Below, piece after piece: positions 1 through 64,000 of a stretch of DNA of 64,000 nucleotides. This DNA comes from Verrucomicrobiia bacterium (lineage in GTDB: Bacteria; Verrucomicrobiota; Verrucomicrobiia; Limisphaerales; CAIMTB01), in NCBI GenBank assembly GCA_019634625.1, contig JAHCBA010000002.1:204114-268113 (forward strand), given 5' to 3'. The number at the start of each line of letters is the position of its first letter. Position 1 is the stretch's first letter. The translations under genes and the position numbers were made by a program. Under the pieces are notes generated by a model. It worked only from the letters and a program-made list of their open reading frames with translations. It was not told the origin of the DNA and made no database searches.

Positions 1-158
1 TTGGAGCGGTCGAAGATCAAAATTTCCGCCCCCGGCTCATTCTGGAGAATGCGCCACGCGGAATAGAGGCCCGACATGCCGGCGCCCACCACGAGGGTGC
101 CCACCGTCTTGGGGATGGGTTGAGTGTGGGAGAGTTCAGCGCTGGTGAAGTGTGACAT
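1..158 (-). CDS. Flavin-dependent amine oxidase-like protein, N-terminal part only
   Basis: Only the first 52 codons are in the window; the gene runs off the left edge. It starts at an ATG at 158. The translation contains TLVVGAGMSGLYSAWRIL followed by an acidic strand end (EILIFDRS). This is the GxGxxG dinucleotide-binding fold plus the end of beta-2 that binds the FAD ribose in the amine oxidase/NAD(P)-binding Rossmann class. No signal peptide is visible. It lies 107 bp downstream of the THAP4-like gene on the same strand, so the two may be co-transcribed and may act together in a redox process. The substrate cannot be judged from this fragment. Confidence 0.7.
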   Translation of the reverse strand, partial: MSHFTSAELSHTQPIPKTVGTLVVGAGMSGLYSAWRILQNEPGAEILIFDRS

Positions 159-265
159 GGACGGGTTCCTTGAGATTGCGGTGGTGGAGTCGGCCGGAGG
201 ACTCCCTGCCCCGGGCAGCAGGCTGCCTCGGACGTCAGGTGACCAGGCGACCCCTCGGACTGGGT

Positions 266-1525
266 TCAGGCACGCGTGTGCTTCATCGGGCAGACGAGAG
301 GCTCCGGTCCCCCCACTGCTTCGTGAGCGGCTTCGGTCGGGAGCTGGATCGGCGGCAGGCGCTTTGCGGGTGGAATGTCCTTCTCGCGTCGCAGGGTGTT
401 GACCTGGATGTGGGGCCACTGCGTCGTGCCGCCATTCGAGCCAAACATGAACTCGAAGTCCACGATCTGCTCGTACTGCAACTGGTCGATGACGTCGCCG
501 GTCTCCTCCTCGAAGATCTCCTCCAACCACATACGGAGGCGCATCCGGGTGACACGGCAGTAGCGTTCAATCATCACGTTGTTGACGGTGGCGCCTTGAA
601 CCCCTGTGTCATGGCGTGAATCGAGCTGGATCATGTCGTATCTTTTGAAGCGCAGGCCGGCATTGGCATCGATCAACTTCAGGTTGGGCTGAACCGTGTA
701 GGGGAACCTGGCTCCGAACTGGTCATAGTTGAAGATCTGTTGGAAGTAGGCCCGCCCGCTATTCACCCCGCCGTCTGCCTGGTCTTCGCGGGGCAGTTTG
801 GTCCAGTCCGGCTTGTCGCGTGATCCTGGGATCAGGTCCTTGGCGGGGTTGATCCCCATGGTGGGCGACACGGCCAGGTATTGGGGCTCCCAGAGATCGG
901 CAACGGCGGGCGCCTGGTTCTTGATGTCGGATTCGGTCACATTGCCGGTCAAGTGGATGGTCGTGCCATGGGGAATCACGCCGGAACGTGAGATGGTATG
1001 AGGCGGCACAAACTGTGGGCCGAGTGCCCCGGGACCCAGCACAGGCTCGGCGGCGTCCGTCTTCACGGATTCCGGATCCGACGGGTGGCTGAACAGATTC
1101 CGTGGGTTTTGGAAGGGGCTCGTGGGATCCCAGGGCATCTGGTTGTCGCCCAGCCAGAGGTACATTCCATTTTCGAAGTGCTGGAGGACGTTCTCGTTGT
1201 CGATGATCGCCGTTTCGTACTTCACGGCACCGTTGAACTGTTCGTTGGATCCTGCACGGTTGCGGACCGGGGCGTTGACTTGGGTGAACTTGAGGTGCTC
1301 GCGGTACTCCTGGGACTTGAAGTGAAAGACGCCAAAGATGGTTTCCGAGGAGGTGCCGGGCGATGGCATGGGTGTGGTGTGCAGCCCGGTCGGGCCGCCC
1401 TTCCAGTTCACCCAGGTGCCGTGGAGTTTCGACAGAATGCCGAACTGCGGCCTGCTGGGTAGTCCTTCCTTCCACCCGGGGTAGGGCTTAACCGAGGATG
1501 GCTGGGGTTCGGTCGATTGGGACAT
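266..1525 (-). CDS. THAP4/nitrobindin-like heme-binding domain protein (putative)
   Basis: The product is 419 residues when started at the ATG at 1525 (MSQSTEPQ), which is preceded by a purine-rich stretch (AGAGAAAAG). The reading frame is open 79 codons further upstream, but that part is low-complexity and Arg/Pro-rich and is unlikely to be coding. The N-terminal third has LSKLHGTW, then an alternating beta pattern (TIFGVFHF, HLKFTQV, VKYETAII, HFENGMYLWL) and later SRSGVIPHGTTIHLTG. That order resembles the ten-stranded calycin barrel of THAP4-like heme-binding proteins (nitrobindin). The C-terminal half is not recognised. No signal peptide or membrane segment is seen. The flavin oxidase-like gene follows on the same strand. 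The family call is from pattern memory and the function is inferred. Confidence 0.5.
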   Translation of the reverse strand: MSQSTEPQPSSVKPYPGWKEGLPSRPQFGILSKLHGTWVNWKGGPTGLHTTPMPSPGTSSETIFGVFHFKSQEYREHLKFTQVNAPVRNRAGSNEQFNGAVKYETAIIDNENVLQHFENGMYLWLGDNQMPWDPTSPFQNPRNLFSHPSDPESVKTDAAEPVLGPGALGPQFVPPHTISRSGVIPHGTTIHLTGNVTESDIKNQAPAVADLWEPQYLAVSPTMGINPAKDLIPGSRDKPDWTKLPREDQADGGVNSGRAYFQQIFNYDQFGARFPYTVQPNLKLIDANAGLRFKRYDMIQLDSRHDTGVQGATVNNVMIERYCRVTRMRLRMWLEEIFEEETGDVIDQLQYEQIVDFEFMFGSNGGTTQWPHIQVNTLRREKDIPPAKRLPPIQLPTEAAHEAVGGPEPLVCPMKHTRA

Positions 1526-1846
1526 GGTTCTTTTCTCTTTTGGGGTTTGGAGCTGGCGCTGGCCCACGAAGGAACGGCGTTTCTTCGGACCTCTTTCTGG
1601 AGATGGACGAGGGTGCTCCGACGGCGGCAGGAGGACAATCGCAATGACAGCGGGATGCTCAAGGCAACGGGGTTGGGCGCGAACCAGGCTGCACGGACCA
1701 GGCTGCACAGGATGAGGCGCAGCCCGAGACCGTGCAGGCCCCTTCGTGTCCGGGCCGCCCACCTCTCATTAACCGGGAAGTTTCGATCTGTTACAGGAAC
1801 CGTGACGGCGGAACTTCGAGAGCGGGCGGCGGCGGTTCTCTGGGCG
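1526..1846. other. Intergenic region, no gene seen
   Basis: This stretch of about 320 bp separates the 3' end of the WD40 kinase gene from the THAP4-like gene. It should contain the promoter of the latter. ORFs in it have no recognisable protein character, and I see no clear terminator or repeat. Confidence 0.5.
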
Positions 1847-4800
1847 TCAGGGTGCCGATGGCGCCCCAAACCAGACGGTGACGGTGCCCTCGCCGTCGGA
1901 GGCGGCGACGTGGGTGCCGTCGCGGCTGACGGCGACGTCCCAGACCGGGCTCTGGGTCGTGACCTGGAGGCTGAGGAGTAATTGGCCGGTTCCGGCGTTC
2001 CAGACACGCATGGTGCCGTCGGTGCCGCCCGTGAAGATGCGGGTGCCGTCGGGACTGTACGTGGCGGCCAGGACCCTTCCGTCGTGGCCGGTCAGGGGTG
2101 GAAGCGCCAGAGCGCCGTCGCGGACGTAGCGCACATGGGTGGCGCCATCCCCGGCTCCATGAACCAGCCGGGTGCCGTCCGGGCTGAACGCCAGGCAGCG
2201 GGTGGTGCTGGAGACGTTCGTTTGCCGCCAGGCGTTGGACCAGTTGTCGGTGCGCCAGAGGGCAACGGAGCCATCGTTGCTGCAGGAGGCCAGGAGGGAC
2301 CCATTGGCGGAGAAGCGCACGCCTTCGACCTCGCGGGCATGGGCGGGGATGGGAAGGCGGGTCCACCGGCGGGTTGCAATGTCCAGGACCCGCAAGGTGC
2401 CGTCGGTGCAACCGGCGACGAGGCGGCGCTCGTCCGGGCTGAGATCGAGCCACCAGATGGCAGGCTGACCGTCTGCAGTGTCCGTCTGGAACTCGACCTC
2501 GCCGGAAGCGGCGTTGACGCCATGAAGTCGGCCGGCGGTCCCAGCGGCGTAGAGCCGGCTTGCATCGGCCGTCTGGGCGATCGCGTTAATCAACGTGTTG
2601 TCGAACTGGATGCGGCGGGTGAGCGAGGCCGAGTGGAGGTCCCATTCGAGGAGTTCACCCGCGAGGCTGGCTACCCGCAGACGTAGCCGATCGGGCGTGA
2701 ACCGAAGAGTTCGCAACTGGCCCGGCGGTCCGGTCAACCGCAGGTGATCCGGGTGAGGACGTTCCAGGCGAAGCACTTCGCCGCTGGCGGCCCAAGTCAG
2801 AATGGCCGGACTGTCGTCGAGGAACACAGCCCCGGCCTCCGAACGCCCGTCGAGGGCGATGACGGCGTCAAGGCGTCCTGTGTCCACGTCGGTGATGACC
2901 ACCTGTCCGAAGTAGGCACACGCGAGCAGGCGGCGTCCGGTCGCATCGAACGCCGTGCTCCAGAATTCGGACAGCCCCGCCGGTACGAACAGATCGTGGC
3001 TCGATCGGGCCTCCACGTTCCACAGGCGCAGTCCGGAGCCTCCCGCGAGGCGGCGTCCGGTGCTGACCACCTGGGGTTTCGAGGGATTCGCCGCCACGGC
3101 AATCACGTGGGCGGGCTGGTGTCCCAAGCGATCGAGGAGGGGATTGGAACCCGGTTCCCAGCGCCACAGCCCGCCGGCGTCGTCGCCCAGGATCAGCGTG
3201 GCCGCCCCGGTGAAGTCCAGGTCGGTGATGGGAACGGCGACAGAGGTCCCGGCTTCCTGGCGTCCTTGGAGCGTCCAGACCTGAGCCTGGCCATCGCCGG
3301 TGGCGACCCCAAGCCAGATTTCGTCGGGTGACAGCGCCAAGGCCCGGATCGGGGAGGTCGTGGTCCACTGTGCCCGGAGTTCGCCGGCGGGCATCTGCCA
3401 CACCGTCACCTCGCCGTTCCGGGTGGCCGCGGCCAGGACGGTTCCGGCGGGGCTGACCGCCAGGAAGGCGGCGTTGGTGAGCCCCAGCGTTCGGCGTTCC
3501 CTGCCGTCGGACAAGGACCGGAGGCGCAAGGGTTGGTGTTCGCCGGCGGTCACGAACCAACCCTGACCTGCGTTTGCGGCGACCGCGGTGAGGCCGGCCG
3601 GTTCCTGACAGAGGGGAATGGAACGCCAGGAGTGCGCCCACGTCCGGAGATGCCACCATTCCCAACCCCGCAGTTCGGGGCGGCAATTAGCGAGCAACCG
3701 GGCGGAGGCGGCGTGGCGTCCGGCTTCGAGCTGGAGGGTCGCTTCGGCTGTGGTGGCGGCGTAGACTTGGGCCGACAGTTGGCGATTGGTGCGATGCTGG
3801 TGGGCGGCGACGGCGAGCAGGATGCCGACGATCACCATGGCCGCCGCCGCCTGGCTGAACGCGGCGAGCCGGTTCCGGAGAATCCATGCCTTCAGTTCGG
3901 CCAGCGCACCGGTCCGGTGGGCGCGCACCACGCGACCTTCGATCCAGGCCTGGAGATCCTCGGCGAGTTCGGTGGCGCTCGGGTAACGGGCGGGGGCCTT
4001 CCGGTTCATGGCCTTGCTGCAGATTGCCAGCAGCTCGGCGGGTTGGTGTCGCGCCGCCACGCCGAGAGGATCCGGCGGGCCGGATCGCACGGCCTCGATC
4101 ACCGCCTTCGGGGTCCGGGCCTGGCCGGAACCGAGGAAGGGGGGGTGACCGGTCAGCAGCTCGTAGAGGATGGCGCCGAGCGAATAGACATCGGAGGCGG
4201 GCCCGATGTCCTCGATCCGGCCTTCGGCATGTTCGGGCGACATGTAGGCCGGGGTTCCCAGGACCGTTCCGTCCACGGTGAGCAAAGGGGAACCCTGGTT
4301 CGCCGCGGATTCGGCGCCGGCAGATCCCGGCTGAGGGGATGGGGAGGCCGGGGTTTTGGATCGGTCGGACGGGCGGAGGTTGTACAGATCGCCACGATCC
4401 AGTCGCCGCGCGAGGCCCCAGTCCATCACATAGACCTCGCCGAGTCGGGCGACGAGAATGTTCTGGGGTTTGAGGTCGCGGTGGATCACCCGGTGTTCGT
4501 GTGCGTGTGCGACGGCCTGGCAGGCTTGGACGATGACGTGGACGGCACGAAGGAGGGTCCATCCCTCGAGCCGGTCCCGGGCGAGAGCGAAGATCTCGTT
4601 GAGCGCGCGCCCCTTCACCAGCTTCATGGTGAAGTAGATGCGGCCGTGCGGGTCGACGCCGATCTCATGCACCGGCACGATGTGCGGATGATCGAGCTGG
4701 GCGGTGATCTGGGCCTCTTCCACGAAGCGGTCCACCCAGGCGGGAGGCAGCGAATCGAGCGAGACCGGTTCCGTGCCGGCCAGATTCGTGCCGATGACCT

Positions 4801-5251
4801 TCATGGCGATCTGGCGGTTGAGCTCGCGATCCAGCACGGCGTAGATCACTCCCATGCCACCGCGGGCAACCACGCCCCGGATTTCGTAGCGCCCACCCCG
4901 GGAAGGTTCCACGACCGGGGTTCGAGGAGGTTTTGAGGCGCCAGGTTCCACGTCCGGGTCGGCCGTGGTGTCCCCGCATGAGGGAGGCGTTTGAGGCCGG
5001 GGCTGGCCGCCCAGGCCGGCAGCCTCATGCAAGCGACGCAGTTCCTTCGCCAGTTCGGGATAGGCCGCGCAGAGGGCCGCAAAGCCCTCCGGCCCGGCCT
5101 GAGGTTGACGGGCCAGGAATTGCGCAAAGACCTCGCCAGCCATTGGGAGCCCCGGACGCAAGCGGCAGGCCAGGCAGACATCGCCCGCCACACCCGTGAC
5201 CGGATGGCCGCAGGTCCGGCAGGTCAGGGGCTGTGGGGGAAGGGGTGCCAC
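1847..5251 (-). CDS. Membrane Ser/Thr protein kinase with N-terminal zinc ribbon and C-terminal WD40 propeller
   Basis: This 1134-residue protein begins with a CRTC...CLAC zinc-ribbon motif (residues 11-29). A Hanks-type kinase domain follows (about 121-440): glycine loop ARGGMG, Lys151 (IAMKVI), catalytic HRDLKPQN (257-264) and GTPAYMSPE in the activation segment. The magnesium motif is DWG (277-279) instead of DFG, a variant known in planctomycete-type kinases. A hydrophobic segment (AAAAMVIVGILLAVAA) near residue 480 should anchor it in the inner membrane. The remaining 600 or so residues are WD40-like repeats (FSPDGTRLVHGAGDG, YSPDGTRIFTGGTDGTMRVW), probably an extracytoplasmic or docking propeller. 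It lies 83 bp downstream of an ECF sigma factor gene on the same strand, the usual sigma/kinase pairing. Substrates are unknown. Confidence 0.93.
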   Translation of the reverse strand: MAPLPPQPLTCRTCGHPVTGVAGDVCLACRLRPGLPMAGEVFAQFLARQPQAGPEGFAALCAAYPELAKELRRLHEAAGLGGQPRPQTPPSCGDTTADPDVEPGASKPPRTPVVEPSRGGRYEIRGVVARGGMGVIYAVLDRELNRQIAMKVIGTNLAGTEPVSLDSLPPAWVDRFVEEAQITAQLDHPHIVPVHEIGVDPHGRIYFTMKLVKGRALNEIFALARDRLEGWTLLRAVHVIVQACQAVAHAHEHRVIHRDLKPQNILVARLGEVYVMDWGLARRLDRGDLYNLRPSDRSKTPASPSPQPGSAGAESAANQGSPLLTVDGTVLGTPAYMSPEHAEGRIEDIGPASDVYSLGAILYELLTGHPPFLGSGQARTPKAVIEAVRSGPPDPLGVAARHQPAELLAICSKAMNRKAPARYPSATELAEDLQAWIEGRVVRAHRTGALAELKAWILRNRLAAFSQAAAAMVIVGILLAVAAHQHRTNRQLSAQVYAATTAEATLQLEAGRHAASARLLANCRPELRGWEWWHLRTWAHSWRSIPLCQEPAGLTAVAANAGQGWFVTAGEHQPLRLRSLSDGRERRTLGLTNAAFLAVSPAGTVLAAATRNGEVTVWQMPAGELRAQWTTTSPIRALALSPDEIWLGVATGDGQAQVWTLQGRQEAGTSVAVPITDLDFTGAATLILGDDAGGLWRWEPGSNPLLDRLGHQPAHVIAVAANPSKPQVVSTGRRLAGGSGLRLWNVEARSSHDLFVPAGLSEFWSTAFDATGRRLLACAYFGQVVITDVDTGRLDAVIALDGRSEAGAVFLDDSPAILTWAASGEVLRLERPHPDHLRLTGPPGQLRTLRFTPDRLRLRVASLAGELLEWDLHSASLTRRIQFDNTLINAIAQTADASRLYAAGTAGRLHGVNAASGEVEFQTDTADGQPAIWWLDLSPDERRLVAGCTDGTLRVLDIATRRWTRLPIPAHAREVEGVRFSANGSLLASCSNDGSVALWRTDNWSNAWRQTNVSSTTRCLAFSPDGTRLVHGAGDGATHVRYVRDGALALPPLTGHDGRVLAATYSPDGTRIFTGGTDGTMRVWNAGTGQLLLSLQVTTQSPVWDVAVSRDGTHVAASDGEGTVTVWFGAPSAP

Positions 5252-5334
5252 GTCATTCGATCCGCGTTTCCGACGATGAGTAGTGACCCGCCCGGCGGCA
5301 AATGTTACACGGCGGACCCACGGTGAGGCCGGTT

Positions 5335-6072
5335 TCAGCGGCTGACCACGCGCATGAGGAAGCGGACCTCATCCTCGACCTCGGCTTCGGTGGCAACGGT
5401 TTCTGCGACGGTTTCCCGGAGCAGTTCCCGGTAGCGTTGCCGGAAGCGATGGAAGGTGACCCGCAAATTCACGGGTGTCAGATCGAACCGGGCGCACAGC
5501 TCCGCGTACGGCACAGAGGTCGCATCGCCCCACAAGTGCTGGTGGAACTCATGGAAGAGGGCGCCGCGCCCCTGGGCTTCCCACTCGCCTTGCAGTCGCT
5601 CCATGACCCGCTCGATCAGGGCTCTGGCCCAATGCCGGTCGTAGGCGGTCGCCGGGGTTTCGGGTTCGGCCGCCCCGGCCCCGAAGCGTGCCTCGGCGCT
5701 GACCGTGTCCAGCGAGATCGGCAACTGCCCGCCACCCCGCTTCTGGGCCGACCGCCGCCGCCGCTCGTTGTGCAGAAAGTTCTCGATCGACGCGAGCAGG
5801 AAGGACCGGAACCGTCCCAGCGTGCGATCTGCCCGCGACAGCTGATTGCGGGCGAGGAAGTCCGCGAGAAACGACTGGGTCAGATCCTGCGCCTCCTCGG
5901 GTGAGAGACCCTTGCGACGGAGAAAGGCATAGAGCGGAAACCAATAGGCCCGACACAGCCCGTCCAGGGCGGCCCGACATCGCTCACTGGCCAAGTCCCC
6001 TGCGGCCACAACGGCACTCCAATGGGTGGTGGCGAACGTTGCAGCGCCGGGCTCGATCCGATCTTCCGCCAT
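5335..6072 (-). CDS. ECF-type RNA polymerase sigma factor (kinase-linked)
   Basis: The product is 245 residues starting at the ATG at 6072 (MAEDRIEPG). The frame is open for 49 further codons, but they are unlike the rest. FATTHWSAVVAAGD followed by LCRAYWFPLYAFLRRKGLSPEEAQDLTQSFLADFL is the sigma-70 region 2 pattern of the large ECF group seen with Ser/Thr kinases in Planctomycetes and Verrucomicrobia. FHNERRRR-like basic residues (about 110-118) lie in the linker, and a region 4 helix-turn-helix (about 190-225: YAELCARFDLTPVNLRVTFHRFRQRYRELL) follows. No anti-sigma gene is nearby. The kinase gene just downstream is the likely regulator or co-regulated partner. The target promoters are not known. 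Confidence 0.9.
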   Translation of the reverse strand: MAEDRIEPGAATFATTHWSAVVAAGDLASERCRAALDGLCRAYWFPLYAFLRRKGLSPEEAQDLTQSFLADFLARNQLSRADRTLGRFRSFLLASIENFLHNERRRRSAQKRGGGQLPISLDTVSAEARFGAGAAEPETPATAYDRHWARALIERVMERLQGEWEAQGRGALFHEFHQHLWGDATSVPYAELCARFDLTPVNLRVTFHRFRQRYRELLRETVAETVATEAEVEDEVRFLMRVVSR

Positions 6073-6347
6073 GCGATGTGGGGACGTTAATACCCCATGC
6101 CGACGCGCTCCAACCAATAAGGAACCCTGACGGCGTTCTTCAGGTTCGAGCGCTGGCACATCCGGTGTGGCCACCGGGTCCCGGCCCCCAATCGAACCCA
6201 GCCGTACCCGCTTCAACATCGTTGGGTAGCCGGCGTCAGCACCGATCTCCCCGGTGGCCGCACCGTGCCTTCCCTCCTGCGCCTCAACGGATCTCGAGTT
6301 GAAGGAAGAAGGGCGTTCCGTCGTAACCGTTCACAGGATTCTGACCC

Positions 6348-6455
6348 GATCCAGTAGGGCCGGCCGTTGTCCTTGTGGCCGGTTTCGTCGCAGTTGAGCT
6401 GGGATGGATGGGGCAGCAGCTCCATGAGTTGCTTCTGCGGCCGGTCGTATCGATT
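6348..6455 (-). pseudogene. IS66-like transposase remnant (tentative)
   Basis: One minus-strand frame reads NRYDRPQKQLMELLP...LNCDETGHKDNGRPYWI. DETG(H/W)..NG.P.W is typical of the first catalytic Asp region of IS66-family transposases. The similarity stops abruptly at both ends, and no full transposase or terminal repeats are visible. If real, it is a decayed fragment of about 36 codons. The surrounding 6.1-6.7 kb otherwise holds no recognisable gene. Confidence 0.35.
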
Positions 6456-6587
6456 GAACCGGTCGTTGCGATCCGGTCCCTGGGTCCGTCCGACACAGGT
6501 CCAGTTGGCCGCTGCATGGCAGGCTCCCTGGAAGCGGCCCTCCCCGCCTCCCCTCGCACTGCACCCCACCCCATGCAGGAGCGCGGA

Positions 6588-6605
6588 CAGGCCTGTCCGC
6601 TCTTC
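6588..6605. repeat. Short perfect palindrome
   Basis: GCGGACAGGCCTGTCCGC is an 18-bp perfect inverted repeat in the gene-poor stretch downstream of the AbiEii-like gene. It could fold as a hairpin in RNA or be a protein binding site. No T-tract follows it on either strand, so it is not a classical terminator. Exact ends are accurate to a few bases. Confidence 0.4.
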
Positions 6606-6711
6606 CCCCCTCCGACCTGCACCCCGCGGACAAGGCTGTGCGCGCTCCGCTTGAGATATCACCCGGCCAAGCCGGCTGTCGCCCGGGGTCTGCCGTTCCA
6701 ATCGCAAGTGT

Positions 6712-7539
6712 CTACATTCGAGGGGGCAGTATCGTGGGCCAAGCACCCCTGATGGAGCCAAAGTGGCGAATCAGTGTTGGGAACGTGTTTAACACCGGGT
6801 TGGGATTCACGGGTGCGCCCTTCTCATCCAGATAAAGACAACCGACTTCTTTAGAGCCTGTCTGAAAACTGGGAGGGGCCCTGTTGTCGCGGAAAAGACC
6901 GGATGGCGAGGCGCGAGGAGGGAGCATACCCGCCAGCGGTCTGTGACCGAGGAGCCACGAAGCCAGCCGGCCTTTTCCGCGACAACCCTTCGGGCGACGG
7001 TCCTTTCGGCCTGGGCCTGCGTTGGCTCGACCGTTACAGCCCGCTGCGGGGATGCGCCGGCCTCGCCGCCTTGGCCCAGGCCAAAACTCCTCGTCGCAGG
7101 GCCCCTTCCAGTTTTCAGACAGGCTCTTAGGAGGCAGTTTGGCAATGATTTCGAGGGCGGCCATGGAGGCTTCAAGCCAGGTGTCCTTGAGTTCGGCAAG
7201 ACGCAGGGGCACCTCCAAGGCAAGGTCGGCGAGGTCCTCCGGACGATAGACCGCGTGCCGACCGGCCCAGTGGACAATGGCTTCGGGTGAGAGACCCGGA
7301 TCCTTGCCGGTGCCGGCCCAAGCCAGAGCACCCAGGTGAAGATGGTGTTGATGAAGGTGGAGGACGTCGATCCAGTCGCGAATTTCGGCTCGCCCAGCAA
7401 AGGCCAGAACCTTGTTCACTGCGGCATCCCAGAAATTCAGGCGCCATCCCAACTCAGGGTCGGGTTCGACAGGAAAGAACCGGAAGGCACTGTCGAAGGC
7501 CCATTCGATTCTCGTCTGGTGTGATCCCTGACGGACCAC
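6712..7539 (-). pseudogene. AbiEii/AbiGii-type nucleotidyltransferase toxin, C-terminal part, with an in-frame MITE insertion
   Basis: The reading frame opens at a GTG at 7539. WAFDSAFRFFPVEPDPELGWRLNFWDAAVNKVLAFAGRAEIRDWIDVLHL matches the C-terminal half of AbiEii-like proteins, as do the later GCLYLDEKGAPVNP and RHFGSIRGAWPTI. The N-terminal nucleotidyltransferase domain with its GS...D.D motif is missing. An in-frame TAG lies just upstream of the GTG (7551-7553), so the gene is probably truncated. Between LPPK and EVGCLYL, 92 foreign codons come from a 273-bp MITE plus its 3-bp target duplication. The insertion contains no stop and keeps the frame. No AbiEi-like antitoxin gene is adjacent. 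Most likely an inactive remnant of a toxin or abortive-infection gene. Confidence 0.72.
6854..7126. mobile_element. 273-bp MITE, IS5-like ends, TTA target duplication
   Basis: The ends are near-perfect inverted repeats of about 29 bp starting GAGCCTGTCTGAAAACT, with one mismatch further in. TTA occurs directly outside both ends (6851-6853 and 7127-7129), a 3-bp target duplication of the TNA type used by some IS5-family elements. Inside is a second inverted pair (TTGTCGCGGAAAAGACCGG near 6884 and its complement near 6968, one mismatch) and a third (GGCCTGGGCC near 7011 and 7070), so the whole element can fold into nested hairpins. It has no transposase gene. It sits inside the AbiEii-like reading frame and adds exactly 276 bp. 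Confidence 0.85.
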
Positions 7540-7763
7540 CGCCCGATCCTAGGGTTGTCGATGCCACCGCAGCAAGGGGTCAACATGGGCGTCTTCCTCG
7601 AAAGACGACCCTGGGGTCATGACCCCGGGCGGCCTCCTGCCGACATGGCGCCGTGGCTTACTGCATGGATACGGCTAAACCTTCGTTGCCCACGAGGGGG
7701 CCCGCTCTTGGAACAGGCCCAGGGCAATGGCGCCAAGGTCGGTTGAGCGGGTTCCCGCGTCGG
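7540..7763. other. Intergenic region with a 14-bp palindrome
   Basis: No gene is seen. GGGGTCATGACCCC at 7613-7626 is a perfect palindrome and might be a binding site or hairpin. The region lies downstream of the Gfo/Idh/MocA gene and upstream of the truncated AbiEii-like frame, where the missing N-terminal domain would be expected. Confidence 0.4.
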
Positions 7764-9140
7764 TCAGAGGGTCCAGCCCGCCCGATAAGGGGGGTTCACC
7801 AGCGTGGTGGCGGCGGCGTGGTTCTTGAACTGCAGGGCGTCGCCATCCCACAGGAGTTTCTCCCCGGGGAACCGCAGCGCGATCAACCCAAGCAATCCGA
7901 GGTCGGTGAGGGGGCCGCCGTAGGCAAACCGGGATCCCGCCGGCCGGCCGGTCCGGATGGCCTCGGCCCAGTCCCAGACGTGGCCGCGCACCCTGGGAAC
8001 TCTCTCCGCCGGCGCCCGGCTGCCCGAGTACTGTTCCATCAGGTCTTCGGGCAGCAGGACGGCATTCCCGCCGCCGTGGGAACCATGGACGATCATCCCT
8101 TGGTCACCGTGGAGGATGGCTCCCGTGCCGGGGACGGGATGATCGGCGGCAAGCCCGGGGGGCCGGGGAATGCGCGTCCGGCCATCATGCCAGACCAGTT
8201 GCACGGGGCCGCGATCCGCCTTGGCGGGAAACTCATAGGTGATCCTCGTGCCGGGAGGGTAGGTCAGGCCCTGGGTCGCGAGATCGTAGTCCACCGCCTC
8301 CGCGCGGATGCTGGAGGGAGCGCCGAGGTCCAGCGCCCAGAAGGCGGGGTCCACGACATGGCAGATCCAGTCACCGACCGCGCCGCCGCCAAAGGGAAGC
8401 CAGCCCCGCCAGTTCCAGTGCACCCACAACGGCGAGTAAGGCCGGAACTGGGCCGGTCCCACCCAGAGTTCGTAATCCAGCCCGGCCGGGACAGGAGGGC
8501 GCTCCTGCAATTTCGGCAGGTTGGGAATCTGGCAGTACACCTGCGGAAAGGCGTCGCACCCGGCATGGACGGTATGCACCTTGCCGATGGCGCCCGCCCA
8601 GATCCACTCGCACACCCGGCGGATGCTGTTGCTGGAATTCCCCTGGTTCCCCAGTTGGGTGACCACTTTATGCTCCTGCGCGGTCGCCATCAGCCGGTGA
8701 ACCTCGCCCACGGAATGGGCCAGCGGCTTCTCGCAGTACACATGTCTGCCCCGTCGCATGGCCTCCATGGCGATCACCGCATGCGTGTGGTCCGGTGTCC
8801 CGATCACCACCCCGTCCACCCCCGGGCCCATCCGGTCCAGCATCACGCGGTAGTCGGTGAACCGGCGCGCTTTCGGATACTTCTCGAACTGCTTTCCGGC
8901 GTAGTTCTCGTCCACGTCGCACAAGGCGACGATGTTGTGTCCCAGCGACGCCGCCTCATCGATCACGGCCCCGCCGCGGCTGCCGATTCCGACGCCCGCG
9001 AGATTCAGCTTCTCGCCCACCGGAAGCCCGTCCGCGCCCCCGACACGAACTCCGGGCAGGATGTTGAAAAGCGCGACGCCGCATCCGGCACGACGAAGGA
9101 ACTGTCGCCGGGCGATCCCTGGGGATGGAGGTGGATTCAT
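7764..9140 (-). CDS. Tat-exported Gfo/Idh/MocA family oxidoreductase
   Basis: The product is 458 residues from the ATG at 9140 (MNPPPSPG), chosen because the twin-arginine signal (ARRQFLRRAGCGVALFNILPG) follows within 12 residues. The NAD(P)-binding fold is seen in LAGVGIGSRGGAVIDEA and ALCDVDENYAG. The family motif EKPLAHSVGEVHRLM with the catalytic-type Lys follows, and then GNQGNSSNSIRRVCEWI. The C-terminal half, with many Trp and Gly residues, fits the substrate-binding beta-sheet domain. These periplasmic members are common in Verrucomicrobia and Planctomycetes and probably act on sugars or polyols; the substrate is not deducible. It appears to be a single-gene unit. Confidence 0.9.
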   Translation of the reverse strand: MNPPPSPGIARRQFLRRAGCGVALFNILPGVRVGGADGLPVGEKLNLAGVGIGSRGGAVIDEAASLGHNIVALCDVDENYAGKQFEKYPKARRFTDYRVMLDRMGPGVDGVVIGTPDHTHAVIAMEAMRRGRHVYCEKPLAHSVGEVHRLMATAQEHKVVTQLGNQGNSSNSIRRVCEWIWAGAIGKVHTVHAGCDAFPQVYCQIPNLPKLQERPPVPAGLDYELWVGPAQFRPYSPLWVHWNWRGWLPFGGGAVGDWICHVVDPAFWALDLGAPSSIRAEAVDYDLATQGLTYPPGTRITYEFPAKADRGPVQLVWHDGRTRIPRPPGLAADHPVPGTGAILHGDQGMIVHGSHGGGNAVLLPEDLMEQYSGSRAPAERVPRVRGHVWDWAEAIRTGRPAGSRFAYGGPLTDLGLLGLIALRFPGEKLLWDGDALQFKNHAAATTLVNPPYRAGWTL

Positions 9141-9210
9141 GGGAGCGGCGTTTATGACGCCGATGGGGTCCCCCAATCAACCGCCTTTCCGCCGAACCGC
9201 GCTCTGGCGG

Positions 9211-9320
9211 TGCATCCCGGAGTTGCGGGTGAGAAGGCAGCGAACCGGAGGGACGAGCTCTGCGAGTCCACAACCCAACGCTCCACACCGTTGCGGCCTC
9301 GTGGAACTCGGCCCTCCGAG
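9211..9320 (-). repeat. 160-bp interspersed repeat, copy A (truncated)
   Basis: This matches, in inverted orientation, the element at 17968-18130. It carries the terminal TGCATCCCGG box, the inner GCGAGTCCAC box and the core TGCGGCCTCGTGGAACTCGG, and stops after CCTCCGAG. The end beyond the core is missing, and the 82-bp palindromic element begins 10 bp further on. It has no coding content. Confidence 0.8.
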
Positions 9321-9329
9321 ACGGGGAAC

Positions 9330-9411
9330 GGGGTCACATCTCTGATTTTGACACTTGCACCGGCCCTGCGGCTGAGTTCATTCCAATTGTCAAAATTGGA
9401 GATGTGACCCC
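9330..9411. repeat. 82-bp palindromic element, copy 1
   Basis: GGGGTCACATCTCTGATTTT at the left end pairs with its near-complement at the right end (caattgtcaaaattggagatgtgacccc region). The middle includes CCTGCGGCTGAG. The same 82-bp element recurs at 14766-14847. This copy ends 59 bp upstream of the start codon of the gene at 9471. It may be a MITE or REP-like element, or a shared regulatory hairpin. Confidence 0.82.
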
Positions 9412-9470
9412 GGTGCAATCGATGTGCTCGCACGGAGCTGGCCAGTGGGTAATCGTCGCCGGACGAAGTC

Positions 9471-9926
9471 ATGGATGAGCGACAACTGTTGGAGAAACTG
9501 GCACTGATCGAAGCCCTGCATTCCGGGGCCGCCACGGCCGGCGAGCGGGATGCGGCGGCGGCGGCACGTGACCGCATCCGCAATCGCCTGCGTCAACTCC
9601 AGTCGGAGGAAGCCCCGGTCGAGTACAGCTTCAAGGTGGCCGACCATTGGTCCCATCGCCTTCTTGTCGCCCTGTTGCGACGGTACCAGATTCGCCCCTA
9701 TCGGTACCCACGACAACGACACACCACAGTCATGGCCCGGGTCCCAAAAAAGTTCGTCGATGAGGTGCTCTGGCCAGAGTTCCAGGAATTGAGCCAGGTT
9801 CTCCGTCAGTACCTTGCGGACGTCACCGAGCGCGTGATCGCGACAGCCCTCGAACCGGACGCCTCGGACGTCGAGGAGCGCAGCGCGCCAGCGTCGCTCC
9901 CCGGATCCACTTCGGCGTCGTTTTAG
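9471..9926 (+). CDS. Conserved hypothetical protein
   Basis: The product is 151 residues starting MDERQLLEKLALIEALHSGAATAGERDAA. The first 50 residues are helical and charged, with an AAAARDRIRNRLRQLQ segment like those found before DUF2786-type proteins. A compact middle part follows (HWSHRLLVALLRRYQIRPYRYPRQRHTTVMARVPKKFVDEVLWPEF), with a final helix after it. There is no signal peptide, membrane span or recognised catalytic motif. The Arg-rich centre suggests nucleic acid binding, but that is a guess. It is the first gene of a plus-strand run leading to the WYL regulator, and its upstream region carries the 82-bp palindromic element. Confidence 0.7.
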   Translation: MDERQLLEKLALIEALHSGAATAGERDAAAAARDRIRNRLRQLQSEEAPVEYSFKVADHWSHRLLVALLRRYQIRPYRYPRQRHTTVMARVPKKFVDEVLWPEFQELSQVLRQYLADVTERVIATALEPDASDVEERSAPASLPGSTSASF

Positions 9927-10001
9927 CCCTGAGAACGAACCCGTTAATCCCCTTACAACCCCCTGCTGGTTGCCGGGCGATGGCCTTGGTAGAGTCCTGA
10001 C

Positions 10002-10949
10002 ATGAATCGGGTGGATCGGTTGCTCGCCCTGCTCCTTTTCCTGCAATCCCGCCGTGTCACCACCGCCGATCAGATGGCGCGGCACTTCGAGTTGAGCCTG
10101 CGGACCATCTACCGCGACCTCGCTGCCCTGGGCGAGATCGGGGTTCCCATCGTTGCCGAAGCGGGCGTCGGCTACACTCTGCGGCCGGGATTTCACCTTC
10201 CGCCGGTGAACTTCACGGCGGAGGAGGCCAATGCCCTGGTCACGGGGGGCATGCTGGTCGGACATCTCACCGATGCCTCGGTTCGCCCGCAGATGCAGTC
10301 GGCTCTGGCGAAGGTCCGGGCCATCCTGCCCCGCGAACAACAGGACCGTGCCATTCGACTGGAACGGGCGATGACCTTGACGGCCACGGTCAATGCGCCC
10401 GAGCAAGCCGGTCTCGGTCTCCTCCAGCGGGCATTGGCGGAACTGAGGGTCCTGCAGTTCACCTACCAGGCTCCAAGCCAATCGGAGCCAACGAAACGGA
10501 CAGTCGAACCCCTGGGCCTCATCCGTTACCTCGAACGCTGGCACCTCATCGCATGGTGCCGGACCCGCCGGAGCCTCCGTGATTTTCGGACGGACCGAAT
10601 GGACAAGGTTACCCTGTCGAGCCAGACCTTTGCACCGAAGGAGGAGTTCTCCCTCCGCGATTATGTTCGATCCATGCCCCAACCGGCGTTGAGAGCACGA
10701 GTCCGGTTCACACCGTCCGCTGCCGACCGGGCGAAACGCGAATGGTGGCCGGGGATTGTCGAGGAATGCCCAACGCCAGGGGGCGTGATCCTGACGTTGG
10801 CAGCCGTCGAGTGGGAGCCCTTGGTGGGATGGCTTCTCTCCCTGGGGCGGAATGCCTCCGTCATCGCCCCGGAGGCATTGCGTTCGTCGCTGGTGGAGGC
10901 AGCCCGTCATGCGGCGTTGCATCACGAACAGGAAGTTGAAGGCTCCTGA
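10002..10949 (+). CDS. WYL-domain HTH transcriptional regulator (YafY-like)
   Basis: The product is 315 residues. A winged helix-turn-helix (residues 1-60: NRVDRLLALLLFLQSRRVTTADQMARHFELSLRTIYRDLAAL) is of the HTH_11/DeoR type. A WYL domain follows (about 140-215: LGLLQRALAELRVLQFTYQ, VEPLGLIRYLERWHLIAWC), and then a C-terminal WCX-like extension. WYL domains bind small ligands or nucleic acids, and such proteins often repress neighbouring stress or defence genes. It stands 75 bp after the gene at 9471 and 36 bp before the Dabb lipoprotein gene, so the three may form a unit with the broken SDR gene. Confidence 0.92.
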   Translation: MNRVDRLLALLLFLQSRRVTTADQMARHFELSLRTIYRDLAALGEIGVPIVAEAGVGYTLRPGFHLPPVNFTAEEANALVTGGMLVGHLTDASVRPQMQSALAKVRAILPREQQDRAIRLERAMTLTATVNAPEQAGLGLLQRALAELRVLQFTYQAPSQSEPTKRTVEPLGLIRYLERWHLIAWCRTRRSLRDFRTDRMDKVTLSSQTFAPKEEFSLRDYVRSMPQPALRARVRFTPSAADRAKREWWPGIVEECPTPGGVILTLAAVEWEPLVGWLLSLGRNASVIAPEALRSSLVEAARHAALHHEQEVEGS

Positions 10950-10985
10950 CACAGGGTTGTCAGCGCCGCGAGCTAGGTTCTTCGC

Positions 10986-11405
10986 ATGCGTGAACGAACC
11001 TGCAAGAACCCCCATCGGATGCTCGTGGCGCTGGCGCTGGCGGCGGTGCCCATGATTCTCGGATGTGGCACTGCCCGCCAGGTGGCGACGCCCGGAAGGT
11101 TCCATCACATCGGCCTCGTCTGGTTGAAGGAGCCGGGCAACGTGGAGCACCGCCAGAGGATCATCTCTGCGGCGCATGGGTTCGCGGGCGCGATACCCGA
11201 AGTCCAATCCATCTCGGTTGGCCAGTCGCCTCCCAGCACAAGTCCGTACGTTGATTCCTCCTTCGACATCTGCCTCATCATCCAGTTCGAGGACAAAGCG
11301 GCCATGGACCGCTACGCCAGGCATCCGGTCCACGAGAAGGCCGCGCAGGAGACCTTCCTTCCGCTTTCTCAACGACTGCTGTTTTACGACTTCATCGCGG
11401 AATGA
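10986..11405 (+). CDS. Dabb (stress-responsive A/B barrel) lipoprotein
   Basis: The product is 139 residues. A basic N-terminus and a hydrophobic stretch (MLVALALAAVPM) end in a lipobox ILGC, so export and lipidation at Cys are likely. The mature part starts FHHIGLVWLKEPGN and contains FDICLIIQFEDKAAMDRYARHPVHEK, the typical ferredoxin-like half barrel of Dabb proteins with the Y..HP.H signature. Dabb proteins are small dimers, some catalytic; the role here is unknown. It follows the WYL regulator by 36 bp and precedes the truncated SDR gene by 24 bp. Confidence 0.88.
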   Translation: MRERTCKNPHRMLVALALAAVPMILGCGTARQVATPGRFHHIGLVWLKEPGNVEHRQRIISAAHGFAGAIPEVQSISVGQSPPSTSPYVDSSFDICLIIQFEDKAAMDRYARHPVHEKAAQETFLPLSQRLLFYDFIAE

Positions 11406-11429
11406 CCCGGGAACCTGAATACAAACGCC

Positions 11430-11524
11430 ATGAGTGCAGACCGAACCATTTGCGACCCGAAGGAGTTCGCCGGCAAACGTGCCCTGGTTACCGGGGGAAC
11501 CCAGGGGATTGGGGAAGCAACCGT
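11430..11524 (+). pseudogene. Short-chain dehydrogenase (SDR), N-terminal stub
   Basis: The translation begins MSADRTICDPKEFAGKRALVTGGTQGIGEATVKQ. This is the TGxxxGIG cofactor loop of a classical SDR with the expected beta-1 before it. After about codon 31 the homology ends, and the frame runs into sequence antisense to the TPR gene. More than 200 codons of an SDR are absent. The break lies about 57 bp from the 3' end of the AAA ATPase/TPR module, suggesting that insertion or deletion of that module cut the gene. The start lies 24 bp after the Dabb gene. Confidence 0.75.
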
Positions 11525-11581
11525 GAAACAGGAGAGCCAGCGCAATGAACGAGCCTGGCTACCCTCAACACAGGATCCAGA

Positions 11582-13444
11582 TCATGGGATGCCGGCGGTC
11601 GCCGGATGGGTGGCACCGGGGGTAGGGGTCGGCGATGCCGGCGTCTGCCGCAGTCGGGCGACCTGGGCGCGGCTCAGGGCCACGTCGTGTCGCTTCGGCG
11701 GATGGGCGGGATCGAGCTGGCTCAGGCGCTGGCGAATGGCCAAGGCCTCTTCAGCGCATGCCAGCGCCTTTTCCGTCATTCCATCACCGGCAAACAGTTC
11801 GGCCAACTGGTACAATTCGTAGGTTGGACCTCGCGCCAATGCCGCGTTGGTTGGATCCGCTTGAACCAGGGGCCGGAAGAGGTCCAGCGCACGGGTGTAC
11901 GCCAGGATCGATTCGGCACGGTCGCCACGCAGTTGCGCCAGGTCTCCAAGGCGTTCGCACGAAATGGCCACGTCCCTCTTCCAGACCGCATTGTCAGGGT
12001 CTTCGGCCATGAGCCGCTGCCTCACGGCAAGGGCCTCCCGATAGGCCGCTTCCGCTCCGATCAGGTCTCCCCGGGCACGCAGCACGTCGCCCACCTTGTT
12101 CAGGCCGACACTTCCATCCCGCTGCCAGACCGGGTTGCCCGGGTCGCCCTCTGCCAGTTTCTGACTGATCGCCAGCGCCTCCCGATAGGCTGCCATCGCC
12201 CCGTCGAAATCACCTTGCGCGTGCAGCACATCGCCCAACTTGTCCAGGCTGACACTCAGGTCCCGCTGCCAGACCGGGTTCCCTGGATTCTCCGCCGCCA
12301 GTTGCCGACTCAGTTCCAGCGCGTTCTGACATGCGGCCATGGCGCCGGCCAAGTCCCCCTGATCGAACATCAGCCCACCAATTCGTTCCTGACTGACGCT
12401 CACGTCTCGTCGCCAGAGTGCATTGGCAGGGTCCGCCGCCGCCAGCCGCTGAAAGACTTCAAATCCCTTCCGATACGCGGCCAGCGCCCCATCTGAATCC
12501 CCCTGGGCTTGGAGCACGTCACCGATCTTCATCTGCCCGACGCTCACGTTCCGCTGCCAGACCATGCTGTCCGGGTCCGCGGCCGCCTGCCGTTGACTCA
12601 CCTCCAGGGACTCCCGATAGGCGCTGTGTGCCCCTGCCAGGTCGCCTGTCTGGGCCAGGGCATTGCCCCACTCGGCGCTGAGCCGGGCCAGGGGGGCGTC
12701 CAGGCCCGCCTGACGGCATTGTCGGGTGACCTCGGCAATACGGGCCCTGGCGGAATCCCGGCGGCCCAGGAAGATTTCGTGCCCGGCCGCCTCACCCTGC
12801 CATTCGACATGCCGGAGGACCTGCCCGGCCGACGGCGCTCCGGCGGGGAGGCGAAGTCTGGATTCCAGCTCCTGGAGGCGACGCAACCTGAAGTCAGCCG
12901 GAGGCAGAGAACTGTCCGTCCCGCGAATCTCCTCTGGAATCACGCCGTGTCGGTCCATCGCATGATCGGGAAACCGGATCGTCTCCCGCCGCCAATCGAA
13001 GAAGTCCGGGGCTTCCCGCGTGCAAAGAGCGGCGAGGTATTCTGGCACCCAGAACACCACCGGACACCTGATCCTGTCGCGCCATTCGGACCGGCGCAGA
13101 TTCAAGTTGTGGATCGCCTGGAGCCGGCTGCCGTTGGAAGGCACCGCCAGTTCCAGGTCCACCACCATGAGCACAGTGGCATCGAGGGTGACGGATGGGT
13201 TGCCAGGGTCGGTATCGCGGCTCCGTGCCAGCACGACTTCCAAGGCATCCTCGGTTTGGGCGTCCAGGGGAATGACACGGGCGAGATGGCCGGGCAGGGA
13301 CTCGGCCAACGCGGCGATCCAGTCGGCCCGCGCCGCCGGGTGATTGCAGATCGCCAGATGCAACGCGAAGCCCTCGGCCCGGGTGACCGCGCGACGAAGG
13401 ACCCGCATGGCATCCGCGCCGGTCTTCGTGCCCGTAGTGCTCAC
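11582..13444 (-). CDS. TPR-repeat protein with N-terminal alpha/beta domain, partner of AAA ATPase
   Basis: The product is 620 residues. It starts at a GTG that overlaps the ATPase stop as GTGA. The first 200 residues form an alpha/beta domain with hydrophobic strands (FALHLAICNHP, ATVLMVVDLELAVP, RCPVVFWVPEYLAALC) and the box APDFFDWRRETIRFP. It looks like a P-loop fold without a Walker A motif. From about residue 255 to 525 come TPR-like units of exactly 48 residues: W(Q/R/K)R(D/N) recurs at 296, 344, 392, 440 and 488, each followed by GD.L.A.GD..GA.AAYR.AL. The tail is Pro/Thr-rich. There is no signal peptide. The pair may be a split STAND-like sensor or effector; the function is unknown. 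Confidence 0.82.
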   Translation of the reverse strand: MSTTGTKTGADAMRVLRRAVTRAEGFALHLAICNHPAARADWIAALAESLPGHLARVIPLDAQTEDALEVVLARSRDTDPGNPSVTLDATVLMVVDLELAVPSNGSRLQAIHNLNLRRSEWRDRIRCPVVFWVPEYLAALCTREAPDFFDWRRETIRFPDHAMDRHGVIPEEIRGTDSSLPPADFRLRRLQELESRLRLPAGAPSAGQVLRHVEWQGEAAGHEIFLGRRDSARARIAEVTRQCRQAGLDAPLARLSAEWGNALAQTGDLAGAHSAYRESLEVSQRQAAADPDSMVWQRNVSVGQMKIGDVLQAQGDSDGALAAYRKGFEVFQRLAAADPANALWRRDVSVSQERIGGLMFDQGDLAGAMAACQNALELSRQLAAENPGNPVWQRDLSVSLDKLGDVLHAQGDFDGAMAAYREALAISQKLAEGDPGNPVWQRDGSVGLNKVGDVLRARGDLIGAEAAYREALAVRQRLMAEDPDNAVWKRDVAISCERLGDLAQLRGDRAESILAYTRALDLFRPLVQADPTNAALARGPTYELYQLAELFAGDGMTEKALACAEEALAIRQRLSQLDPAHPPKRHDVALSRAQVARLRQTPASPTPTPGATHPATAGIP

Positions 13445-14712
13445 GATGGCGTGAAGTTGGAAAGATTCCGGATCACCGGGTTCACGTTGTAGTACGGCTC
13501 GCCATTGCGATACTCGAAGATATACAGCCAGTGCAGCATGCTGCGGCGAAGGGGATCGGGCAGTTCCGCCGGCAGGCGGTCGAGTCGGCCGCTACGGAAC
13601 ATGCGCAGCCACTTCCAACACTCGGCGGGAATCTCACGCGCCAGGCTATCCGAATAGTCGCGGATGGCCGCCTCGACGTCGGTTTGTCGCACCGGGAAGG
13701 CATCGACACGGTTCAGGGTCGCCTGCAGAAAGGCGAAGAGATGGCGTGTGTGTCCACCGGTCTGTCTGCACAGGTACTGCCGGGTCTGCGGACTGTCGAA
13801 GACGTGCTCCGGATCAACACCCGCGGCTTGGCAGCGCTTGCGAATCATCTCCTCCATCGTGGTCAGGCCGGTGGCTGGTTCCTCCATGCGCAACATGGGT
13901 ACGGGAACGCAGTCCTCGCCAAACGTCTGACGCGTTTCGGCGAAGCGAGGCCCGTAGGCGAGGGAGATGGGCACGGCGTACACGATGCTCGCCTGGTAGT
14001 TCACCAACTGATCGCATCGATCGCAGAAGATCCGCTCGTGCCGGTCGGTCGGCAGCTTGTCGAGGCCATCGACAATCAGCACCAGTCCTCCCAGATTGGC
14101 AGCCTGCAAGGCCTGTGCGGCGGTCCTGAGAAGGTCGTTGGTGGCCTGGCGAAGGGTCGTGGTCTGAAGTTCGATGGCCTGACGGAGTTTTTGTCGGGCG
14201 GTGGGGGAGCCCTTGATCTCGGTTGTGAGTTTCAGTAATCCAGCACTGACATCCAACTTCTGGACGTTCGGTTCCGATTTCAACGTTGCACGGAAGGCAT
14301 CCCAGACCTGTTCGAAGAGTACAGTGACCGGCGAAAATCCCGGGATCTTCTGCTGCTGCAACTGGTCCTGGACCTGTGAAGCCATCATCACCGCCAGATC
14401 GGGGGAGTCCAGGTCGGCGATGTCGAGGTGCTGCGTGGCGTCCATGTAGATCACACAATACCGGGACTCGTTCCGGTGCGGGTTCTCCAGCAGATGCTTG
14501 AGGCGAAAGAGTTCGGTGCTCTTTCCAATCCCTCGGTGCCCGGTGAAGAGTTTGAATTCGGGCCTTGCCGGATCTGCGCGCCGGAGGGCCCGTGCAAGAA
14601 GTGTGACCACATGACTGCCCCTGGCCTCATCGCAGTCCACCCATCGCTCATCGCCGCCCTTGAGCGCCTCATCCGGAGCACACGCCCGGTACAGTGCGGT
14701 GATCGAATCCAT
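13441..14712 (-). CDS. AAA/STAND-like P-loop ATPase
   Basis: The product is 423 residues. Walker A is GHRGIGKST (58-66) after FKLFT, and Walker B is LVLIVDGLDKL (210-220). A sensor-like strand ASIVYAVPIS (241-250) follows, and then a helical C-terminal region. The arrangement resembles ORC/STAND-type ATPases that load or gate a partner. No effector domain (TIR, nuclease, protease) is fused to it. Its stop codon overlaps the start of the TPR gene by 4 bp, so the two are translationally coupled. The 82-bp palindromic element lies 53 bp upstream of the start codon. Together with the truncated SDR gene at the other end, this suggests an inserted accessory module; a defence role is inference. Confidence 0.85.
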   Translation of the reverse strand: MDSITALYRACAPDEALKGGDERWVDCDEARGSHVVTLLARALRRADPARPEFKLFTGHRGIGKSTELFRLKHLLENPHRNESRYCVIYMDATQHLDIADLDSPDLAVMMASQVQDQLQQQKIPGFSPVTVLFEQVWDAFRATLKSEPNVQKLDVSAGLLKLTTEIKGSPTARQKLRQAIELQTTTLRQATNDLLRTAAQALQAANLGGLVLIVDGLDKLPTDRHERIFCDRCDQLVNYQASIVYAVPISLAYGPRFAETRQTFGEDCVPVPMLRMEEPATGLTTMEEMIRKRCQAAGVDPEHVFDSPQTRQYLCRQTGGHTRHLFAFLQATLNRVDAFPVRQTDVEAAIRDYSDSLAREIPAECWKWLRMFRSGRLDRLPAELPDPLRRSMLHWLYIFEYRNGEPYYNVNPVIRNLSNFTPS

Positions 14713-14765
14713 TTAGGGCATGTCTAAGCCGTCGGACAGACCCTGACCAACAGATTCCGGACCCC

Positions 14766-14847
14766 AGGGTCACATCTCTGATTTTGACAATTGCCTGCGC
14801 ACTGCGGTTGGACAGTTTCCAATTGTCAAAATCAGAGATGTGACCCT
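14766..14847. repeat. 82-bp palindromic element, copy 2
   Basis: This is the same length and layout as the copy at 9330-9411. The left arm AGGGTCACATCTCTGATTTT pairs with the right arm (AAAATCAGAGATGTGACCCT), and ACTGCGGTTGGA is in the middle. The arms are a perfect 20-bp match in this copy. It lies between the ATPase start codon and the 3' end of the next minus-strand gene. Confidence 0.85.
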
Positions 14848-14867
14848 GGCGGCCCCCATTCCGATCT

Positions 14868-15821
14868 TCAACCGCCGCCCGAGGAGGGTTCCGGGATGAG
14901 GCGGCCGAAGCCGCCGGAGGCGGAGCGCTGGTACTCGGCATCCTTGAAGGTTTCGTCCTCGGGGGCGGCGCGGAGATCGAACGGGGTCAGGTCGGGGTCG
15001 CTCAGGGCGGCGCCGTGGATTTCGGTGAAGCCTTCCTTCCGCAGTCCCGCGAAGTAGGCGCGGAGATCGGCCATCGGGGTGGAGGACCGTTCGGGCACGA
15101 TGCAGACGAGGTGCCGGATGCCGGCGCGGCGCAGCGTCTCCGGGCCGGGAAGGGAGGCGTCGTCGAGGTAGTACCGGTTGTCGAATTCGCGGGGCCGGGC
15201 GGGCCGCTGACCCAGGCGATCCCGGTCGCAAATCCAGACCGGTGGACTGGCGGGGCTCAGGCGATGGCGCACGGCGGAGATCACGGGCGCGAAGCGGAGC
15301 AGGCCGGCGAGAAGGTTTTCCGCCCGGATCAGGCCCTGCGGATGCGGCCAGTGGTTGAAGGTGCAGACCGGCTGATACCCGGCGGCGACCAGACGCGCGG
15401 CGAGGGCAATGGATGGATACCCGGCGAGGTCGAGGATCACCCAGACGCCGGACCGGACCCAGTCGTCCCCCAAGGGTTCACCCTGGCACGCGGTGTCGAG
15501 GTGGGGCGGCAATTCGAGATGGGCCGCCTGCTCGGGGGCGGTGGGCCAGGGTTCGTTGCGGGCGCCCTTGTCGGTGCCGACCCGGTCGAGGGCATCGAGC
15601 GATGCGAAGAGGGGGACGCAGTGAAAGCATTCCCAGGGGGTTTCGGGCAGCGGCCCCCAGACATCGCAGAGCGCCTCGCCGGAGCGATACCGCATCCATT
15701 CGGAACCGCCCTGGGCGTCCGTGGCGCCGGGTTGTCCGACCGTCACCGCCGCGCGGGACGGTCCGAAGGGGATCCGGAACCGCCCGAGGGCCTCAAGTAT
15801 CTTCGACCAGGGTTGCCACAT
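14868..15821 (-). CDS. Uncharacterised protein, third gene of the glutathionylspermidine synthase-like operon
   Basis: The product is 317 residues if started at the ATG at 15821 (MWQPWSKILEALG), which overlaps the ATP-grasp gene by about 29 bp. The frame is also open 25 codons further upstream. It contains VWVILDLAGYPSIALAARLVAAGYQPVCTFNHWPHP, a Rossmann-like beta-alpha-beta, and IRHLVCIVPERSSTPMADLRAYFAGLRKEGFTEIHG near the C-terminus. The end is Gly/Ser-rich. I do not recognise a family. There is no signal peptide or membrane segment. Position and overlap imply co-translation with the ATP-grasp protein and a shared pathway. Confidence 0.72.
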   Translation of the reverse strand: MWQPWSKILEALGRFRIPFGPSRAAVTVGQPGATDAQGGSEWMRYRSGEALCDVWGPLPETPWECFHCVPLFASLDALDRVGTDKGARNEPWPTAPEQAAHLELPPHLDTACQGEPLGDDWVRSGVWVILDLAGYPSIALAARLVAAGYQPVCTFNHWPHPQGLIRAENLLAGLLRFAPVISAVRHRLSPASPPVWICDRDRLGQRPARPREFDNRYYLDDASLPGPETLRRAGIRHLVCIVPERSSTPMADLRAYFAGLRKEGFTEIHGAALSDPDLTPFDLRAAPEDETFKDAEYQRSASGGFGRLIPEPSSGGG

Positions 15822-16989
15822 GATAGGCTTCGTGAGTGGTGATGGGTTGGGCGGCGACGCGGCTGTAGTAACCGGCGAAGCGGCCGTTGACGACATAGGC
15901 GCCGAGGGCGGGGTACATCGGTCCCTCCTCGAACCCGATTGGCGCCACCTCGAACCGTTCCTGCATCAGGAAATCCCCGGGCCGTTTGGCCGCCTCGGTG
16001 AGGGCTCGGGTCCATTCGGCCTCCCCGACCATGGCGCCGAGAACGACGGAATCGCCCATGCGCCCGAAGGCCTCCTTGAGCACCCAGCGCGGACGTTCGG
16101 CCACCCAGCGGTCGAGTTGATCGGGGCGATAGGGTTCGCTGAGCGGGGCATGGTCCCGGACCCAGCGGCGGTCGTCGTCGGTCCAGCCATCGCCGCCACC
16201 CCAGTCGATGAAGAGGCGCTTGCTCTGGCGGATGAGGCGCCGGAGGGGATTCATCATGGGCAGGTGGGGCAGGGCACGGGCCCAGGTGTCGCGGTTAGGC
16301 AGCCAGCGGAACCATTCCCCGGGATAGAATCGCAGCGCATGATCCACGGACTTGCCGAGGAACGAAGGGCGTCCCCACCGCCATTCGAGATGGGCGGGGG
16401 AACAGAGCACGCCGTCGATGCCCGCCTGGGCCAGCCAGTCCTGGACGACGAGCATGTGTTGAAGATCCTCGGCGTAGCCCGTGGCATGGATGAAGGCGAC
16501 CCGTCGCGATGCGCGAAACGCCTCCTGTAACGCGCCGCGCAAGTCGCCCAGGAAGCGTCCGCCCGGCGCCCGGCCGCCGAGGAGTTCCGGCACGCCGACC
16601 GCCTCATTGAACCCGCCCGGCGCGTCCTCGTTGAATTCGGAGACCCACCAGCGTCCGTCGGTGGAGGGGAAGAGGTCGTAGCGGGCGAGCTGGAGGGGAC
16701 CGTCCGCCGGTTCGCGGAGCAGCAGTTCGATGGATTCACGGGGAATGCCCAGCCCTTCGAGCGCCTCGCGGGAGTTCGCGAGGCGCCGTTCCACGCGGGC
16801 CAGCAGCCCCGAGAACCGTTCGACCGTTGCCACCACCCGACGGTGTTCCTCGACGGTCAGGACCAGCGACTCGGGCAGCACGAGGCAACGTCCGCCCGCC
16901 CGCACATCCCATTTCCGATACCGGAAACGCAGCCGCCGGATGACCTCCCGGAAATCGTCCTTCGAGAGTCCCCACGGCTGCGTCCTCAT
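15793..16989 (-). CDS. Glutathionylspermidine synthase-like ATP-grasp ligase
   Basis: The product is 398 residues from the ATG at 16989 (MRTQPWGLSKDDFRE). The ORF is open much further upstream, but that part is the antisense frame of the membrane protein gene. It shows LQLARYDLFPSTDGRWWVSEFNEDAPGGFNEA, the pre-ATP-grasp DNP region typical of GSP synthase family proteins, and then RWVLKEAFGRMGDSVVLGAMV and FLMQERFEVAPIGF, the ATP-grasp nucleotide-binding strands. Relatives include E. coli YjfC, whose ligase substrate is uncertain. It overlaps the upstream membrane gene by 4 bp (ATGA). It probably forms an amide bond on a peptide or polyamine. Confidence 0.85.
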   Translation of the reverse strand: MRTQPWGLSKDDFREVIRRLRFRYRKWDVRAGGRCLVLPESLVLTVEEHRRVVATVERFSGLLARVERRLANSREALEGLGIPRESIELLLREPADGPLQLARYDLFPSTDGRWWVSEFNEDAPGGFNEAVGVPELLGGRAPGGRFLGDLRGALQEAFRASRRVAFIHATGYAEDLQHMLVVQDWLAQAGIDGVLCSPAHLEWRWGRPSFLGKSVDHALRFYPGEWFRWLPNRDTWARALPHLPMMNPLRRLIRQSKRLFIDWGGGDGWTDDDRRWVRDHAPLSEPYRPDQLDRWVAERPRWVLKEAFGRMGDSVVLGAMVGEAEWTRALTEAAKRPGDFLMQERFEVAPIGFEEGPMYPALGAYVVNGRFAGYYSRVAAQPITTHEAYHVATLVEDT

Positions 16990-17807
16990 GCCAGCTCCGC
17001 CAGGCGCCCTTCGAGCATCCGGTTGAGGAAATAGAACGCCACCCCGGACCCGATGTAGGCGATGCCCTCCCATCCCCGCCCGCCGTCGGCGCCCGAGGTC
17101 AGCAGGCGATTCTGTCCGAGGGTGAACAACTCGCGCACCCCCAGCAGGACGGCCACGCCACCCACCGCCACCAGCCCGTGCCGCCATCCGTAGAAATCGC
17201 CCGCCACCGCCTCGGTCAGGACCCAGGCTGCCACCAGGGCGTAGATGGCTGCCGCCCGCGCCTCTGGGAGGCGCCGGTCGCGGCGAATCCGCAACCGGGT
17301 GGGGCCGGGTTCCCGCCAGAAGAACAACGCCATCGCCCCGAGCCAGGCCAGCCAGCCGGCGAAGAAGAAGCCGACCGGGATCCACCAGCCGCCTTCGTCG
17401 TCGCCGGTGGGGTCCGCTTCGCCCCAGAGGCAGCCTCCGAAGATCATGCCGGTTCCCAGCACCATGGCCGCAGCGAGCCGTGCGGCGGCGGGATTGGCCC
17501 GCTCGACGACGTCCACGCGGAGGCGCACGCCAAAGAAGCGGGCGGCGAGGACGCCGAAGCCGCGCACGGCGGCGAAGCCCATCAGGAGATAGAACGCCAC
17601 GTAGATCCCCTGCACGCTGGGATCGGCGTAACGCATGAGCACCAGGAGCAGCCAGGCCATGGCGAGGATCATGGCCAGCCGGACCAGTCCGAGGCCTGCC
17701 GTACGCCGGAGGGCGAGGGGCGGCATCCAGGCGGTGCTGGTCAACCCGGTGCTCGCCGCCACCACCACGGCGCACGCCCCGGCCACAAAGACTTCGTCAC
17801 CTGACAT
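16986..17807 (-). CDS. Multi-pass membrane protein (DUF350/YjfL-like, tentative)
   Basis: The product is 273 residues from the ATG at 17807 (MSGDEVFVAG); an ATG at 17879 would add 24 residues of non-hydrophobic sequence. About seven hydrophobic segments are visible, including VFVAGACAVVVAAS, LAMILAMAWLLLVLM, GIYVAFYLLMGFAAV, VGFFFAGWLAWLGAMALFFW and VAVGGVAVLLGV. ERANPAAARLAAAMVLGTGMI resembles the conserved core of UPF0719/DUF350 proteins. In E. coli, YjfL (DUF350) sits beside the GSP synthase-like YjfC, and the same association appears here with a 4-bp overlap. It probably acts in the inner membrane as part of an envelope-stress type unit. Confidence 0.72.
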   Translation of the reverse strand: MSGDEVFVAGACAVVVAASTGLTSTAWMPPLALRRTAGLGLVRLAMILAMAWLLLVLMRYADPSVQGIYVAFYLLMGFAAVRGFGVLAARFFGVRLRVDVVERANPAAARLAAAMVLGTGMIFGGCLWGEADPTGDDEGGWWIPVGFFFAGWLAWLGAMALFFWREPGPTRLRIRRDRRLPEARAAAIYALVAAWVLTEAVAGDFYGWRHGLVAVGGVAVLLGVRELFTLGQNRLLTSGADGGRGWEGIAYIGSGVAFYFLNRMLEGRLAELA

Positions 17808-17967
17808 GGCTTGTTGGTTTCCGTTCCCCTGCGTTGCCGGCTCCCGGCTGGGCGGCCATGCGTTGGTCACGTTCGTCACGTTCGTCGCGGTGGCCGGTTC
17901 GGGACGCGCCGAGTATCTCGATTCGCGTCACGCTGACAAGGGGCGGGTCTGGGGATCGGGTGCTGCA

Positions 17968-18130
17968 CGGTGCATCCCGGAGGTGTGGGTAGAGGCGCGA
18001 ACTTCGCGAAGCATCGCCTCGGAGGGCCGAGTTCCACGAGGCCGCAGGGGTGGGGTGCTTTGGGTTGTGGACTCGCGGAGCTCGTCCCTCCGATTCACTG
18101 CCTCCTCACCGACAACTTGGGGATGCACCG
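17968..18130 (+). repeat. 160-bp interspersed repeat, copy B (full length, 163 bp)
   Basis: The ends CGGTGCATCCC and GGGATGCACCG type (left 17968, right 18130) are inverted repeats; the arms extend imperfectly inward (GGTGTGGGT with ACCGACAACTT). The inner core has CTCGGAGGGCCGAGTTCCAC, GAGGCCGCA and GGACTCGCGGAGCTCGTCCC. The right end overlaps the last 7 sense codons of the parA-like gene, whose stop codon is inside the repeat. MITE-like, without coding content. Confidence 0.85.
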
Positions 18131-19122
18131 GGTGCCGCATCCTCCATCCGGGCGAGGATGCGCTGGGCAAGCTCTTCGAAGTCGCTGTAGGCGTCGCGAA
18201 CGGCGATGGCATGACTGCCAATGGCGCCATCAGCCGGGGTGAGATCGAAGAGGGGGCGACGGGCTTCCTGGGCCATGGGAACCAGACTTCGGAAATGTTT
18301 CAGTGTGGCGAGACAGTGCGGATCCGCTTGGGTGGGGAGGTCCGTGCCCGGCTCCTGGAGGACGGTTTCGCGATAGACACCCGGCATGCGATTGACCCAC
18401 CGATCGTAGGCCTTTACGGGACGGCTCAGTCGGACATTGGCCTGCTGGACAACGTAGCCGAGAGGGTGCATGGCGGCGCGGGGAAGTCGGAAGTCAGGAT
18501 GGGGCCAGTTGTCGAGGCGTTTGTTCCACTGACTGCGCCAGGATCGAAGGGTTGGGCCCAGATTTCGGAGGCCTTGAAGCGAGTAGAGATCCGCCCCGAG
18601 GGGAATCACCACGTGGTCGGAGCCGATGAGCGCAGAACGGTTGATGGCACCCAGATTCGGCCCGACATCGGCGAGGATCAGGTCTGCCCGGACGCGTTCG
18701 GCCGCCCCCTGGGCGATCTGCCAAAAGGCCGTCTGAATGCGGAAGGGCCGATAGAGATTGCGATCGCCCATGCTCTCCGGCCAGCTCGTTGAGAGCGTCT
18801 CCTCAAAACTCGAGAGCGCAACGTCCCCAACCACGAGGTGAAGTCGGTCGCTGAGAGCACGGAGAGCCGGTTGCTCGATGTCTCCCACGCGCATAAGCGG
18901 TTCGACCGCCTGGAACACGGTGCCCGGGCCATCCGGGCTGTTCCAGATACGCTCCATTTCGGTGTCATCGAGGAATGCCGCACTGAGGTTGGCCTGTGGA
19001 TCCAGGTCGAGGGCGACCACCTGCTTGCCGAGTCGCGCGAGCATCCAGGCGAGGTGATAGACGAGCGATGTTTTGCCGACGCCGCCCTTGTTGTTAAAGA
19101 ACGTGACGATGGGAACGCTCAT
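18106..19122 (-). CDS. ParA/Soj-family ATPase, partner of AlbA_2 protein
   Basis: The product is 338 residues. The deviant Walker A is FFNNKGGVGKTS (8-19) with the signature first Lys, and VVALDLDPQANLSAAF (about 35-50) follows. ADLILADVGPNLGAINRSALIGSDHVVIPLGADLYSLQGL is the Walker B/switch region. A longer C-terminal part follows, including AMHPLGYVVQQ. The last residues (GASPSCR) and the stop are supplied by repeat copy B, so the native C-terminus has been replaced. The start overlaps the stop of the AlbA_2 gene by 4 bp. No ParB gene or parS lies nearby. This suggests a non-segregation role, as in other accessory ParA/Schlafen-like pairs. Confidence 0.9.
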   Translation of the reverse strand: MSVPIVTFFNNKGGVGKTSLVYHLAWMLARLGKQVVALDLDPQANLSAAFLDDTEMERIWNSPDGPGTVFQAVEPLMRVGDIEQPALRALSDRLHLVVGDVALSSFEETLSTSWPESMGDRNLYRPFRIQTAFWQIAQGAAERVRADLILADVGPNLGAINRSALIGSDHVVIPLGADLYSLQGLRNLGPTLRSWRSQWNKRLDNWPHPDFRLPRAAMHPLGYVVQQANVRLSRPVKAYDRWVNRMPGVYRETVLQEPGTDLPTQADPHCLATLKHFRSLVPMAQEARRPLFDLTPADGAIGSHAIAVRDAYSDFEELAQRILARMEDAAPGASPSCR

Positions 19123-20338
19123 GGGGCAGGGCGAAGGCAGATAAGGACGTGATGGGCCGTGGCCTCGATCTCCATGGGAGGGTTGCCGTTGTCGGACAGT
19201 TCCTGACGGGCAATCGCGAGACCGACACCAAAACGCTGCACGAAGCCCAGCACGCGCATGGCTTCCGCCACGCCAGGATTGCGGTAGTCCACCAGTCCTG
19301 GACGGCCAAAGTTCTCGACCGTCACCAACCCGAACGGGCCTCCGGGACTCAGGATTTCAAGGCGATCGGTGAACCACAGGATTCGGATGGGTGCATGGGT
19401 CGCTTCGTAGGTGCGATGCATGACCGCATTACGGGTCAACTGGCGGAGTGCAGGCAGCGGATAGTCGGAAGAGCGACGTTCTGTGGGAGCTGAAGTGATG
19501 TCCACCCGGGTTCGCGTTTGTGCGGCGAGGACGAGATCCAGCTCCCTCAGCATCGATGGGAGGGGTCCTGAGATCCGTCGGGAGTCGCGCACGGGATCGC
19601 TGAGCCGTGGCCCATCCAACCGGAGGAACTGAACAAAGGCGCCAGCGATGTAATCCTCGGGTCGCGTGCCAAGGGTCAGGATTCCCATCACGGTCGGCAA
19701 TGGCTCGTTCACTCCGGTGATCATGCGACAGGCAGCAAGGCGCTCAGGGTAGCTTCGATCGTTGGCGGCAAGGACATCCGGTGCGAACGCGGCATGGAGG
19801 TAATCCTCCTCGAAGGATCGACGGTTGAGGTCGGAGAGGCTTGCCGAAAAGACAGGCTGCAAATCGAAAGGCAGGTCCCGATGACGGCGCCGTTCGTTGA
19901 GCAGGCGTTCGTCTTGGGCCGTGGCGATCGCCCGACGGGGCCCCACCCGGATCCAGATGCGTCCCCGGTAACGGACGGGCGGCGCGTCGGCGGGTTGGAC
20001 CGTCACGACGGCCATCGCCGCACCCCTGAGAATGCGTCTCTCGACCAGCAGGGTTGGCGGCGGGACGATCTGACCGTCCGTTTTCATGTCCGCGAGCGTC
20101 CGGAGCATTTCATCGGTGACCGGAAGGCCCGAAGGAGACCCGTCATCCCTGGCCCCGACGAAAAGAACGCCGGGCTGCCGATGGCCGGGAAGGTCATTGG
20201 CAAAGGCGCACACGGCCTGGCGTCCCTTGTCCGGCGCATCCCCGACCAGGCTTCCTTCCGCTCGACCCAATCCGATTCGAGGCTTGAGAGGAGCGACTCC
20301 AGCTCCGAATCCGAATGGCGCACCGGCCGGCTTTCCAT
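19119..20338 (-). CDS. AlbA_2 (Schlafen-like) ATP-binding protein, interrupted by a one-base frameshift
   Basis: Two frames together make one normal protein of about 406 residues. The first 33 codons (MESRPVRHSDSELESLLSSL, then ESDWVERKEAW) are in one frame. GDAPDKGRQAVCAFANDLPG and all the rest are in another. The join is at a run of four C on the plus strand (20240-20243); one more C would restore a single frame. Then come GVLFVGARDDGSPSGLPVTDE, PPVRYRGRIWIRVGPRRAIA, the C-terminal helix LPALRQLTRNAVMHRTYE, and ILWFTDRLEILSPGGPFG, the layout of AlbA_2 plus HATPase_c_4 proteins. A downstream start at 20270 would lose the N-terminal helix. It may be a sequencing error, a phase-variable tract or a true lesion. 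Confidence 0.82.
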
Positions 20339-20623
20339 GGGTTGACAGGGGTTATTGCTGGCAAAGCCGCACGCCTTCCCGCCCGTGCGTCAGGCCCGAG
20401 CCATCGGGCAGGAACGGGAAGGGATTCCATGACCCGCCGGCTGCCCGTTGCCTACCATGCGTGCGCTGGGCATGCCATTCATTCTGCGAAACGGACGGTG
20501 TGATATCGGAGGGCCGAGCTCTGCAAGGCCTCAGGGGAGCGGAGCGATGGGATGGAGGACTCGCGGAGCTCATCCCTCCGATTCGCTGCCTCCTCACCCA
20601 CACCTCGGAGATGCCCGTGGCTT
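20339..20623. other. Intergenic region with repeat copy C, no gene seen
   Basis: The stretch between the start of the AlbA_2 gene and the 3' end of the epimerase gene contains the truncated repeat at 20506-20617. The remaining 165 bp must hold the promoter of the AlbA_2/ParA unit. No clear -35/-10 pair was picked by eye. Confidence 0.5.
20506..20617 (+). repeat. 160-bp interspersed repeat, copy C (left-truncated)
   Basis: Contains TCGGAGGGCCGAGCTCTGC, GGACTCGCGGAGCTCATCCC and the right end CCTCACCCACACCTCGGAGATGC. The orientation is the same as copy B, which lies 2.4 kb away on the other side of the ParA/AlbA_2 module. The left terminal box is missing. Confidence 0.75.
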
Positions 20624-21487
20624 TCAGGGCTTCACCCAGGCGGCGTAGCCTTCGCGGAAGCTGGGATAACGCGGCTGCCAGCCGAGTTCGCGTCGGAGTC
20701 GGACGGTGTCGATCCGGCGGTTGGCGGTGCCGCGGGCCGAGCGGGCGGCACTGGCGGCGCTGCGATTCGGGAGGAATTCCGGGCCGAGACGTTCTGCCAG
20801 CCAGGCTTCGAACGCCTCCGCCCGGACAGGGGTGAGATCGGAGACGTTGTAGAGGCTGCCGGGGACGCCGCGTGCGGCGACGAGGAGGATCGCCTCCACC
20901 AGGTCGTCACGGTGGACCATGTTCAGCCAGCGTTGCGGATCGCCGGAGGGCCAGGGCGCGCCCCGGCGGAGCATCTCGACGCGGTTGCGGCCGGGTCCGT
21001 AGATGCCGGAGATGCGGAGGATCCGGGCGGGGAACCCTTCGGTGGCGGCCTGACGGAGGACACCTTCGGATTCGAGGAGGATGCGGGCGGTGGCGGATTC
21101 AGGGGTGGTGGGGGAGTCCTCGGTGACCCATGAGCCGTCGGTCTGGGCGTAGACGGCGGTGCTTCCGGTGAAGACGTAGGCGGACGGGGGGCGCGGACGG
21201 AGCCAGGCGAGGAGCTGCCGGGAACCTTCGAGGTAGGTGGCGCGGTAGGCGTCGGGATCGCCGGCGTCCGGGGCGCCGCAATGGACGACCCAGTCCCAGT
21301 CCGGGGTACGGGAGGCGAGGGAGGCGGCCTGGGTGAAGTCCGCGATCCAGGGTTCGATGCCGGCCTTGCGGAGGACGGAATCGGCGTCGGGGGAGCGGCG
21401 GAGGCCGGTGACATGATGGCCTTCGGTGGCGAGGCGGGCGCCGAGGGCGAGGCCGAGGTAACCGCAGCCAGCGAGGAGAATGCGCAT
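20624..21487 (-). CDS. NAD(P)-dependent epimerase/dehydratase-like SDR
   Basis: The product is 287 residues from the ATG at 21487 (MRILLAGCGYLGLALGARLATEGHHVTGLRRSPD). The ORF is open for another 1.2 kb upstream, but that is antisense to leuB. GCGYLGLALG is the atypical extended-SDR cofactor loop. YVFTGSTAVYAQTDGSWVTEDSP carries the active-site Ser/Thr region, while the usual YxxxK is not clear (the equivalent position has LESEGVLRQ), as in the YeeZ/WcaG-like atypical group. PARILRISGIYGPGR and YNVSDLTPV follow. Substrate unknown. It is divergent from leuB with 99 bp between start codons. Confidence 0.85.
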   Translation of the reverse strand: MRILLAGCGYLGLALGARLATEGHHVTGLRRSPDADSVLRKAGIEPWIADFTQAASLASRTPDWDWVVHCGAPDAGDPDAYRATYLEGSRQLLAWLRPRPPSAYVFTGSTAVYAQTDGSWVTEDSPTTPESATARILLESEGVLRQAATEGFPARILRISGIYGPGRNRVEMLRRGAPWPSGDPQRWLNMVHRDDLVEAILLVAARGVPGSLYNVSDLTPVRAEAFEAWLAERLGPEFLPNRSAASAARSARGTANRRIDTVRLRRELGWQPRYPSFREGYAAWVKP

Positions 21488-21586
21488 GGAAGGAGGATGG
21501 CGCCTGAAAACGCCTGTTGCCAGCCGGGGCGCGGCCGGTAGCCTGCGCCTCCCGCGTGTCGGGAGCGACGCGCCGGTCCACCACGA

Positions 21587-22645
21587 ATGAAAAGCTATCA
21601 GATTGCCGTGATCCCCGGGGACGGAACGGGGCCGGAAGTGACCCGTGAAGCGCTGAAGGTCCTCGACGCCGCGGCGCAGAAGTTCTCCCTGAAGTTCGAC
21701 TACACGCACTACGACCTGGGGGGCGACCGCTACCTGCGGACGGGCGAGGCGTTGCCGGACAGCGTGCTGGTCGAGTTGCGGAAGTTCCCGGCGATCCTGC
21801 TGGGCGCCATCGGGCATCCGGACGTGAAGCCCGGGATCCTCGAGAAGGGGATCCTGCTGCGGACCCGCTTCGAACTGGAGCAGTACATCAACCTCCGTCC
21901 GGTGAAGCTCTACGACGAGCGGTTCTGTCCGCTGAAGGACAAGAAGCCCGAGCACATTGATTTCGTGGTGGTGCGCGAGAACAACGAGGGGCTGTATGCG
22001 GGCGCGGGCGGCAGTCTGTTCAAGGGTTCGCCGCACGAGGTGGCGGTGCAGGAGAGCATCAACACCCGGCGCGGCGTCGAGCGTTGCCTGCGGTACGCCT
22101 TCGAGTTCACCCGGCGCCGGAACCGGGCGCGCAAGCTGACGTTGTGCGGCAAGACCAACGTCCTGACCTACGCCTTCGACCTGTGGTTCCGGGCCTTCGA
22201 GGAGCTGGGCCAGCAGGAGTACCCGGACGTGAACCGCGATTACGCCCACGTGGACGCCACGACCATGTGGTTCGTGAAGAACCCCGAGTGGTTCGATGTG
22301 ATCGTCACCGACAACATGTTCGGCGACATCATCACCGACCTCGGGGCCATGATCCAGGGCGGCATGGGGATCGCCGCCGGCGGCAACATCAACCCGACCG
22401 GCACGTCGATGTTCGAGCCGATCGGCGGCAGCGCCCCGAAGTACACCGGCAAGAACGTCATCAATCCGCTGGCCGCCATTGCCGCCGCCCAGATGCTCCT
22501 CGAGTTCCTGGGTGAAACGACGGCCGGCGAGGCCATCGAGAAGGCGATCATCGGGGTCGTGCGCGACAAGCTGAAGGACCTCGCCGCCGGCCGGATGGGG
22601 TATTCGACCAGCGAAGTCGGCGACCTGGTGGCGGCGGCCCTGTAA
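21587..22645 (+). CDS. leuB: 3-isopropylmalate dehydrogenase
   Basis: The product is 352 residues, the usual length for LeuB. It catalyses NAD-dependent oxidation and decarboxylation of 3-isopropylmalate in leucine synthesis, in the cytoplasm. Seen: IAVIPGDGTGPEV at the N-terminus, substrate-binding ELEQYINLRPVKLY, VVVRENNEGLYAG, KTNVL, and the metal/substrate motif DVIVTDNMFGDIITDLGAMIQGGMGIAAGGNINP. The C-terminal MFEPIGGSAPKYTGKNVINPLAAI is the cofactor region. Tartrate or isocitrate/homoisocitrate dehydrogenases are close relatives and cannot be fully excluded. No other leucine genes are adjacent. The next genes on the same strand are a WYL regulator (31 bp away) and an S26 peptidase. Confidence 0.85.
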   Translation: MKSYQIAVIPGDGTGPEVTREALKVLDAAAQKFSLKFDYTHYDLGGDRYLRTGEALPDSVLVELRKFPAILLGAIGHPDVKPGILEKGILLRTRFELEQYINLRPVKLYDERFCPLKDKKPEHIDFVVVRENNEGLYAGAGGSLFKGSPHEVAVQESINTRRGVERCLRYAFEFTRRRNRARKLTLCGKTNVLTYAFDLWFRAFEELGQQEYPDVNRDYAHVDATTMWFVKNPEWFDVIVTDNMFGDIITDLGAMIQGGMGIAAGGNINPTGTSMFEPIGGSAPKYTGKNVINPLAAIAAAQMLLEFLGETTAGEAIEKAIIGVVRDKLKDLAAGRMGYSTSEVGDLVAAAL

Positions 22646-22676
22646 GGCGCGGGCGGCGCGCCTGGCGCGGAACGTC

Positions 22677-23738
22677 ATGCCGGCCGCCCCGAAAAAAAAG
22701 CGACCCGCCTTACGGCGCCGCGGGCCGCGCCCTCCCCTCTCCTCGCGTCCGCCCCTGGATCGGATGATGCAGATCCACCGGGCGTTGCAGGCGGGGCATC
22801 ACCCGAACGCCACGCGGCTGGCGGGGGAACTGGAAGTGTGCGTGAAGACCGTCCACCGGGACATCGACTTCATGCGGGACCGGCTGGGGTTGCCGGTCGA
22901 GTACGATGCGGTCCGCAACGGCTACCGGTACACGGAGGAGGTGGGATCGTTCCCGTCGCTGCAGATCAGCGAGGGCGAGCTGTTTGCATTGATGGTGGCC
23001 GAGAAGGCCCTGCAACAGTACCGGGGCACACCGTTCGAGGAGCGGCTGGTGAGCGCCCTGCGGAAACTGGAACGGGCCCTGCCCGACACGGTGTCCCTGA
23101 ACCTGTCCGAGTGGGACCACGCGATCTCCTTCCGGACCAGTGCGGAACCGATCGTGGCCGCGGCGGTGATGGAGGGGCTGGCCGGGGCCATTCAGGAGCG
23201 GCGCCAGTTGCGGCTCCTTTACCGCAAGCCCGGGGCGCGGGAGGTGGAGCCGCGGGTGGTGGATCCGTACCAACTCGCGAACGTGAACGGGGACTGGTAC
23301 CTGTTTGCGTACGATCACCTGCGGAAAGCGATCCGGACCTTCGTGCCTGCGCGTGTCCTCGAGGCGACGCCCACCGGGGCCACCTTCAAGCGACCGGACC
23401 GCTTCGTCCTCGAGCGGCAGTTGCGGGACAGTTTTGGGATCTTCTCCAGCGACGGACGGTTCGAGGTGAGGATCCGCTTCGATGAGACCGTGGCGGATTA
23501 CATCCGGGAGAAGCGGTGGCATCCGTCGCAGCGGCTGACGGACCTGCCGGATGGCGGGCTGGAACTCCGGCTGAGTCTCGGAAGCCTGGTCGAGATCCAG
23601 CGCTGGGTGCTCGGTTGGGGCGGGCATGCGGTCGCCCTGGAACCGCCCGAACTGGTCGAGCAGGTCCGACAGGCGGCGGTGCGGATCCTGGAACGAGGTC
23701 AGGATCTGGCGGGATCGGGCGGCGAATCCCGCATGTAG
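22677..23738 (+). CDS. WYL-domain HTH transcriptional regulator
   Basis: The product is 353 residues. A basic, Pro-rich N-terminal tail (KKKRPALRRRGPRPP) precedes the winged HTH (MMQIHRALQAGHHPNATRLAGELEVCVKTVHRDIDFMRDRLGLPVEYD). ISEGELFALMVAEKALQQY is the linker, and the WYL domain (GAIQERRQLRLLYRKPGAREVEPRVVDPYQLANVNGDWYLFAYDH) follows. A WCX C-terminus ends LGWGGHAVALEPPELVEQVR. It probably binds DNA as a dimer or oligomer and responds to a ligand. It is 31 bp after leuB and 7 bp before the S26 peptidase start, suggesting one transcript. Confidence 0.92.
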   Translation: MPAAPKKKRPALRRRGPRPPLSSRPPLDRMMQIHRALQAGHHPNATRLAGELEVCVKTVHRDIDFMRDRLGLPVEYDAVRNGYRYTEEVGSFPSLQISEGELFALMVAEKALQQYRGTPFEERLVSALRKLERALPDTVSLNLSEWDHAISFRTSAEPIVAAAVMEGLAGAIQERRQLRLLYRKPGAREVEPRVVDPYQLANVNGDWYLFAYDHLRKAIRTFVPARVLEATPTGATFKRPDRFVLERQLRDSFGIFSSDGRFEVRIRFDETVADYIREKRWHPSQRLTDLPDGGLELRLSLGSLVEIQRWVLGWGGHAVALEPPELVEQVRQAAVRILERGQDLAGSGGESRM

Positions 23739-23745
23739 GGTCGAG

Positions 23746-24255
23746 GTGATCGGCGAAAGCATGAGCCCAACCTTCCGATCCGGGGATCTGCTGATCGTGA
23801 ACCGACTGGCCTACCGCGATGCCCCGCCCCGCCGGGGCGACGTGGTCGTGGCCTCGCACCGCGACGATACGCTGGTGAAAAGGGTGGTGGGCCTGCCGGG
23901 GGAGGAGGTCGAAGTCCGGCAGGGAACCCTGCTGATCGATGGGCGCCGCCTCGATCCGGACCACCCGATCCGGGAAGGCCTGCTGACCATCGGCCGGGGA
24001 CGGCTCGCCGAGGGGCGGTTTGCCGTCCTGGGCGACAACTTTGCCCTGCCGGCGAACCAGTTGGTGCACGCGGTGGTGGCGGAGGACCGGATTCAGGGGC
24101 GGGTGGTGGGGACGGTGCGGTGGTGGCGGTTCGGATGGGAGACGGACGAGCCGTCGGCGATCGAGACGGATAGGGGCCGGCTGGCCGGACGGTTGGCGCC
24201 GGACATCGAGACGGGGACGGCAAATGGGGATTCCCGGGCGGCACCCGCCGGATAG
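23746..24255 (+). CDS. S26-family signal peptidase-like protein without membrane anchor
   Basis: The product is 169 residues from a GTG at 23746 (V/MIGESMSPTFRSGDLLIVNRL). This start is chosen because the catalytic Ser5 of the SM.PT motif would be lost with the later ATG, and it lies 7 bp after the WYL stop. The general base is Lys45 in TLVKRVVGLPGEEVEV. FAVLGDNFALPANQLVHAVV corresponds to the C-terminal S26 box, though the usual SxDSR is changed. No transmembrane segment precedes Ser5, unlike LepB, and the C-terminus is Arg/Asp-rich. It may process a partner bound to the membrane or act in the cytoplasm. It lies between a WYL regulator and a Ser/Thr kinase. Confidence 0.8.
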   Translation: MIGESMSPTFRSGDLLIVNRLAYRDAPPRRGDVVVASHRDDTLVKRVVGLPGEEVEVRQGTLLIDGRRLDPDHPIREGLLTIGRGRLAEGRFAVLGDNFALPANQLVHAVVAEDRIQGRVVGTVRWWRFGWETDEPSAIETDRGRLAGRLAPDIETGTANGDSRAAPAG

Positions 24256-24295
24256 ACTCCGTCCACGGGCGTGCGACCCGGACGTTCCCCCGACC

Positions 24296-27200
24296 ATGGC
24301 TGCCTCCCCTCAACGTCCGGCAACGACCGAGCGCCGGTTTCCGGCCGATTCGCACTGGCGCGACGTGGTGCTGGATGCACTGGAACGGGAGGACCCGGCA
24401 GAACGGACCGCCTTCCTCGACGAAGCGTTCCGGTCGTGTCCGGATCTCCGGGCGAGGGCGGAGTCGCTGATTCAGGCGCACACGGAACTGGGCGGATTTC
24501 TCGAACAGCCGGCGCTGGGGGCCGGGCGCCAGACGGATCGATCTTCTGGTCTGGAGGCAGGCGAGCGGATCGGGCGGTATGTGACGGTCGAACCGATCGG
24601 CGAGGGGGGGTGCGGGCGGGTGTACCTGGCCGAACAGGAGGAACCGGTCCGGCGCCGGGTGGCGCTCAAGGTGATCAAGCCGGGGATGGATTCGAGGCAG
24701 GTCATCGCCCGGTTCGAGGCGGAGCGGCAGGCCCTGGCGCTGATGGATCACCCGTGCATCGCCAGGGTTTTCGACGCCGGCACCACGGCGGGCGGGAGAC
24801 CGTACTTCGTGATGGAATGGGTGCGCGGCGAGCGCATCACGGAGTACGCGGAGAGTCGCGGGCTTTCCACCGAGGCCCGCCTGCGGCTGTTTGTCCAGGT
24901 GTGTCAGGCGATCGAGCATGCCCATCAGAAGGGGGTGCTGCACCGGGACATCAAGCCCTCCAACATCCTGGTGATCGACCAGGACGGGGCGCCGCTGCCC
25001 AAGGTCATCGACTTCGGCATTGCCAAGGCGATGGAGACGGCGCCCGGGGAGGGGACGCTGCTCACCGAGATGCACGCCTTCCTGGGCACACCGGCGTACA
25101 TGAGTCCCGAGCAGGCGTCGATGGGCCGGGACATCGACACCCGCAGCGATGTGTATGCGCTGGGGGTGCTGCTTTATGAATTGCTGGCAGGGAGCACGCC
25201 GTTCGAGGCGGAGATGCTGACCCGGGCAGGTCTGGACGAGTGCCGCCGCATTCTGCGCGAGGTGGAACCCGAACGGCCTTCCCGGCGGCTGTTGTCGCGC
25301 CCGGGAACCGCCGATCCCGAGGTGGCCCGGCGGCTGAGCCGGTTGCGCGGGGACCTCGACTGGATCGTGATGAAGTGCCTCGAGAAAGATCGCGCCCGGC
25401 GATACGCGACGGTAAGCGCACTGGTGGAGGATCTCGAACGGCACCTTTCCGCGGAGCCGGTGGTGGCCCGGCCGCCCAGCCCGTGGTACCGGCTGGGAAG
25501 GTTTACCCGGCGCCATCGGGGTGTGGTGACCGCCTCGATGGCGGTGCTGGTCACGCTGCTGGCGGGCGTCGCCTTCAGCTCCTGGCAGGCGGTGCGCGCC
25601 ACCCGTGCGGAGCGTCGCGCCTTCGATGGACAACATGAGGAGGCACGGCTGCGGCGCGAGGCGGAGCGGGAACGCGCCCTGGCCCAACTCAATGAGTACG
25701 TCGCCGACATCAACCTGGCGCAGCAGTCGATCGCCGCGGGCAACTTCGGGCGCGCATCCCAGTTGGTCGAGAAACACGCGGTCCGGGCCGGTGCGACGGA
25801 CTTGCGCGGCTTCGAGTGGCGCTACCTGAAGAACCTCGTGCAGGGTGATCCCCATGTCGCCCTGCCGCCCCATGACGGCAGTGTCCATGCGGTCGCCTTC
25901 TCCCCCGACGGCAACCGGCTGGCCGTCGGGCTGCGCGACGCGGTGCACGTGTGGGAGGTGTCATCCCGGACCCGGTTGCGGGTGCTTCCCGCCGGGGGAA
26001 TCTCCCTCGCCTTCCTGCCCGATGGCCGGTTCCTGGCGACGGCGGGATTCGAGTCGGCCGGGCTGTGGGATCTGGACGACGGAACGGAGGTCGAGAGCTG
26101 GCACCACGAAGGGGCACCCATGGCGGTATCGGGGGATGGACGTTGGCTGGCGATTTCCATCCGGGACGGCGTATGGCTCCGCGACCTGACCCGCCAACGG
26201 GAGAACCGCCTTCTGGCCGGAGCTGCGGGACCGCTGGCCTTCTCCGGGGACAGTGCCCTGCTGGTCAGCGGAACGGAGGACGGATTGCGCCTGTGGCGGG
26301 TGGAGGACGGGAACGCGATGGGGCTCCTGGAGGATTCGGATATGGCATGGGCGGTGGGACGCCACTGGTTGCGCACCGCGTCGGTGCTGGCGGTCGCTCC
26401 AGACGGACGCTGGATTGTCGCGGCCCGGAATGTGCCGTCGGCCAAGGGACTGTTCGTGGTGGGCGCGTGGGAAGCCGGCACGGGGAGGGAATGGGGGGTT
26501 CTTCCGGCCGACCCTGACCGGGTGGAGCACACCGGGGTTGTTTCCGCTCTGACGTTCCACCCGACGCGACCGGTTGTCGCGACCGGGAGCTGGGATCATT
26601 CGATCCGGTTATGGGATATTGAGAACCGGCGGCTGCTGGCCACGCTGCAAGGTTCCAGGAACGAGGTCTGGGCGGTGGCGTTTTCTCCGGACGGCGCGAT
26701 GGTCGCCAGCGGCGCCAAGGACGGCGAGGTGCGGCTGTGGCCGGTGGAGGAGCCCAGGGCGGATGCGTTTCTGGCCGGGTTCAAGGTGCCCCTGGGTTAT
26801 ACGGGGGACGGACGGAGGCTGGCGGTGCTGGATCCTGGCGAGGGCGCGATTGTCGAGATCGGTTTGGAGAGGTTCGAGGTGGGGGCGATACGGCGGGTTC
26901 CCGGCTTCGCGGAGCCTCTCCGACGTCCTTTTGCCTACGCGGCCGGGCCGGGCGTCCTCGCGGTGGGCGATGGACAGGGCGACGTCCAGATCTGGGAGCG
27001 GGATGGTATCGTCCCCCGTCGGGTTCGAATCTCCGACCGGCCGGTGGTGCATCTGGAACTCTCCCCCGATGGACGGTACCTGCTGGGTCGGGATTGGACC
27101 GGGCCGTGGACGGTTCAGGACCTGGTTGGGACCGGATGGCCGCATGTCGTGCAGATCGAGGGGCACCGGCTGCTGTTTGCCGGGGATGGGCGCACGTTGA

Positions 27201-27679
27201 TCGCCCTCCCGGACTTCCGAAGCGTGGCGCGGTGGGATATGGCGACCGGCTCCCAGGTTGCAGGCTTCCCGGTGGAGCCGCCCGCGGGTCTGGCCGGGGC
27301 GCTATCGTTCGATGGGAACTGGCTGGCGGTCAGCGGCGGTCCCAACGATCCCCATCACGCCATTCGCCTGTGGGACACGCGCACGGGCGACGGGCGCGGG
27401 CAGCTACTGGGACACAAACAGGGCGTGCGGTCGCTCGCCTTTTCGACGGATGGGCGCACGCTCGCGTCCTCGAGCGACGACAGCACGACGAAGCTCTGGA
27501 ATCTCGCGTCGCTTCAGGAGTTGCTGAGCGTCCGAAAAGTCGGACTGGTGCTTTCCGATCTGGCATTTTCGCCGGACGACCAATGGCTGACCGGTGCCGG
27601 CGGCTGGCCCATGGGCAATGGGGGCATCCACGTCTTTCGCGCGCCTCGAACGGGGATCGGCAGTTCCGCGGGACCCTGA
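24296..27679 (+). CDS. Membrane Ser/Thr protein kinase with C-terminal WD40 repeats
   Basis: The product is 1127 residues from the ATG at 24296 (MAASPQRP); an open frame upstream is antisense or overlapping sequence from the S26 gene. The N-terminal 70 residues (VLDALEREDPAERTAFLDEAF...ESLIQAHTELGGFLE) are the helical region typical of this kinase group. The kinase domain has GEGGCGRVY, Lys125, HRDIKPSN (216-223), DFG (239-241) and GTPAYMSPEQ. A transmembrane segment lies near 408-428 (VVTASMAVLVTLLAGVAFSSW), and a coiled region (RREAERERALAQLNEYVADINLAQQSI) precedes about 570 residues of WD40-like repeats. Unlike the other two kinases it has no zinc ribbon and no ECF sigma gene beside it. 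It is 40 bp after the S26 peptidase gene. Confidence 0.93.
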   Translation: MAASPQRPATTERRFPADSHWRDVVLDALEREDPAERTAFLDEAFRSCPDLRARAESLIQAHTELGGFLEQPALGAGRQTDRSSGLEAGERIGRYVTVEPIGEGGCGRVYLAEQEEPVRRRVALKVIKPGMDSRQVIARFEAERQALALMDHPCIARVFDAGTTAGGRPYFVMEWVRGERITEYAESRGLSTEARLRLFVQVCQAIEHAHQKGVLHRDIKPSNILVIDQDGAPLPKVIDFGIAKAMETAPGEGTLLTEMHAFLGTPAYMSPEQASMGRDIDTRSDVYALGVLLYELLAGSTPFEAEMLTRAGLDECRRILREVEPERPSRRLLSRPGTADPEVARRLSRLRGDLDWIVMKCLEKDRARRYATVSALVEDLERHLSAEPVVARPPSPWYRLGRFTRRHRGVVTASMAVLVTLLAGVAFSSWQAVRATRAERRAFDGQHEEARLRREAERERALAQLNEYVADINLAQQSIAAGNFGRASQLVEKHAVRAGATDLRGFEWRYLKNLVQGDPHVALPPHDGSVHAVAFSPDGNRLAVGLRDAVHVWEVSSRTRLRVLPAGGISLAFLPDGRFLATAGFESAGLWDLDDGTEVESWHHEGAPMAVSGDGRWLAISIRDGVWLRDLTRQRENRLLAGAAGPLAFSGDSALLVSGTEDGLRLWRVEDGNAMGLLEDSDMAWAVGRHWLRTASVLAVAPDGRWIVAARNVPSAKGLFVVGAWEAGTGREWGVLPADPDRVEHTGVVSALTFHPTRPVVATGSWDHSIRLWDIENRRLLATLQGSRNEVWAVAFSPDGAMVASGAKDGEVRLWPVEEPRADAFLAGFKVPLGYTGDGRRLAVLDPGEGAIVEIGLERFEVGAIRRVPGFAEPLRRPFAYAAGPGVLAVGDGQGDVQIWERDGIVPRRVRISDRPVVHLELSPDGRYLLGRDWTGPWTVQDLVGTGWPHVVQIEGHRLLFAGDGRTLIALPDFRSVARWDMATGSQVAGFPVEPPAGLAGALSFDGNWLAVSGGPNDPHHAIRLWDTRTGDGRGQLLGHKQGVRSLAFSTDGRTLASSSDDSTTKLWNLASLQELLSVRKVGLVLSDLAFSPDDQWLTGAGGWPMGNGGIHVFRAPRTGIGSSAGP

Positions 27680-28065
27680 CCCACAACCGCGCAGTAGGGT
27701 CGCATTAGGGTCGGTGTGCCGGATTCGGAAGAAATCCTGGCGGGATTCGCCGGGTTTCTCCGCTTGAACGGGAGCCCGCTTCGGCGATGAACCTGAAGGG
27801 AACGTCGCTGCGGGGGGCCATTCGATTCGGAGCGGACTGAATCCTGAGAATCCTGGATTGGTTCGGCCGGAACCGATTCGCTTCCCAACCGGGTCCGGGA
27901 GGTGGACCGGCACGGTGACCATTCGCTACTTCCGGCGCGTGCCGGGCGGGCGCGGGCGTTCCGAGCGGATGAAGCGGGCCCGGGAGAGGAGGGCCTAGAC
28001 TCGCTGTTTCCAACTGGGTACACCGGGCCGGGTGCGATCCATCCGGCCCGGAACTTTCAGGGCAT
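27680..28065. other. Intergenic region, no gene seen
   Basis: Convergent gap of 386 bp between the WD40 kinase and the PEP-CTERM protein gene. Short ORFs here lack protein-like composition. No repeat copy and no convincing terminator hairpin with a T-tract was found. Confidence 0.5.
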
Positions 28066-28731
28066 TCAGGACTGGCGCCGCCGCCACTGGCGCACTCCCG
28101 CAACTCCAAGGCCAATCAGGGCGAAAGCGACCGCCGCCGTGGCGGGTTCGGGCACCTGGCCGGCAAGGATCGTGGCGTTGACATCGGTGTTGTAGGCCCA
28201 GCCGTGGATGGTGGCGGTGTTGGCATCGGGGGCGACGCTGTAGTCGATCCAGCCGAATTGATAATCGCCGGGCGTGCCGGTGTTGAGAGCGATGGGCAGG
28301 AAGCCGCGCGTGGCGAGAAACGGTCCTCCGGTGCTGGGGGGGGACTCCTCCCAAAAGCCCAGGGCTCCCGACGAGGCATACCCGGTCGTGTCCGGTCCAA
28401 TCACCGTATTCTCGGCCACATTCGCAATCAGGATGAGATGGGGGATGGCGCCGGTGACTTCCACATTTTGGGAGGCGCCATCCGGCAGCTCATCCACAAA
28501 GAAATGGAAGTCGTTGCCGCCACCGTTCAGATCGATGGAGATGGTCGGGGCATCGAACCGGTCGATGTCGATATCCAGCGGCCCGCTGTACACAACCGCG
28601 GCCTGGGCCACAAAGGCCCCCGATCCAAGCAGGGCCGCCAGCAGGGCGATGGCTGACAAGCACCGGGGCGTCCGCGACGGGGACCGGACGGGGACACACG
28701 AATCCGAAACCGGGCACTGGGTGGAGTTCAT
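28066..28731 (-). CDS. PEP-CTERM sorting domain protein
   Basis: The product is 221 residues. A signal peptide is visible (SAIALLAALLGSGAFVAQA, cleavage after AQA near residue 44). The C-terminus VPEPATAAVAFALIGLGVAGVRQWRRRQS is a complete PEP-CTERM signal: PEP box, hydrophobic span and basic tail. It should therefore be processed by an exosortase and released or attached at the surface. The mature part is beta-rich, with GPLDIDIDRFDAPTISIDLNGGGNDFHFFV and FGWIDYSV, the common choice-of-anchor layout. No exosortase gene is in this window. The gene seems to stand alone. Confidence 0.92.
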   Translation of the reverse strand: MNSTQCPVSDSCVPVRSPSRTPRCLSAIALLAALLGSGAFVAQAAVVYSGPLDIDIDRFDAPTISIDLNGGGNDFHFFVDELPDGASQNVEVTGAIPHLILIANVAENTVIGPDTTGYASSGALGFWEESPPSTGGPFLATRGFLPIALNTGTPGDYQFGWIDYSVAPDANTATIHGWAYNTDVNATILAGQVPEPATAAVAFALIGLGVAGVRQWRRRQS

Positions 28732-28902
28732 CTGGCGTTCAGAGGATTTAGGGGCGGCGGTTGGTCCGAAGGTCCGAAGGCCACCTTGAGACCTTCGAGC
28801 GACGGGACCGCTCTGACCGGTATCTTCGCCTGAATGCCCCTCTTCCAGTCAAAGGCTTTCCGCAGGGTCGGACAAAACACGAAAAGTGCGTAAGCGAATT
28901 CG

Positions 28903-29991
28903 TCAGGCCCGCCCACGGACGCCCAGTCCGAGGACGTCGCGGCAATAGCGGAGACTGCGTTCGAGGTCTTCGCGCTGCCGGTCCGGATCATTGGCGTTGT
29001 AGGTCTCCCGGGGGGTTCCACGCTTGGCCAGACTGAGGAACCGGGCGAGTTCGGCAGCGGTGCGGTTGGGCCAGACCTCCCAGAAGGACGGTTCGAGGTA
29101 GGGGAACTCGACGGCGAATCCGCCGATGGTTTCGATGTTGACCGCGACCCCCGGGCACAATGCGGCGTATCGGGCGAAGTAGTGCTTAAGGTCCACGACC
29201 CCGCCGTCGCCCATCGCGGTCCACTGAACCCGGCACCCCTTCTCGGTCTCCCAGATGGCGCTGTCGCGGAGGCTGGTGGTGAGGGCGTAGGGGCCCAGTT
29301 TTTCGAGGCTGTCGAGGGGATCCTCGAGGGTCCAGACGGCATTGCCCGAATCCATGTTGGCGCCCACCCAGTCCCGGCCTGCAGCCTCGATCAGGGTGAT
29401 CAACTCGTCCGCCGTCATGTCCCCGGCATGGTTTTCCATGGCGACTTTCACGCCGAGATCCTGGGCGAGGGCGCGCTGCGACTTGAGGACGGCGACGGTG
29501 TCTTCGATACGGGCGTCAATGCCACCGGGGGTGCGGCGGTCCTCCCGCGAGCCAAGGACCACGCGAAAGGCGGGGGAGCCGACGGCCTTCGACAAACGCA
29601 GGCCGAGGGCAAGGTGCTCCTCGGCGGTGCCCCAGTCCTTGCGAAACGTGCGGGAAGTCGGGCAGATGCTCCATGAGCCGAGGAGGATCTCGATTCCCTT
29701 GTCTGCGGCGTAGCGGCGAAGCTCCCGGGCTGCGGCCTCCTCGAGGGACCCCAAGCCCGCAAGGTCGGTGATGAACAGGGTGTCCATCTCGAGCGACGCC
29801 GCATAGTCCACCAACTGGCGGCCGGTCCACTTCATGGCGCGCACGGCGAAGTTGTCGAGACCGAGCTTGATCCGCGTCTGCGGCGCCTGGGCCAGCGAGG
29901 GCAGCGACCGTGTGAGCGCGGTGCCGGCCGCGGCGACGGCCAGCGTGCGACCGAAGTCACGACGGGAGCAGGGGAAGGCGGCGGGATTCAT
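28903..29991 (-). CDS. Tat-exported sugar phosphate isomerase/epimerase-like TIM barrel protein
   Basis: The product is 362 residues from the ATG at 29991 (MNPAAFPCSRRDFGRTLAVAAAG), so that the twin-arginine signal is near the N-terminus. An AP_endonuc_2/xylose isomerase-like barrel follows: KLGLDNFAVRAMKW, MDTLFITDLAGLGSLEE, LGVKVAMENHAGDMTADELITLI (metal-binding Glu and His), WVGANMDSGNAVWTLEDP and GVAVNIETIGGFAVEFPY. Metal ligands appear in the usual E/D/H/E order. It probably acts on sugars or inositols outside the cytoplasm; substrate unknown. It is followed 135 bp upstream on the same strand by the GlnD-like gene, and a functional link is not evident. Confidence 0.88.
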   Translation of the reverse strand: MNPAAFPCSRRDFGRTLAVAAAGTALTRSLPSLAQAPQTRIKLGLDNFAVRAMKWTGRQLVDYAASLEMDTLFITDLAGLGSLEEAAARELRRYAADKGIEILLGSWSICPTSRTFRKDWGTAEEHLALGLRLSKAVGSPAFRVVLGSREDRRTPGGIDARIEDTVAVLKSQRALAQDLGVKVAMENHAGDMTADELITLIEAAGRDWVGANMDSGNAVWTLEDPLDSLEKLGPYALTTSLRDSAIWETEKGCRVQWTAMGDGGVVDLKHYFARYAALCPGVAVNIETIGGFAVEFPYLEPSFWEVWPNRTAAELARFLSLAKRGTPRETYNANDPDRQREDLERSLRYCRDVLGLGVRGRA

Positions 29992-30126
29992 GGTGGGGCG
30001 GATGCTTCCGGGATTGGGGGCGGCGGGCAAGCGCGACCGTGGGACGACCGACCATTTTCTGGAGAGCGCACGCTTCGGTCGGCGCCGCACGGCGATGGGC
30101 GCCGGCGAGGCCGCATCCGAAGCGCT

Positions 30127-32760
30127 TCAGCAAAAGCGCTGGGTGACGATCGCCTGGGCCCGATCCAGTTCCAGTCCGGGCGGCAGGCTGTGGTACACGG
30201 TCACGAAGGCGCCGCCACGGACGGCGTGGGCGACGAGGCCGAAGATGTTGCCGCCGAGGTGGCGGTACACGAGGTAGGACAGGGCGTACACCAGCCCCCC
30301 CGCATTCTGTCCAGTCTCGTACCGGAGTCGGTAAAGGCCCGGACGCCATTGGGTGAGGGAGAGGCGGCCGGCCAGACGGGGCAGATCCGGCGGGGCTTCG
30401 TGGGGGATGTGGCGCCGTTCGCGGACGGCCTCCTCGATAGTCCTGAGGAGTTCGCGACCCCAGGGTTGGCCGTTGGGAGTGAGGTGAAAGAAGTCCAATG
30501 CCAGTCCATGGCGGCCGGCCGAGAAAAGATGGGCCTGGCGAAGATCCACCCCGGCCCCCCACAGGGCCCCGGTGATCGACGCCGCCAGGCCGCGATAGTC
30601 CCGGGCCGCGATTCCCAGGATGGGCGAGGTGCCGCGCGACAACAGCACCGCCTTCGCAGCGGTGGCGCTCCCGGATTCCATCATGGCCCGGAGCGCCGAG
30701 ACGAAGACCGTGGCGTACTGCCGATATTCCCCGGCCCAGAAGTCCTCCCCGAAATCCCGCAGCACCTCCGCATCCTCCTCCGGGCAACCCAGAAGATGGA
30801 TGCGATCCGCCGGGCGTTGGATGGGACAAAAGCGCACCAGGGTCTTGGAATAGAGTTCGCGGCTGTTGAACCAGCGGGCCGGATCGTCCCGCTCCGACTC
30901 CCAATGGGCGCGGTCGGCGCAGGTGAATACGAACAGCGCCCGCAGGAAACCGGCGTCGCCGCAGCGCCGCGCGAAGTCCTCGACCTGGATCGCGTCATTG
31001 GGCGTTTCCGCGTATTCCTTGAAGGCACGACGGTTGGCGATAAGCGACTCCGTCAGGCGTGCCACCTCTTCGGGAAGCCGGCAGCGTAGGCAGTACGGCC
31101 GGTAATACTCCGCCAGCGGAATGTCCGACATCCCGGACGAGTACCGCTCATACAGGGGCAGGCGGGCGTCGTCCCGCGCACGGAGGTCCTCCGCGGTCAG
31201 CGGGAGGCGCTTGGTCTTGAGGGCGAGCTTGACCGCCGCCAGATGGTCGGCGTCCAGCAACGCCGCCTCCACCGCCGGATCGATTGTCCGCAGCACGTCC
31301 GTCAGCCGCCCCGGCGACACCGCCTCGGCAAGTTTGCGGCGCCCGTCGGCGACCATCCCCTCCAGCGTCCGGAGCTTCTCCCGCTCCAGGCCGCTTCGCA
31401 GAGAGCGTCCCTCGGCCATCACCCTGGCGTCGAGGGAAGCCTCGAACCGGGCATAGCCGGGGAACAACCGATCCTCCGCACCTTCGAACTGGGACAGGAA
31501 GCCGAATGAATCCGCCAGGTTCCCGCGCTCCTCGTACAGCAGCGCCGTCAGTTCGGGCACCGGCTTCAGCCAGTCGCCGGCCTGACGGAAGGTCCGCTGC
31601 AATTCCGTCGGGTCGATCGGCACCCCGTACCGCTGGGCGGCCAGAACCAGGGTCAACGCGGCCCCGCTGCGTTCCTCGTCGGTGGCCGACGCCGGCAACG
31701 CCGCATGGGTGAGCCCGCCGAGGCCGTACACCACCCGTCCGCCGGGCATGGCCGACCGACCCTCGCGAAGTTCCCGTTCGATGACGGCCTTGGCGAACCG
31801 TGCGACCCGGCGGCGGGCCGCCAGCAGCCGTGCGCGCACTTCATTGGCAAATTCGAATCGTTCCCGCTCCGTCGCCCCGGGGCCCAACATCTCTCCAAAC
31901 GCCAGAAAGTCGTCGAAATGCAGCACATCCGGGGAGTCATCGCCCCCACGGCGGACTTCCCCGCTCCGGGCACGGCGGAGATGAACAAAGCACCGGATGC
32001 GAAGGAGAAACTCGTAGGCGGCGAGGTCGCGCGGGTCCTCAAGGCGCGCATACACGTCGTGGCTCGATTCGAATCCCTTGCCAGCCCAGGTCCAGATCCC
32101 CGCCAGGAAGACCCGCAACCCGTCGTTCTTGATGTCAAACCGGTCGAGGCGCTCGGTCTGTCCGGCCGCCTTCTCCCATCGATCCTGCCAGAAGCCGCGC
32201 ACATGCAGGAAATGCTCGAAGGCATCGTAGGTGGCCCGGATCCGCTCCCGGAACCGCGGGGTCAGACCGGTCGGGTCATGGACGGGCTGAAGATCGAGGA
32301 ACGAGTTGAGCTGCTTCTCCGCAAGGCGCGGCGCGTCCTCCAATTGAAAGGGCAGGGCCTGCCATCGGAATCCGAATTGCTCCTCGAAGCGCCCTGTGTG
32401 GAGCAGTTCGTCCTGCAGGCTGAGCAGAAACCCGTTGCCCTCCAGCGCGTCATCGAACAGTAGCGCGTAGTCCAAGTCGGACGCCGGGGTCACTTCGCGC
32501 CGTCCGGTACCCCCCAGCGCGACGACGGCGAATGGCCGGTCATAGCCGAAGGCCCGCTGCCGGTCCGCAGCCCAGGCCGCCACCTGCCGGGAGTGCAGGG
32601 CCGTCCGCTCCTCCACCAAACCGCGGCCGTGGTCCAGTTCCGGACCCAGAATTCGCCGGTCGTTCTCCTCCAGCGCGAGACGAAACAGCGCACGCACCCG
32701 TGAGGAGTCCGTCCCGTCCGTCATCGTCGTCACTGGCTGGGTGCCTTCCATGCGCGCCAC
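30127..32760 (-). CDS. GlnD-like nucleotidyltransferase with C-terminal ACT-type region
   Basis: The product is 877 residues. Near the N-terminus VVALGGTGRREVTPASDLDYALLF (about 79-102) is the GG.GR.E...SD.D nucleotidyltransferase motif of GlnD and DUF294 proteins. A long helical region follows (RIRATYDAFEHFLHVRGFWQDRWEKAAGQTERLDRFDIKNDGLR...), as in GlnD. SPILGIAARDYRGLAASITGALWGAGVDLRQAHLF near residues 715-750 looks like an ACT domain. I do not see the HD motif that removes UMP from PII in true GlnD, so this may be a one-way transferase or a different regulator. No glnB or ntr gene is near. An internal ATG at 32724 is an alternative start. Confidence 0.78.
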   Translation of the reverse strand: MARMEGTQPVTTMTDGTDSSRVRALFRLALEENDRRILGPELDHGRGLVEERTALHSRQVAAWAADRQRAFGYDRPFAVVALGGTGRREVTPASDLDYALLFDDALEGNGFLLSLQDELLHTGRFEEQFGFRWQALPFQLEDAPRLAEKQLNSFLDLQPVHDPTGLTPRFRERIRATYDAFEHFLHVRGFWQDRWEKAAGQTERLDRFDIKNDGLRVFLAGIWTWAGKGFESSHDVYARLEDPRDLAAYEFLLRIRCFVHLRRARSGEVRRGGDDSPDVLHFDDFLAFGEMLGPGATERERFEFANEVRARLLAARRRVARFAKAVIERELREGRSAMPGGRVVYGLGGLTHAALPASATDEERSGAALTLVLAAQRYGVPIDPTELQRTFRQAGDWLKPVPELTALLYEERGNLADSFGFLSQFEGAEDRLFPGYARFEASLDARVMAEGRSLRSGLEREKLRTLEGMVADGRRKLAEAVSPGRLTDVLRTIDPAVEAALLDADHLAAVKLALKTKRLPLTAEDLRARDDARLPLYERYSSGMSDIPLAEYYRPYCLRCRLPEEVARLTESLIANRRAFKEYAETPNDAIQVEDFARRCGDAGFLRALFVFTCADRAHWESERDDPARWFNSRELYSKTLVRFCPIQRPADRIHLLGCPEEDAEVLRDFGEDFWAGEYRQYATVFVSALRAMMESGSATAAKAVLLSRGTSPILGIAARDYRGLAASITGALWGAGVDLRQAHLFSAGRHGLALDFFHLTPNGQPWGRELLRTIEEAVRERRHIPHEAPPDLPRLAGRLSLTQWRPGLYRLRYETGQNAGGLVYALSYLVYRHLGGNIFGLVAHAVRGGAFVTVYHSLPPGLELDRAQAIVTQRFC

Positions 32761-32914
32761 GCCGCCACCGAGACGCTGCCCCGATTCGGACCCACGTGTC
32801 CATCACGGGTCCGCGCCCCCGCACGACATCGGAATCGAGTCAACCAAACAGCGTCTGGCGCATTCTCTGCCGCTCGACCAGGGAGCTGGAGCACTCCTTC
32901 GGCCTGGCTGAAAC

Positions 32915-32978
32915 CGGGACACCCAGCGGGGACGAGGAAAGGGGGACCGGCGGCTGGGTGTCCACGCTTCAGCGTGCC
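32915..32978. repeat. Inverted repeat with GGGTGTCC/CTTCAGCG box
   Basis: GCTGGGTGTCCACGCTTCAG at 32953 has an inverted, imperfect counterpart (CTGAAACCGGGACACCCAGC) about 40 bp to the left. A related box GGTTGGGTGTCCGCGCTTCA occurs at 47431. The inner part can form a short hairpin. It may be a transcription end or a small mobile repeat. Confidence 0.5.
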
Positions 32979-32997
32979 TGTGCCCGGGAATCGATCC

Positions 32998-33270
32998 GTC
33001 AACAACTCTGCGCCTGCCTTAATCTTTGAATCATCAACGACTCATAACTCCATAGGTTGGCATAATAAGTTTACTTACATTCTTGAGCGCACCTGGGCTC
33101 GGGAGTTGAGCCGTCAACAATACTATCCTGTGCACTTGGCCTGTTAACTGCCGAGCGTCAAAAACAAAGCGCCTGGCTGATAGACTAGATCGTCAACAAA
33201 GCAGAAAGCTGAGCTCAATGCGTCAGCAACATCGCGTCTGGCGCATAATCGGGGTCGTCAACAAAACTCA
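32998..33270. repeat. AT-rich stretch with spaced GTCAACAA motifs
   Basis: Exact GTCAACAA occurs four times, with a GTCAGCAA variant near 33222. Each is preceded by a similar GA(T/G)(C/G)C-type context (GATCC, GAGCC, GATC, GGTC). Base composition is clearly richer in A/T than the flanking genes. Similar motifs occur near 47730 and 63202-63350. Function unknown; eroded repeat or regulatory region. Confidence 0.5.
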
Positions 33271-33332
33271 ACACTCTGCCCTCCAAAATGGGCCGGGCGC
33301 TTTTTATTTGCCGCTCCAACGACAAGGCGTGT

Positions 33333-33494
33333 CGTGCATCCCGGAGGTCTGGGGAGAGCTGCGAACATCGCGAAGCGTCGTCTCGGAGGGCCGAGTTCCA
33401 CGAGGCCGCAGCGGAGGGGTGCCGTGGATTGAGGACTCGCGGAGTTCTTCCCTCCGATGCGCTGTCTCCTCACCCACAACCCCGGGATGCACCG
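33333..33494 (+). repeat. 160-bp interspersed repeat, copy D (full length, 162 bp)
   Basis: It runs from CGTGCATCCCGGAGG to CCCGGGATGCACCG with the same core as copy B (CTCGGAGGGCCGAGTTCCAC, GAGGCCGCAG, GGACTCGCGGAGTT). Ends are inverted repeats. It lies 67 bp upstream of the ECF sigma factor start, so it may carry or displace promoter elements. Confidence 0.85.
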
Positions 33495-33561
33495 CAAGGC
33501 GTGGGCCCCGGGGATCGGGGATCGCCCGGCACAGGGAGAGTGTCTAAAATGGGCACCCGCC

Positions 33562-34317
33562 ATGACGAGCGACTGCCCCGTTTCCACCACCGATCGGCAG
33601 CGGTTCCTCACCACGCGATGGTCGCGGGTGGCACGGGCGTGCGGCACCGGGGAGGGGGCGAGGCTGGCCCTCGGAGAGCTGTGTGAGGCCTATTACGCGC
33701 CGGTGGAAGCCTTCCTTCGACGGCACGCGGCGAATCCGGGCGAGGCGCCGGATCTCACCCAGGAGTTCTTTGCCAGGCTGCTGCGGGGTGGCGGGGTCGC
33801 CGGTGCGAACCCGGATCGGGGCCGGTTCCGGTCGTACCTGCTGGGGGCGGTGAAGCACTTCCTCCACGATGAACGGGTCCGAAGGCGCGCCGCCAAACGG
33901 GGCGGGGACCTGGTTCACGTTCCCTTGGAAGCCGGACCCGATTCTGACACCGACACCGAATCCGGCCTGCAACTTCCGGATCCCACGTCCGTCGCGGCCG
34001 GGACCGAATTCGACCGGCGCTGGGCGAATGCACTCCTGGAACGGGCCCTCGACCGGCTCGAGCGCGAGATGCGCGCCGAGGGGCGGAGCGCCCAGTTCGA
34101 GGGGCTGAAGCCCTATCTGTCAGGACCCGAACCGCCGCCGCCCCAGGCCGAGCTGGCACCGCGGCTGGGGCTCGGCGTGGTGGCATTGAAGGTGGCCATT
34201 CACCGCCTACGGCGGCGGTTCCGGGACGCGGTCAAGGCGGAGATCGCCGAGACCCTGGCGGACCCGGCCCAGGTCGAGGAGGAATTGCGTCATCTGGTCC
34301 GTACCCTGAGTTCATGA
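33562..34317 (+). CDS. ECF-type RNA polymerase sigma factor (kinase-linked)
   Basis: The product is 251 residues from the ATG at 33562 (MTSDCPVSTTDRQRFLTTRWSRVARACG). The frame continues upstream into repeat copy D, so the longer start is rejected. Region 2: LGELCEAYYAPVEAFLRRHAANPGEAPDLTQEFFARLLRGGG. Region 4 HTH: PQAELAPRLGLGVVALKVAIHRLRRRFRDAVKAEIAETL. It is paralogous to the sigma factor at 5335-6072 (same TTRWS/TTHWS start, DLTQ(E/S)FFA box and EVEDEV/QVEEEL tail). It lies 44 bp upstream of a Ser/Thr kinase gene, reproducing the sigma/kinase pairing seen there. Confidence 0.9.
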   Translation: MTSDCPVSTTDRQRFLTTRWSRVARACGTGEGARLALGELCEAYYAPVEAFLRRHAANPGEAPDLTQEFFARLLRGGGVAGANPDRGRFRSYLLGAVKHFLHDERVRRRAAKRGGDLVHVPLEAGPDSDTDTESGLQLPDPTSVAAGTEFDRRWANALLERALDRLEREMRAEGRSAQFEGLKPYLSGPEPPPPQAELAPRLGLGVVALKVAIHRLRRRFRDAVKAEIAETLADPAQVEEELRHLVRTLSS

Positions 34318-34361
34318 GAACGCCGGTAACCTGCAGCCGGAATTTCATCAGGTAGGGGTAT

Positions 34362-36551
34362 ATGGACACGACGCCCTCAACACCCCCCACCGCCGTCTGC
34401 CCCACCTGCGGCGCCCTCATTCCGGCCGATGCCCCGCGCGGGATGTGTCCCAATTGCCTGCTTGCCGGGGCCGCGGTTCCCACCGAACCCGCAACCGGCA
34501 TCGGCGGTACGCGTCCCGCGGTGCCGTCCCTCGCACGGGTGGCCGCCGCATTCCCCCATCTGCAGATTGAAGGCTTGATCGGGTTGGGCGGCATGGGAGC
34601 GGTGTTCAAGGCGCGGCAACCCCATCTCGACCGTTGGGTGGCCCTCAAGATCCTGCCCGAATCCCTGGCTGTCCGTCCCGAGTTCGTCGAGCGCTTCCAC
34701 CGGGAAGCCCGGCTCCTGGCGCGCCTCAACCATCCCAGCATCGTGACCCTCCACGACTTCGGGGTGACGGGCGGACTCTGCTTCCTGCTGATGGAGTACG
34801 TGGACGGCGTCAATCTCCGCCAGGCCATGCGGGCCGGCCGGTTCACTCCGGTGGAAGCGCTGGCCCTGGTTCCCCGGATCTGCGAGGCGCTCCAATTCGC
34901 CCACGACGAGGGCGTCCTGCACCGCGACATCAAGCCGGAGAACATCCTCCTCGACCGCCGCGGCCGCGTGAAGATCGCCGACTTCGGCATCGCCCGGCTT
35001 CAGGGCGGGCCGGGGGAGGAACCCATCCTCACGTCCAGCGGATCGAGTCTCGGCACCCCGGCCTACATGGCTCCGGAACAGATCGAGAACCCGGCCTCGG
35101 TCGATCACCGTGCCGACATCTACTCCCTCGGCGTGGTTCTCTACGAATTGCTGACCGGCGAACTGCCTCTGGGCCGATTCGTGCCGCCATCGGCCCGGAC
35201 GCCCCTCGATCAGCGGGTCGATGCCATCGTCCTGCGCGCCCTCGCCAAGGAACGCGAAGCCCGCCAGCAGAGCGCCACGCAGTTCGCGACCGAAGTCGAG
35301 CGGGTTTCAGGCCGCCCTCCCAGCCCACCGCCCCCGGTGCCGCCGATTGCCCGTGCCGCGCCTGCCCCTGCCTCACCCGCACCGCTTCGACCGGCCCGGG
35401 AAACCCCGGCGCGGGGCGCGACTCTGTCGGCCGTGTTAAGCCTCAGCAGCGCGATCCTGGCGTTGGGGTTCCTGCTGGTCTTCGGTCTCAATGGCGTCGC
35501 GAGGTCGCATCTCCGGACGTCGGTTCAGATGGACCCCGTGACGTTGGGAGTCGATCGCGGTCGTCCCAGCGTGGGGTTTGGATTTGGAACGCGGAGCACC
35601 GACGAGGGATCCCACTCGATGAAGCCGCGCTGGGCCCTGTTCCTGGGTCTGATTCCCGGCCTGATCCTCGCCGTTCCCGGCCTCATCGGAACCCTGGTCG
35701 GCATGGGGGCCCTCGGGGAATTGCGCGAGGCCCGGGGCGGGCGACGTGGCATGACCCGGGCGCTGCTCGGGACCATGACCTGGCCATGCCTGGTGGTGGG
35801 AGGCGGGTTGGCCATGATCCTCACGGCCGCAGCACCGTCCCGTCCCTCCCGCTGGATCCTGGCCGAGGGCGGGAACTGGACCTTCCGTGTAGAGTTCTGG
35901 TGGATCCCCGTTGCCGTGGTCGCGGGAACCCTGATCGGAATGGCGATGACCTATGGGGCCTGGCGCTGGGCTTGCGGTGGCTCACGTCGGACGGGCTGGC
36001 CGGTGGTGTTGGCAACGTCGGGGATCCTTCTCCTGCCACCCTGCCTGGTGACGGCCGGAATCGGTCAGGCCATCGCTCTCCGCAAGGAACTGCTGGCTGC
36101 ATCGGGCCCCCCGCCGCATCGCCACGCCACGGAAGGGCTGCAGGCCACGGCCCAGATCCGCCGGATCCCGGCAGGGCCGATCGAGGCCCGGTTCACGGCC
36201 TGGTCGAACGGTATTCCCATCGATTTGCCCGATCTCACCTTCTCGATCATCCCCGATCCGGGCAGCGCCCATGCCTGGCGCCAGTTCCACCTGCGCCCCT
36301 CCACCAACGGCGCCTGGACCCTCTGGGCCACCGGTCACATGCGCGAACCCCTCGGCCGCCAGCCGGCCCGGGTCTTTCTCGGATCCGGTCGCAACCTGAT
36401 CTCCGCCCCGCACGGACAGATCGAAGTGGGACCGGACGAACCCCGGCGCTGGTGGCCATTCCTCCCACCCGACGACTTCCCGCGCGGCCTCGATCCCGAG
36501 GCACGGGCGGACTGGGGCATCAGCGTGGATTTCGTCGCCGGGGAACGTTGA
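34362..36551 (+). CDS. Membrane Ser/Thr protein kinase with zinc ribbon and polytopic C-terminus
   Basis: The product is 729 residues. The zinc ribbon is CPTC...CPNC (13-32). The kinase domain (about 68-310) has GLGGMGAVF, Lys96, HRDIKPEN (187-194), DFG (207-209) and GTPAYMAPEQ. A Pro-rich linker follows (PPSPPPPVPPIARAAPAPASPAP). Hydrophobic segments then include LSSAILALGFLLVFGL, LFLGLIPGLILAVPGLIGTLVGMG, WPCLVVGGGLAMILTAA, FWWIPVAVVAGTLIGMAM and VVLATSGILLLPPCLV. The last 170 residues are beta-rich and may be periplasmic. This C-terminus differs completely from the WD40 kinases. It is the partner of the sigma factor 44 bp upstream. Confidence 0.92.
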   Translation: MDTTPSTPPTAVCPTCGALIPADAPRGMCPNCLLAGAAVPTEPATGIGGTRPAVPSLARVAAAFPHLQIEGLIGLGGMGAVFKARQPHLDRWVALKILPESLAVRPEFVERFHREARLLARLNHPSIVTLHDFGVTGGLCFLLMEYVDGVNLRQAMRAGRFTPVEALALVPRICEALQFAHDEGVLHRDIKPENILLDRRGRVKIADFGIARLQGGPGEEPILTSSGSSLGTPAYMAPEQIENPASVDHRADIYSLGVVLYELLTGELPLGRFVPPSARTPLDQRVDAIVLRALAKEREARQQSATQFATEVERVSGRPPSPPPPVPPIARAAPAPASPAPLRPARETPARGATLSAVLSLSSAILALGFLLVFGLNGVARSHLRTSVQMDPVTLGVDRGRPSVGFGFGTRSTDEGSHSMKPRWALFLGLIPGLILAVPGLIGTLVGMGALGELREARGGRRGMTRALLGTMTWPCLVVGGGLAMILTAAAPSRPSRWILAEGGNWTFRVEFWWIPVAVVAGTLIGMAMTYGAWRWACGGSRRTGWPVVLATSGILLLPPCLVTAGIGQAIALRKELLAASGPPPHRHATEGLQATAQIRRIPAGPIEARFTAWSNGIPIDLPDLTFSIIPDPGSAHAWRQFHLRPSTNGAWTLWATGHMREPLGRQPARVFLGSGRNLISAPHGQIEVGPDEPRRWWPFLPPDDFPRGLDPEARADWGISVDFVAGER

Positions 36552-36665
36552 CGGAGACCTGGAACCCCGGTCGCCCGGGAACCGGGATCCCCGCTGGCAA
36601 ACGCCCCAGCCCCAGACACGTCCCCGGCTTCGCATGCCAGGGTCCCGCCCATCGTGTCCCGCCGC

Positions 36666-39035
36666 TCACTCCACCAGTTCCACCACGTACAGCGACGGGT
36701 TCACGGCGAGACCTGCCTCGAGATCCACATGGACCACCGCGTCGCCGGTCGCCACCACGGTCGCCACCACGGTGGATTCCGGAGACGTCACCGACGTCCG
36801 GCGCAGGATCCGGTAGGTCCGGCTCGGCACCGAGGCGAAGCGGATCTCCGGCACCGCCCGGATCCCGACCGCGAAACCGGACAACGGATCCAGGGGATCG
36901 GTGTCGGCCACGAACTCCTGGAGATTCGTCGAGCCGTCGCCGTCCGGATCGGCATCCACCGCGGCCCGCGGATCCGTCCGGTAGCCCTCGCCGAAGTAGC
37001 GAATGCGCCAGTCGGCCGGAATGCCGTCGTTGTCGAAGGCGTACACCCGCTCGAACACGGCGGTGATCACCTCGCTTACGGGAAAACTCTGCAGGAACGC
37101 CCTCGCGCGGAAGGTGGTGGCGGCGGTGATGGATACCGGCGCGCCGTACTCCGCCGACTGCAACGTCGGTTCGGTCCCGTTGGTCGTGTACCGCAGCGAC
37201 ACCCCGGCGAGCCGCGTCACCACGGAGACCTCCAGCCGGTTGGTGAACAGACCGCCGTTGGGCACGAAGCGGAGCCCCGGATCCGCCGTGTAAACCGCGG
37301 ACACAATGTCACTCGCGGGAAACCCGTTGAGAAAAAGCCGCGCCCTCACCGTGGTCGTGGCATGCAGGGTGAACGGGGCCGCGTAGAGGTTGGAGTCGAG
37401 AACGGGTTCCGAGCCGTCGATCGAGTAGCGGATCTCGGCACCCGGAACCCCGGCGGTCAGGGTGACCCGGACGGAATTGGTGAACGAACCGCCCGCCGGC
37501 GTGAACCCGATCGGTGCCAGGGGACCTTCGGCTACTTCGAGGACCCGGTTCAGCGCCACCTGGTGGAGTTCCTGCACGATCCCCGAGGGCCATTCGATCC
37601 GGACCGTGTCGGCGATCGCGGCATCGCCCATGCCAAAATGGGCCGCCAGTTCATGGGTGCCCACGCTGTCGAAGCCGCCCACCTGACGCATCTGCCGCAA
37701 CGTGCGCCCCCCGATCGTGGCCTCGACCCGGACCACCGCCCCGATCCCAAGGCGATTCGACTCCACCCCCCTGAGCTGCACCCGCAACCAGCCGTTGGTC
37801 GGCGAGGAGGTGTTGCGGTAGAGGGAGGGGGCGCCGTCGGAAGCTTCCCAGTTCGAGAAAAGCACATCGAGCAGTCCGTCGCCATCGTAGTCGCCGATCG
37901 CCACCCCATTTGCCCGGTTCGGAAGCAATGCGCTTACGGCAGCGGGGAGAGGACTGAACTGCCCGTTCCCGAGCGATCGGTACAGCCGTTGCCCACCGGA
38001 GCGCCTGCTCACCAGCAGATCCAGCCAACCGTCATTGTCAAAGTCTGCCCAGACCGCCCCGGCCGAATCAGCACCGGCCCCTGTGACCGGCTGATTGCTG
38101 ATCAGTGTAAACCCAGCCGGCCCGTCATTGCGAAAGAGCAGGTTCTCGGTTCCGACAATGTACAGATCGAGATCGCCATCGTTGTCGTAGTCCCCCCAGG
38201 CCACCGTCGCCACGCCTGCGGGGGAGTCGGGTCCGGCGATGGGGGGCACCAACACTCGATCGAACCGTCCGCTCCCCAGATTGCGAAAGAGGGAACTGAC
38301 CTGGGTCCACGCATGTCCCACATAGATATCCGGATTCCCGTCGCCATCGTAGTCCCCGATTGCCGCACCATGGGAGTACATCGCTTCCGTCACCACGGGA
38401 ACATCGTCAACCCACACCAGGGTGCCGTTGCCCGAATTGCGATACAGGTAATCACCCTGGGGCGCGGCCCCGCCGCCGTTGACCACAAAAAGATCCAGCC
38501 ATCCGTCCCGATCGTAGTCGAAGGCAATCGCACTCATGCCCACCTGGCCGGCCTGCTCGGTCGCTCCCGAGACGACCTCGAAGGTTCCTGAACCCAGATT
38601 TCGGTAATAACGATCGGGCGTTGCACCAGCGGCTGCCACGAACAGATCCAGGCGTCCATCGTTATCCCAATCCCCCCATGCCACGCCGCTCCGCGAGGCG
38701 ATATCGGTGGCAACGGGCCCTGTGGTCTCCCGTTGAAATCCCTCGGACCGGTTCCGAATGAGAATTCCACTGCCCACATCGACCGCAGCCATGTAGAGGT
38801 CCGGGCGCCCGTCGCCATCGTAATCTCCCCACGCAGCGGTGAGGACCGACCGCGATACGGAGTCGATCGCCGGAGCATTGACCTTCTGCCACTGAATCTG
38901 TCCGTGCGCAGCGAGCCCTCCCGGAAGCAGCAAAGCAGCGAGGAGAAGGGCCGGGCACGGCCCATATGGGTGACGCAACCGGGTGGCATGCAAACTCGAT
39001 GCGGACCGTAGCGGCTTACGAAGGGGCGCCTTCAT
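36666..39035 (-). CDS. Secreted VCBS/FG-GAP and UnbV (CRTAC) protein with chitobiase-like domains
   Basis: The product is 789 residues. A signal peptide is visible (CPALLLAALLLPGGLAAHGQ, cleavage near residue 45). Seven VCBS/FG-GAP repeats (about 66-410) have Ca-binding loops such as GDYDGDGRPDLY, GDWDNDGRLDLF, DYDRDGWLDLF, GDYDGDGNPDIY and GDYDGDGLLDVL. An ASPIC/UnbV domain follows (LRVQLRGVESNRLGIGAVVRV...VGTHELAAHFGMG, about 430-500). Two CHB_HEX_C-like units (RYSIDGSEPVLDSN, RYTTNGTEPTLQSAEY) come next, and then a thrombospondin-3/dockerin-like DADPDGDGSTNLQEFVADTDP. It is probably an extracellular propeller for adhesion or polymer binding; no catalytic domain is seen. Confidence 0.9.
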   Translation of the reverse strand: MKAPLRKPLRSASSLHATRLRHPYGPCPALLLAALLLPGGLAAHGQIQWQKVNAPAIDSVSRSVLTAAWGDYDGDGRPDLYMAAVDVGSGILIRNRSEGFQRETTGPVATDIASRSGVAWGDWDNDGRLDLFVAAAGATPDRYYRNLGSGTFEVVSGATEQAGQVGMSAIAFDYDRDGWLDLFVVNGGGAAPQGDYLYRNSGNGTLVWVDDVPVVTEAMYSHGAAIGDYDGDGNPDIYVGHAWTQVSSLFRNLGSGRFDRVLVPPIAGPDSPAGVATVAWGDYDNDGDLDLYIVGTENLLFRNDGPAGFTLISNQPVTGAGADSAGAVWADFDNDGWLDLLVSRRSGGQRLYRSLGNGQFSPLPAAVSALLPNRANGVAIGDYDGDGLLDVLFSNWEASDGAPSLYRNTSSPTNGWLRVQLRGVESNRLGIGAVVRVEATIGGRTLRQMRQVGGFDSVGTHELAAHFGMGDAAIADTVRIEWPSGIVQELHQVALNRVLEVAEGPLAPIGFTPAGGSFTNSVRVTLTAGVPGAEIRYSIDGSEPVLDSNLYAAPFTLHATTTVRARLFLNGFPASDIVSAVYTADPGLRFVPNGGLFTNRLEVSVVTRLAGVSLRYTTNGTEPTLQSAEYGAPVSITAATTFRARAFLQSFPVSEVITAVFERVYAFDNDGIPADWRIRYFGEGYRTDPRAAVDADPDGDGSTNLQEFVADTDPLDPLSGFAVGIRAVPEIRFASVPSRTYRILRRTSVTSPESTVVATVVATGDAVVHVDLEAGLAVNPSLYVVELVE

Positions 39036-39273
39036 GGCAGGGGGGGGGGTTCTAACTTGCGAATGTAATCGGCTCGATGGTGCTGACTATCAGGCGGCCC
39101 GGATCGTGGCAAGCGACAATTGGCCACTGCATCGTCGCACGGCGGGGGGAGAACCTCGGAGGAGAGTCTTGCATTCGGGTGCCAGGTTCCTAGCGTCGTT
39201 GTCCCCCGCGCGATGCGCGAGACGGACCGGGCGGATTGCCGAAGACCTGACACCATCAAAGACCGCTGATCCC

Positions 39274-40185
39274 ATGGGTTTAGACACCGAAACGGCCCGC
39301 TTCCTCCTGTCCAGCCGGAGGGATGGAGCGTCGTTCCGGCGCTGCGTCACTTTGGGGCGGCAGAACTACTTTCTCGGCAATCGGGAGGCAGAAGTCCTGC
39401 TGCGGGAGAACGGGATCGACCCGGCGCAGTTTCCCAAGCTTTTCGCGCAGCAGTATTCGCGGTACCGATACTCCGAAGACTTCTGGGAGGTCCTTGGCAC
39501 CGAGGAGCTGGTGATGCTGGACGCCTCGAGTTACGAAGGCGCCACGTGGGTACACGACTTGAACCGGCCCATCCCGGATGACTGGCACCGGCGCTTTGAT
39601 GCGGTGTGCGATCTTGGGACGCTTGAGCATGTGTTCCACCTCCCGGTGGCGCTGAAGAACTGCATGGAAATGGTGGATCTGGGCGGGCACCTGTTCCTGA
39701 TGACACCCGCCAACAACTTTTTGGGCCACGGCTTCTACCAGTTCAGTCCCGAGCTGTTTCATCGCGTGCTGTGCGAAGCCAACGGGTATTGTGTCGAACG
39801 CATGGTGGCCGTGGAATACGGACCCCGCCGGCGCTGGTACGAGGTCGCCGACCCGGCCCGGATCCGCGCACGGGTCGCCCTGATCAACACGTATCCGGTG
39901 ATGCTCTTCGTCCGGGCCCGCCGCACCGCCATGACCGCGGTCCTGCGGGACGACCCGCAACAGAGCGACTGCAGTGCTCAGTGGTCGAATCAGGCAACTC
40001 CAGCCCAGAGCGGGGAAGTGGACCGACTGGCCTCGGCCAGGCTGGACCGGATCAAGCGCCTGTTGCTCGAGCGCTTTCCCCGATTGGCGCGGGCGCTTGA
40101 GGGATTTCGCTATTCGACATGGAATCCGGAGTGGACCTTCCGCAACCGGCGATCGTTCACGCCGGTGCCGCGCCAGCGGCGTTGA
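39274..40185 (+). CDS. Class I SAM-dependent methyltransferase-like protein
   Basis: The product is 303 residues from the ATG at 39274 (MGLDTETARFLLSSRR); the frame is open further upstream, but that part overlaps the 5' end of the opposite gene. FDAVCDLGTLEHVFHLPVALKNCMEMVDLGGHLFLMTPANNFLGHGFYQFSPELFHRVL corresponds to the motif IV to post-IV region of methyltransferase-11-like proteins. The glycine loop (motif I) is not clear, so SAM binding is uncertain. EVLGTEELVMLDASSYEGAT precedes it. A link to surface polysaccharide or lipid decoration is possible because a YfhO-like membrane protein is encoded convergently 57 bp away. This is inference. Confidence 0.75.
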   Translation: MGLDTETARFLLSSRRDGASFRRCVTLGRQNYFLGNREAEVLLRENGIDPAQFPKLFAQQYSRYRYSEDFWEVLGTEELVMLDASSYEGATWVHDLNRPIPDDWHRRFDAVCDLGTLEHVFHLPVALKNCMEMVDLGGHLFLMTPANNFLGHGFYQFSPELFHRVLCEANGYCVERMVAVEYGPRRRWYEVADPARIRARVALINTYPVMLFVRARRTAMTAVLRDDPQQSDCSAQWSNQATPAQSGEVDRLASARLDRIKRLLLERFPRLARALEGFRYSTWNPEWTFRNRRSFTPVPRQRR

Positions 40186-40242
40186 CCGGTTGCCCGGCGT
40201 GGTCCGCCCCACGGGGCGGCCATTCACACCTTGGATTGGACT

Positions 40243-42933
40243 TCAGGTGGAGGATTTGCCAGCGGCGGACACCTCGCGGAGCGGGTCCCGAAACCGGCCT
40301 GTGGAAGCCCATCCGAGGATGCCAAACGCGGCGGACAGCGCCGCGAGCGATGTCCAAAGCGTCCTGGCAGGGGGTTCAAAGCGGAACTCCACCTCATGAG
40401 CACCTGGGCTGAGATAGACACCCCTCATTACGTAATTGGCCCGGAGCATGGGTTCATCCCTTCCATCCACCTTCACCTGCCATCCCGGGGCGAAGCGGTC
40501 ATTGACGAGAAGCACACTCGGCGTTCTGGCCTCCGTCCGAATCACAAAGCGGGTCGGTCCGTACTCGATGTAGTCTGCCGTACCAGCCGGCTGGTGAGAG
40601 GTTTCAACCGAGGGTTTCGGGATGGCCTGCGCCACGAGGACCTCGGCCCGGGGATCGAACTCCGGGGACGCCAGGAGCCGCAGCGCATCCTCGTCGGAAA
40701 TGCCTTCCCGCCATTGGTCGAACAGCATGGCTCGGGGAAGGACGCCCGAGAATTCAATCAGTGCAAACGGCCCCTCGCGATTGGTGCTGAGCTGAATCAA
40801 CCCGTCCGGAGTCTGCCCCAAAGTGAATGCCGTGTGGACACGGAATCGCCGCCGCTCGGGATCCAGCTGCTGGTTCATCGCCTCCACAAGAGGCGCGAGC
40901 GCCAGGAGGTAGCGCGTATTGGTCAGTTCCCATTCCCGAAGGGGATTGGCACGAAGAGCGCCCGCGTAGGCCATATAGTCGGCTGGTGGACGCGGCATCT
41001 GGACCACTTCCAGCGCCTGGATGTCATAATAGGGCAACTGATGTTGAAGCCATTCCCCGCCATAGACGCTTCCGAGGGTTCGCAGCAGCTGCCCGGCCTC
41101 TCCCGGCATGGCGAACGGCATGCGCCCGCTGACCCGGCCGAGATGGGGCTCCGCGCGGAGGGTGTCGAAGACGGGGTTCGTGGCCAGGCGATCCTTCCAG
41201 TTATAGTGGATGATCCAGGGGGTATTGGCCCGAGCCAGATCCAGGACCAGGAAAAGCCCCAATGCGATCGTGGCAGCACGGGCGCGGTCACCGGATAACC
41301 AGCGCGTCAGCATGGCGGTCATCAGCAACACACAGACTGCCAGCACCATCACGAAGGTGCCGGCCTCGCCACGAGCAAAGCGCGCGACGGCTTCGGCGTC
41401 CGGTCCGCGAAATCCCACTTCAGCCAGGTGTCTCAGATGCGCCAGGCTCCCATGGGTCGATCCCAGCATCAGCCAGCCCATGATCGCCGCGGCGAGCGCC
41501 AGCCCCGAGAAATACATCCAACCCCGTTCCCATGACGCGGCCTTGGGCCACCACTCACGAAAGGAACTCACCAGACCGCCTCGCCCTATCGGCGAACGTG
41601 CAACCCAGCCCCGCCACAGCCCCTGCAATCCGTACGCAAAAAGGATGACCAGGGCGATGTTGAAGGGATGCAGGAACTTCATCGGAATACGGATCGTGTT
41701 CAGGTACGGGATCGCATAGACGATCCGGTAGAACGGTGCGAAACGCCCGTAGGCGAACAGCAGGGAGACAATCGCCGCCACTCCCCAAAACCAGATCCAG
41801 CGCCGCTCGACCGGCGTAAAGATGTCGGAATTCCGACGCAGACTCAGGACCACTCCGAACATCGCGACCCAGACCACCAGCACGCCGGCGTAGTGACCCG
41901 CTCCGGAATGTCGCAATTGAGCCGGTGGCGCGTCCGCGGGGTCCCGACGATCCGACGCCCAGTAATCGTCCCAGGCGATATCCATGCCGACCTTGCCCCA
42001 GTACTCACCACCGCCAGGCGTGTCCATGCGGTATCCGAAGAGACCCGGAATGACAGCGCGCAGTGTCTCCTTCGGAGGAAGACTCCATTGGGTGATATAA
42101 CCCCACCGGGCCTCCCGACTTTCGGTATCCTGGGTCATGCCGACCGTCCCTGTGATTCCAGTCTGGATCAGACCCAGCATCACATGGATGGCCACCACGC
42201 CGGCCGCCAGGGCCATCACCGCCGTGCGAACGAGTCCGGCTCCCAATCGCGCCAGGGCAGGGGCTGATCCCCGTTCGTTCCACGCTTGAAACACGGCAAA
42301 TGCTGCGACATACAGGCTGAGAATGGCGCCATTGTCGAAGCCCTCCATGACCGCGTGCCCCAGCGCCGCGCCAGCGAGAGTTCCTCGGACCCAGAACGGT
42401 CTCGTCTTCCACTGCAACGCCGCGAGGGCCAGGAAGGCCGAGGCCACACAGACAGTCAGGGTGGGGAGCCCCCAGCACCCGTAGCTGAAGAAATCGGAGT
42501 TCAAGGCGCCCGCCAGCCCTGCCAGAAGCGCGATCTCGGAACGAAGACCGGAGGCGCGGCAGAACAATCCGACACTGACACCAAGCAACAGACTTGCCAG
42601 GGCTGGGGCGAAGTTGATGTAGCCGTGCGGCCCGAGCAGCCAGAGCCAGAGGAAATTCCAGGTCAAAGGGCGGCTGACACCATCGAAGCCCAGCCAGTTC
42701 AGGTCGAGCCAGACCCTCCTCCACCCCTCGGGCATGGCGTTCATCTCGGAGGCCACCAGTCCCAGCGGCCCGTCATTCGCGAACAGCGCCATGCCGGGGC
42801 GGAAGCTGTCGCGGAAAAGGAAGCCGAGGACGACGATCAACACGAGGACCAGCGGCAGGAACCCGGTGCCGCGCATCGACCAGGCCGGCGCGGACTTGTC
42901 CTCGGTCGCGGGACGTGAAGCAGGACGGCGCAT
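40243..42933 (-). CDS. YfhO-like polytopic membrane protein
   Basis: The product is 896 residues from the ATG at 42933 (MRRPASRPATEDK). More than ten hydrophobic segments are visible, starting LPLVLVLIVVLGFLF and including FAPALASLLLGVSVGLF, LTVCVASAFLALAAL, TAVMALAAGVVAIHVMLGL, GVLVVWVAMFGVVLSL and FVMVLAVCVLLMTAML. A large periplasmic C-terminal part ends with PSVLLVNDRFAPGWQVKVDG and the motif GVYLSPGAHEVEFRFEP, typical of the YfhO/bacterial membrane protein family related to GT-C glycosyltransferases. YfhO modifies lipoteichoic acid in Bacillus; here it probably takes part in surface glycosylation. A final transmembrane helix (LAALSAAFGILGW) closes the protein. Confidence 0.85.
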   Translation of the reverse strand: MRRPASRPATEDKSAPAWSMRGTGFLPLVLVLIVVLGFLFRDSFRPGMALFANDGPLGLVASEMNAMPEGWRRVWLDLNWLGFDGVSRPLTWNFLWLWLLGPHGYINFAPALASLLLGVSVGLFCRASGLRSEIALLAGLAGALNSDFFSYGCWGLPTLTVCVASAFLALAALQWKTRPFWVRGTLAGAALGHAVMEGFDNGAILSLYVAAFAVFQAWNERGSAPALARLGAGLVRTAVMALAAGVVAIHVMLGLIQTGITGTVGMTQDTESREARWGYITQWSLPPKETLRAVIPGLFGYRMDTPGGGEYWGKVGMDIAWDDYWASDRRDPADAPPAQLRHSGAGHYAGVLVVWVAMFGVVLSLRRNSDIFTPVERRWIWFWGVAAIVSLLFAYGRFAPFYRIVYAIPYLNTIRIPMKFLHPFNIALVILFAYGLQGLWRGWVARSPIGRGGLVSSFREWWPKAASWERGWMYFSGLALAAAIMGWLMLGSTHGSLAHLRHLAEVGFRGPDAEAVARFARGEAGTFVMVLAVCVLLMTAMLTRWLSGDRARAATIALGLFLVLDLARANTPWIIHYNWKDRLATNPVFDTLRAEPHLGRVSGRMPFAMPGEAGQLLRTLGSVYGGEWLQHQLPYYDIQALEVVQMPRPPADYMAYAGALRANPLREWELTNTRYLLALAPLVEAMNQQLDPERRRFRVHTAFTLGQTPDGLIQLSTNREGPFALIEFSGVLPRAMLFDQWREGISDEDALRLLASPEFDPRAEVLVAQAIPKPSVETSHQPAGTADYIEYGPTRFVIRTEARTPSVLLVNDRFAPGWQVKVDGRDEPMLRANYVMRGVYLSPGAHEVEFRFEPPARTLWTSLAALSAAFGILGWASTGRFRDPLREVSAAGKSST

Positions 42934-43000
42934 GAGTGGGGGACCATGCCCAGCCGATCCCAAACCGACAAGCGCGGTGCCGGAAGCGACCGCCCCGCGG

Positions 43001-43105
43001 GTGCATCCCGCAGTGGTGGGGAGAGGTGCTTCGGAGGGCCGATTTCCACGAGGCCGCATGGGAGTGGTGCGATGGGCTTGAGGACTCCCGGATCTGATCC
43101 CTCCC
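43001..43105 (+). repeat. 160-bp interspersed repeat, copy E (right-truncated)
   Basis: Begins GTGCATCCCGCAGTGGTGGG and contains TTCGGAGGGCCGATTTCCAC, GAGGCCGCA and GAGGACTCCCGGATCTGATCCC. The right terminal box is not found. It lies between the 5' end of the YfhO gene and the eroded toxin remnant. Confidence 0.75.
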
Positions 43106-43145
43106 AAGTGAAGATGGGCTCCCGCTCCGCGCTCAGGCCGACGCG

Positions 43146-43269
43146 TTACATGCCGGCGATGGCCAGGCCTTGGAGGATGCGCTGTGCGATCTCACGCCGC
43201 CTGGCAGGACACCAGAACACACGGATGGTCTCCGAAAACCTCGGCGGTATGGATGTCCCAGGCCTTCAA
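43146..43269 (-). pseudogene. PemK/MazF-type toxin, internally deleted remnant
   Basis: A TTG overlapping the antitoxin stop (TTGA) opens LKAWDIHTAEVFGDHPCVLVSCQAA and then a TGA. N-termini of PemK-type toxins have this W.I.TA..G.HP.V.VS.QA pattern. In another frame, RREIAQRILQGLAIAGM and a TAA follow directly, which matches the C-terminal helix of the same family. About 200 bp of the middle of the gene (roughly 110 codons normally) is missing and the ends are out of frame. The toxin is therefore dead, while its antitoxin gene upstream is intact. Confidence 0.7.
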
Positions 43270-43547
43270 TCGACCTCCTTGAAGCGCTGGGCTCCGATCA
43301 GCCGGCGGATCTGCTCATGATCGTCGTCTTCCTGCCGGTACAGCGCCCGGGCGGTCCTTGCGGGCCAGGGATCGACGGTGGTCAGCCTGCCGGCGGAACG
43401 CTTCAAGGCCTCCACGACCTTCGGAAGTCCGAAGGCGAGAGCCTGGCGCATCAGTTCGGCGCGGCTCAGACCGGTCTCTTCAGCGGCCTTGGCAACGTCC
43501 CGCGCCAGGTGCTCATCGAGTGGAAGGGGATACACGGCGTTGCCCAT
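43266..43547 (-). CDS. Ribbon-helix-helix antitoxin-like protein
   Basis: The product is 93 residues. VYPLPLDEHLARDVAKAAEETGLSRAELMRQALAFGLPKVVEAL is a ribbon-helix-helix: a short strand, two helices and the LSRAE turn. Such proteins form dimers that bind an operator and neutralise a cognate PemK/MazF toxin through the C-terminal tail (here DPWPARTARALYRQEDDDHEQIRRLIGAQ). Its stop codon overlaps the start of the eroded toxin frame. Retention of the antitoxin without toxin could give immunity to related toxins or be a passing stage of decay. Confidence 0.78.
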   Translation of the reverse strand: MGNAVYPLPLDEHLARDVAKAAEETGLSRAELMRQALAFGLPKVVEALKRSAGRLTTVDPWPARTARALYRQEDDDHEQIRRLIGAQRFKEVD

Positions 43548-43698
43548 ATAGGGATCCTATATTCCCCGTCCCCGGGGTCAATCGGATCGGGATGCAGCGA
43601 AGCAGGCGTTTCGGACGCCAGCCGGCTTTCCAGCGTCGGGCCGGGGACGTAGGCTTTCCAACGATGTCGCTGGAGTATCCGTCCGCCGGCCTGTCGTC

Positions 43699-45786
43699 AT
43701 GAACCGTATCCGCCTTCTCTCCGAACAGGTGGCGAACCAGATCGCGGCGGGGGAGGTGGTGGAGCGTCCTGCCAGCGTGGTGAAGGAGCTGGTCGAGAAC
43801 AGCCTGGATGCCGGAGCCACGCGGATTGCCGTGGAAATTGCGGCGGCCGGGCGCGGGCTGATCCGGGTGACGGATGACGGCTCGGGAATGAGCCGGGACG
43901 ATGCGCTGCTGTGCCTCGAACGGCATGCCACGAGCAAGATCACGGCGGCGGACGACCTGATCCGGGTGACCACGATGGGGTTTCGGGGCGAGGCCATCCC
44001 GAGCATTGCCAGCGTCTCGCGGTTTTCGCTGACGACGCGCGAGCGGGACGTGGGGGACGGCACGGCGCCGGGCACGCAGATCGTGATCCACGGCGGCAAG
44101 ATTCTTGAAGTCCGGGAGTCGGGTGGGGCACCGGGCACGGTCATTGAAGTGCGGGGGCTGTTCTTCAATATGCCGGCCCGCCGGAAGTTCCTGCGAAGCG
44201 ACGAGACGGAACGGGCCCACATCCAGCATTGGCTGACGACCGCCGCTCTGGCGCATCCGCATGTGGCGTTCAGTCTGTCGGTCGAAGGGCGCACCGTCTG
44301 GCACCTTCCGGCAGAGGCGGCGCGTGAGACGCCCGCGGACGTCCACCGCAGTCTTCGGGAACGCCTGCGCCTGCTGGTGGGCGACGGACTCGAGTGGGTG
44401 GCCGTCGATGCCGAAGGGGAACTCGGTGCGGCCCGCGTCGCTCCCGAACGGCCCGAAGCTCCGCCCGAAACCTCGCCGCCGTCCCCCGTTCGGATCTGGG
44501 GCTGGATCGGCGCGCCCGGGGTTTCGCGGGCGACGCGGGACGATCAGCATCTTTTCGTGAACCGGCGCCCGGTCGAGAACCGCGGGCTCAACGCCTCGCT
44601 TCTCGAGGGTTACCACAACGCCCTCATGAAGGGCCGTTATCCGATGGCCTGCCTGTTTCTCGAACTCGATCCGGCCGAGGTCGATGTGAACATTCACCCC
44701 GCCAAGCGCGAGGTGAAGTTCCACCGCGAATGGGCGGTGCGCCGGTTCGTGGCCGGCGCCGTGCGCGAAGCCCTCAAGGACTGGCACCTTTCGGCCACCG
44801 GCGGGAACTCCACCCCCTCGGCCGTCCCGCCCAACCCCATCTCAGCCCACGGTCCGGCCGCTGTCGGATCGGAGTCAGGTACGCGGTTGCCGCCGGCTCC
44901 GGTGCAACCGGAGTGGCACCAGGTGACGGGGACGCAACCCGCCCGCCCCTCGACCGCAGCGCCGCTGGCTGCGCCCACACCAAACCCGCCGGCGGGAAGT
45001 GCTCCTCGTGGAGACGCTGCGTCAACGAGCGCTGTGTCAGGTCCGATCGACGGGGTGAAAGCGGACCCAGGGTCGCGGATGGAACCGGATTCGCCTGCCA
45101 CGATCCCTTCCGCAGGCTCATCCGCAGGTCCGGCCGGTGTCCCGTCCGCGTCCGCTCGGGCCGCGACGACGGCGCCGGCGTTGGTTCAGCCCTTGCCGCT
45201 GCTGGCGATTCCGCTTCGGGTGGTCGGGGTGGTAGGCCGGTTGTACGTGGTGCTGGAATCGGATCGCGGTCTGGTGCTGATGGATCAGCACGCGGCCCAC
45301 GAACGGGTGTTGTACGAACAGATGCTGCGACGGATGGAGAAGGGTGACGGGGCACCGTCCCAGCGGCTGCTGCTTCCCGAGACTCTCGAATTGTCCCCGC
45401 GCGACGCGGCGTTTCTGCGGGAGAACCTGACGGCGCTGGGCCGGCTGGGGGTGGGCTTGAGCGAGTTTGGCGAGCGGACCTTCCTGCTGGATGCGTTGCC
45501 GGCCTTTGTGAAGTCGGCGGCGCCGCGGCAGTTCGCTTTGGAGTTGGTGGACGAGTTGCGGGCCGCCGGGTCGTCGGTCAACGCATGGCGGCTCGGCGAA
45601 GCGGTGGTGGCCAAGACAGTGTGCCGCCATTCCGTGAAGGCCAACGATCCGCTGGCCGTTCCGGAGATCGAGGCGCTGCTCGACGACCTGCGCCGGTGCG
45701 ACATGCCGTACACCTGTCCCCACGGCCGCCCCACGCTGATCGAGATGAGCCTCCGCGAACTGGATCGTCGGTTTGGCCGCGTCTGA
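43699..45786 (+). CDS. mutL: DNA mismatch repair protein MutL
   Basis: The product is 695 residues. The GHKL ATPase N-terminus is complete: LSEQVANQIAAGEVVERPASVVKELVENSLDAGA, DDGSGM, RHATSKI and GFRGEAIPSIASVS. DQHLFVNRRPVENRGLNASLLEGY and DVNIHPAKREVKF finish the transducer domain. A Pro/Ala-rich linker (about 370-505) is followed by the C-terminal dimerisation/endonuclease domain with DQHAAHERVLYEQ (the DQHA(X)2E(X)4E metal motif) and CPHGRPT. MutL links MutS recognition to strand nicking and should be endonuclease-active here. mutS is not in the window. The gene starts 151 bp from the divergent antitoxin gene. Confidence 0.96.
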   Translation: MNRIRLLSEQVANQIAAGEVVERPASVVKELVENSLDAGATRIAVEIAAAGRGLIRVTDDGSGMSRDDALLCLERHATSKITAADDLIRVTTMGFRGEAIPSIASVSRFSLTTRERDVGDGTAPGTQIVIHGGKILEVRESGGAPGTVIEVRGLFFNMPARRKFLRSDETERAHIQHWLTTAALAHPHVAFSLSVEGRTVWHLPAEAARETPADVHRSLRERLRLLVGDGLEWVAVDAEGELGAARVAPERPEAPPETSPPSPVRIWGWIGAPGVSRATRDDQHLFVNRRPVENRGLNASLLEGYHNALMKGRYPMACLFLELDPAEVDVNIHPAKREVKFHREWAVRRFVAGAVREALKDWHLSATGGNSTPSAVPPNPISAHGPAAVGSESGTRLPPAPVQPEWHQVTGTQPARPSTAAPLAAPTPNPPAGSAPRGDAASTSAVSGPIDGVKADPGSRMEPDSPATIPSAGSSAGPAGVPSASARAATTAPALVQPLPLLAIPLRVVGVVGRLYVVLESDRGLVLMDQHAAHERVLYEQMLRRMEKGDGAPSQRLLLPETLELSPRDAAFLRENLTALGRLGVGLSEFGERTFLLDALPAFVKSAAPRQFALELVDELRAAGSSVNAWRLGEAVVAKTVCRHSVKANDPLAVPEIEALLDDLRRCDMPYTCPHGRPTLIEMSLRELDRRFGRV

Positions 45787-45818
45787 CCGCCCGCCGCCGG
45801 TTCCCCGGTCTCCCGGTG

Positions 45819-47276
45819 TCAGGCGGAGTAGTCCAGATAGACCGTCCGGGTCCGGGTGTAGAAATCGAGCGCCGCGAGGCCCTGTTCCCGGAAGCTGTCG
45901 GTGCTGCTGCCTTTCACCCCGCCGAACGGGGCCTGGAGTGCCAGGCCGGTGCTGATCTGGTTGACCTTCACCACTCCGGCCTGGATGCGGTCCACGTACC
46001 GAAGCGCCTTGGCAAAATCGCGGGTCACCACGCTGGCGCTGAGGCCGAACTCGACCCCGTTGGCCAGCGCGATCGCATGGTCGAAATCGTCCGCCGCCAG
46101 AATGCCGACCACCGGCCCAAACACCTCCTCGCAGGCGAGCCGCGTGTCCGGTCGGACCTCGTCCAGCACGGTGGGTTCAAGGAACCAGCCATGGGCATGC
46201 TCGCCCTGGTCGAGGCGGCGTCCGCCGAACCGCACCCGGGCGCCCTGGTCGGTGGCGATGCGGACATAGTCGAGATCGGTGTCGCGTTGGGCCTGGCTGA
46301 CAGCGGGTCCCATGGTCACTCCGTCCCGCAGTCCCGATCCGACGACCACGGCGCGGGCCCGGGCGACGAGTTTCTCGGTGAAGGCTTCGAGGACAGGGCG
46401 CTCGACGATGACGCGGCTGGTCGCGGTGCAGGCCTGTCCGGTGAGCCCGAAACCGGCGGTGGCCACCAGCCGGGCGGCAAGATCAAGATCGGCGTCGGCC
46501 AGGACCAGGGTGGGATTCTTGCCTCCCATTTCCATCTGGTTGCGGATCATGCGGGGGGCCAGCGCGGTGTGAAGTCCGGTGCCGACCTGCCGTGAACCCG
46601 TGAAACTCACCGCCGCCACCGCGGGATGGGCGACGACTTCCTCGCCGAAATCGCGTCCCTGGCCGGTGACCACATTGAGCACGCCGGCGGGGAGCCCGGC
46701 TTCGACGAGGGCGAGGGCCAGTTCGAGGGCGAGCGCGGGGGCGGCGCTGGCGGGTTTGAGGACGACCGTGTTGCCGCAAAGGAGGGCGGGGGCGGCCTTC
46801 CAGGCCGGGATGGCCACGGGAAAGTTCCAGGGAGTGATGAGGGCCACGACCCCCAGGGGATCTCTGCGGGTGTACAGCAGGTTGGCTGGCAGATCGTGGG
46901 GCAGGGTCTGTCCGCCAAGCACGTACCCCAGGGCACCGTAATAGCGGAAAATGTCGATGGCCCGCTGCACTTCGCCGGTGGCCTCGGCCAGGGTCTTGCC
47001 CTCTTCGCGGGTCAACCGCTCGGCGAGTGCGGCCTTGCGACTGGCGAGTCCCTGCGACGCCTGACTCAGGATGCGTCCACGGGCCACAGGGGTCAGTGCG
47101 GCCCATTCTGGGAATGCCTTGGCCGCTGCGTCGAAGGCCTGCCGGACGTCGATCCGACCGGAACTCGGGTACGTTGCCACCGTCTGCCGGATGTCGGACG
47201 GATCGAGGGTCTCGAAGGTGCGCCCGTCCCCGGCGCCCACCCATTCGCCGCCAATGAGGTTCTTATAGGTTTGCAT
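45819..47276 (-). CDS. NAD(P)-dependent aldehyde dehydrogenase
   Basis: The product is 485 residues from the ATG at 47276. ALDH superfamily motifs: ITPWNFPVAIPAWK (about 147-160), NTVVLKPAS, SFTGSRQVG, EMGGKNP with Glu249 as general base, and GQACTATSR with catalytic Cys283, then EEVFGPVVGI and APFGGVKGS. It resembles alpha-ketoglutaric semialdehyde (2,5-dioxopentanoate) or succinate-semialdehyde dehydrogenases by the AxxxY/ FRYYGALGYVLGGQTLP region. It oxidises an aldehyde to an acid with NAD(P), in the cytoplasm. No sugar-acid pathway genes are adjacent, so the substrate stays open. It is convergent with mutL. Confidence 0.9.
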   Translation of the reverse strand: MQTYKNLIGGEWVGAGDGRTFETLDPSDIRQTVATYPSSGRIDVRQAFDAAAKAFPEWAALTPVARGRILSQASQGLASRKAALAERLTREEGKTLAEATGEVQRAIDIFRYYGALGYVLGGQTLPHDLPANLLYTRRDPLGVVALITPWNFPVAIPAWKAAPALLCGNTVVLKPASAAPALALELALALVEAGLPAGVLNVVTGQGRDFGEEVVAHPAVAAVSFTGSRQVGTGLHTALAPRMIRNQMEMGGKNPTLVLADADLDLAARLVATAGFGLTGQACTATSRVIVERPVLEAFTEKLVARARAVVVGSGLRDGVTMGPAVSQAQRDTDLDYVRIATDQGARVRFGGRRLDQGEHAHGWFLEPTVLDEVRPDTRLACEEVFGPVVGILAADDFDHAIALANGVEFGLSASVVTRDFAKALRYVDRIQAGVVKVNQISTGLALQAPFGGVKGSSTDSFREQGLAALDFYTRTRTVYLDYSA

Positions 47277-47891
47277 ATCGCACGTTGGGTTGAGCGTTCC
47301 TCACCGCGAAGCCCGGGGGCGAGTCTGGAATGCGCGACACGATCGCGCCGGCGATCGGATCCTCAGGCCGGTATCAAGGCGCTCAACACGGAGTCGAGTG
47401 GAATGGAGAGCGGCGGTTTGGGCGGTTCTGGGGTTGGGTGTCCGCGCTTCAGCGGGTGCCGAGCCGTCGGATTGATCGCCGTTTAGAACGCCTGGTTTAA
47501 AAGGCCTGGCAGATAATTGCTGACGCCCTGTTGCAGCCCGGAGCGGCCATGAGTTGCTTCAGGCCGCAGTGGATTCCGATATTGCCGGTGGGTCAATAAG
47601 AGCCTGCCTGCCTTTATATAATTTCCGACAACATTATTAAGCCTGACTTGTTATGTTAATTCTGGGTCAACTGTATCTAGCCGGTCTTTCTATTTGGTTT
47701 ATTGACTTCGGACCTTGGGACAGGGTTATGGGTCAACAATTTGGATCCTGGCGATTGGGGCGCGAGGACGAAGAAGCCGCGAACCGGGAATGGGCGGTGC
47801 ATCACCAAGACCGGCCCCGCCAATCCTCCCGCTTTCCAGTCCGCTCCCGAGAGAATCGTGCGTGAAGAGGGGGTGCCCGGGGTCCACCCGC
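47277..47891. other. 600-bp non-coding region, partly AT-rich
   Basis: No gene is seen. GGTTGGGTGTCCGCGCTTCA at 47431 matches the hairpin box at 32953. From 47560 to 47740 the sequence is AT-rich (TATATAATTTCC, ACATTATTAAGCC, TTATGTTAATTC) and contains GGGTCAACAA near 47730. It serves as the promoter region of the aldehyde dehydrogenase gene. A 70-codon ORF at 47653-47865 has no protein-like character. Confidence 0.55.
47431..47459. repeat. GGGTGTCC/CTTCAGCG box, second locus
   Basis: Shares GG(C/T)TGGGTGTCC.CGCTTCAGCG with 32953-32978. Both loci are followed within 20-270 bp by AT-rich sequence containing GTCAACAA. This suggests one composite repeat rather than two independent ones. Confidence 0.45.
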
Positions 47892-49004
47892 TCAAGGCCA
47901 CCGGAGACGCCAGAATCGTTCGGCAGCGGCCGGTGCCGGCAGGACAATCTCTTCGTGCTCGGCGGCCGGGGTGATCCTCCGATCCTCCACCCACAGATCG
48001 GGATCGAGCCCGGAGGCGCGTTGCAGCACGTACGTCACTCCGATCTGCCCGCGGACCGTCAGGAGGAATCCGTCGGCGTGGCGGCCCACTTCCAGCAGGG
48101 GCGGGTCGGGCGGTGGTGCGGTGTCGTCGGTCAGGTCGGGAATCCCGTTGCCGTTGGCGTCGTTGGGATCATCGATGCCGATGAAGTAGATCTCGAAGTC
48201 CGGCTCCGGCGTCCCGGGATCGCCATCCCAGAAGGCCAGGGCCCCGAAGTAGTCCTTGGCGTAGTCCGGGTCCCGTTCGACATCGCCAAGGGAGATCTCG
48301 ATGAGCTGGCCGAGGTGATTGGTGAGGGTGCTCTCGCCGATCGCGAAATGGTTCAGGCGATTGGTGGGCTCCCGGGTGAGGTTCATGGGTCCGGCCATGA
48401 AGACCTCCTCGAGGCCGACGCGCCGAAGCATGAGGTGGCCGAGGACCGGATCAGGGCTGGGTTGATAGGTCAGGGTGCCGGCGTACTCGATGATCTCGAA
48501 CCGATGGGTGAACTCCGGCAACGCCCCGAACTCGTCGCTTTCGAGGCGAAGCCTGAGAATGCCGTGGTAATCGCCCGGGGCCCGTTGCCAGGCGATCGTT
48601 CCCTCACCCCACGTGATCTCCGTGGCCCAGTACGCCGTGCCTGTCCACGAGTCGATGCCCTCGGACACCTCGTAGAAGTCGGGAATCCCGTTCTCGTTCG
48701 CATCGAGATGCTCGGGAGCCGGCACCACCAGTTCGCCGAGAAGCGGCTCCGGGAATTCGGGGCCATCCATCCGGAAATAGGTGCCGTGGGTCAGGTCATC
48801 CTCGAAGGTGGAGAAGAATTCGTGGTTCGGCGTCCGCGGATCCGCCGACCCAAAGGCGAGCGTGTACGTCAGGCCCAGTGTTGAAGCCGTGCCGGGTTCG
48901 ACCCGCACCGACAGGGAGAAGAGCCGGACCTGCGCAACGTTCGTGGCGGCTTCCGCGGCCAGCCAGGGAATCAGGGCGAGGAGGAGCAGGATTCCGGGGC
49001 GCAT
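47892..49004 (-). CDS. Secreted hypothetical protein with thrombospondin-3-like calcium motifs
   Basis: The product is 370 residues. Signal peptide MRPGILLLLALIPWLAAEAA with cleavage near residue 20. Two Ca-binding type loops are seen: DANENGIPDFYE (about 101-112) and DANGNGIPDLTDD (about 285-297). The C-terminal 60 residues (GFLLTVRGQIGVTYVLQRASGLDPDLW...AAERFWRLRWP) form the small beta domain that ends many secreted proteins of Limisphaerales-type bacteria. There is no catalytic motif, no PEP-CTERM and no lipobox. Probably an extracellular structural or binding protein; function unknown. Confidence 0.82.
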   Translation of the reverse strand: MRPGILLLLALIPWLAAEAATNVAQVRLFSLSVRVEPGTASTLGLTYTLAFGSADPRTPNHEFFSTFEDDLTHGTYFRMDGPEFPEPLLGELVVPAPEHLDANENGIPDFYEVSEGIDSWTGTAYWATEITWGEGTIAWQRAPGDYHGILRLRLESDEFGALPEFTHRFEIIEYAGTLTYQPSPDPVLGHLMLRRVGLEEVFMAGPMNLTREPTNRLNHFAIGESTLTNHLGQLIEISLGDVERDPDYAKDYFGALAFWDGDPGTPEPDFEIYFIGIDDPNDANGNGIPDLTDDTAPPPDPPLLEVGRHADGFLLTVRGQIGVTYVLQRASGLDPDLWVEDRRITPAAEHEEIVLPAPAAAERFWRLRWP

Positions 49005-49080
49005 CGTGGCGTGTTAACGGCAACGGCCCCGCACCGCAAGCCCGCAGGGAGCACATGCGCCCCCATCGCATGCTGACCCT

Positions 49081-49956
49081 TCACTTCTTCAACCCTTTAC
49101 GGGCTTCACGAAGGGCCTTTCGATCGGCTTCCGTGGGTTCAGGGTAAGCCATCTTCAGCGTCTTGAGCGTCTCAACGATCGCGTGCGAGATGATCAACCG
49201 CGCGTTCTTCTTGTCGTCGGCGGGAACGACATACCAGGGCGCATGGCTTGTGCTGGTGGCGCCTAGGCAGTCGGCATAGGCATCCTGGAAGGCGTCCCAG
49301 TGCTTTCGCATCTCGATGTCCGCCGGGCCCAGCTTCCAGTTTTTTTCGCCCTCATCGATTCGGGCGAGGAAGCGGCAACGCTGCTCCTCCTTCGAGAGGT
49401 GGAGGAAGAACTTCACGATCCGCGTGCCGTTGCGGTGGAGGTAATCCTCCATGTTCACGATATCCCGGTACCGTTCGCGCCACAGTGCGGGTGGCCGGAC
49501 GAATTCCTCGGGGACGCGCTGCCGGGCGAGCACATCCGGACGCACCCGCACGATCAGCACCTCCTCATAGTAGGACCGGTTGAAGATCCCGATGCGGCCC
49601 CGCTCCGGCAGACGTCGATGGGTGCGCCACAGGAAATCGTGATCGAGTTCCTCCGAACTCGGCTCCTTGAAGCTGGACACCTGACAGCCCTGGGGATTGA
49701 CGCCCGACATCACATGCCGGATGGCGCCGTCCTTCCCCGCGGCGTCCATCCCCTGGAAGATCAGGAGCAGAGCATACCGGTTGTGGGCGTACAGAACGCT
49801 TTGAAGGTCCCTCAGCTCGGACACGTACTCCTCGAGCCGCTGCGCATACTCCTTCTTGGTCTGGTACAACGGCTTCACTTCGGTCGGGCGCCGTGTCAGA
49901 TCGACCTTCGACCCGGGCTCGATCCGGTAGTCCTCGAGATGACATTTGATCTTCAT
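49081..49956 (-). CDS. Polyphosphate kinase 2 family protein
   Basis: The product is 291 residues from the ATG at 49956 ([16 protein letters not shown]); an open frame upstream overlaps the divergent 1759-residue protein gene. Walker A is GMDAAGKDG (about 73-81), [27 protein letters not shown] follows, and the lid [16 protein letters not shown] is next. [22 protein letters not shown] and [19 protein letters not shown] complete the PPK2 fold. It transfers phosphate between polyphosphate and nucleotides; the sequence is nearest to the class III (AMP/ADP-using) pattern, which is inferred. Not related to PPK1. Cytoplasmic, single gene. Confidence 0.92.
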
Positions 49957-50054
49957 GGGGGCGTCACCATGCCGGCCCGGAAAAGGTCCATCCCTCAAAA
50001 TGGGTATTCCCGGGCTGCAGCGTTGCCGATCAGCATCGCGAAGATCGACGGTCC

Positions 50055-53000
50055 ATGAAAAGCCTTGTTCGTCCCCGCTCCACCCAAATTCCACTCGTTA
50101 CGCTGGCTGGCCTGTTTGCCGCAAGTGCGGTGGCGTCTCCGCCTCCGACGCCGACCCTGTTCCTGGAACCTACCCCTACCGGGGCATTGCACCTGGTCTG
50201 GCAATCCCCCTTCGCGCGGTTCGTACTCGAGTCGGCGCCCGCCCTTCCCGCCGCCGCCTCATGGACACCGGTCCAGCGGGCCGCCACTGAGTCGGAGGGG
50301 ACATTCCGCGTCCAGGTTCTGCCAGGAGCGGATGCCCGCTTCTACCGCCTGCGGCTGCCCCTCACCCAGGTGACGGAGACCTCGCCGCGGCAGGGGGAAC
50401 TGGGCGTCTCGGTCGGTCGCGAGACGGTCGTGCGGTTCAGTTCCGCCCTGGCGTCCACGGCGACCGTCGGGCTGGATCGGTTCTACGCGCTGCATGCCGG
50501 GCGCCGCCTGCTGACACGGGTGGAGGTCTCCCAGGACCGGCGACGCGCCACGCTGTTCTACCTCGAACCATTGCCGGGCAACGCCCGCCTGACCGTGGTC
50601 TTCAATGGCGACGATCTGCAGGACGAATGGGGTTGGCCCCTGGATGCCGATGGCGACGGCGTCCCCGGAGGCGAGGCGCGTTTCTGGTTCGATACCCTGA
50701 ACCTCACGGCCATCGCCGGAACCGCCGTCGTCGGAAATGTGTATGCCGCGGAGCCTGAGACCGGCGCCGATGGGTCATCGCGGAACCGCCCGCTGGCCGG
50801 CGTCACTGTCTCGGTGGACGGACGGGAACAGGATCTGCGGGCCGTCACGGATGCCCAGGGGTTCTTCCGCCTTCAACCGGTCCCGGCGGGGCGCTTCTTC
50901 GTGCACATCGACGGCCGCACCGCCCTCGACAGCGCCTATCCGAACGGCGCGTATTATCCGACGGTCGGCAAGTCCTGGGACGCCGTGGCCGGGGTGACCA
51001 CCAACCTCGCCGGGGGCACCGGGGAGATCTTCCTGCCGCGCATCCAGGGAGATGCCATGGTCTCCGCCAGCGCCAGCCAGGCCACCGTGGTGTCCTTTGC
51101 CCCGGCTGTGGTGGAGGACCATCCCGAACTGGCCCAGGCCCGGATCGTGGTTCCACCCAACTCGCTGTACGCGAACGATGGAAACCGCGGGGGTCGCATC
51201 GGGCTCGCCCCGGTCCCCTCGGATCGATTGCCCGGTCCGCTGCCGACCGGACTGGAGTTGCCGTCGGTCTTCACCGTGCAGACCGACGGTCCGGGCAACT
51301 TCGACCGCCCGGCGTCCGTGTGCCTCCCGAACATCCCCCAGATGGTTCCTGGTGCCCCGCTGCCGCCGGGAACGCGACGCGACCTGATCTCGTTCGATCA
51401 TAAGAAGGGCGTCTGGGAGAGTGTCGGGCCCATGTCCGTGGCCGCCGACGGCTCGCTGCTTTGCACGGACCCGGGCGTCGGCATCCGCGAACCCGGCTGG
51501 CATGGGGCCGGCGTCCCGGCCTTCCGCGGTTCCCCGAATGTGGGTTCCGGACCCGGCACCGGTACCGGCACGGGCGCAGGGGCGTCCGGAGGCTCTTCCG
51601 GTGGGGCCGGCTCGGGAACCGGCGGCGACGGAGTCCTGGGCGGTTCCGCACCCGGCGGGCACAACCCCGGTTCTCCGGGTTCAGGCGGGGGCGGACCCAG
51701 TCCGGGCGGCAGTTCGGGCAGTGGTTCCGGTTCAGGCGGGGGCGGGCCGGGAGGCGGTGGACCGGGGGGTGGAGGCGGCGGCGGCGCGGATTCCGAACCT
51801 TCCTGTCCCGAGGGCGGCCTCGACCCGTGCCTGGCCCGGGCCAATGCGGAGAAGAAGCGCTGCGACGAAGCCAAGCACGCGTCCCTCGACAAGTACGGCA
51901 AGCAGTGTCAGGAGGCCGAACGCCGCCTGGGCCGCAATCATCCCGCCGTCCGGGCCTGCCTCGACTCCTACGCGCGCCTCTACTTCCAGGCGACGCTCAA
52001 CTGCAATCAACTCAAGACAGACTTCACCGCCGCCTGCGCCCCGTGCGTCCCCGGCGATGTCATGCCGTCGCCCCTGCTGGCCGGGCCGATGCCCCATCCG
52101 GCCGGTGCGGCGTCGTCCGTCCGGCCCCACGGCGTGCCGGGCGCCTCCGAGGACCTCCTCGAACTTCTGGAACAGGCCGGGGCGCTGCTGGCCTCGTATG
52201 TCATGAACGATCAGGAGATTCCCGAAGCGGCACGCCTTCAGGCCGAAGGCTGGATCGCCCAAGCCGAATCCCGGGCCGGTGGCGACCTCGGGATGCATTT
52301 CTTCCGGGAAGGCCTTCTCACCGAGGAGCTGGGGGCGGCCGTCTTCCTGTCCTTCGGTGAGGACCCCGGCAATGCGCCTCCCTATCCGGTGCCGTTTCGT
52401 GCCGTGGTGGATCGACCGGAGGGACTGTTCTCCATCCGGGGCGAGACCGAGGCGTTCGGGGCTTACCAGTTCTTTGTGCCGCAGGACGGGCTCCTGCTGC
52501 ACATCGAGTTCTACGACCCGCGCGCCGGAACCTATGCCATCGTCTTCCCCAATCGGTCGCCCGGATCCGCCCTCCAGGCCCCACGCCTGCACCTGCACTC
52601 CCTTCCCGTCGATGCACCCGATCGCGATGGAGACGGACTGCCGGACTTCGCGGAGGTCGTCCTGGGCACCCATCCCGAAAACCCCGACACCGATGGCGAC
52701 GGCGTCCCGGACGGTACCGAGGTCGCGCAAGGCGCCGATCCACTCGATGGCATCGCCGTCCGTCCCGGCGTGATCGCTGCCGTCGAGATGCCGGGCAGGG
52801 CCGTGGACGTCGCAGCCGACGATGATCTGGCCATCGTCGCCGCGGGTCAGAGTGGCGTTGCCGTCTTTGATCTCGCCAATCCCCTTCGCCCCATTCTCGC
52901 CGCCCAGGTCGATACCCCGGGCGACGCCCGGGGCGTCGCGATGTCCGCGCGCCATGTTGCCGTGGCGGACGGGCCGCAGGGACTCGCCATCCTCGATCTC

Positions 53001-55334
53001 ACCGCCGCCCTGCCGCTTCGCGTGCGGCAGCAACTCAACCTCGGTTCCGCCGTCGTTGCGGTTGCGGCCGATCGCGGCACGGCCTTCGCCGCGCTGGAGT
53101 CTCGCGAGATCGTGGCCGTGGATCTCTTCACCGGCCTGGAGCACGGGCGCACCCGGTTGACCGGTGGCCAGCCGATTCAGGATCTCATCGTTCATCGCGA
53201 GGTTCTCTACGTGCTGACCTCGACGGAGCTGCTCGCCATGCCCCGTGGCCTCCCACCGGTCGAGGTCGCAAGCCGGGTTTCCGCGCCAGGACTGCTTCCG
53301 GGTTCGTTCCGTCGCAAACGCCTCGCGGCCGCCGAAGACCGCCTTTACGCCAGCCATCGCCAGGGTTTTACCGTCTTCGATGTCGCCCAACCGCTCGCCC
53401 CGGTCGCGCTGCAGGACCACGTCACGCCTCAGTTCGGATGGAAACAGCTCGTGCCGGTCCAACCCGGCCTCGCCGTGGCCCCGCTCGGTCCCGATTCGAC
53501 CGAAGGCAACGCCCACCATCTCCACCTCTACGACCTCGGTCCGACCGGTACCAACGCCGTCTTCCTCACCACCCTGACCACCCCGGGGGTCGCCGTCGCC
53601 GTGGCACCATGGAAGGGCCTCGCCTACGTCGCCGACGACCGCGCCGGTCTTCAGGTCGTTCATTTCCGCCCGCCCCAGAACATCGCCACACCTCCATTCG
53701 TCACCCTCGGAGATCCGGCCCTGGGCAATCCGACGGCGGTCGCCGAGGGACAGCCTTTCAGCGTGGCCGCGCGGGCCGTGGACGATGACCTGGTCCGGGC
53801 GGTGGAGTTCTACCTCGACGACACCCTGGCTGCCACGGCCGGGCGGGCGCCCTTCACCCGGACGATCCTGGCGCCCCTCCGCACACCGGACCGCACTTCG
53901 ATCTCATTGCGGGCACGGGCCATCGACGTCGCCGGTAACGCCGCCTGGAGCGACCCCTTCGTTGTCAGCCTGTCCCCGGACACCCAGCCCCCCGAAGTCA
54001 TGTTCACGGCACCGGGCGACGGACGGCATTTCGCCAGCCTCGATGGAATCGTGATCGGCGCGGCATTTTCGAAGCATCTGGATCCGGCCACGCTCTCGAC
54101 AACCTCGTTCCGGCTGCTGGCGCCCGGTCCCACCGGCGGCTTCGGCGATGCCGACGAACGGGTGATCGAGTCCGGTCGCGCCGGGTATCGGGCCGATGTC
54201 CAGACCGCCTGGCGCAGCATTCCCGAATCCTTGCCGCCCGGCACCTACCGCGCTGTGCTGACCCCCGACATCGCCGATCCCGCGGGCAACCGCCTCCGCG
54301 ACGCCGTCACCTGGGAATTCCATGTGGTCCACGCCGACCTGACCGGCGGCGGCTTCGTCGCGGCCAGCGGCGCCATCGAGCGCCCGGGGGTCAGGGACGA
54401 ACTGGCTTTCGTCGGGCGCGCCGGTCAGGCCCTCTACTTCGATGAAGTGACTGGCACTTGTACCAGCGGGATCCGTTGGCGTTGTGTGGCCCCGGACCAG
54501 TCGGTGCTCTTCGAGGAGACCCTTGGCGGGCTGGGCTGTGGCGTCGATGCCGGCCTGCGGGTTCTGCCGGCGGATGGCACGTATCAGATCGTCATCGACG
54601 GACAACCCGGGGTCGTCCACCCGTGGAGCATCGCCCTCTACGATGTTCCCCAGGCCCAGCCTGTCTCCATCACCGTGGGAACGCCGGTGCTGGCCGGGCA
54701 ACCGACGCCTGGGTCGGGCCGCATCGAAACCCCCGGTTCCAGCGATCTGTTCCACTTCCAGGGCAGCGCCGGGCAGCGTGTCTTCTTCGAGGAACCGCTG
54801 GGAACCTGCAATTCGCCCTTCCGCTGGAGTGCCACGTCGCCATCGGGTGATGTTCTCTTCGAAGAAACCCTCGGCGGCACCGGGTGCGGACGCCATGCCG
54901 GACGGCTCACCCTCCCGGAATCCGGGCAGTACGCCATCTCCGTTCGGGGCATGGCGGATGCCACGGGCGACTACGCCTTCACGGTGTGGGATGCCACCCC
55001 GCAGACGTTTGAAGTCGGGCCCACCGCGGAAATCGCTCCCGGGCAACCCGGTGCCGGCGCCGGCCACCTCGAAACGCCCGGGACTGCGGACATCTATCGC
55101 TTCCACCTCGCCGCCGGAACGACGCTGCGCTTTGAGGCCATGGATGCCGTGGCCGCCCTGACTTCCGTCACCTGGCGCCTCCTGGATCCCTCCGGAACCG
55201 CGCTGTTCACCGCCTGCCTCGGCTGCACAGACCCGGGGTCCGTCCATCTGGCCGTGCCCGGCCAGTACACAATCGTGGTCGGCGATGATACCCACGCCGG
55301 GACCGGCACCTACCGCCTTCGTTGGGGACCCTGA
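50055..55334 (+). CDS. Very large secreted multidomain protein (Big_5, carboxypeptidase-regulatory, TSP3, LVIVD, PPC-like)
   Basis: The product is 1759 residues. Signal peptide [19 protein letters not shown] (cut near 27). Order seen: a small beta domain ending RFYRLRLP; a Big_5-like domain ([23 protein letters not shown], about 110-210); a carboxypeptidase regulatory-like domain (VGNVYAAE...[19 protein letters not shown], about 225-285); a Gly/Ser/Pro-rich linker (about 490-580); a Cys-rich helical segment ([23 protein letters not shown]...CAPCVPGD); thrombospondin-3 loops ([20 protein letters not shown]); an LVIVD propeller ([26 protein letters not shown], to about 1210); an Ig-like domain; a second Big_5; and three beta units sharing FEETLGG.GCG. 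No protease or hydrolase site is seen. Surface or matrix role likely. Divergent from PPK2 with 98 bp between starts. Confidence 0.88.
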
Positions 55335-55350
55335 ACCAGGCCGGCGGACC

Positions 55351-58134
55351 TCACGCCTTCACCCCGGCCTGCGCCGTCAATTCCTTCGCCACCCGCTCGA
55401 TCTCGGCAACCGCCGGTTCCCATGGGCCGGCGGCGGTCTGCTGGAATGCCCGCAAGGGTTCCAAACCCGCTCCCCACGCCGTTGCCACGGGTGCCTGCAG
55501 CGCCTCTTCCGGCGAGCCCGGTTCGGGCAATCGCCCCGCCACCGCCACCGCCCGTGCCCCGGCCACCAGGGCTTCCAACGCCTTGTCCCGGGCCTCAGCA
55601 ACGAACCCGGCCGCCCCCAGGACCCGCGCCAACCGCGCCTGCCGTTGCGCCCACCCCGCCTGTTCCGCCAGGCGGCGCCGTTCCTCGTCCGTCAACGCCT
55701 TCGCCGCCGGATCGCCTCCCGGGAAGAGAGGCCGGGCCCCACGGGTGGTGGCGCAGATGAGGCCGGCCGCCGCGAGCCGTTCCAACGCATCGTGCGTTGC
55801 CCGATCCACCACTTCGAGGCGTACCGGAGCCAGCGGGTCAGCACGCCCTTCGCCGAAATACTCCTGGTGCAACGACGCCAACCGTTCCCGATGCACGCCC
55901 GCATCCCGTTCCACCACGACGTACAACACGGAATGGGCGCCTTCCTTCGGGAAGCGCTCCTCGCACTGGACCAGGGCCCCGTTGATGCGTTGGTGAACGG
56001 TTTCGGCAAATCCCAGTGACCGGTCTGCCGGCAGGGAAGGTCCACGGGGAGGCGGTGGGGTGGTTTCGCCATCCTGTCGCTGGGTGAAAAGCTGCCGCAG
56101 CCGCGCAAGGAACGCCTGCCGGCCGCCGCGTGGTTTCAGTTCCGCCAGGTCGCCCCTCAGGTCCAGCACGCCATCCGCGAGCGCCTGCTTGCCGGCCAGC
56201 GTCTCCAGCATCTGCTGCTCGATCGTTTTCTCCGCAATCAGGTGGTACACGGTCACCGGCTGGGTCTGGTGCTTCCGCCAGGCCCGCGCGATCCGCTGCT
56301 CCAGCCGGGCCGGGTTCCACGGAAGATCGCAGTTGATCACCACGCTGGCGTTCTGGAGGTTCAACCCGGTCGATCCCGAATCCGTGCTCAGAAATACCCG
56401 GCAATTCGCATCGCCCTTGAAGGCGTTGATCTCCGCCCGCCGCCGCCGCTGCGGCACGCTCCCCGTGTGCCAGGCGTACCCGAGATTCATCCGCTTGCAG
56501 AGGTCCCGCACCAATTCCAACATCCCCTCCCACTCGGAAAACACGATCACCTTCGCCCCATTGTCCCGGGCCGCCTCAAGCAGCTTCTCCAATTCCCCCA
56601 GCTTCGGGCACGTCCGGTCCGTCCGGTCGAGAATGTAATTGGTGTCGCAGGTCATCCGGGCCATGGCCAGATGCTTGAAGAGCTTCTCCTGCTCACCCTG
56701 CGTCAGAGCCCGCCGGCGTGCCGCTTGGAGGAGCCGTCCGATGATAACTATATGTTCTTCGTAATTAACGGCTTGCGATGGACTTAAGGGGACGAAGAGA
56801 TGCTTGTCCGTGCGATCCGGCAGCTCGGTTTCCACATCCGCTTTGCGGCGCCGCACCATCAGCGGACGGATGCGATCGTGGAGCTGCTGAAGGTTGCGAT
56901 ACCCATCCGGTCGTCCCCGATCATCAAGCACGTAATACTCCCGGTTGAACCGGAAGAGCGGACCCAGAACGGCGGGGTCGAGGAAGTCGATCAGCGAATG
57001 CAACTCGTCGATCCGATTCTCGATCGGGGTGCCGGTGAGAACAAAGGCGTACCGGCTCCGCAGGCGCTTGATGGCCCGTGCGGTCTTGGTGTTCCAGTTC
57101 TTGATCCGTTGGGCCTCGTCGAGCACCACCACGTCCGGGTGCAGGTGCTCGTTGACCTCGAGGGCATCGGCGAGCATTTGCTCGTAGTTGACCACCGTAA
57201 AAAACGGGGCGTTCCGATAGGCTTTCAGTCGCTGTTTCTGAGGTCCGAACACCAACTGTAACGATAAGTTCGTAAAGCGCTGGACCTGCTCTTCCCATTC
57301 CGTCTTCAACGATGCCGGCGTGACCACCAACACCCGTTCCGCCTTCCCCAGCCGGTGCAGCAACGCGCACGCCGCAATGGCCTGGATGGTCTTCCCCAAC
57401 CCCATCTCGTCCGCCAACATCGCCCGCTCCGTGAAAGCCAGGTGCAGCATTCCCTCCCGCTGGTACGGATACAGGGGAACCGTCGTCTCGTGGCTCGGCC
57501 ATTCCCCGGAATGCACCTTGGCTTCGTATTCCCGACGCAATCGGTGACGCTCCTCCTCCCGACATCGCCGTTCCAGCCATGAGTCCGCCTCCTGCGACAC
57601 CCTCAAGGAAGGACACCCATTCTGGGACAGCTTCCTCCAAGCCTTGATCTCGTCCTCACTTGGTTCACCAAGCAACCACCCGTCCGGATCGATGCGTTGC
57701 CGCAAGACCTTCGGCAACCGACGTCGGTCGCCCTCCATCCGCCAGCGTCCCGTGGCGGGATCGGGGAAGAGATCCAACCGGTCCGATCCGACTTCCAACG
57801 CCAACTGAAACGCCTTCCGGAAGCGCCCCTCGAGCAGGAGAAATACGGCCTCGACATGCTTGCAGGTCCCCAGGCCGTTGATCCGGAAATCCACGCAGGT
57901 GCAGGCGACCTGGCGTTCCCGCAGACGCCGGATCTCCACCGAGTAGGTCAGTCCGCTCCCCGATAGAACCTCGAAATTCGAAAAGATCGGGTGATGCGGA
58001 TCGCGGTTGAGAATTCGAAACGTCTCGGTCTGCGCCCGCAACCGCCTCCGCTCAATCTCCTCCTCGTCCGTCGTCCGCCAGTCGTACACCGTCGGCACCA
58101 GGAGTTCTTCCTTGCCGGTCTGCTTGCGTGCCAT
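55351..58134 (-). CDS. SNF2-family helicase-like ATPase with N-terminal SWIM zinc finger
   Basis: The product is 927 residues from the ATG at 58134 (MARKQTGKEELL); an ATG 12 bp upstream is also possible. The SWIM motif VACTCVDFRINGLGTCKHVEAV (CxC...CxH) is at about 76-98. SNF2 motifs: I DEMGLGKT, Ia VVTPASLKTEW, II VVLDEAQRIKN, III VLTGTPIENR, IV VIVFSEWEGML, V STDSGSTGLNLQNASVVINCDLPWNPARLEQRIARAWRKHQTQPV (V and VI together). It is an ATP-driven DNA translocase acting in repair, transcription or defence. The C-terminal 250 residues are helical and include GDPAAKALTDEERRRLAEQAGWAQRQAR. It is the last gene of a minus-strand series 98 bp after mnmG. Its role is not defined. Confidence 0.92.
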   Translation of the reverse strand: MARKQTGKEELLVPTVYDWRTTDEEEIERRRLRAQTETFRILNRDPHHPIFSNFEVLSGSGLTYSVEIRRLRERQVACTCVDFRINGLGTCKHVEAVFLLLEGRFRKAFQLALEVGSDRLDLFPDPATGRWRMEGDRRRLPKVLRQRIDPDGWLLGEPSEDEIKAWRKLSQNGCPSLRVSQEADSWLERRCREEERHRLRREYEAKVHSGEWPSHETTVPLYPYQREGMLHLAFTERAMLADEMGLGKTIQAIAACALLHRLGKAERVLVVTPASLKTEWEEQVQRFTNLSLQLVFGPQKQRLKAYRNAPFFTVVNYEQMLADALEVNEHLHPDVVVLDEAQRIKNWNTKTARAIKRLRSRYAFVLTGTPIENRIDELHSLIDFLDPAVLGPLFRFNREYYVLDDRGRPDGYRNLQQLHDRIRPLMVRRRKADVETELPDRTDKHLFVPLSPSQAVNYEEHIVIIGRLLQAARRRALTQGEQEKLFKHLAMARMTCDTNYILDRTDRTCPKLGELEKLLEAARDNGAKVIVFSEWEGMLELVRDLCKRMNLGYAWHTGSVPQRRRRAEINAFKGDANCRVFLSTDSGSTGLNLQNASVVINCDLPWNPARLEQRIARAWRKHQTQPVTVYHLIAEKTIEQQMLETLAGKQALADGVLDLRGDLAELKPRGGRQAFLARLRQLFTQRQDGETTPPPPRGPSLPADRSLGFAETVHQRINGALVQCEERFPKEGAHSVLYVVVERDAGVHRERLASLHQEYFGEGRADPLAPVRLEVVDRATHDALERLAAAGLICATTRGARPLFPGGDPAAKALTDEERRRLAEQAGWAQRQARLARVLGAAGFVAEARDKALEALVAGARAVAVAGRLPEPGSPEEALQAPVATAWGAGLEPLRAFQQTAAGPWEPAVAEIERVAKELTAQAGVKA

Positions 58135-58232
58135 GCCCTCGATCATCCTGCGCCCAACCCGAACGTCAATGCGCGCGTCAGAACGGCGGGACCCGACGCC
58201 CTCCCCATCCGGAGGATCGTCCCACCTTTCAA

Positions 58233-60236
58233 TCAGGTTCCGCGCACCCCGGAGCCGCGCTTCAACCAGACGAGGACCAGGCTGATGTCGCTGGGAGTCA
58301 CGCCGGAGATCCGGGCTGCCTGTCCCACCGTTCCCGGTCGGATGGCCCCAAGCTTCTGGCGGGCCTCGCTGCGCAAACCGGGGAGCGTTTCGTAATCGAA
58401 TCCCGATGGAATCGGCCGATCCTCGAGGGAACGGAACCGGGCAACATCCGCCTGTTCGCGCTGCAGGTACCCCTCGTACTTGATGGCGATCTCGACTTGC
58501 CGGACGACTTCGGGGTCCAGGGATGGCGACGGGCCGGGCAGATCCCCGTGACCGAGTTCAGGACGCTTGAGCACCTGCGCCAAGGTCTGGCCATGGACCC
58601 GGTTCTCGCGCAAGCGCAGCAATTCCTTCTCCACCGCCTCCCGCTTCGCTTGGAACCGTCGGTACACACGGTCCGGCAGGAGCCCCAGCTGATGGCCCAG
58701 CGTACTCAACCGAAAGTCGGCGTTGTCCTGCCGCAACAGGAGCCGGTACTCCGCCCGGCTGGTAAACATCCGATACGGCTCGGTGGTCCCTTTGGTCACC
58801 AGATCGTCGATCAGCACCCCGATGTACGCCTGGTCCCGTCCCAGCACCACAGGCGGTTCTCCGCGCACCCGCCGGGCCGCATTGATCCCTGCCATCAACC
58901 CCTGCGCCGCTGCTTCCTCGTACCCCGATGTTCCATTGATCTGTCCGGCAAGGAAAAGGTTGTGGCAACACTTGGTCTCGAGACTGGAATGGAGCTGGGT
59001 CGGTGGGGCGAAGTCGTACTCCACGGCATAGGCCGGACGCAGGATCTCGGCCTCCTCGCAACCGATCACCGTCCGGATCACCTCGACCTGCACGTCGTAG
59101 GGCAGACTGGTCGAGAGCCCGTTCACATAGATCTCGTCCGTTCCAATCCCCTCCGGCTCAAGAAAGATCTGGTGTCGCTCCTTCTCCGCGAAGCGAACGA
59201 TCTTGTCTTCGATCGACGGACAGTACCGCGGCCCGACCCCCTCGATGACCCCGCCGTACATGGGCGATCGGTGCAAGTTGGCGCGGATCAAGTCGGCCGT
59301 CTGGGAGGTGGTCCAGGTGATGTAGCACGGCAGTTGGTTGCCGATCTGGGCCAGAATGGAACCTGGCAAGCGGGTCGGGATCTCGGGCACCTGCCTTCCC
59401 GTTGTTCCGGTCATCCCCGGATAAGCCCGCGTCCGGAAGAAGGAATCGTGGGGCTGCTCCGTCAGCCCGCCAGGGAGCCACGCCCGCCCATCGCCCAATT
59501 CCTCCTCTTCACCGGAATGTTCCACGTGGAACAATTCCTCCCATGTGAAGGAAAACCGGGGCGGTGGCTCGTCCCCTTCCTGCCGTTCCGTCCTCCCAAA
59601 ATCGATCGTCCGCTTGAGCAGCCGCGGAGGGGTCCCCGTCTTCAGCCGTCCCAGCTCCATTCCGAGCTCCCTCAGCGAGTCACTCAAGGACATCGCCGCC
59701 GCTTCGCCCGCCCGCCCGCCCGCCTGCCGATTCCCCCCGATGTGCATCAGGCCCCGCAGGAAAGTTCCAGTCGTGATGACCACACATCGACCCTGGTACT
59801 CCACCTCCAGACTGGTTCGAACCCCTCGAATCTCTCCGTCATGCACGATCAAGGACGTCGTCTGGGCCTGCCGCACATCCAAATTGGGCTCGCGTTCACA
59901 GACCCACTTCATCCGGAACTGGTACGCCTTCTTGTCGCATTGAGCGCGAGGCGCCCAGACGCTCGGTCCCTTCTTGGTATTGAGCATCCGGAATTGGAGG
60001 CCGGTCAGGTCGGTGGTCTTGCCCATCTCCCCACCCAGCGCATCGATCTCCCGAACCAGGTGCCCCTTCGCCAAACCGCCAATGGCGGGATTGCACGACA
60101 TCTGCCCGATGGTGTCGCACTGGATGGTGAGCAGCAGTGTACGACACTGCATGCGGGCCGCTGCCAGGGCCGCCTCTACGCCGGCGTGGCCGGCCCCCAC
60201 GACGATGACATCGTACGCCTGCGGATGGACAAACAC
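58233..60236 (-). CDS. mnmG: tRNA uridine-5-carboxymethylaminomethyl modification enzyme MnmG, with a loop insertion
   Basis: The product is 667 residues from a GTG at 60236 (V/MFVHPQAYDVIVVGAGHAGVEAA), 5 bp after the clpX stop; the ORF is open further up only through antisense clpX sequence. It is FAD-dependent and works with MnmE to modify wobble U34 of several tRNAs. Seen: the FAD loop VGAGHAGVEAA, MSCNPAIGGLAKGHLVREIDALGG, GTPPRLLKRTIDF, the catalytic Cys region LPCYITWTT, and DNADFRLSTLG. Residues about 231-300 are an insertion relative to the usual RFSF-to-QLPC spacing. It starts EELFHVEHS and is rich in acidic residues and Gly; part of it is encoded by a parS-like palindrome. Normal members are about 620-630 residues. 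Confidence 0.94.
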   Translation of the reverse strand: MFVHPQAYDVIVVGAGHAGVEAALAAARMQCRTLLLTIQCDTIGQMSCNPAIGGLAKGHLVREIDALGGEMGKTTDLTGLQFRMLNTKKGPSVWAPRAQCDKKAYQFRMKWVCEREPNLDVRQAQTTSLIVHDGEIRGVRTSLEVEYQGRCVVITTGTFLRGLMHIGGNRQAGGRAGEAAAMSLSDSLRELGMELGRLKTGTPPRLLKRTIDFGRTERQEGDEPPPRFSFTWEELFHVEHSGEEEELGDGRAWLPGGLTEQPHDSFFRTRAYPGMTGTTGRQVPEIPTRLPGSILAQIGNQLPCYITWTTSQTADLIRANLHRSPMYGGVIEGVGPRYCPSIEDKIVRFAEKERHQIFLEPEGIGTDEIYVNGLSTSLPYDVQVEVIRTVIGCEEAEILRPAYAVEYDFAPPTQLHSSLETKCCHNLFLAGQINGTSGYEEAAAQGLMAGINAARRVRGEPPVVLGRDQAYIGVLIDDLVTKGTTEPYRMFTSRAEYRLLLRQDNADFRLSTLGHQLGLLPDRVYRRFQAKREAVEKELLRLRENRVHGQTLAQVLKRPELGHGDLPGPSPSLDPEVVRQVEIAIKYEGYLQREQADVARFRSLEDRPIPSGFDYETLPGLRSEARQKLGAIRPGTVGQAARISGVTPSDISLVLVWLKRGSGVRGT
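59518..59533. promoter_or_regulatory. parS-like ParB binding site inside mnmG
   Basis: TGTTCCACGTGGAACA is a perfect 16-bp palindrome. It fits the conserved chromosomal parS consensus (TGTTtCACGTGaAACA; the CC/GG form is used in Pseudomonas). On the minus strand it encodes LFHVEHS of an mnmG-specific insertion. In many bacteria parS and parAB lie close to mnmG near the replication origin. No parB gene is in the window. Confidence 0.75.
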
Positions 60237-60241
60237 AGGCT

Positions 60242-61546
60242 CTAGGCCGCCGCCTTCTCCTGCCGTCGGCGGATGATCGGACCCGATTCGCCCAGCACCA
60301 CCGAACGGGTCACCGTCACGCATTCGATCTCCGGTGATCCCGGAATCTCGAACATCTGCTCCAACATGAGCTTCTCCAAAATGCCCCTCAACGCCCGCGC
60401 ACCCGTCCCCTTCTTCATCGCCTGCAAGGCAATCTCCCGTACGGCGTCCGCCGTGAACACCAGTTCCACATCGTCCATCGCAAACAGCTTGGCGAACTGC
60501 TTGGTCAGGGCATTGCGCGGTTCCGTCAGGATGACCGACAACTGAGCCTCATCGAGCGGTTCCAAAACACTGACGATGGGGAGCCGACCCACAAATTCCG
60601 GGATGAAACCGAAGTTCAGCAAATCTTCAGGCTCGATCCACTCCATCAGGCGCTCCGGATCCTGGGATGCCCTGGACTCCGGGCCCGACTCGGCCCCGAA
60701 CCCGAGGACCCGGCGTCCCAGCCGACGCTGGATAATCCGGTCCATCCCCACAAAGGCTCCCCCACAGATGAACAGAATCCCGGTCGTGTCGATCCGGATA
60801 TACTCTTGGTGAGGATGCTTGCGCCCGCCCTGGGGAGGAACATTGCAGAGCGTCCCTTCCAGCATCTTCAACAGCGCCTGCTGAACCCCCTCGCCGGAGA
60901 CATCCCGGGTGATGGAAACGTTCTCCGTCTTGCGGGCGATCTTGTCGATCTCATCGATATACACGATGCCCAACTGGGCCCGCTTCACGTCGTAGTCGGC
61001 GTTCTGCAGCAGCCGCAAAACGATATTCTCCACGTCCTCGCCTACGTATCCCGCCTCGGTCAGCGTCGTGGCATCCGCAATCGCAAAGGGAACATCCAAC
61101 AGTTTGGCCAAGGTCCTGGCCAACAAGGTCTTTCCGCAGCCCGTCGGACCCAGCAGCAGGATGTTGCTCTTTTCGATTTCCACCTCGCTGTGAGGCCCCT
61201 CCCTGGCAGGTTCCGATTCTCGCGCACCGTCTTTGCCGGTCGCAACTGGCGGGTTCGACGCGATCCGCTTGTAGTGATTGTGCACCGCCACCGCCAACGT
61301 GCGCTTGGTGCGGTCCTGTCCCACACAATACTGGTCCAGATGACGCTTGATCTCCGAGGGCTTGGGAATCGAGAGACGCGGGGCCGGCTTGCGGTCCTCG
61401 CCTGCTAACTCCTTGTCCAGCACCTGCTTACACACAGCGACGCAAGCGTCGCAGATGTACACTCCGGGTCCGGCAATCAACTTCTTCACCTCTGCGTGCG
61501 ACTTGCCGCAGAAGCTGCACATCGTGAGTTGGGTTGGGCGGGCCAC
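60242..61546 (-). CDS. clpX: ATP-dependent Clp protease ATP-binding subunit ClpX
   Basis: The product is 434 residues. The N-terminal Cys4 zinc domain ([26 protein letters not shown]) binds substrates and adaptors. The AAA+ domain has Walker A GPTGCGKT, Walker [33 protein letters not shown] (pore-loop and sensor region) and EFVGRLPIV, then the small domain with [22 protein letters not shown]. Hexameric unfoldase feeding ClpP. An IGF loop equivalent for ClpP docking is not certain; VLGFGAES is in the right place. clpP ends 5 bp upstream and mnmG starts 5 bp downstream, so the three are one operon. Confidence 0.97.
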
Positions 61547-61551
61547 GCGAG

Positions 61552-62184
61552 TCAGGCGGTCTTGGTCGCTTCCGTCAGTTCCTTGCGGGACTTGACCACT
61601 TCGTCCACCAACCCGTACTCCTTGGCCTCCTCGGACGACATGAAGCGATCGCGATCGGTATCCCGGCCGATCTGCTCAAGGGAGATTCCAGTGTGGGAGG
61701 AGAGGATCTCGTTCAGCCGGTCTTTGAGCCGCAGGATCTCCTTTGCCTGGATGCTGATATCCGTGGCCTGCCCCTGCACGCCGCCCCAAGGCTGATGAAT
61801 CATGATGCGGGCGTTCGGCAAGGCATAACGCTTGCCCTTGGTTCCCGCTGCCAGAAGAACCGCCCCCATGCTGGCCGCCTGCCCGATGCAGTAGGTGTTC
61901 ACGTCGCAAGTGAGAAACTGCATCGTGTCATAGATGGCCAACCCAGACGTCACACTGCCCCCCGGTGAATTGATGTAGAGGTGAATGTCCTTTTTCGGAT
62001 CGGTCATCTGGAGGAACAACAATTGCGCGATGATGACGTTGGCCACCATGTCGTCCACCGGCGTTCCCAGAAACACGATCCGATCCACCAGCAACCGGGA
62101 ATAGATATCGTAGCCGCGCTCCCCACGTCCGGTCTGCTCCACCACGTACGGTACCAAGAATCCCCCCTCGTTCAGCGCTTGCAT
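61552..62184 (-). CDS. clpP: ATP-dependent Clp protease proteolytic subunit ClpP
   Basis: The product is 210 residues. Catalytic Ser in [11 protein letters not shown], His in [11 protein letters not shown], and Asp in [16 protein letters not shown]. Start at [32 protein letters not shown], with the N-terminal segment and the [22 protein letters not shown] helix as in typical ClpP. It forms a 14-mer chamber docked to ClpX. Seated 5 bp upstream of clpX in the common clpP-clpX order; trigger factor (tig) is absent upstream, where a pseudopilin gene is found instead. Confidence 0.97.
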
Positions 62185-62259
62185 TGGGTGGCGAACCTAG
62201 TGGCCGGCCCTCCGAGCGTCAAGAAACCCGGCGCCGATCCCATCAGACACACCCAACCC

Positions 62260-63057
62260 CTACCACCAGTCGTGATTGATGTTGACCGGTCGGTTGATCC
62301 AGTCCGCGTTGTAGGCCGCCGGAAACACGAACAACTGCACATGCCCGTCGCCGTACATCATATTCCAGCCGCGCTTCCCCCGGTTGTTGTGCCACAGCCC
62401 CTTCTCGCGGTGCTGCGGATGCACGCGCCCATCGCCGGCGTCCCGCGTGCCATGCCAGGGCCAGTCTCCCTGGATGATCTTGGTGGCCGGACGCTGCGCA
62501 ATCTCGGCCGTTCCGATGGGCTGGGCCTGGGCGCTGCCTGCTGGCGCCAGTTTGTCCCCCGTGACGTGCTTCACCCCAAACCAGTCCAACGCCCACATCG
62601 GCAGGTAGCTGTTACCCCATGCCCCGAAACAGTTTGGTCTCGACTCCGCGGCCCAGTAGCTGTCACCCCGGTCAGACGGGCATTTCCAGGTGAGCGGGGC
62701 CGGTACGTAGATGTTCAGGGGGCGGTTGGTCTCGCCCTGCGTGTCATGCACCCGCGGACGATGGTTGGTCCAGATCATGCCTCCAACCGTCGCCCAGTCC
62801 CCGTGCACCGGAAACCGGTCACGGTTGTCGTCCGCATACATGTGGTAACCCAGGTACTGCTGCTTCTGGTTGCTCACGCACTGAACTGACTGCGCCTTCA
62901 CCTTGGCGCGCGCCAGGGCCGGAAGCAGCATGCTCGCCAGGATCGCCACAATGGCGATGACCACCAGCAGCTCGATCAGCGTGAAGCCGATCGCCTCTTT
63001 CCGAGCGTATCGAGAAGTCGTGGGCTCCAGCGTCTCCCCGGCGATCGCATTTCTCAT
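62260..63057 (-). CDS. Type II pseudopilin-like protein (prepilin N-terminal methylation motif)
   Basis: The product is 265 residues. [36 protein letters not shown] at residues 21-57 is the class III prepilin signal with cleavage after Gly and Glu at +5, typical of Verrucomicrobia and Planctomycetes pseudopilins. The C-terminal half has [36 protein letters not shown] and [15 protein letters not shown], the DUF1559-like H/GDGHV motif. It probably forms a pseudopilus-like surface structure or takes part in secretion. Such genes are often solitary, as here. It lies 75 bp upstream of clpP on the same strand. Confidence 0.9.
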
Positions 63058-63693
63058 GATCTTGTCGCGTACAATGAATTAGGAATTCTGTAACAGGCCC
63101 ATCGGACATTGACAATTCGATTCGCCCGGGCTCCGGGCTGTTGGCCAGCCACCCATCCCCCAATGGCGCTAACGCGACACGATAATCGATTCGGCCTCAT
63201 GTTGTTGACTTTGCGACCTTATGACCCGACAACGCTATTCATTTGGTCAGGCACGGTATTATTGACGTCACGCTCCTCCCAACACTTCCCAGGCACGGAG
63301 CCATCCCATTGGGGCGCTGGGGCTGCCCTGATCCGGATCGTCAACAACACTATGCCGGGTTCGATCCAGAGAAGGCTGGGGTCAAGGTCACTCTTCTGCC
63401 GGGCTTCTTTCACGGATCGGTTGTCCCATCCCTCCCTCAACATCCCCAACTCAATCCATGGTGTCTTCCAACCCCCAACCCCAACCCGACCGCCCCCTCC
63501 CACCCCCTGCATCCCGGGACTGTGGGGAGAGCTGCGAACTGCGCTTCGGAGGGCCGAGTTCCACGAGGCCGCACCGGTGTGGAGCGTTGGGTTGAGGACC
63601 TGCGGATTGCGTCCCTCCGATTTACGGCCTCCTTCCTTCGCTCCGGAATTTTTCTTTCTCCTCCGGGGAACCGTCTGTTATCCACTGCGAACA
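63058..63693. other. Non-coding region with GTCAACAA-type AT-rich sequence and repeat copy F
   Basis: No gene is seen. 63180-63290 is AT-rich, with TTGTTGAC near 63202 (the complement of GTCAACAA), and GTCAACAACACTATGCC near 63340 resembles GTCAACAATACTATCC at 33113. Repeat copy F follows at 63508-63640. The region lies between divergent genes and contains both promoters. Confidence 0.55.
63508..63640 (+). repeat. 160-bp interspersed repeat, copy F
   Basis: Starts TGCATCCCGGGACTGTGGGG and contains TTCGGAGGGCCGAGTTCCAC, GAGGCCGCACCGG and GTCCCTCCGATTTACGGCC. The right end is diverged after CCTCC. It lies 54 bp upstream of the start of the last gene. Confidence 0.78.
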
Positions 63694-64000
63694 ATGCGTC
63701 AGCTGTTCCGAACCGCGCTCGCGCTGCTCTTCTGTCTGATCGCCCTGCCAGCGCCAGCGCCGGACTTCAAGATGGCGGATGGCTCTGTGATTACGGGTGA
63801 ACTCGTCGCTCCGAATGAAGACGGCACCGTGATCCGCCGCGCCTCCGGGGGCCTCACCGGCCGGCTGAGCTGGGATCTCTTCGCCCAGGAAACCCTCCTG
63901 GAAATGGTCGCCGATCCGCGCCTCAGGGAGCTCGTCGAGGCATTCATCGATCACCCTGAACCGGCTCAATCGGTTGTCCCCGAAGTCGTGGTCCGCCCGC
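63694..64000 (+). CDS. Exported hypothetical protein, N-terminal part
   Basis: Starts at the ATG at 63694 and runs off the right edge (102 codons seen). MRQLFRTALALLFCLIALPAPAPDF is a signal peptide. The mature part reads MADGSVITGELVAPNEDGTVIRRASGGLTGRLSWDLFAQETLLEMV, a small beta unit like those at the start of proteins that respond to or coat the cell envelope in this phylum. An acidic helix follows (RLRELVEAFIDHPEPAQ). The family is not recognised. Confidence 0.75.
   Translation, partial: MRQLFRTALALLFCLIALPAPAPDFKMADGSVITGELVAPNEDGTVIRRASGGLTGRLSWDLFAQETLLEMVADPRLRELVEAFIDHPEPAQSVVPEVVVRP

Follow-up and report, generated by a model that had tools for sequence, protein, structure and literature searches.

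Why does a 273-bp insert lie in frame in an AbiEii-like gene, and is it the gene or the element itself that the inserted sequence serves? The initial annotation of the window, by which we mean the whole stretch of 64,000 nucleotides that was analysed, took the insert for a MITE and proposed that it can act as a protein-coding spacer. MITEs are classed by their ends and are commonly regarded as empty derivatives that arose from insertion sequences by deletion. The unusual feature of this locus, which the initial annotation missed, is a conserved folded core inside the element (Table 1).

Table 1. Position of the insert, its parts and its host ORF in the window
Feature	Position	Strand	Remarks
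MITE, full-length copy, 273 bp	6854..7126		copies in genome and relatives
Left TTA target-site duplication	6851..6853
Right TTA target-site duplication	7127..7129
Left terminal inverted repeat, 30 bp	6854..6883	+	first 15 bp common to IS5-family elements of relatives
Right terminal inverted repeat	7097..7126	-	29/30 bp identical to left
Core 1: P1 stem, tandem-GA helix, P2 hairpin	6896..6975	+	model R1, 83.4 bits, E 8e-25
Core 2, inverted, diverged, head to head with core 1	7004..7084	-	model R1, 54.6 bits, E 2.5e-15
Host ORF, truncated AbiEii-like gene with 92 inserted codons	6712..7539	-	275 aa from GTG 7539

The insert and its family

The 17-bp end sequence GAGCCTGTCTGAAAACT, for which 0.01 matches are expected by chance in the window, occurs exactly at 6854-6870 on the plus strand and at 7110-7126 on the minus strand. 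The inverted repeat reaches 30 bp with one mismatch and TTA stands at both flanks, which bears out the earlier description of a 273-bp element with inverted ends and a TTA duplication. The source genome holds nine full-length copies (273-277 bp, 94-100% identical) as well as many partial ones, and the element has matches in 52 of 146 genomes of the order. With terminal inverted repeats, a target-site duplication and multiple dispersed copies, and with TNA duplications in the family, the insert is a MITE, as had been claimed.

We collected 61 full-length copies, 34 of them exactly 273 bp long. Identical 3-bp flanks were present in 38 of the 61, compared with 11 expected after re-pairing, and in 37 of those 38 the flank was TNA. 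The initial annotation had looked to TTA duplications at other copies; 3-bp duplications are indeed there, but they follow TNA and not always TTA (TTA 15, TAA 12, TCA 6 and TGA 4 among the 38 matched pairs). An exact 30-mer of the element end had no match in the genome contig collection, nor did the element match the phages searched.

The source genome also contains mini-elements of 34-55 bp, which consist of hardly more than two end repeats lying almost next to each other; several have TNA duplications of their own, and one of 34 bp lies between TCA and TCA. Loci with such forms are L279:2001-2034 (G000:C23:7690-7723), L050, L055, L042, L044, L037, L040 and L058, and L027, L028 and L038. They resemble products of snap-back deletion in the MITE and are perhaps still mobile. 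One relative, G055, has a very high MITE copy number; a first look gave 421 candidates, and dozens of its cores are identical. This suggests recent MITE activity.

Candidate sources of transposase

Insertion sequences of 928 and 949 bp in the relatives G132 and G055 have the ends GAGCCTGTCTGAAAA and GAGCCTGTCCGAAAA and TNA flanks. The transposases L396 and L404, found in relatives only, match the IS5-family model NF033580 with 219-227 bits against a cut-off of 110. The two insertion sequences agree with the MITE over the terminal ~15 bp only, where they are the same or nearly the same, and the folded core is absent from both. In the source assembly, pairing and inspection of terminal repeats with up to two mismatches, together with a check of PF01609 matches, yielded no autonomous insertion sequence with the MITE ends; the PF01609 matches in genomes of other phyla likewise included none with matching terminal repeats. 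An IS5-like element with such ends, which the initial annotation had suggested looking for, was found in G132 and G055 but not in the source assembly. The MITE probably uses an IS5-like transposase.

An IS1182-like element in another genome (G003, L410:92-1575) has the ends CTAGCAGCCCGT, which resemble the ends CTAGCAGCCCGTGG of the core-bearing MITEs of Acidobacteriota. As a possible partner from another insertion sequence family it is suggestive only.

The host gene

When the 276 bp are removed, the joined flanks read LPPKEVGCLYL (LPPKEVGCLYLDEKG). The nearest homologue, a collinear sequence with 75% identity over 178 aa, has no insert and reads LPPSEVGCLYL at the site (LPPSEVGCLYLDGTG); other homologues have LPPAEVGCLYL or LPPSEVGCLYL across it, so the insert-free members of the family uphold the earlier reconstruction. 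Homologues of the host gene occur in 20 of 146 related genomes, the source genome counted. Those in related genomes carry no insert of this kind.

These homologues are longer by ~83 N-terminal residues, including the nucleotidyltransferase motif S-x-D-[IV]-D, and the loss of an N-terminal domain from the host gene had accordingly been recognised correctly. Homology begins at ~7545, and no remnant of the missing residues or motif is detectable near the gene within the window. PF08843 (AbiEii) scores 15-17 bits (E = 0.005-0.02) on the window ORF, below the cut-off of 22.5, and 36.5 bits, above it, on the intact closest homologue of ~265 aa. The assignment to AbiEii is weak in the case of the window ORF and sound for the intact homologue. 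The dN/dS of the host remnant was set aside because it mostly reflects time before truncation.

A conserved folded core inside the element

When relatives were searched with the element, its positions ~51-114 turned up again within elements having entirely different ends. This core of ~70 nt comprises a variable outer stem (P1), three tandem G·A pairs and a variable apical stem (P2). Its strands GGCGCGACGARGGAG and GACYGAGGAGCAACG pair through three tandem G·A/A·G steps with Watson-Crick pairs between them; the G·A positions hardly vary, and the intervening Watson-Crick pairs covary. In our first alignment (A1) the central pair is either C-G or G-C, and in further matches (A2) it is CG 43 times, GC 35, AU 5 and UA 4; the pair next to it is G-C or A-U. 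The R25/Y53 pair, counted in loci retrieved by one core strand only, is GC in 75 cases, AT in 10, GT in 2 and AC in none.

In A1, 16 pairs had changed on both sides, and the covariation score was 0.441 versus 0.136 for shuffled alignments (0/500), with slid controls at or below 0.113. Covariation of the whole structure was higher than in any of the 500 shuffles or the slid controls both in A1, which was aligned without structure, and in A2, which was fitted to the model and hence leans towards it. Within the reach of comparative alignment, selection on single-strand pairing of the core is shown. Under RNA parameters a consensus-like core takes up the same structure (z -6.75) and its complement does not; core 2 folded as RNA on the minus strand gives z -4.5. 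DNA folding parameters do not favour the core structure. This difference between predicted RNA and DNA folds favours an RNA form, short of proof.

In all nine source-genome copies (those readable at full length) the central pair of core 1 is G opposite G, where relatives mostly have C-G or G-C. This mismatch is specific to the lineage and breaks a pair in a family that still amplified, so a perfect core is not strictly needed. Elsewhere in the window, weak matches to the covariance model R1 at 55663-55725 (17.0 bits) and 21419-21480 (13.4 bits) are probably chance or decayed cores.

Distribution of the core

Core-bearing elements number in the hundreds and come in two sizes. Those of ~160 bp hold a single core, and those of ~265-285 bp often hold two, placed head to head ~28 bp apart. 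Their borders are mostly TNA, CTAG or TA. Clustering of 54 sampled terminal repeats at a 75% threshold gave about 31 clusters, a number that depends on the threshold, and many of these types keep a loose IS5-like look; common descent with drifting ends is possible for both reasons. Elements with inverted ends are where the core commonly lies; detectable inverted ends do not surround every core, partly owing to contig ends.

A 21-nt pattern taken from one side of the core occurred in at least 119 stretches when one genome per species was scanned. According to record titles, in genome collections that are mostly draft MAGs, the core is present in Verrucomicrobiota, Acidobacteriota, Myxococcota (Myxococcales/Kofleriaceae), Elusimicrobiota, Nitrospinota and Gemmatimonadota. 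The model R1, built without any sequence from the source genome, matched at least 20 times there and was found in 56 of 146 genomes of the order, in 16 of 194 genomes of the phylum at large, and in 33 of 149 genomes of a second phylum sampled around an acidobacterial genome. All 20 named genomes picked from the pattern scan had matches, with a maximum of at least 132 per genome; such per-genome counts are lower bounds.

The viral contigs, plasmids and E. coli genomes searched held no match to the core, and no Rfam 15 family matched the window element or the cores of 15 other loci. At a permissive threshold, the Rfam candidates were miRNA and DUF3085 matches only, at chance level, and were rejected. 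Core strings appeared in no open-access paper searched, and queries combining MITE, phylum and structure gave nothing relevant.

What the core may do

The explanation that we consider very probable is a single insertion of a non-autonomous IS5-type MITE in an AbiEii-like gene that is now truncated, the MITE belonging to a large superfamily defined by its core. An IS5-family transposase would have worked in trans through the ~15 terminal bp that it shares with the MITE's ends in relatives, and insertion at a TNA site would have produced the 3-bp duplication; the ends and duplications themselves are observed. What marks the superfamily is its interior and not its ends, namely the one core or the two head-to-head GA-hairpin cores that we observe. 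Most likely the core is conserved for a function of the element's own single-stranded, probably RNA, form. It probably acts for the element, for example in host-protein binding or in protection of a transcript by a hairpin, rather than on neighbours, although this step is uncertain. Against this explanation count the failure to find an autonomous partner in the source assembly, the G·G mismatch in every readable core 1 copy of its own genome, and a structure that DNA folding parameters do not favour.

It is also conceivable, if somewhat unlikely, that the core works as single-stranded DNA in replication or transposition, as a hairpin for a helicase, a nuclease or part of the replisome. The selection on pairing, the place of the core, where a long inverted repeat in mobile DNA has its tip, and the lack of a transcription-strand bias would all agree with such a role, whereas the DNA energy parameters disfavour the structure. 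DDE transposition, moreover, is not known to have an obligatory single-strand step, which counts against it.

NEMIS and ERIC are MITEs that act on mRNAs, and this precedent speaks for a core that serves host genes in cis, as a terminator, an mRNA stabiliser or an RNase III site. The strand-specific RNA fold would suit that role too, and stable folds of MITE transcripts have been discussed in a review (PMC10969869). However, the two-core form is strand-symmetric, and neighbouring genes show no bias in orientation (21 tandem in the same direction, 20 opposite, by crude ORF-based gene calls). With no preferred strand, the core is unlikely to work in cis on mRNAs nearby, and we regard such an effect as improbable.

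Function might be dispensed with altogether if the core were the inherited interior of one ancient MITE whose ends drifted or were exchanged, spread by ancestry and horizontal transfer. The uniform architecture (core spacing and two lengths everywhere) fits this account, and mostly TNA, CTAG or TA borders are consistent with IS5-like enzymes. Yet outer stems that differ wholly in sequence remain complementary, and the central pair shows all four Watson-Crick types. Covariation is not explained by ancestry alone, and descent without function is therefore a doubtful account.

The best remaining idea is that the core, as RNA or single-stranded DNA, serves the element itself. We offer more tentatively, as a plausible reading that may well prove too broad, that the core marks a cross-phylum class of elements which keep a conserved single-strand structure while often exchanging terminal repeats and transposases, and that the structure provides a needed function independent of the transposase.

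The in-frame insertion

The element and one duplication together make 276 bp and the AbiEii frame is open, so that exactly 92 codons are added without a stop, in keeping with the initial annotation. Its further claim of a protein-coding spacer role for the element is not supported. A length of 273 bp with a 3-bp duplication always preserves the frame, and three of the six frames of the window copy are open; a stop-free in-frame insertion consequently has about even odds for any gene. The outcome follows from the length (273+3) and the openness of three frames rather than from any spacer role. We consider the in-frame position in the truncated gene to be largely a matter of chance, and the insertion itself ordinary. 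The spacer reading is weak, neither shown nor new; in-frame insertions of MITEs and palindromic elements are already known (PMC10969869, PMC2759123, PMC3733652).

The only other clear in-frame copy found inside a domain, L088 (G024:C18:39054-39326), lies in the N-terminal domain of an hsdR-like gene (HSDR_N) without a target duplication, and that gene appears frameshifted or damaged. A repeat adapted to coding would lie preferentially in frame in functional genes, and only one or two of the 61 copies lie in frame, one in the truncated gene and one in the hsdR-like gene that looks damaged. Open as the 92 codons are, with the family sequence kept on both flanks, two frames open in many diverged copies (39/61 and 35/61, above a simple composition shuffle) and a second in-frame copy in the hsdR-like gene, it is very improbable that the MITE is adapted to be translated through and that the AbiEii-like gene still yields a longer functional protein, given a host without its catalytic N-terminal part, an hsdR-like copy apparently within a damaged gene, most copies outside recognised domains, and an inherited openness and modal length of 273 bp that make in-frame outcomes the expected default.

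Comparison with known systems

A constant folded core with changing ends implies that some MITE interiors are under selection. The model R1 finds and unites elements that are now viewed as unrelated, and it makes the success of small non-autonomous elements testable.

Like the present insert, Rickettsia palindromic elements (RPEs) and intragenic ERIC/RU sequences are repeats that lie in frame within ORFs (PMC10969869; Delihas PMC2759123). RPEs, however, are mainly intragenic and in frame, whereas for the present MITE this applies to 1-2 of 61 copies, in genes that are truncated or look damaged. With structured RNAs in Rfam the core shares covarying stems around conserved non-canonical pairs, but it is matched by no Rfam 15 family. 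REP/BIME sequences (GTAG/CGTC tagged; PMC3733652) resemble our cores as repeated hairpins, often in pairs of opposite orientation. They are tagged sequences of 20-40 bp with RAYT tyrosine transposases or none, whereas the present core is ~70 nt long, has tandem G·A pairs and lies within an element with terminal inverted repeats and a target duplication. In build the insert parallels IS5-derived bacterial MITEs, which like the present element are short and non-coding, have terminal repeats in common with an insertion sequence, make TNA duplications and occur in many copies; the present set differs from them in being known by its folded interior, which is found with ~31 types of terminal repeat and in several phyla.
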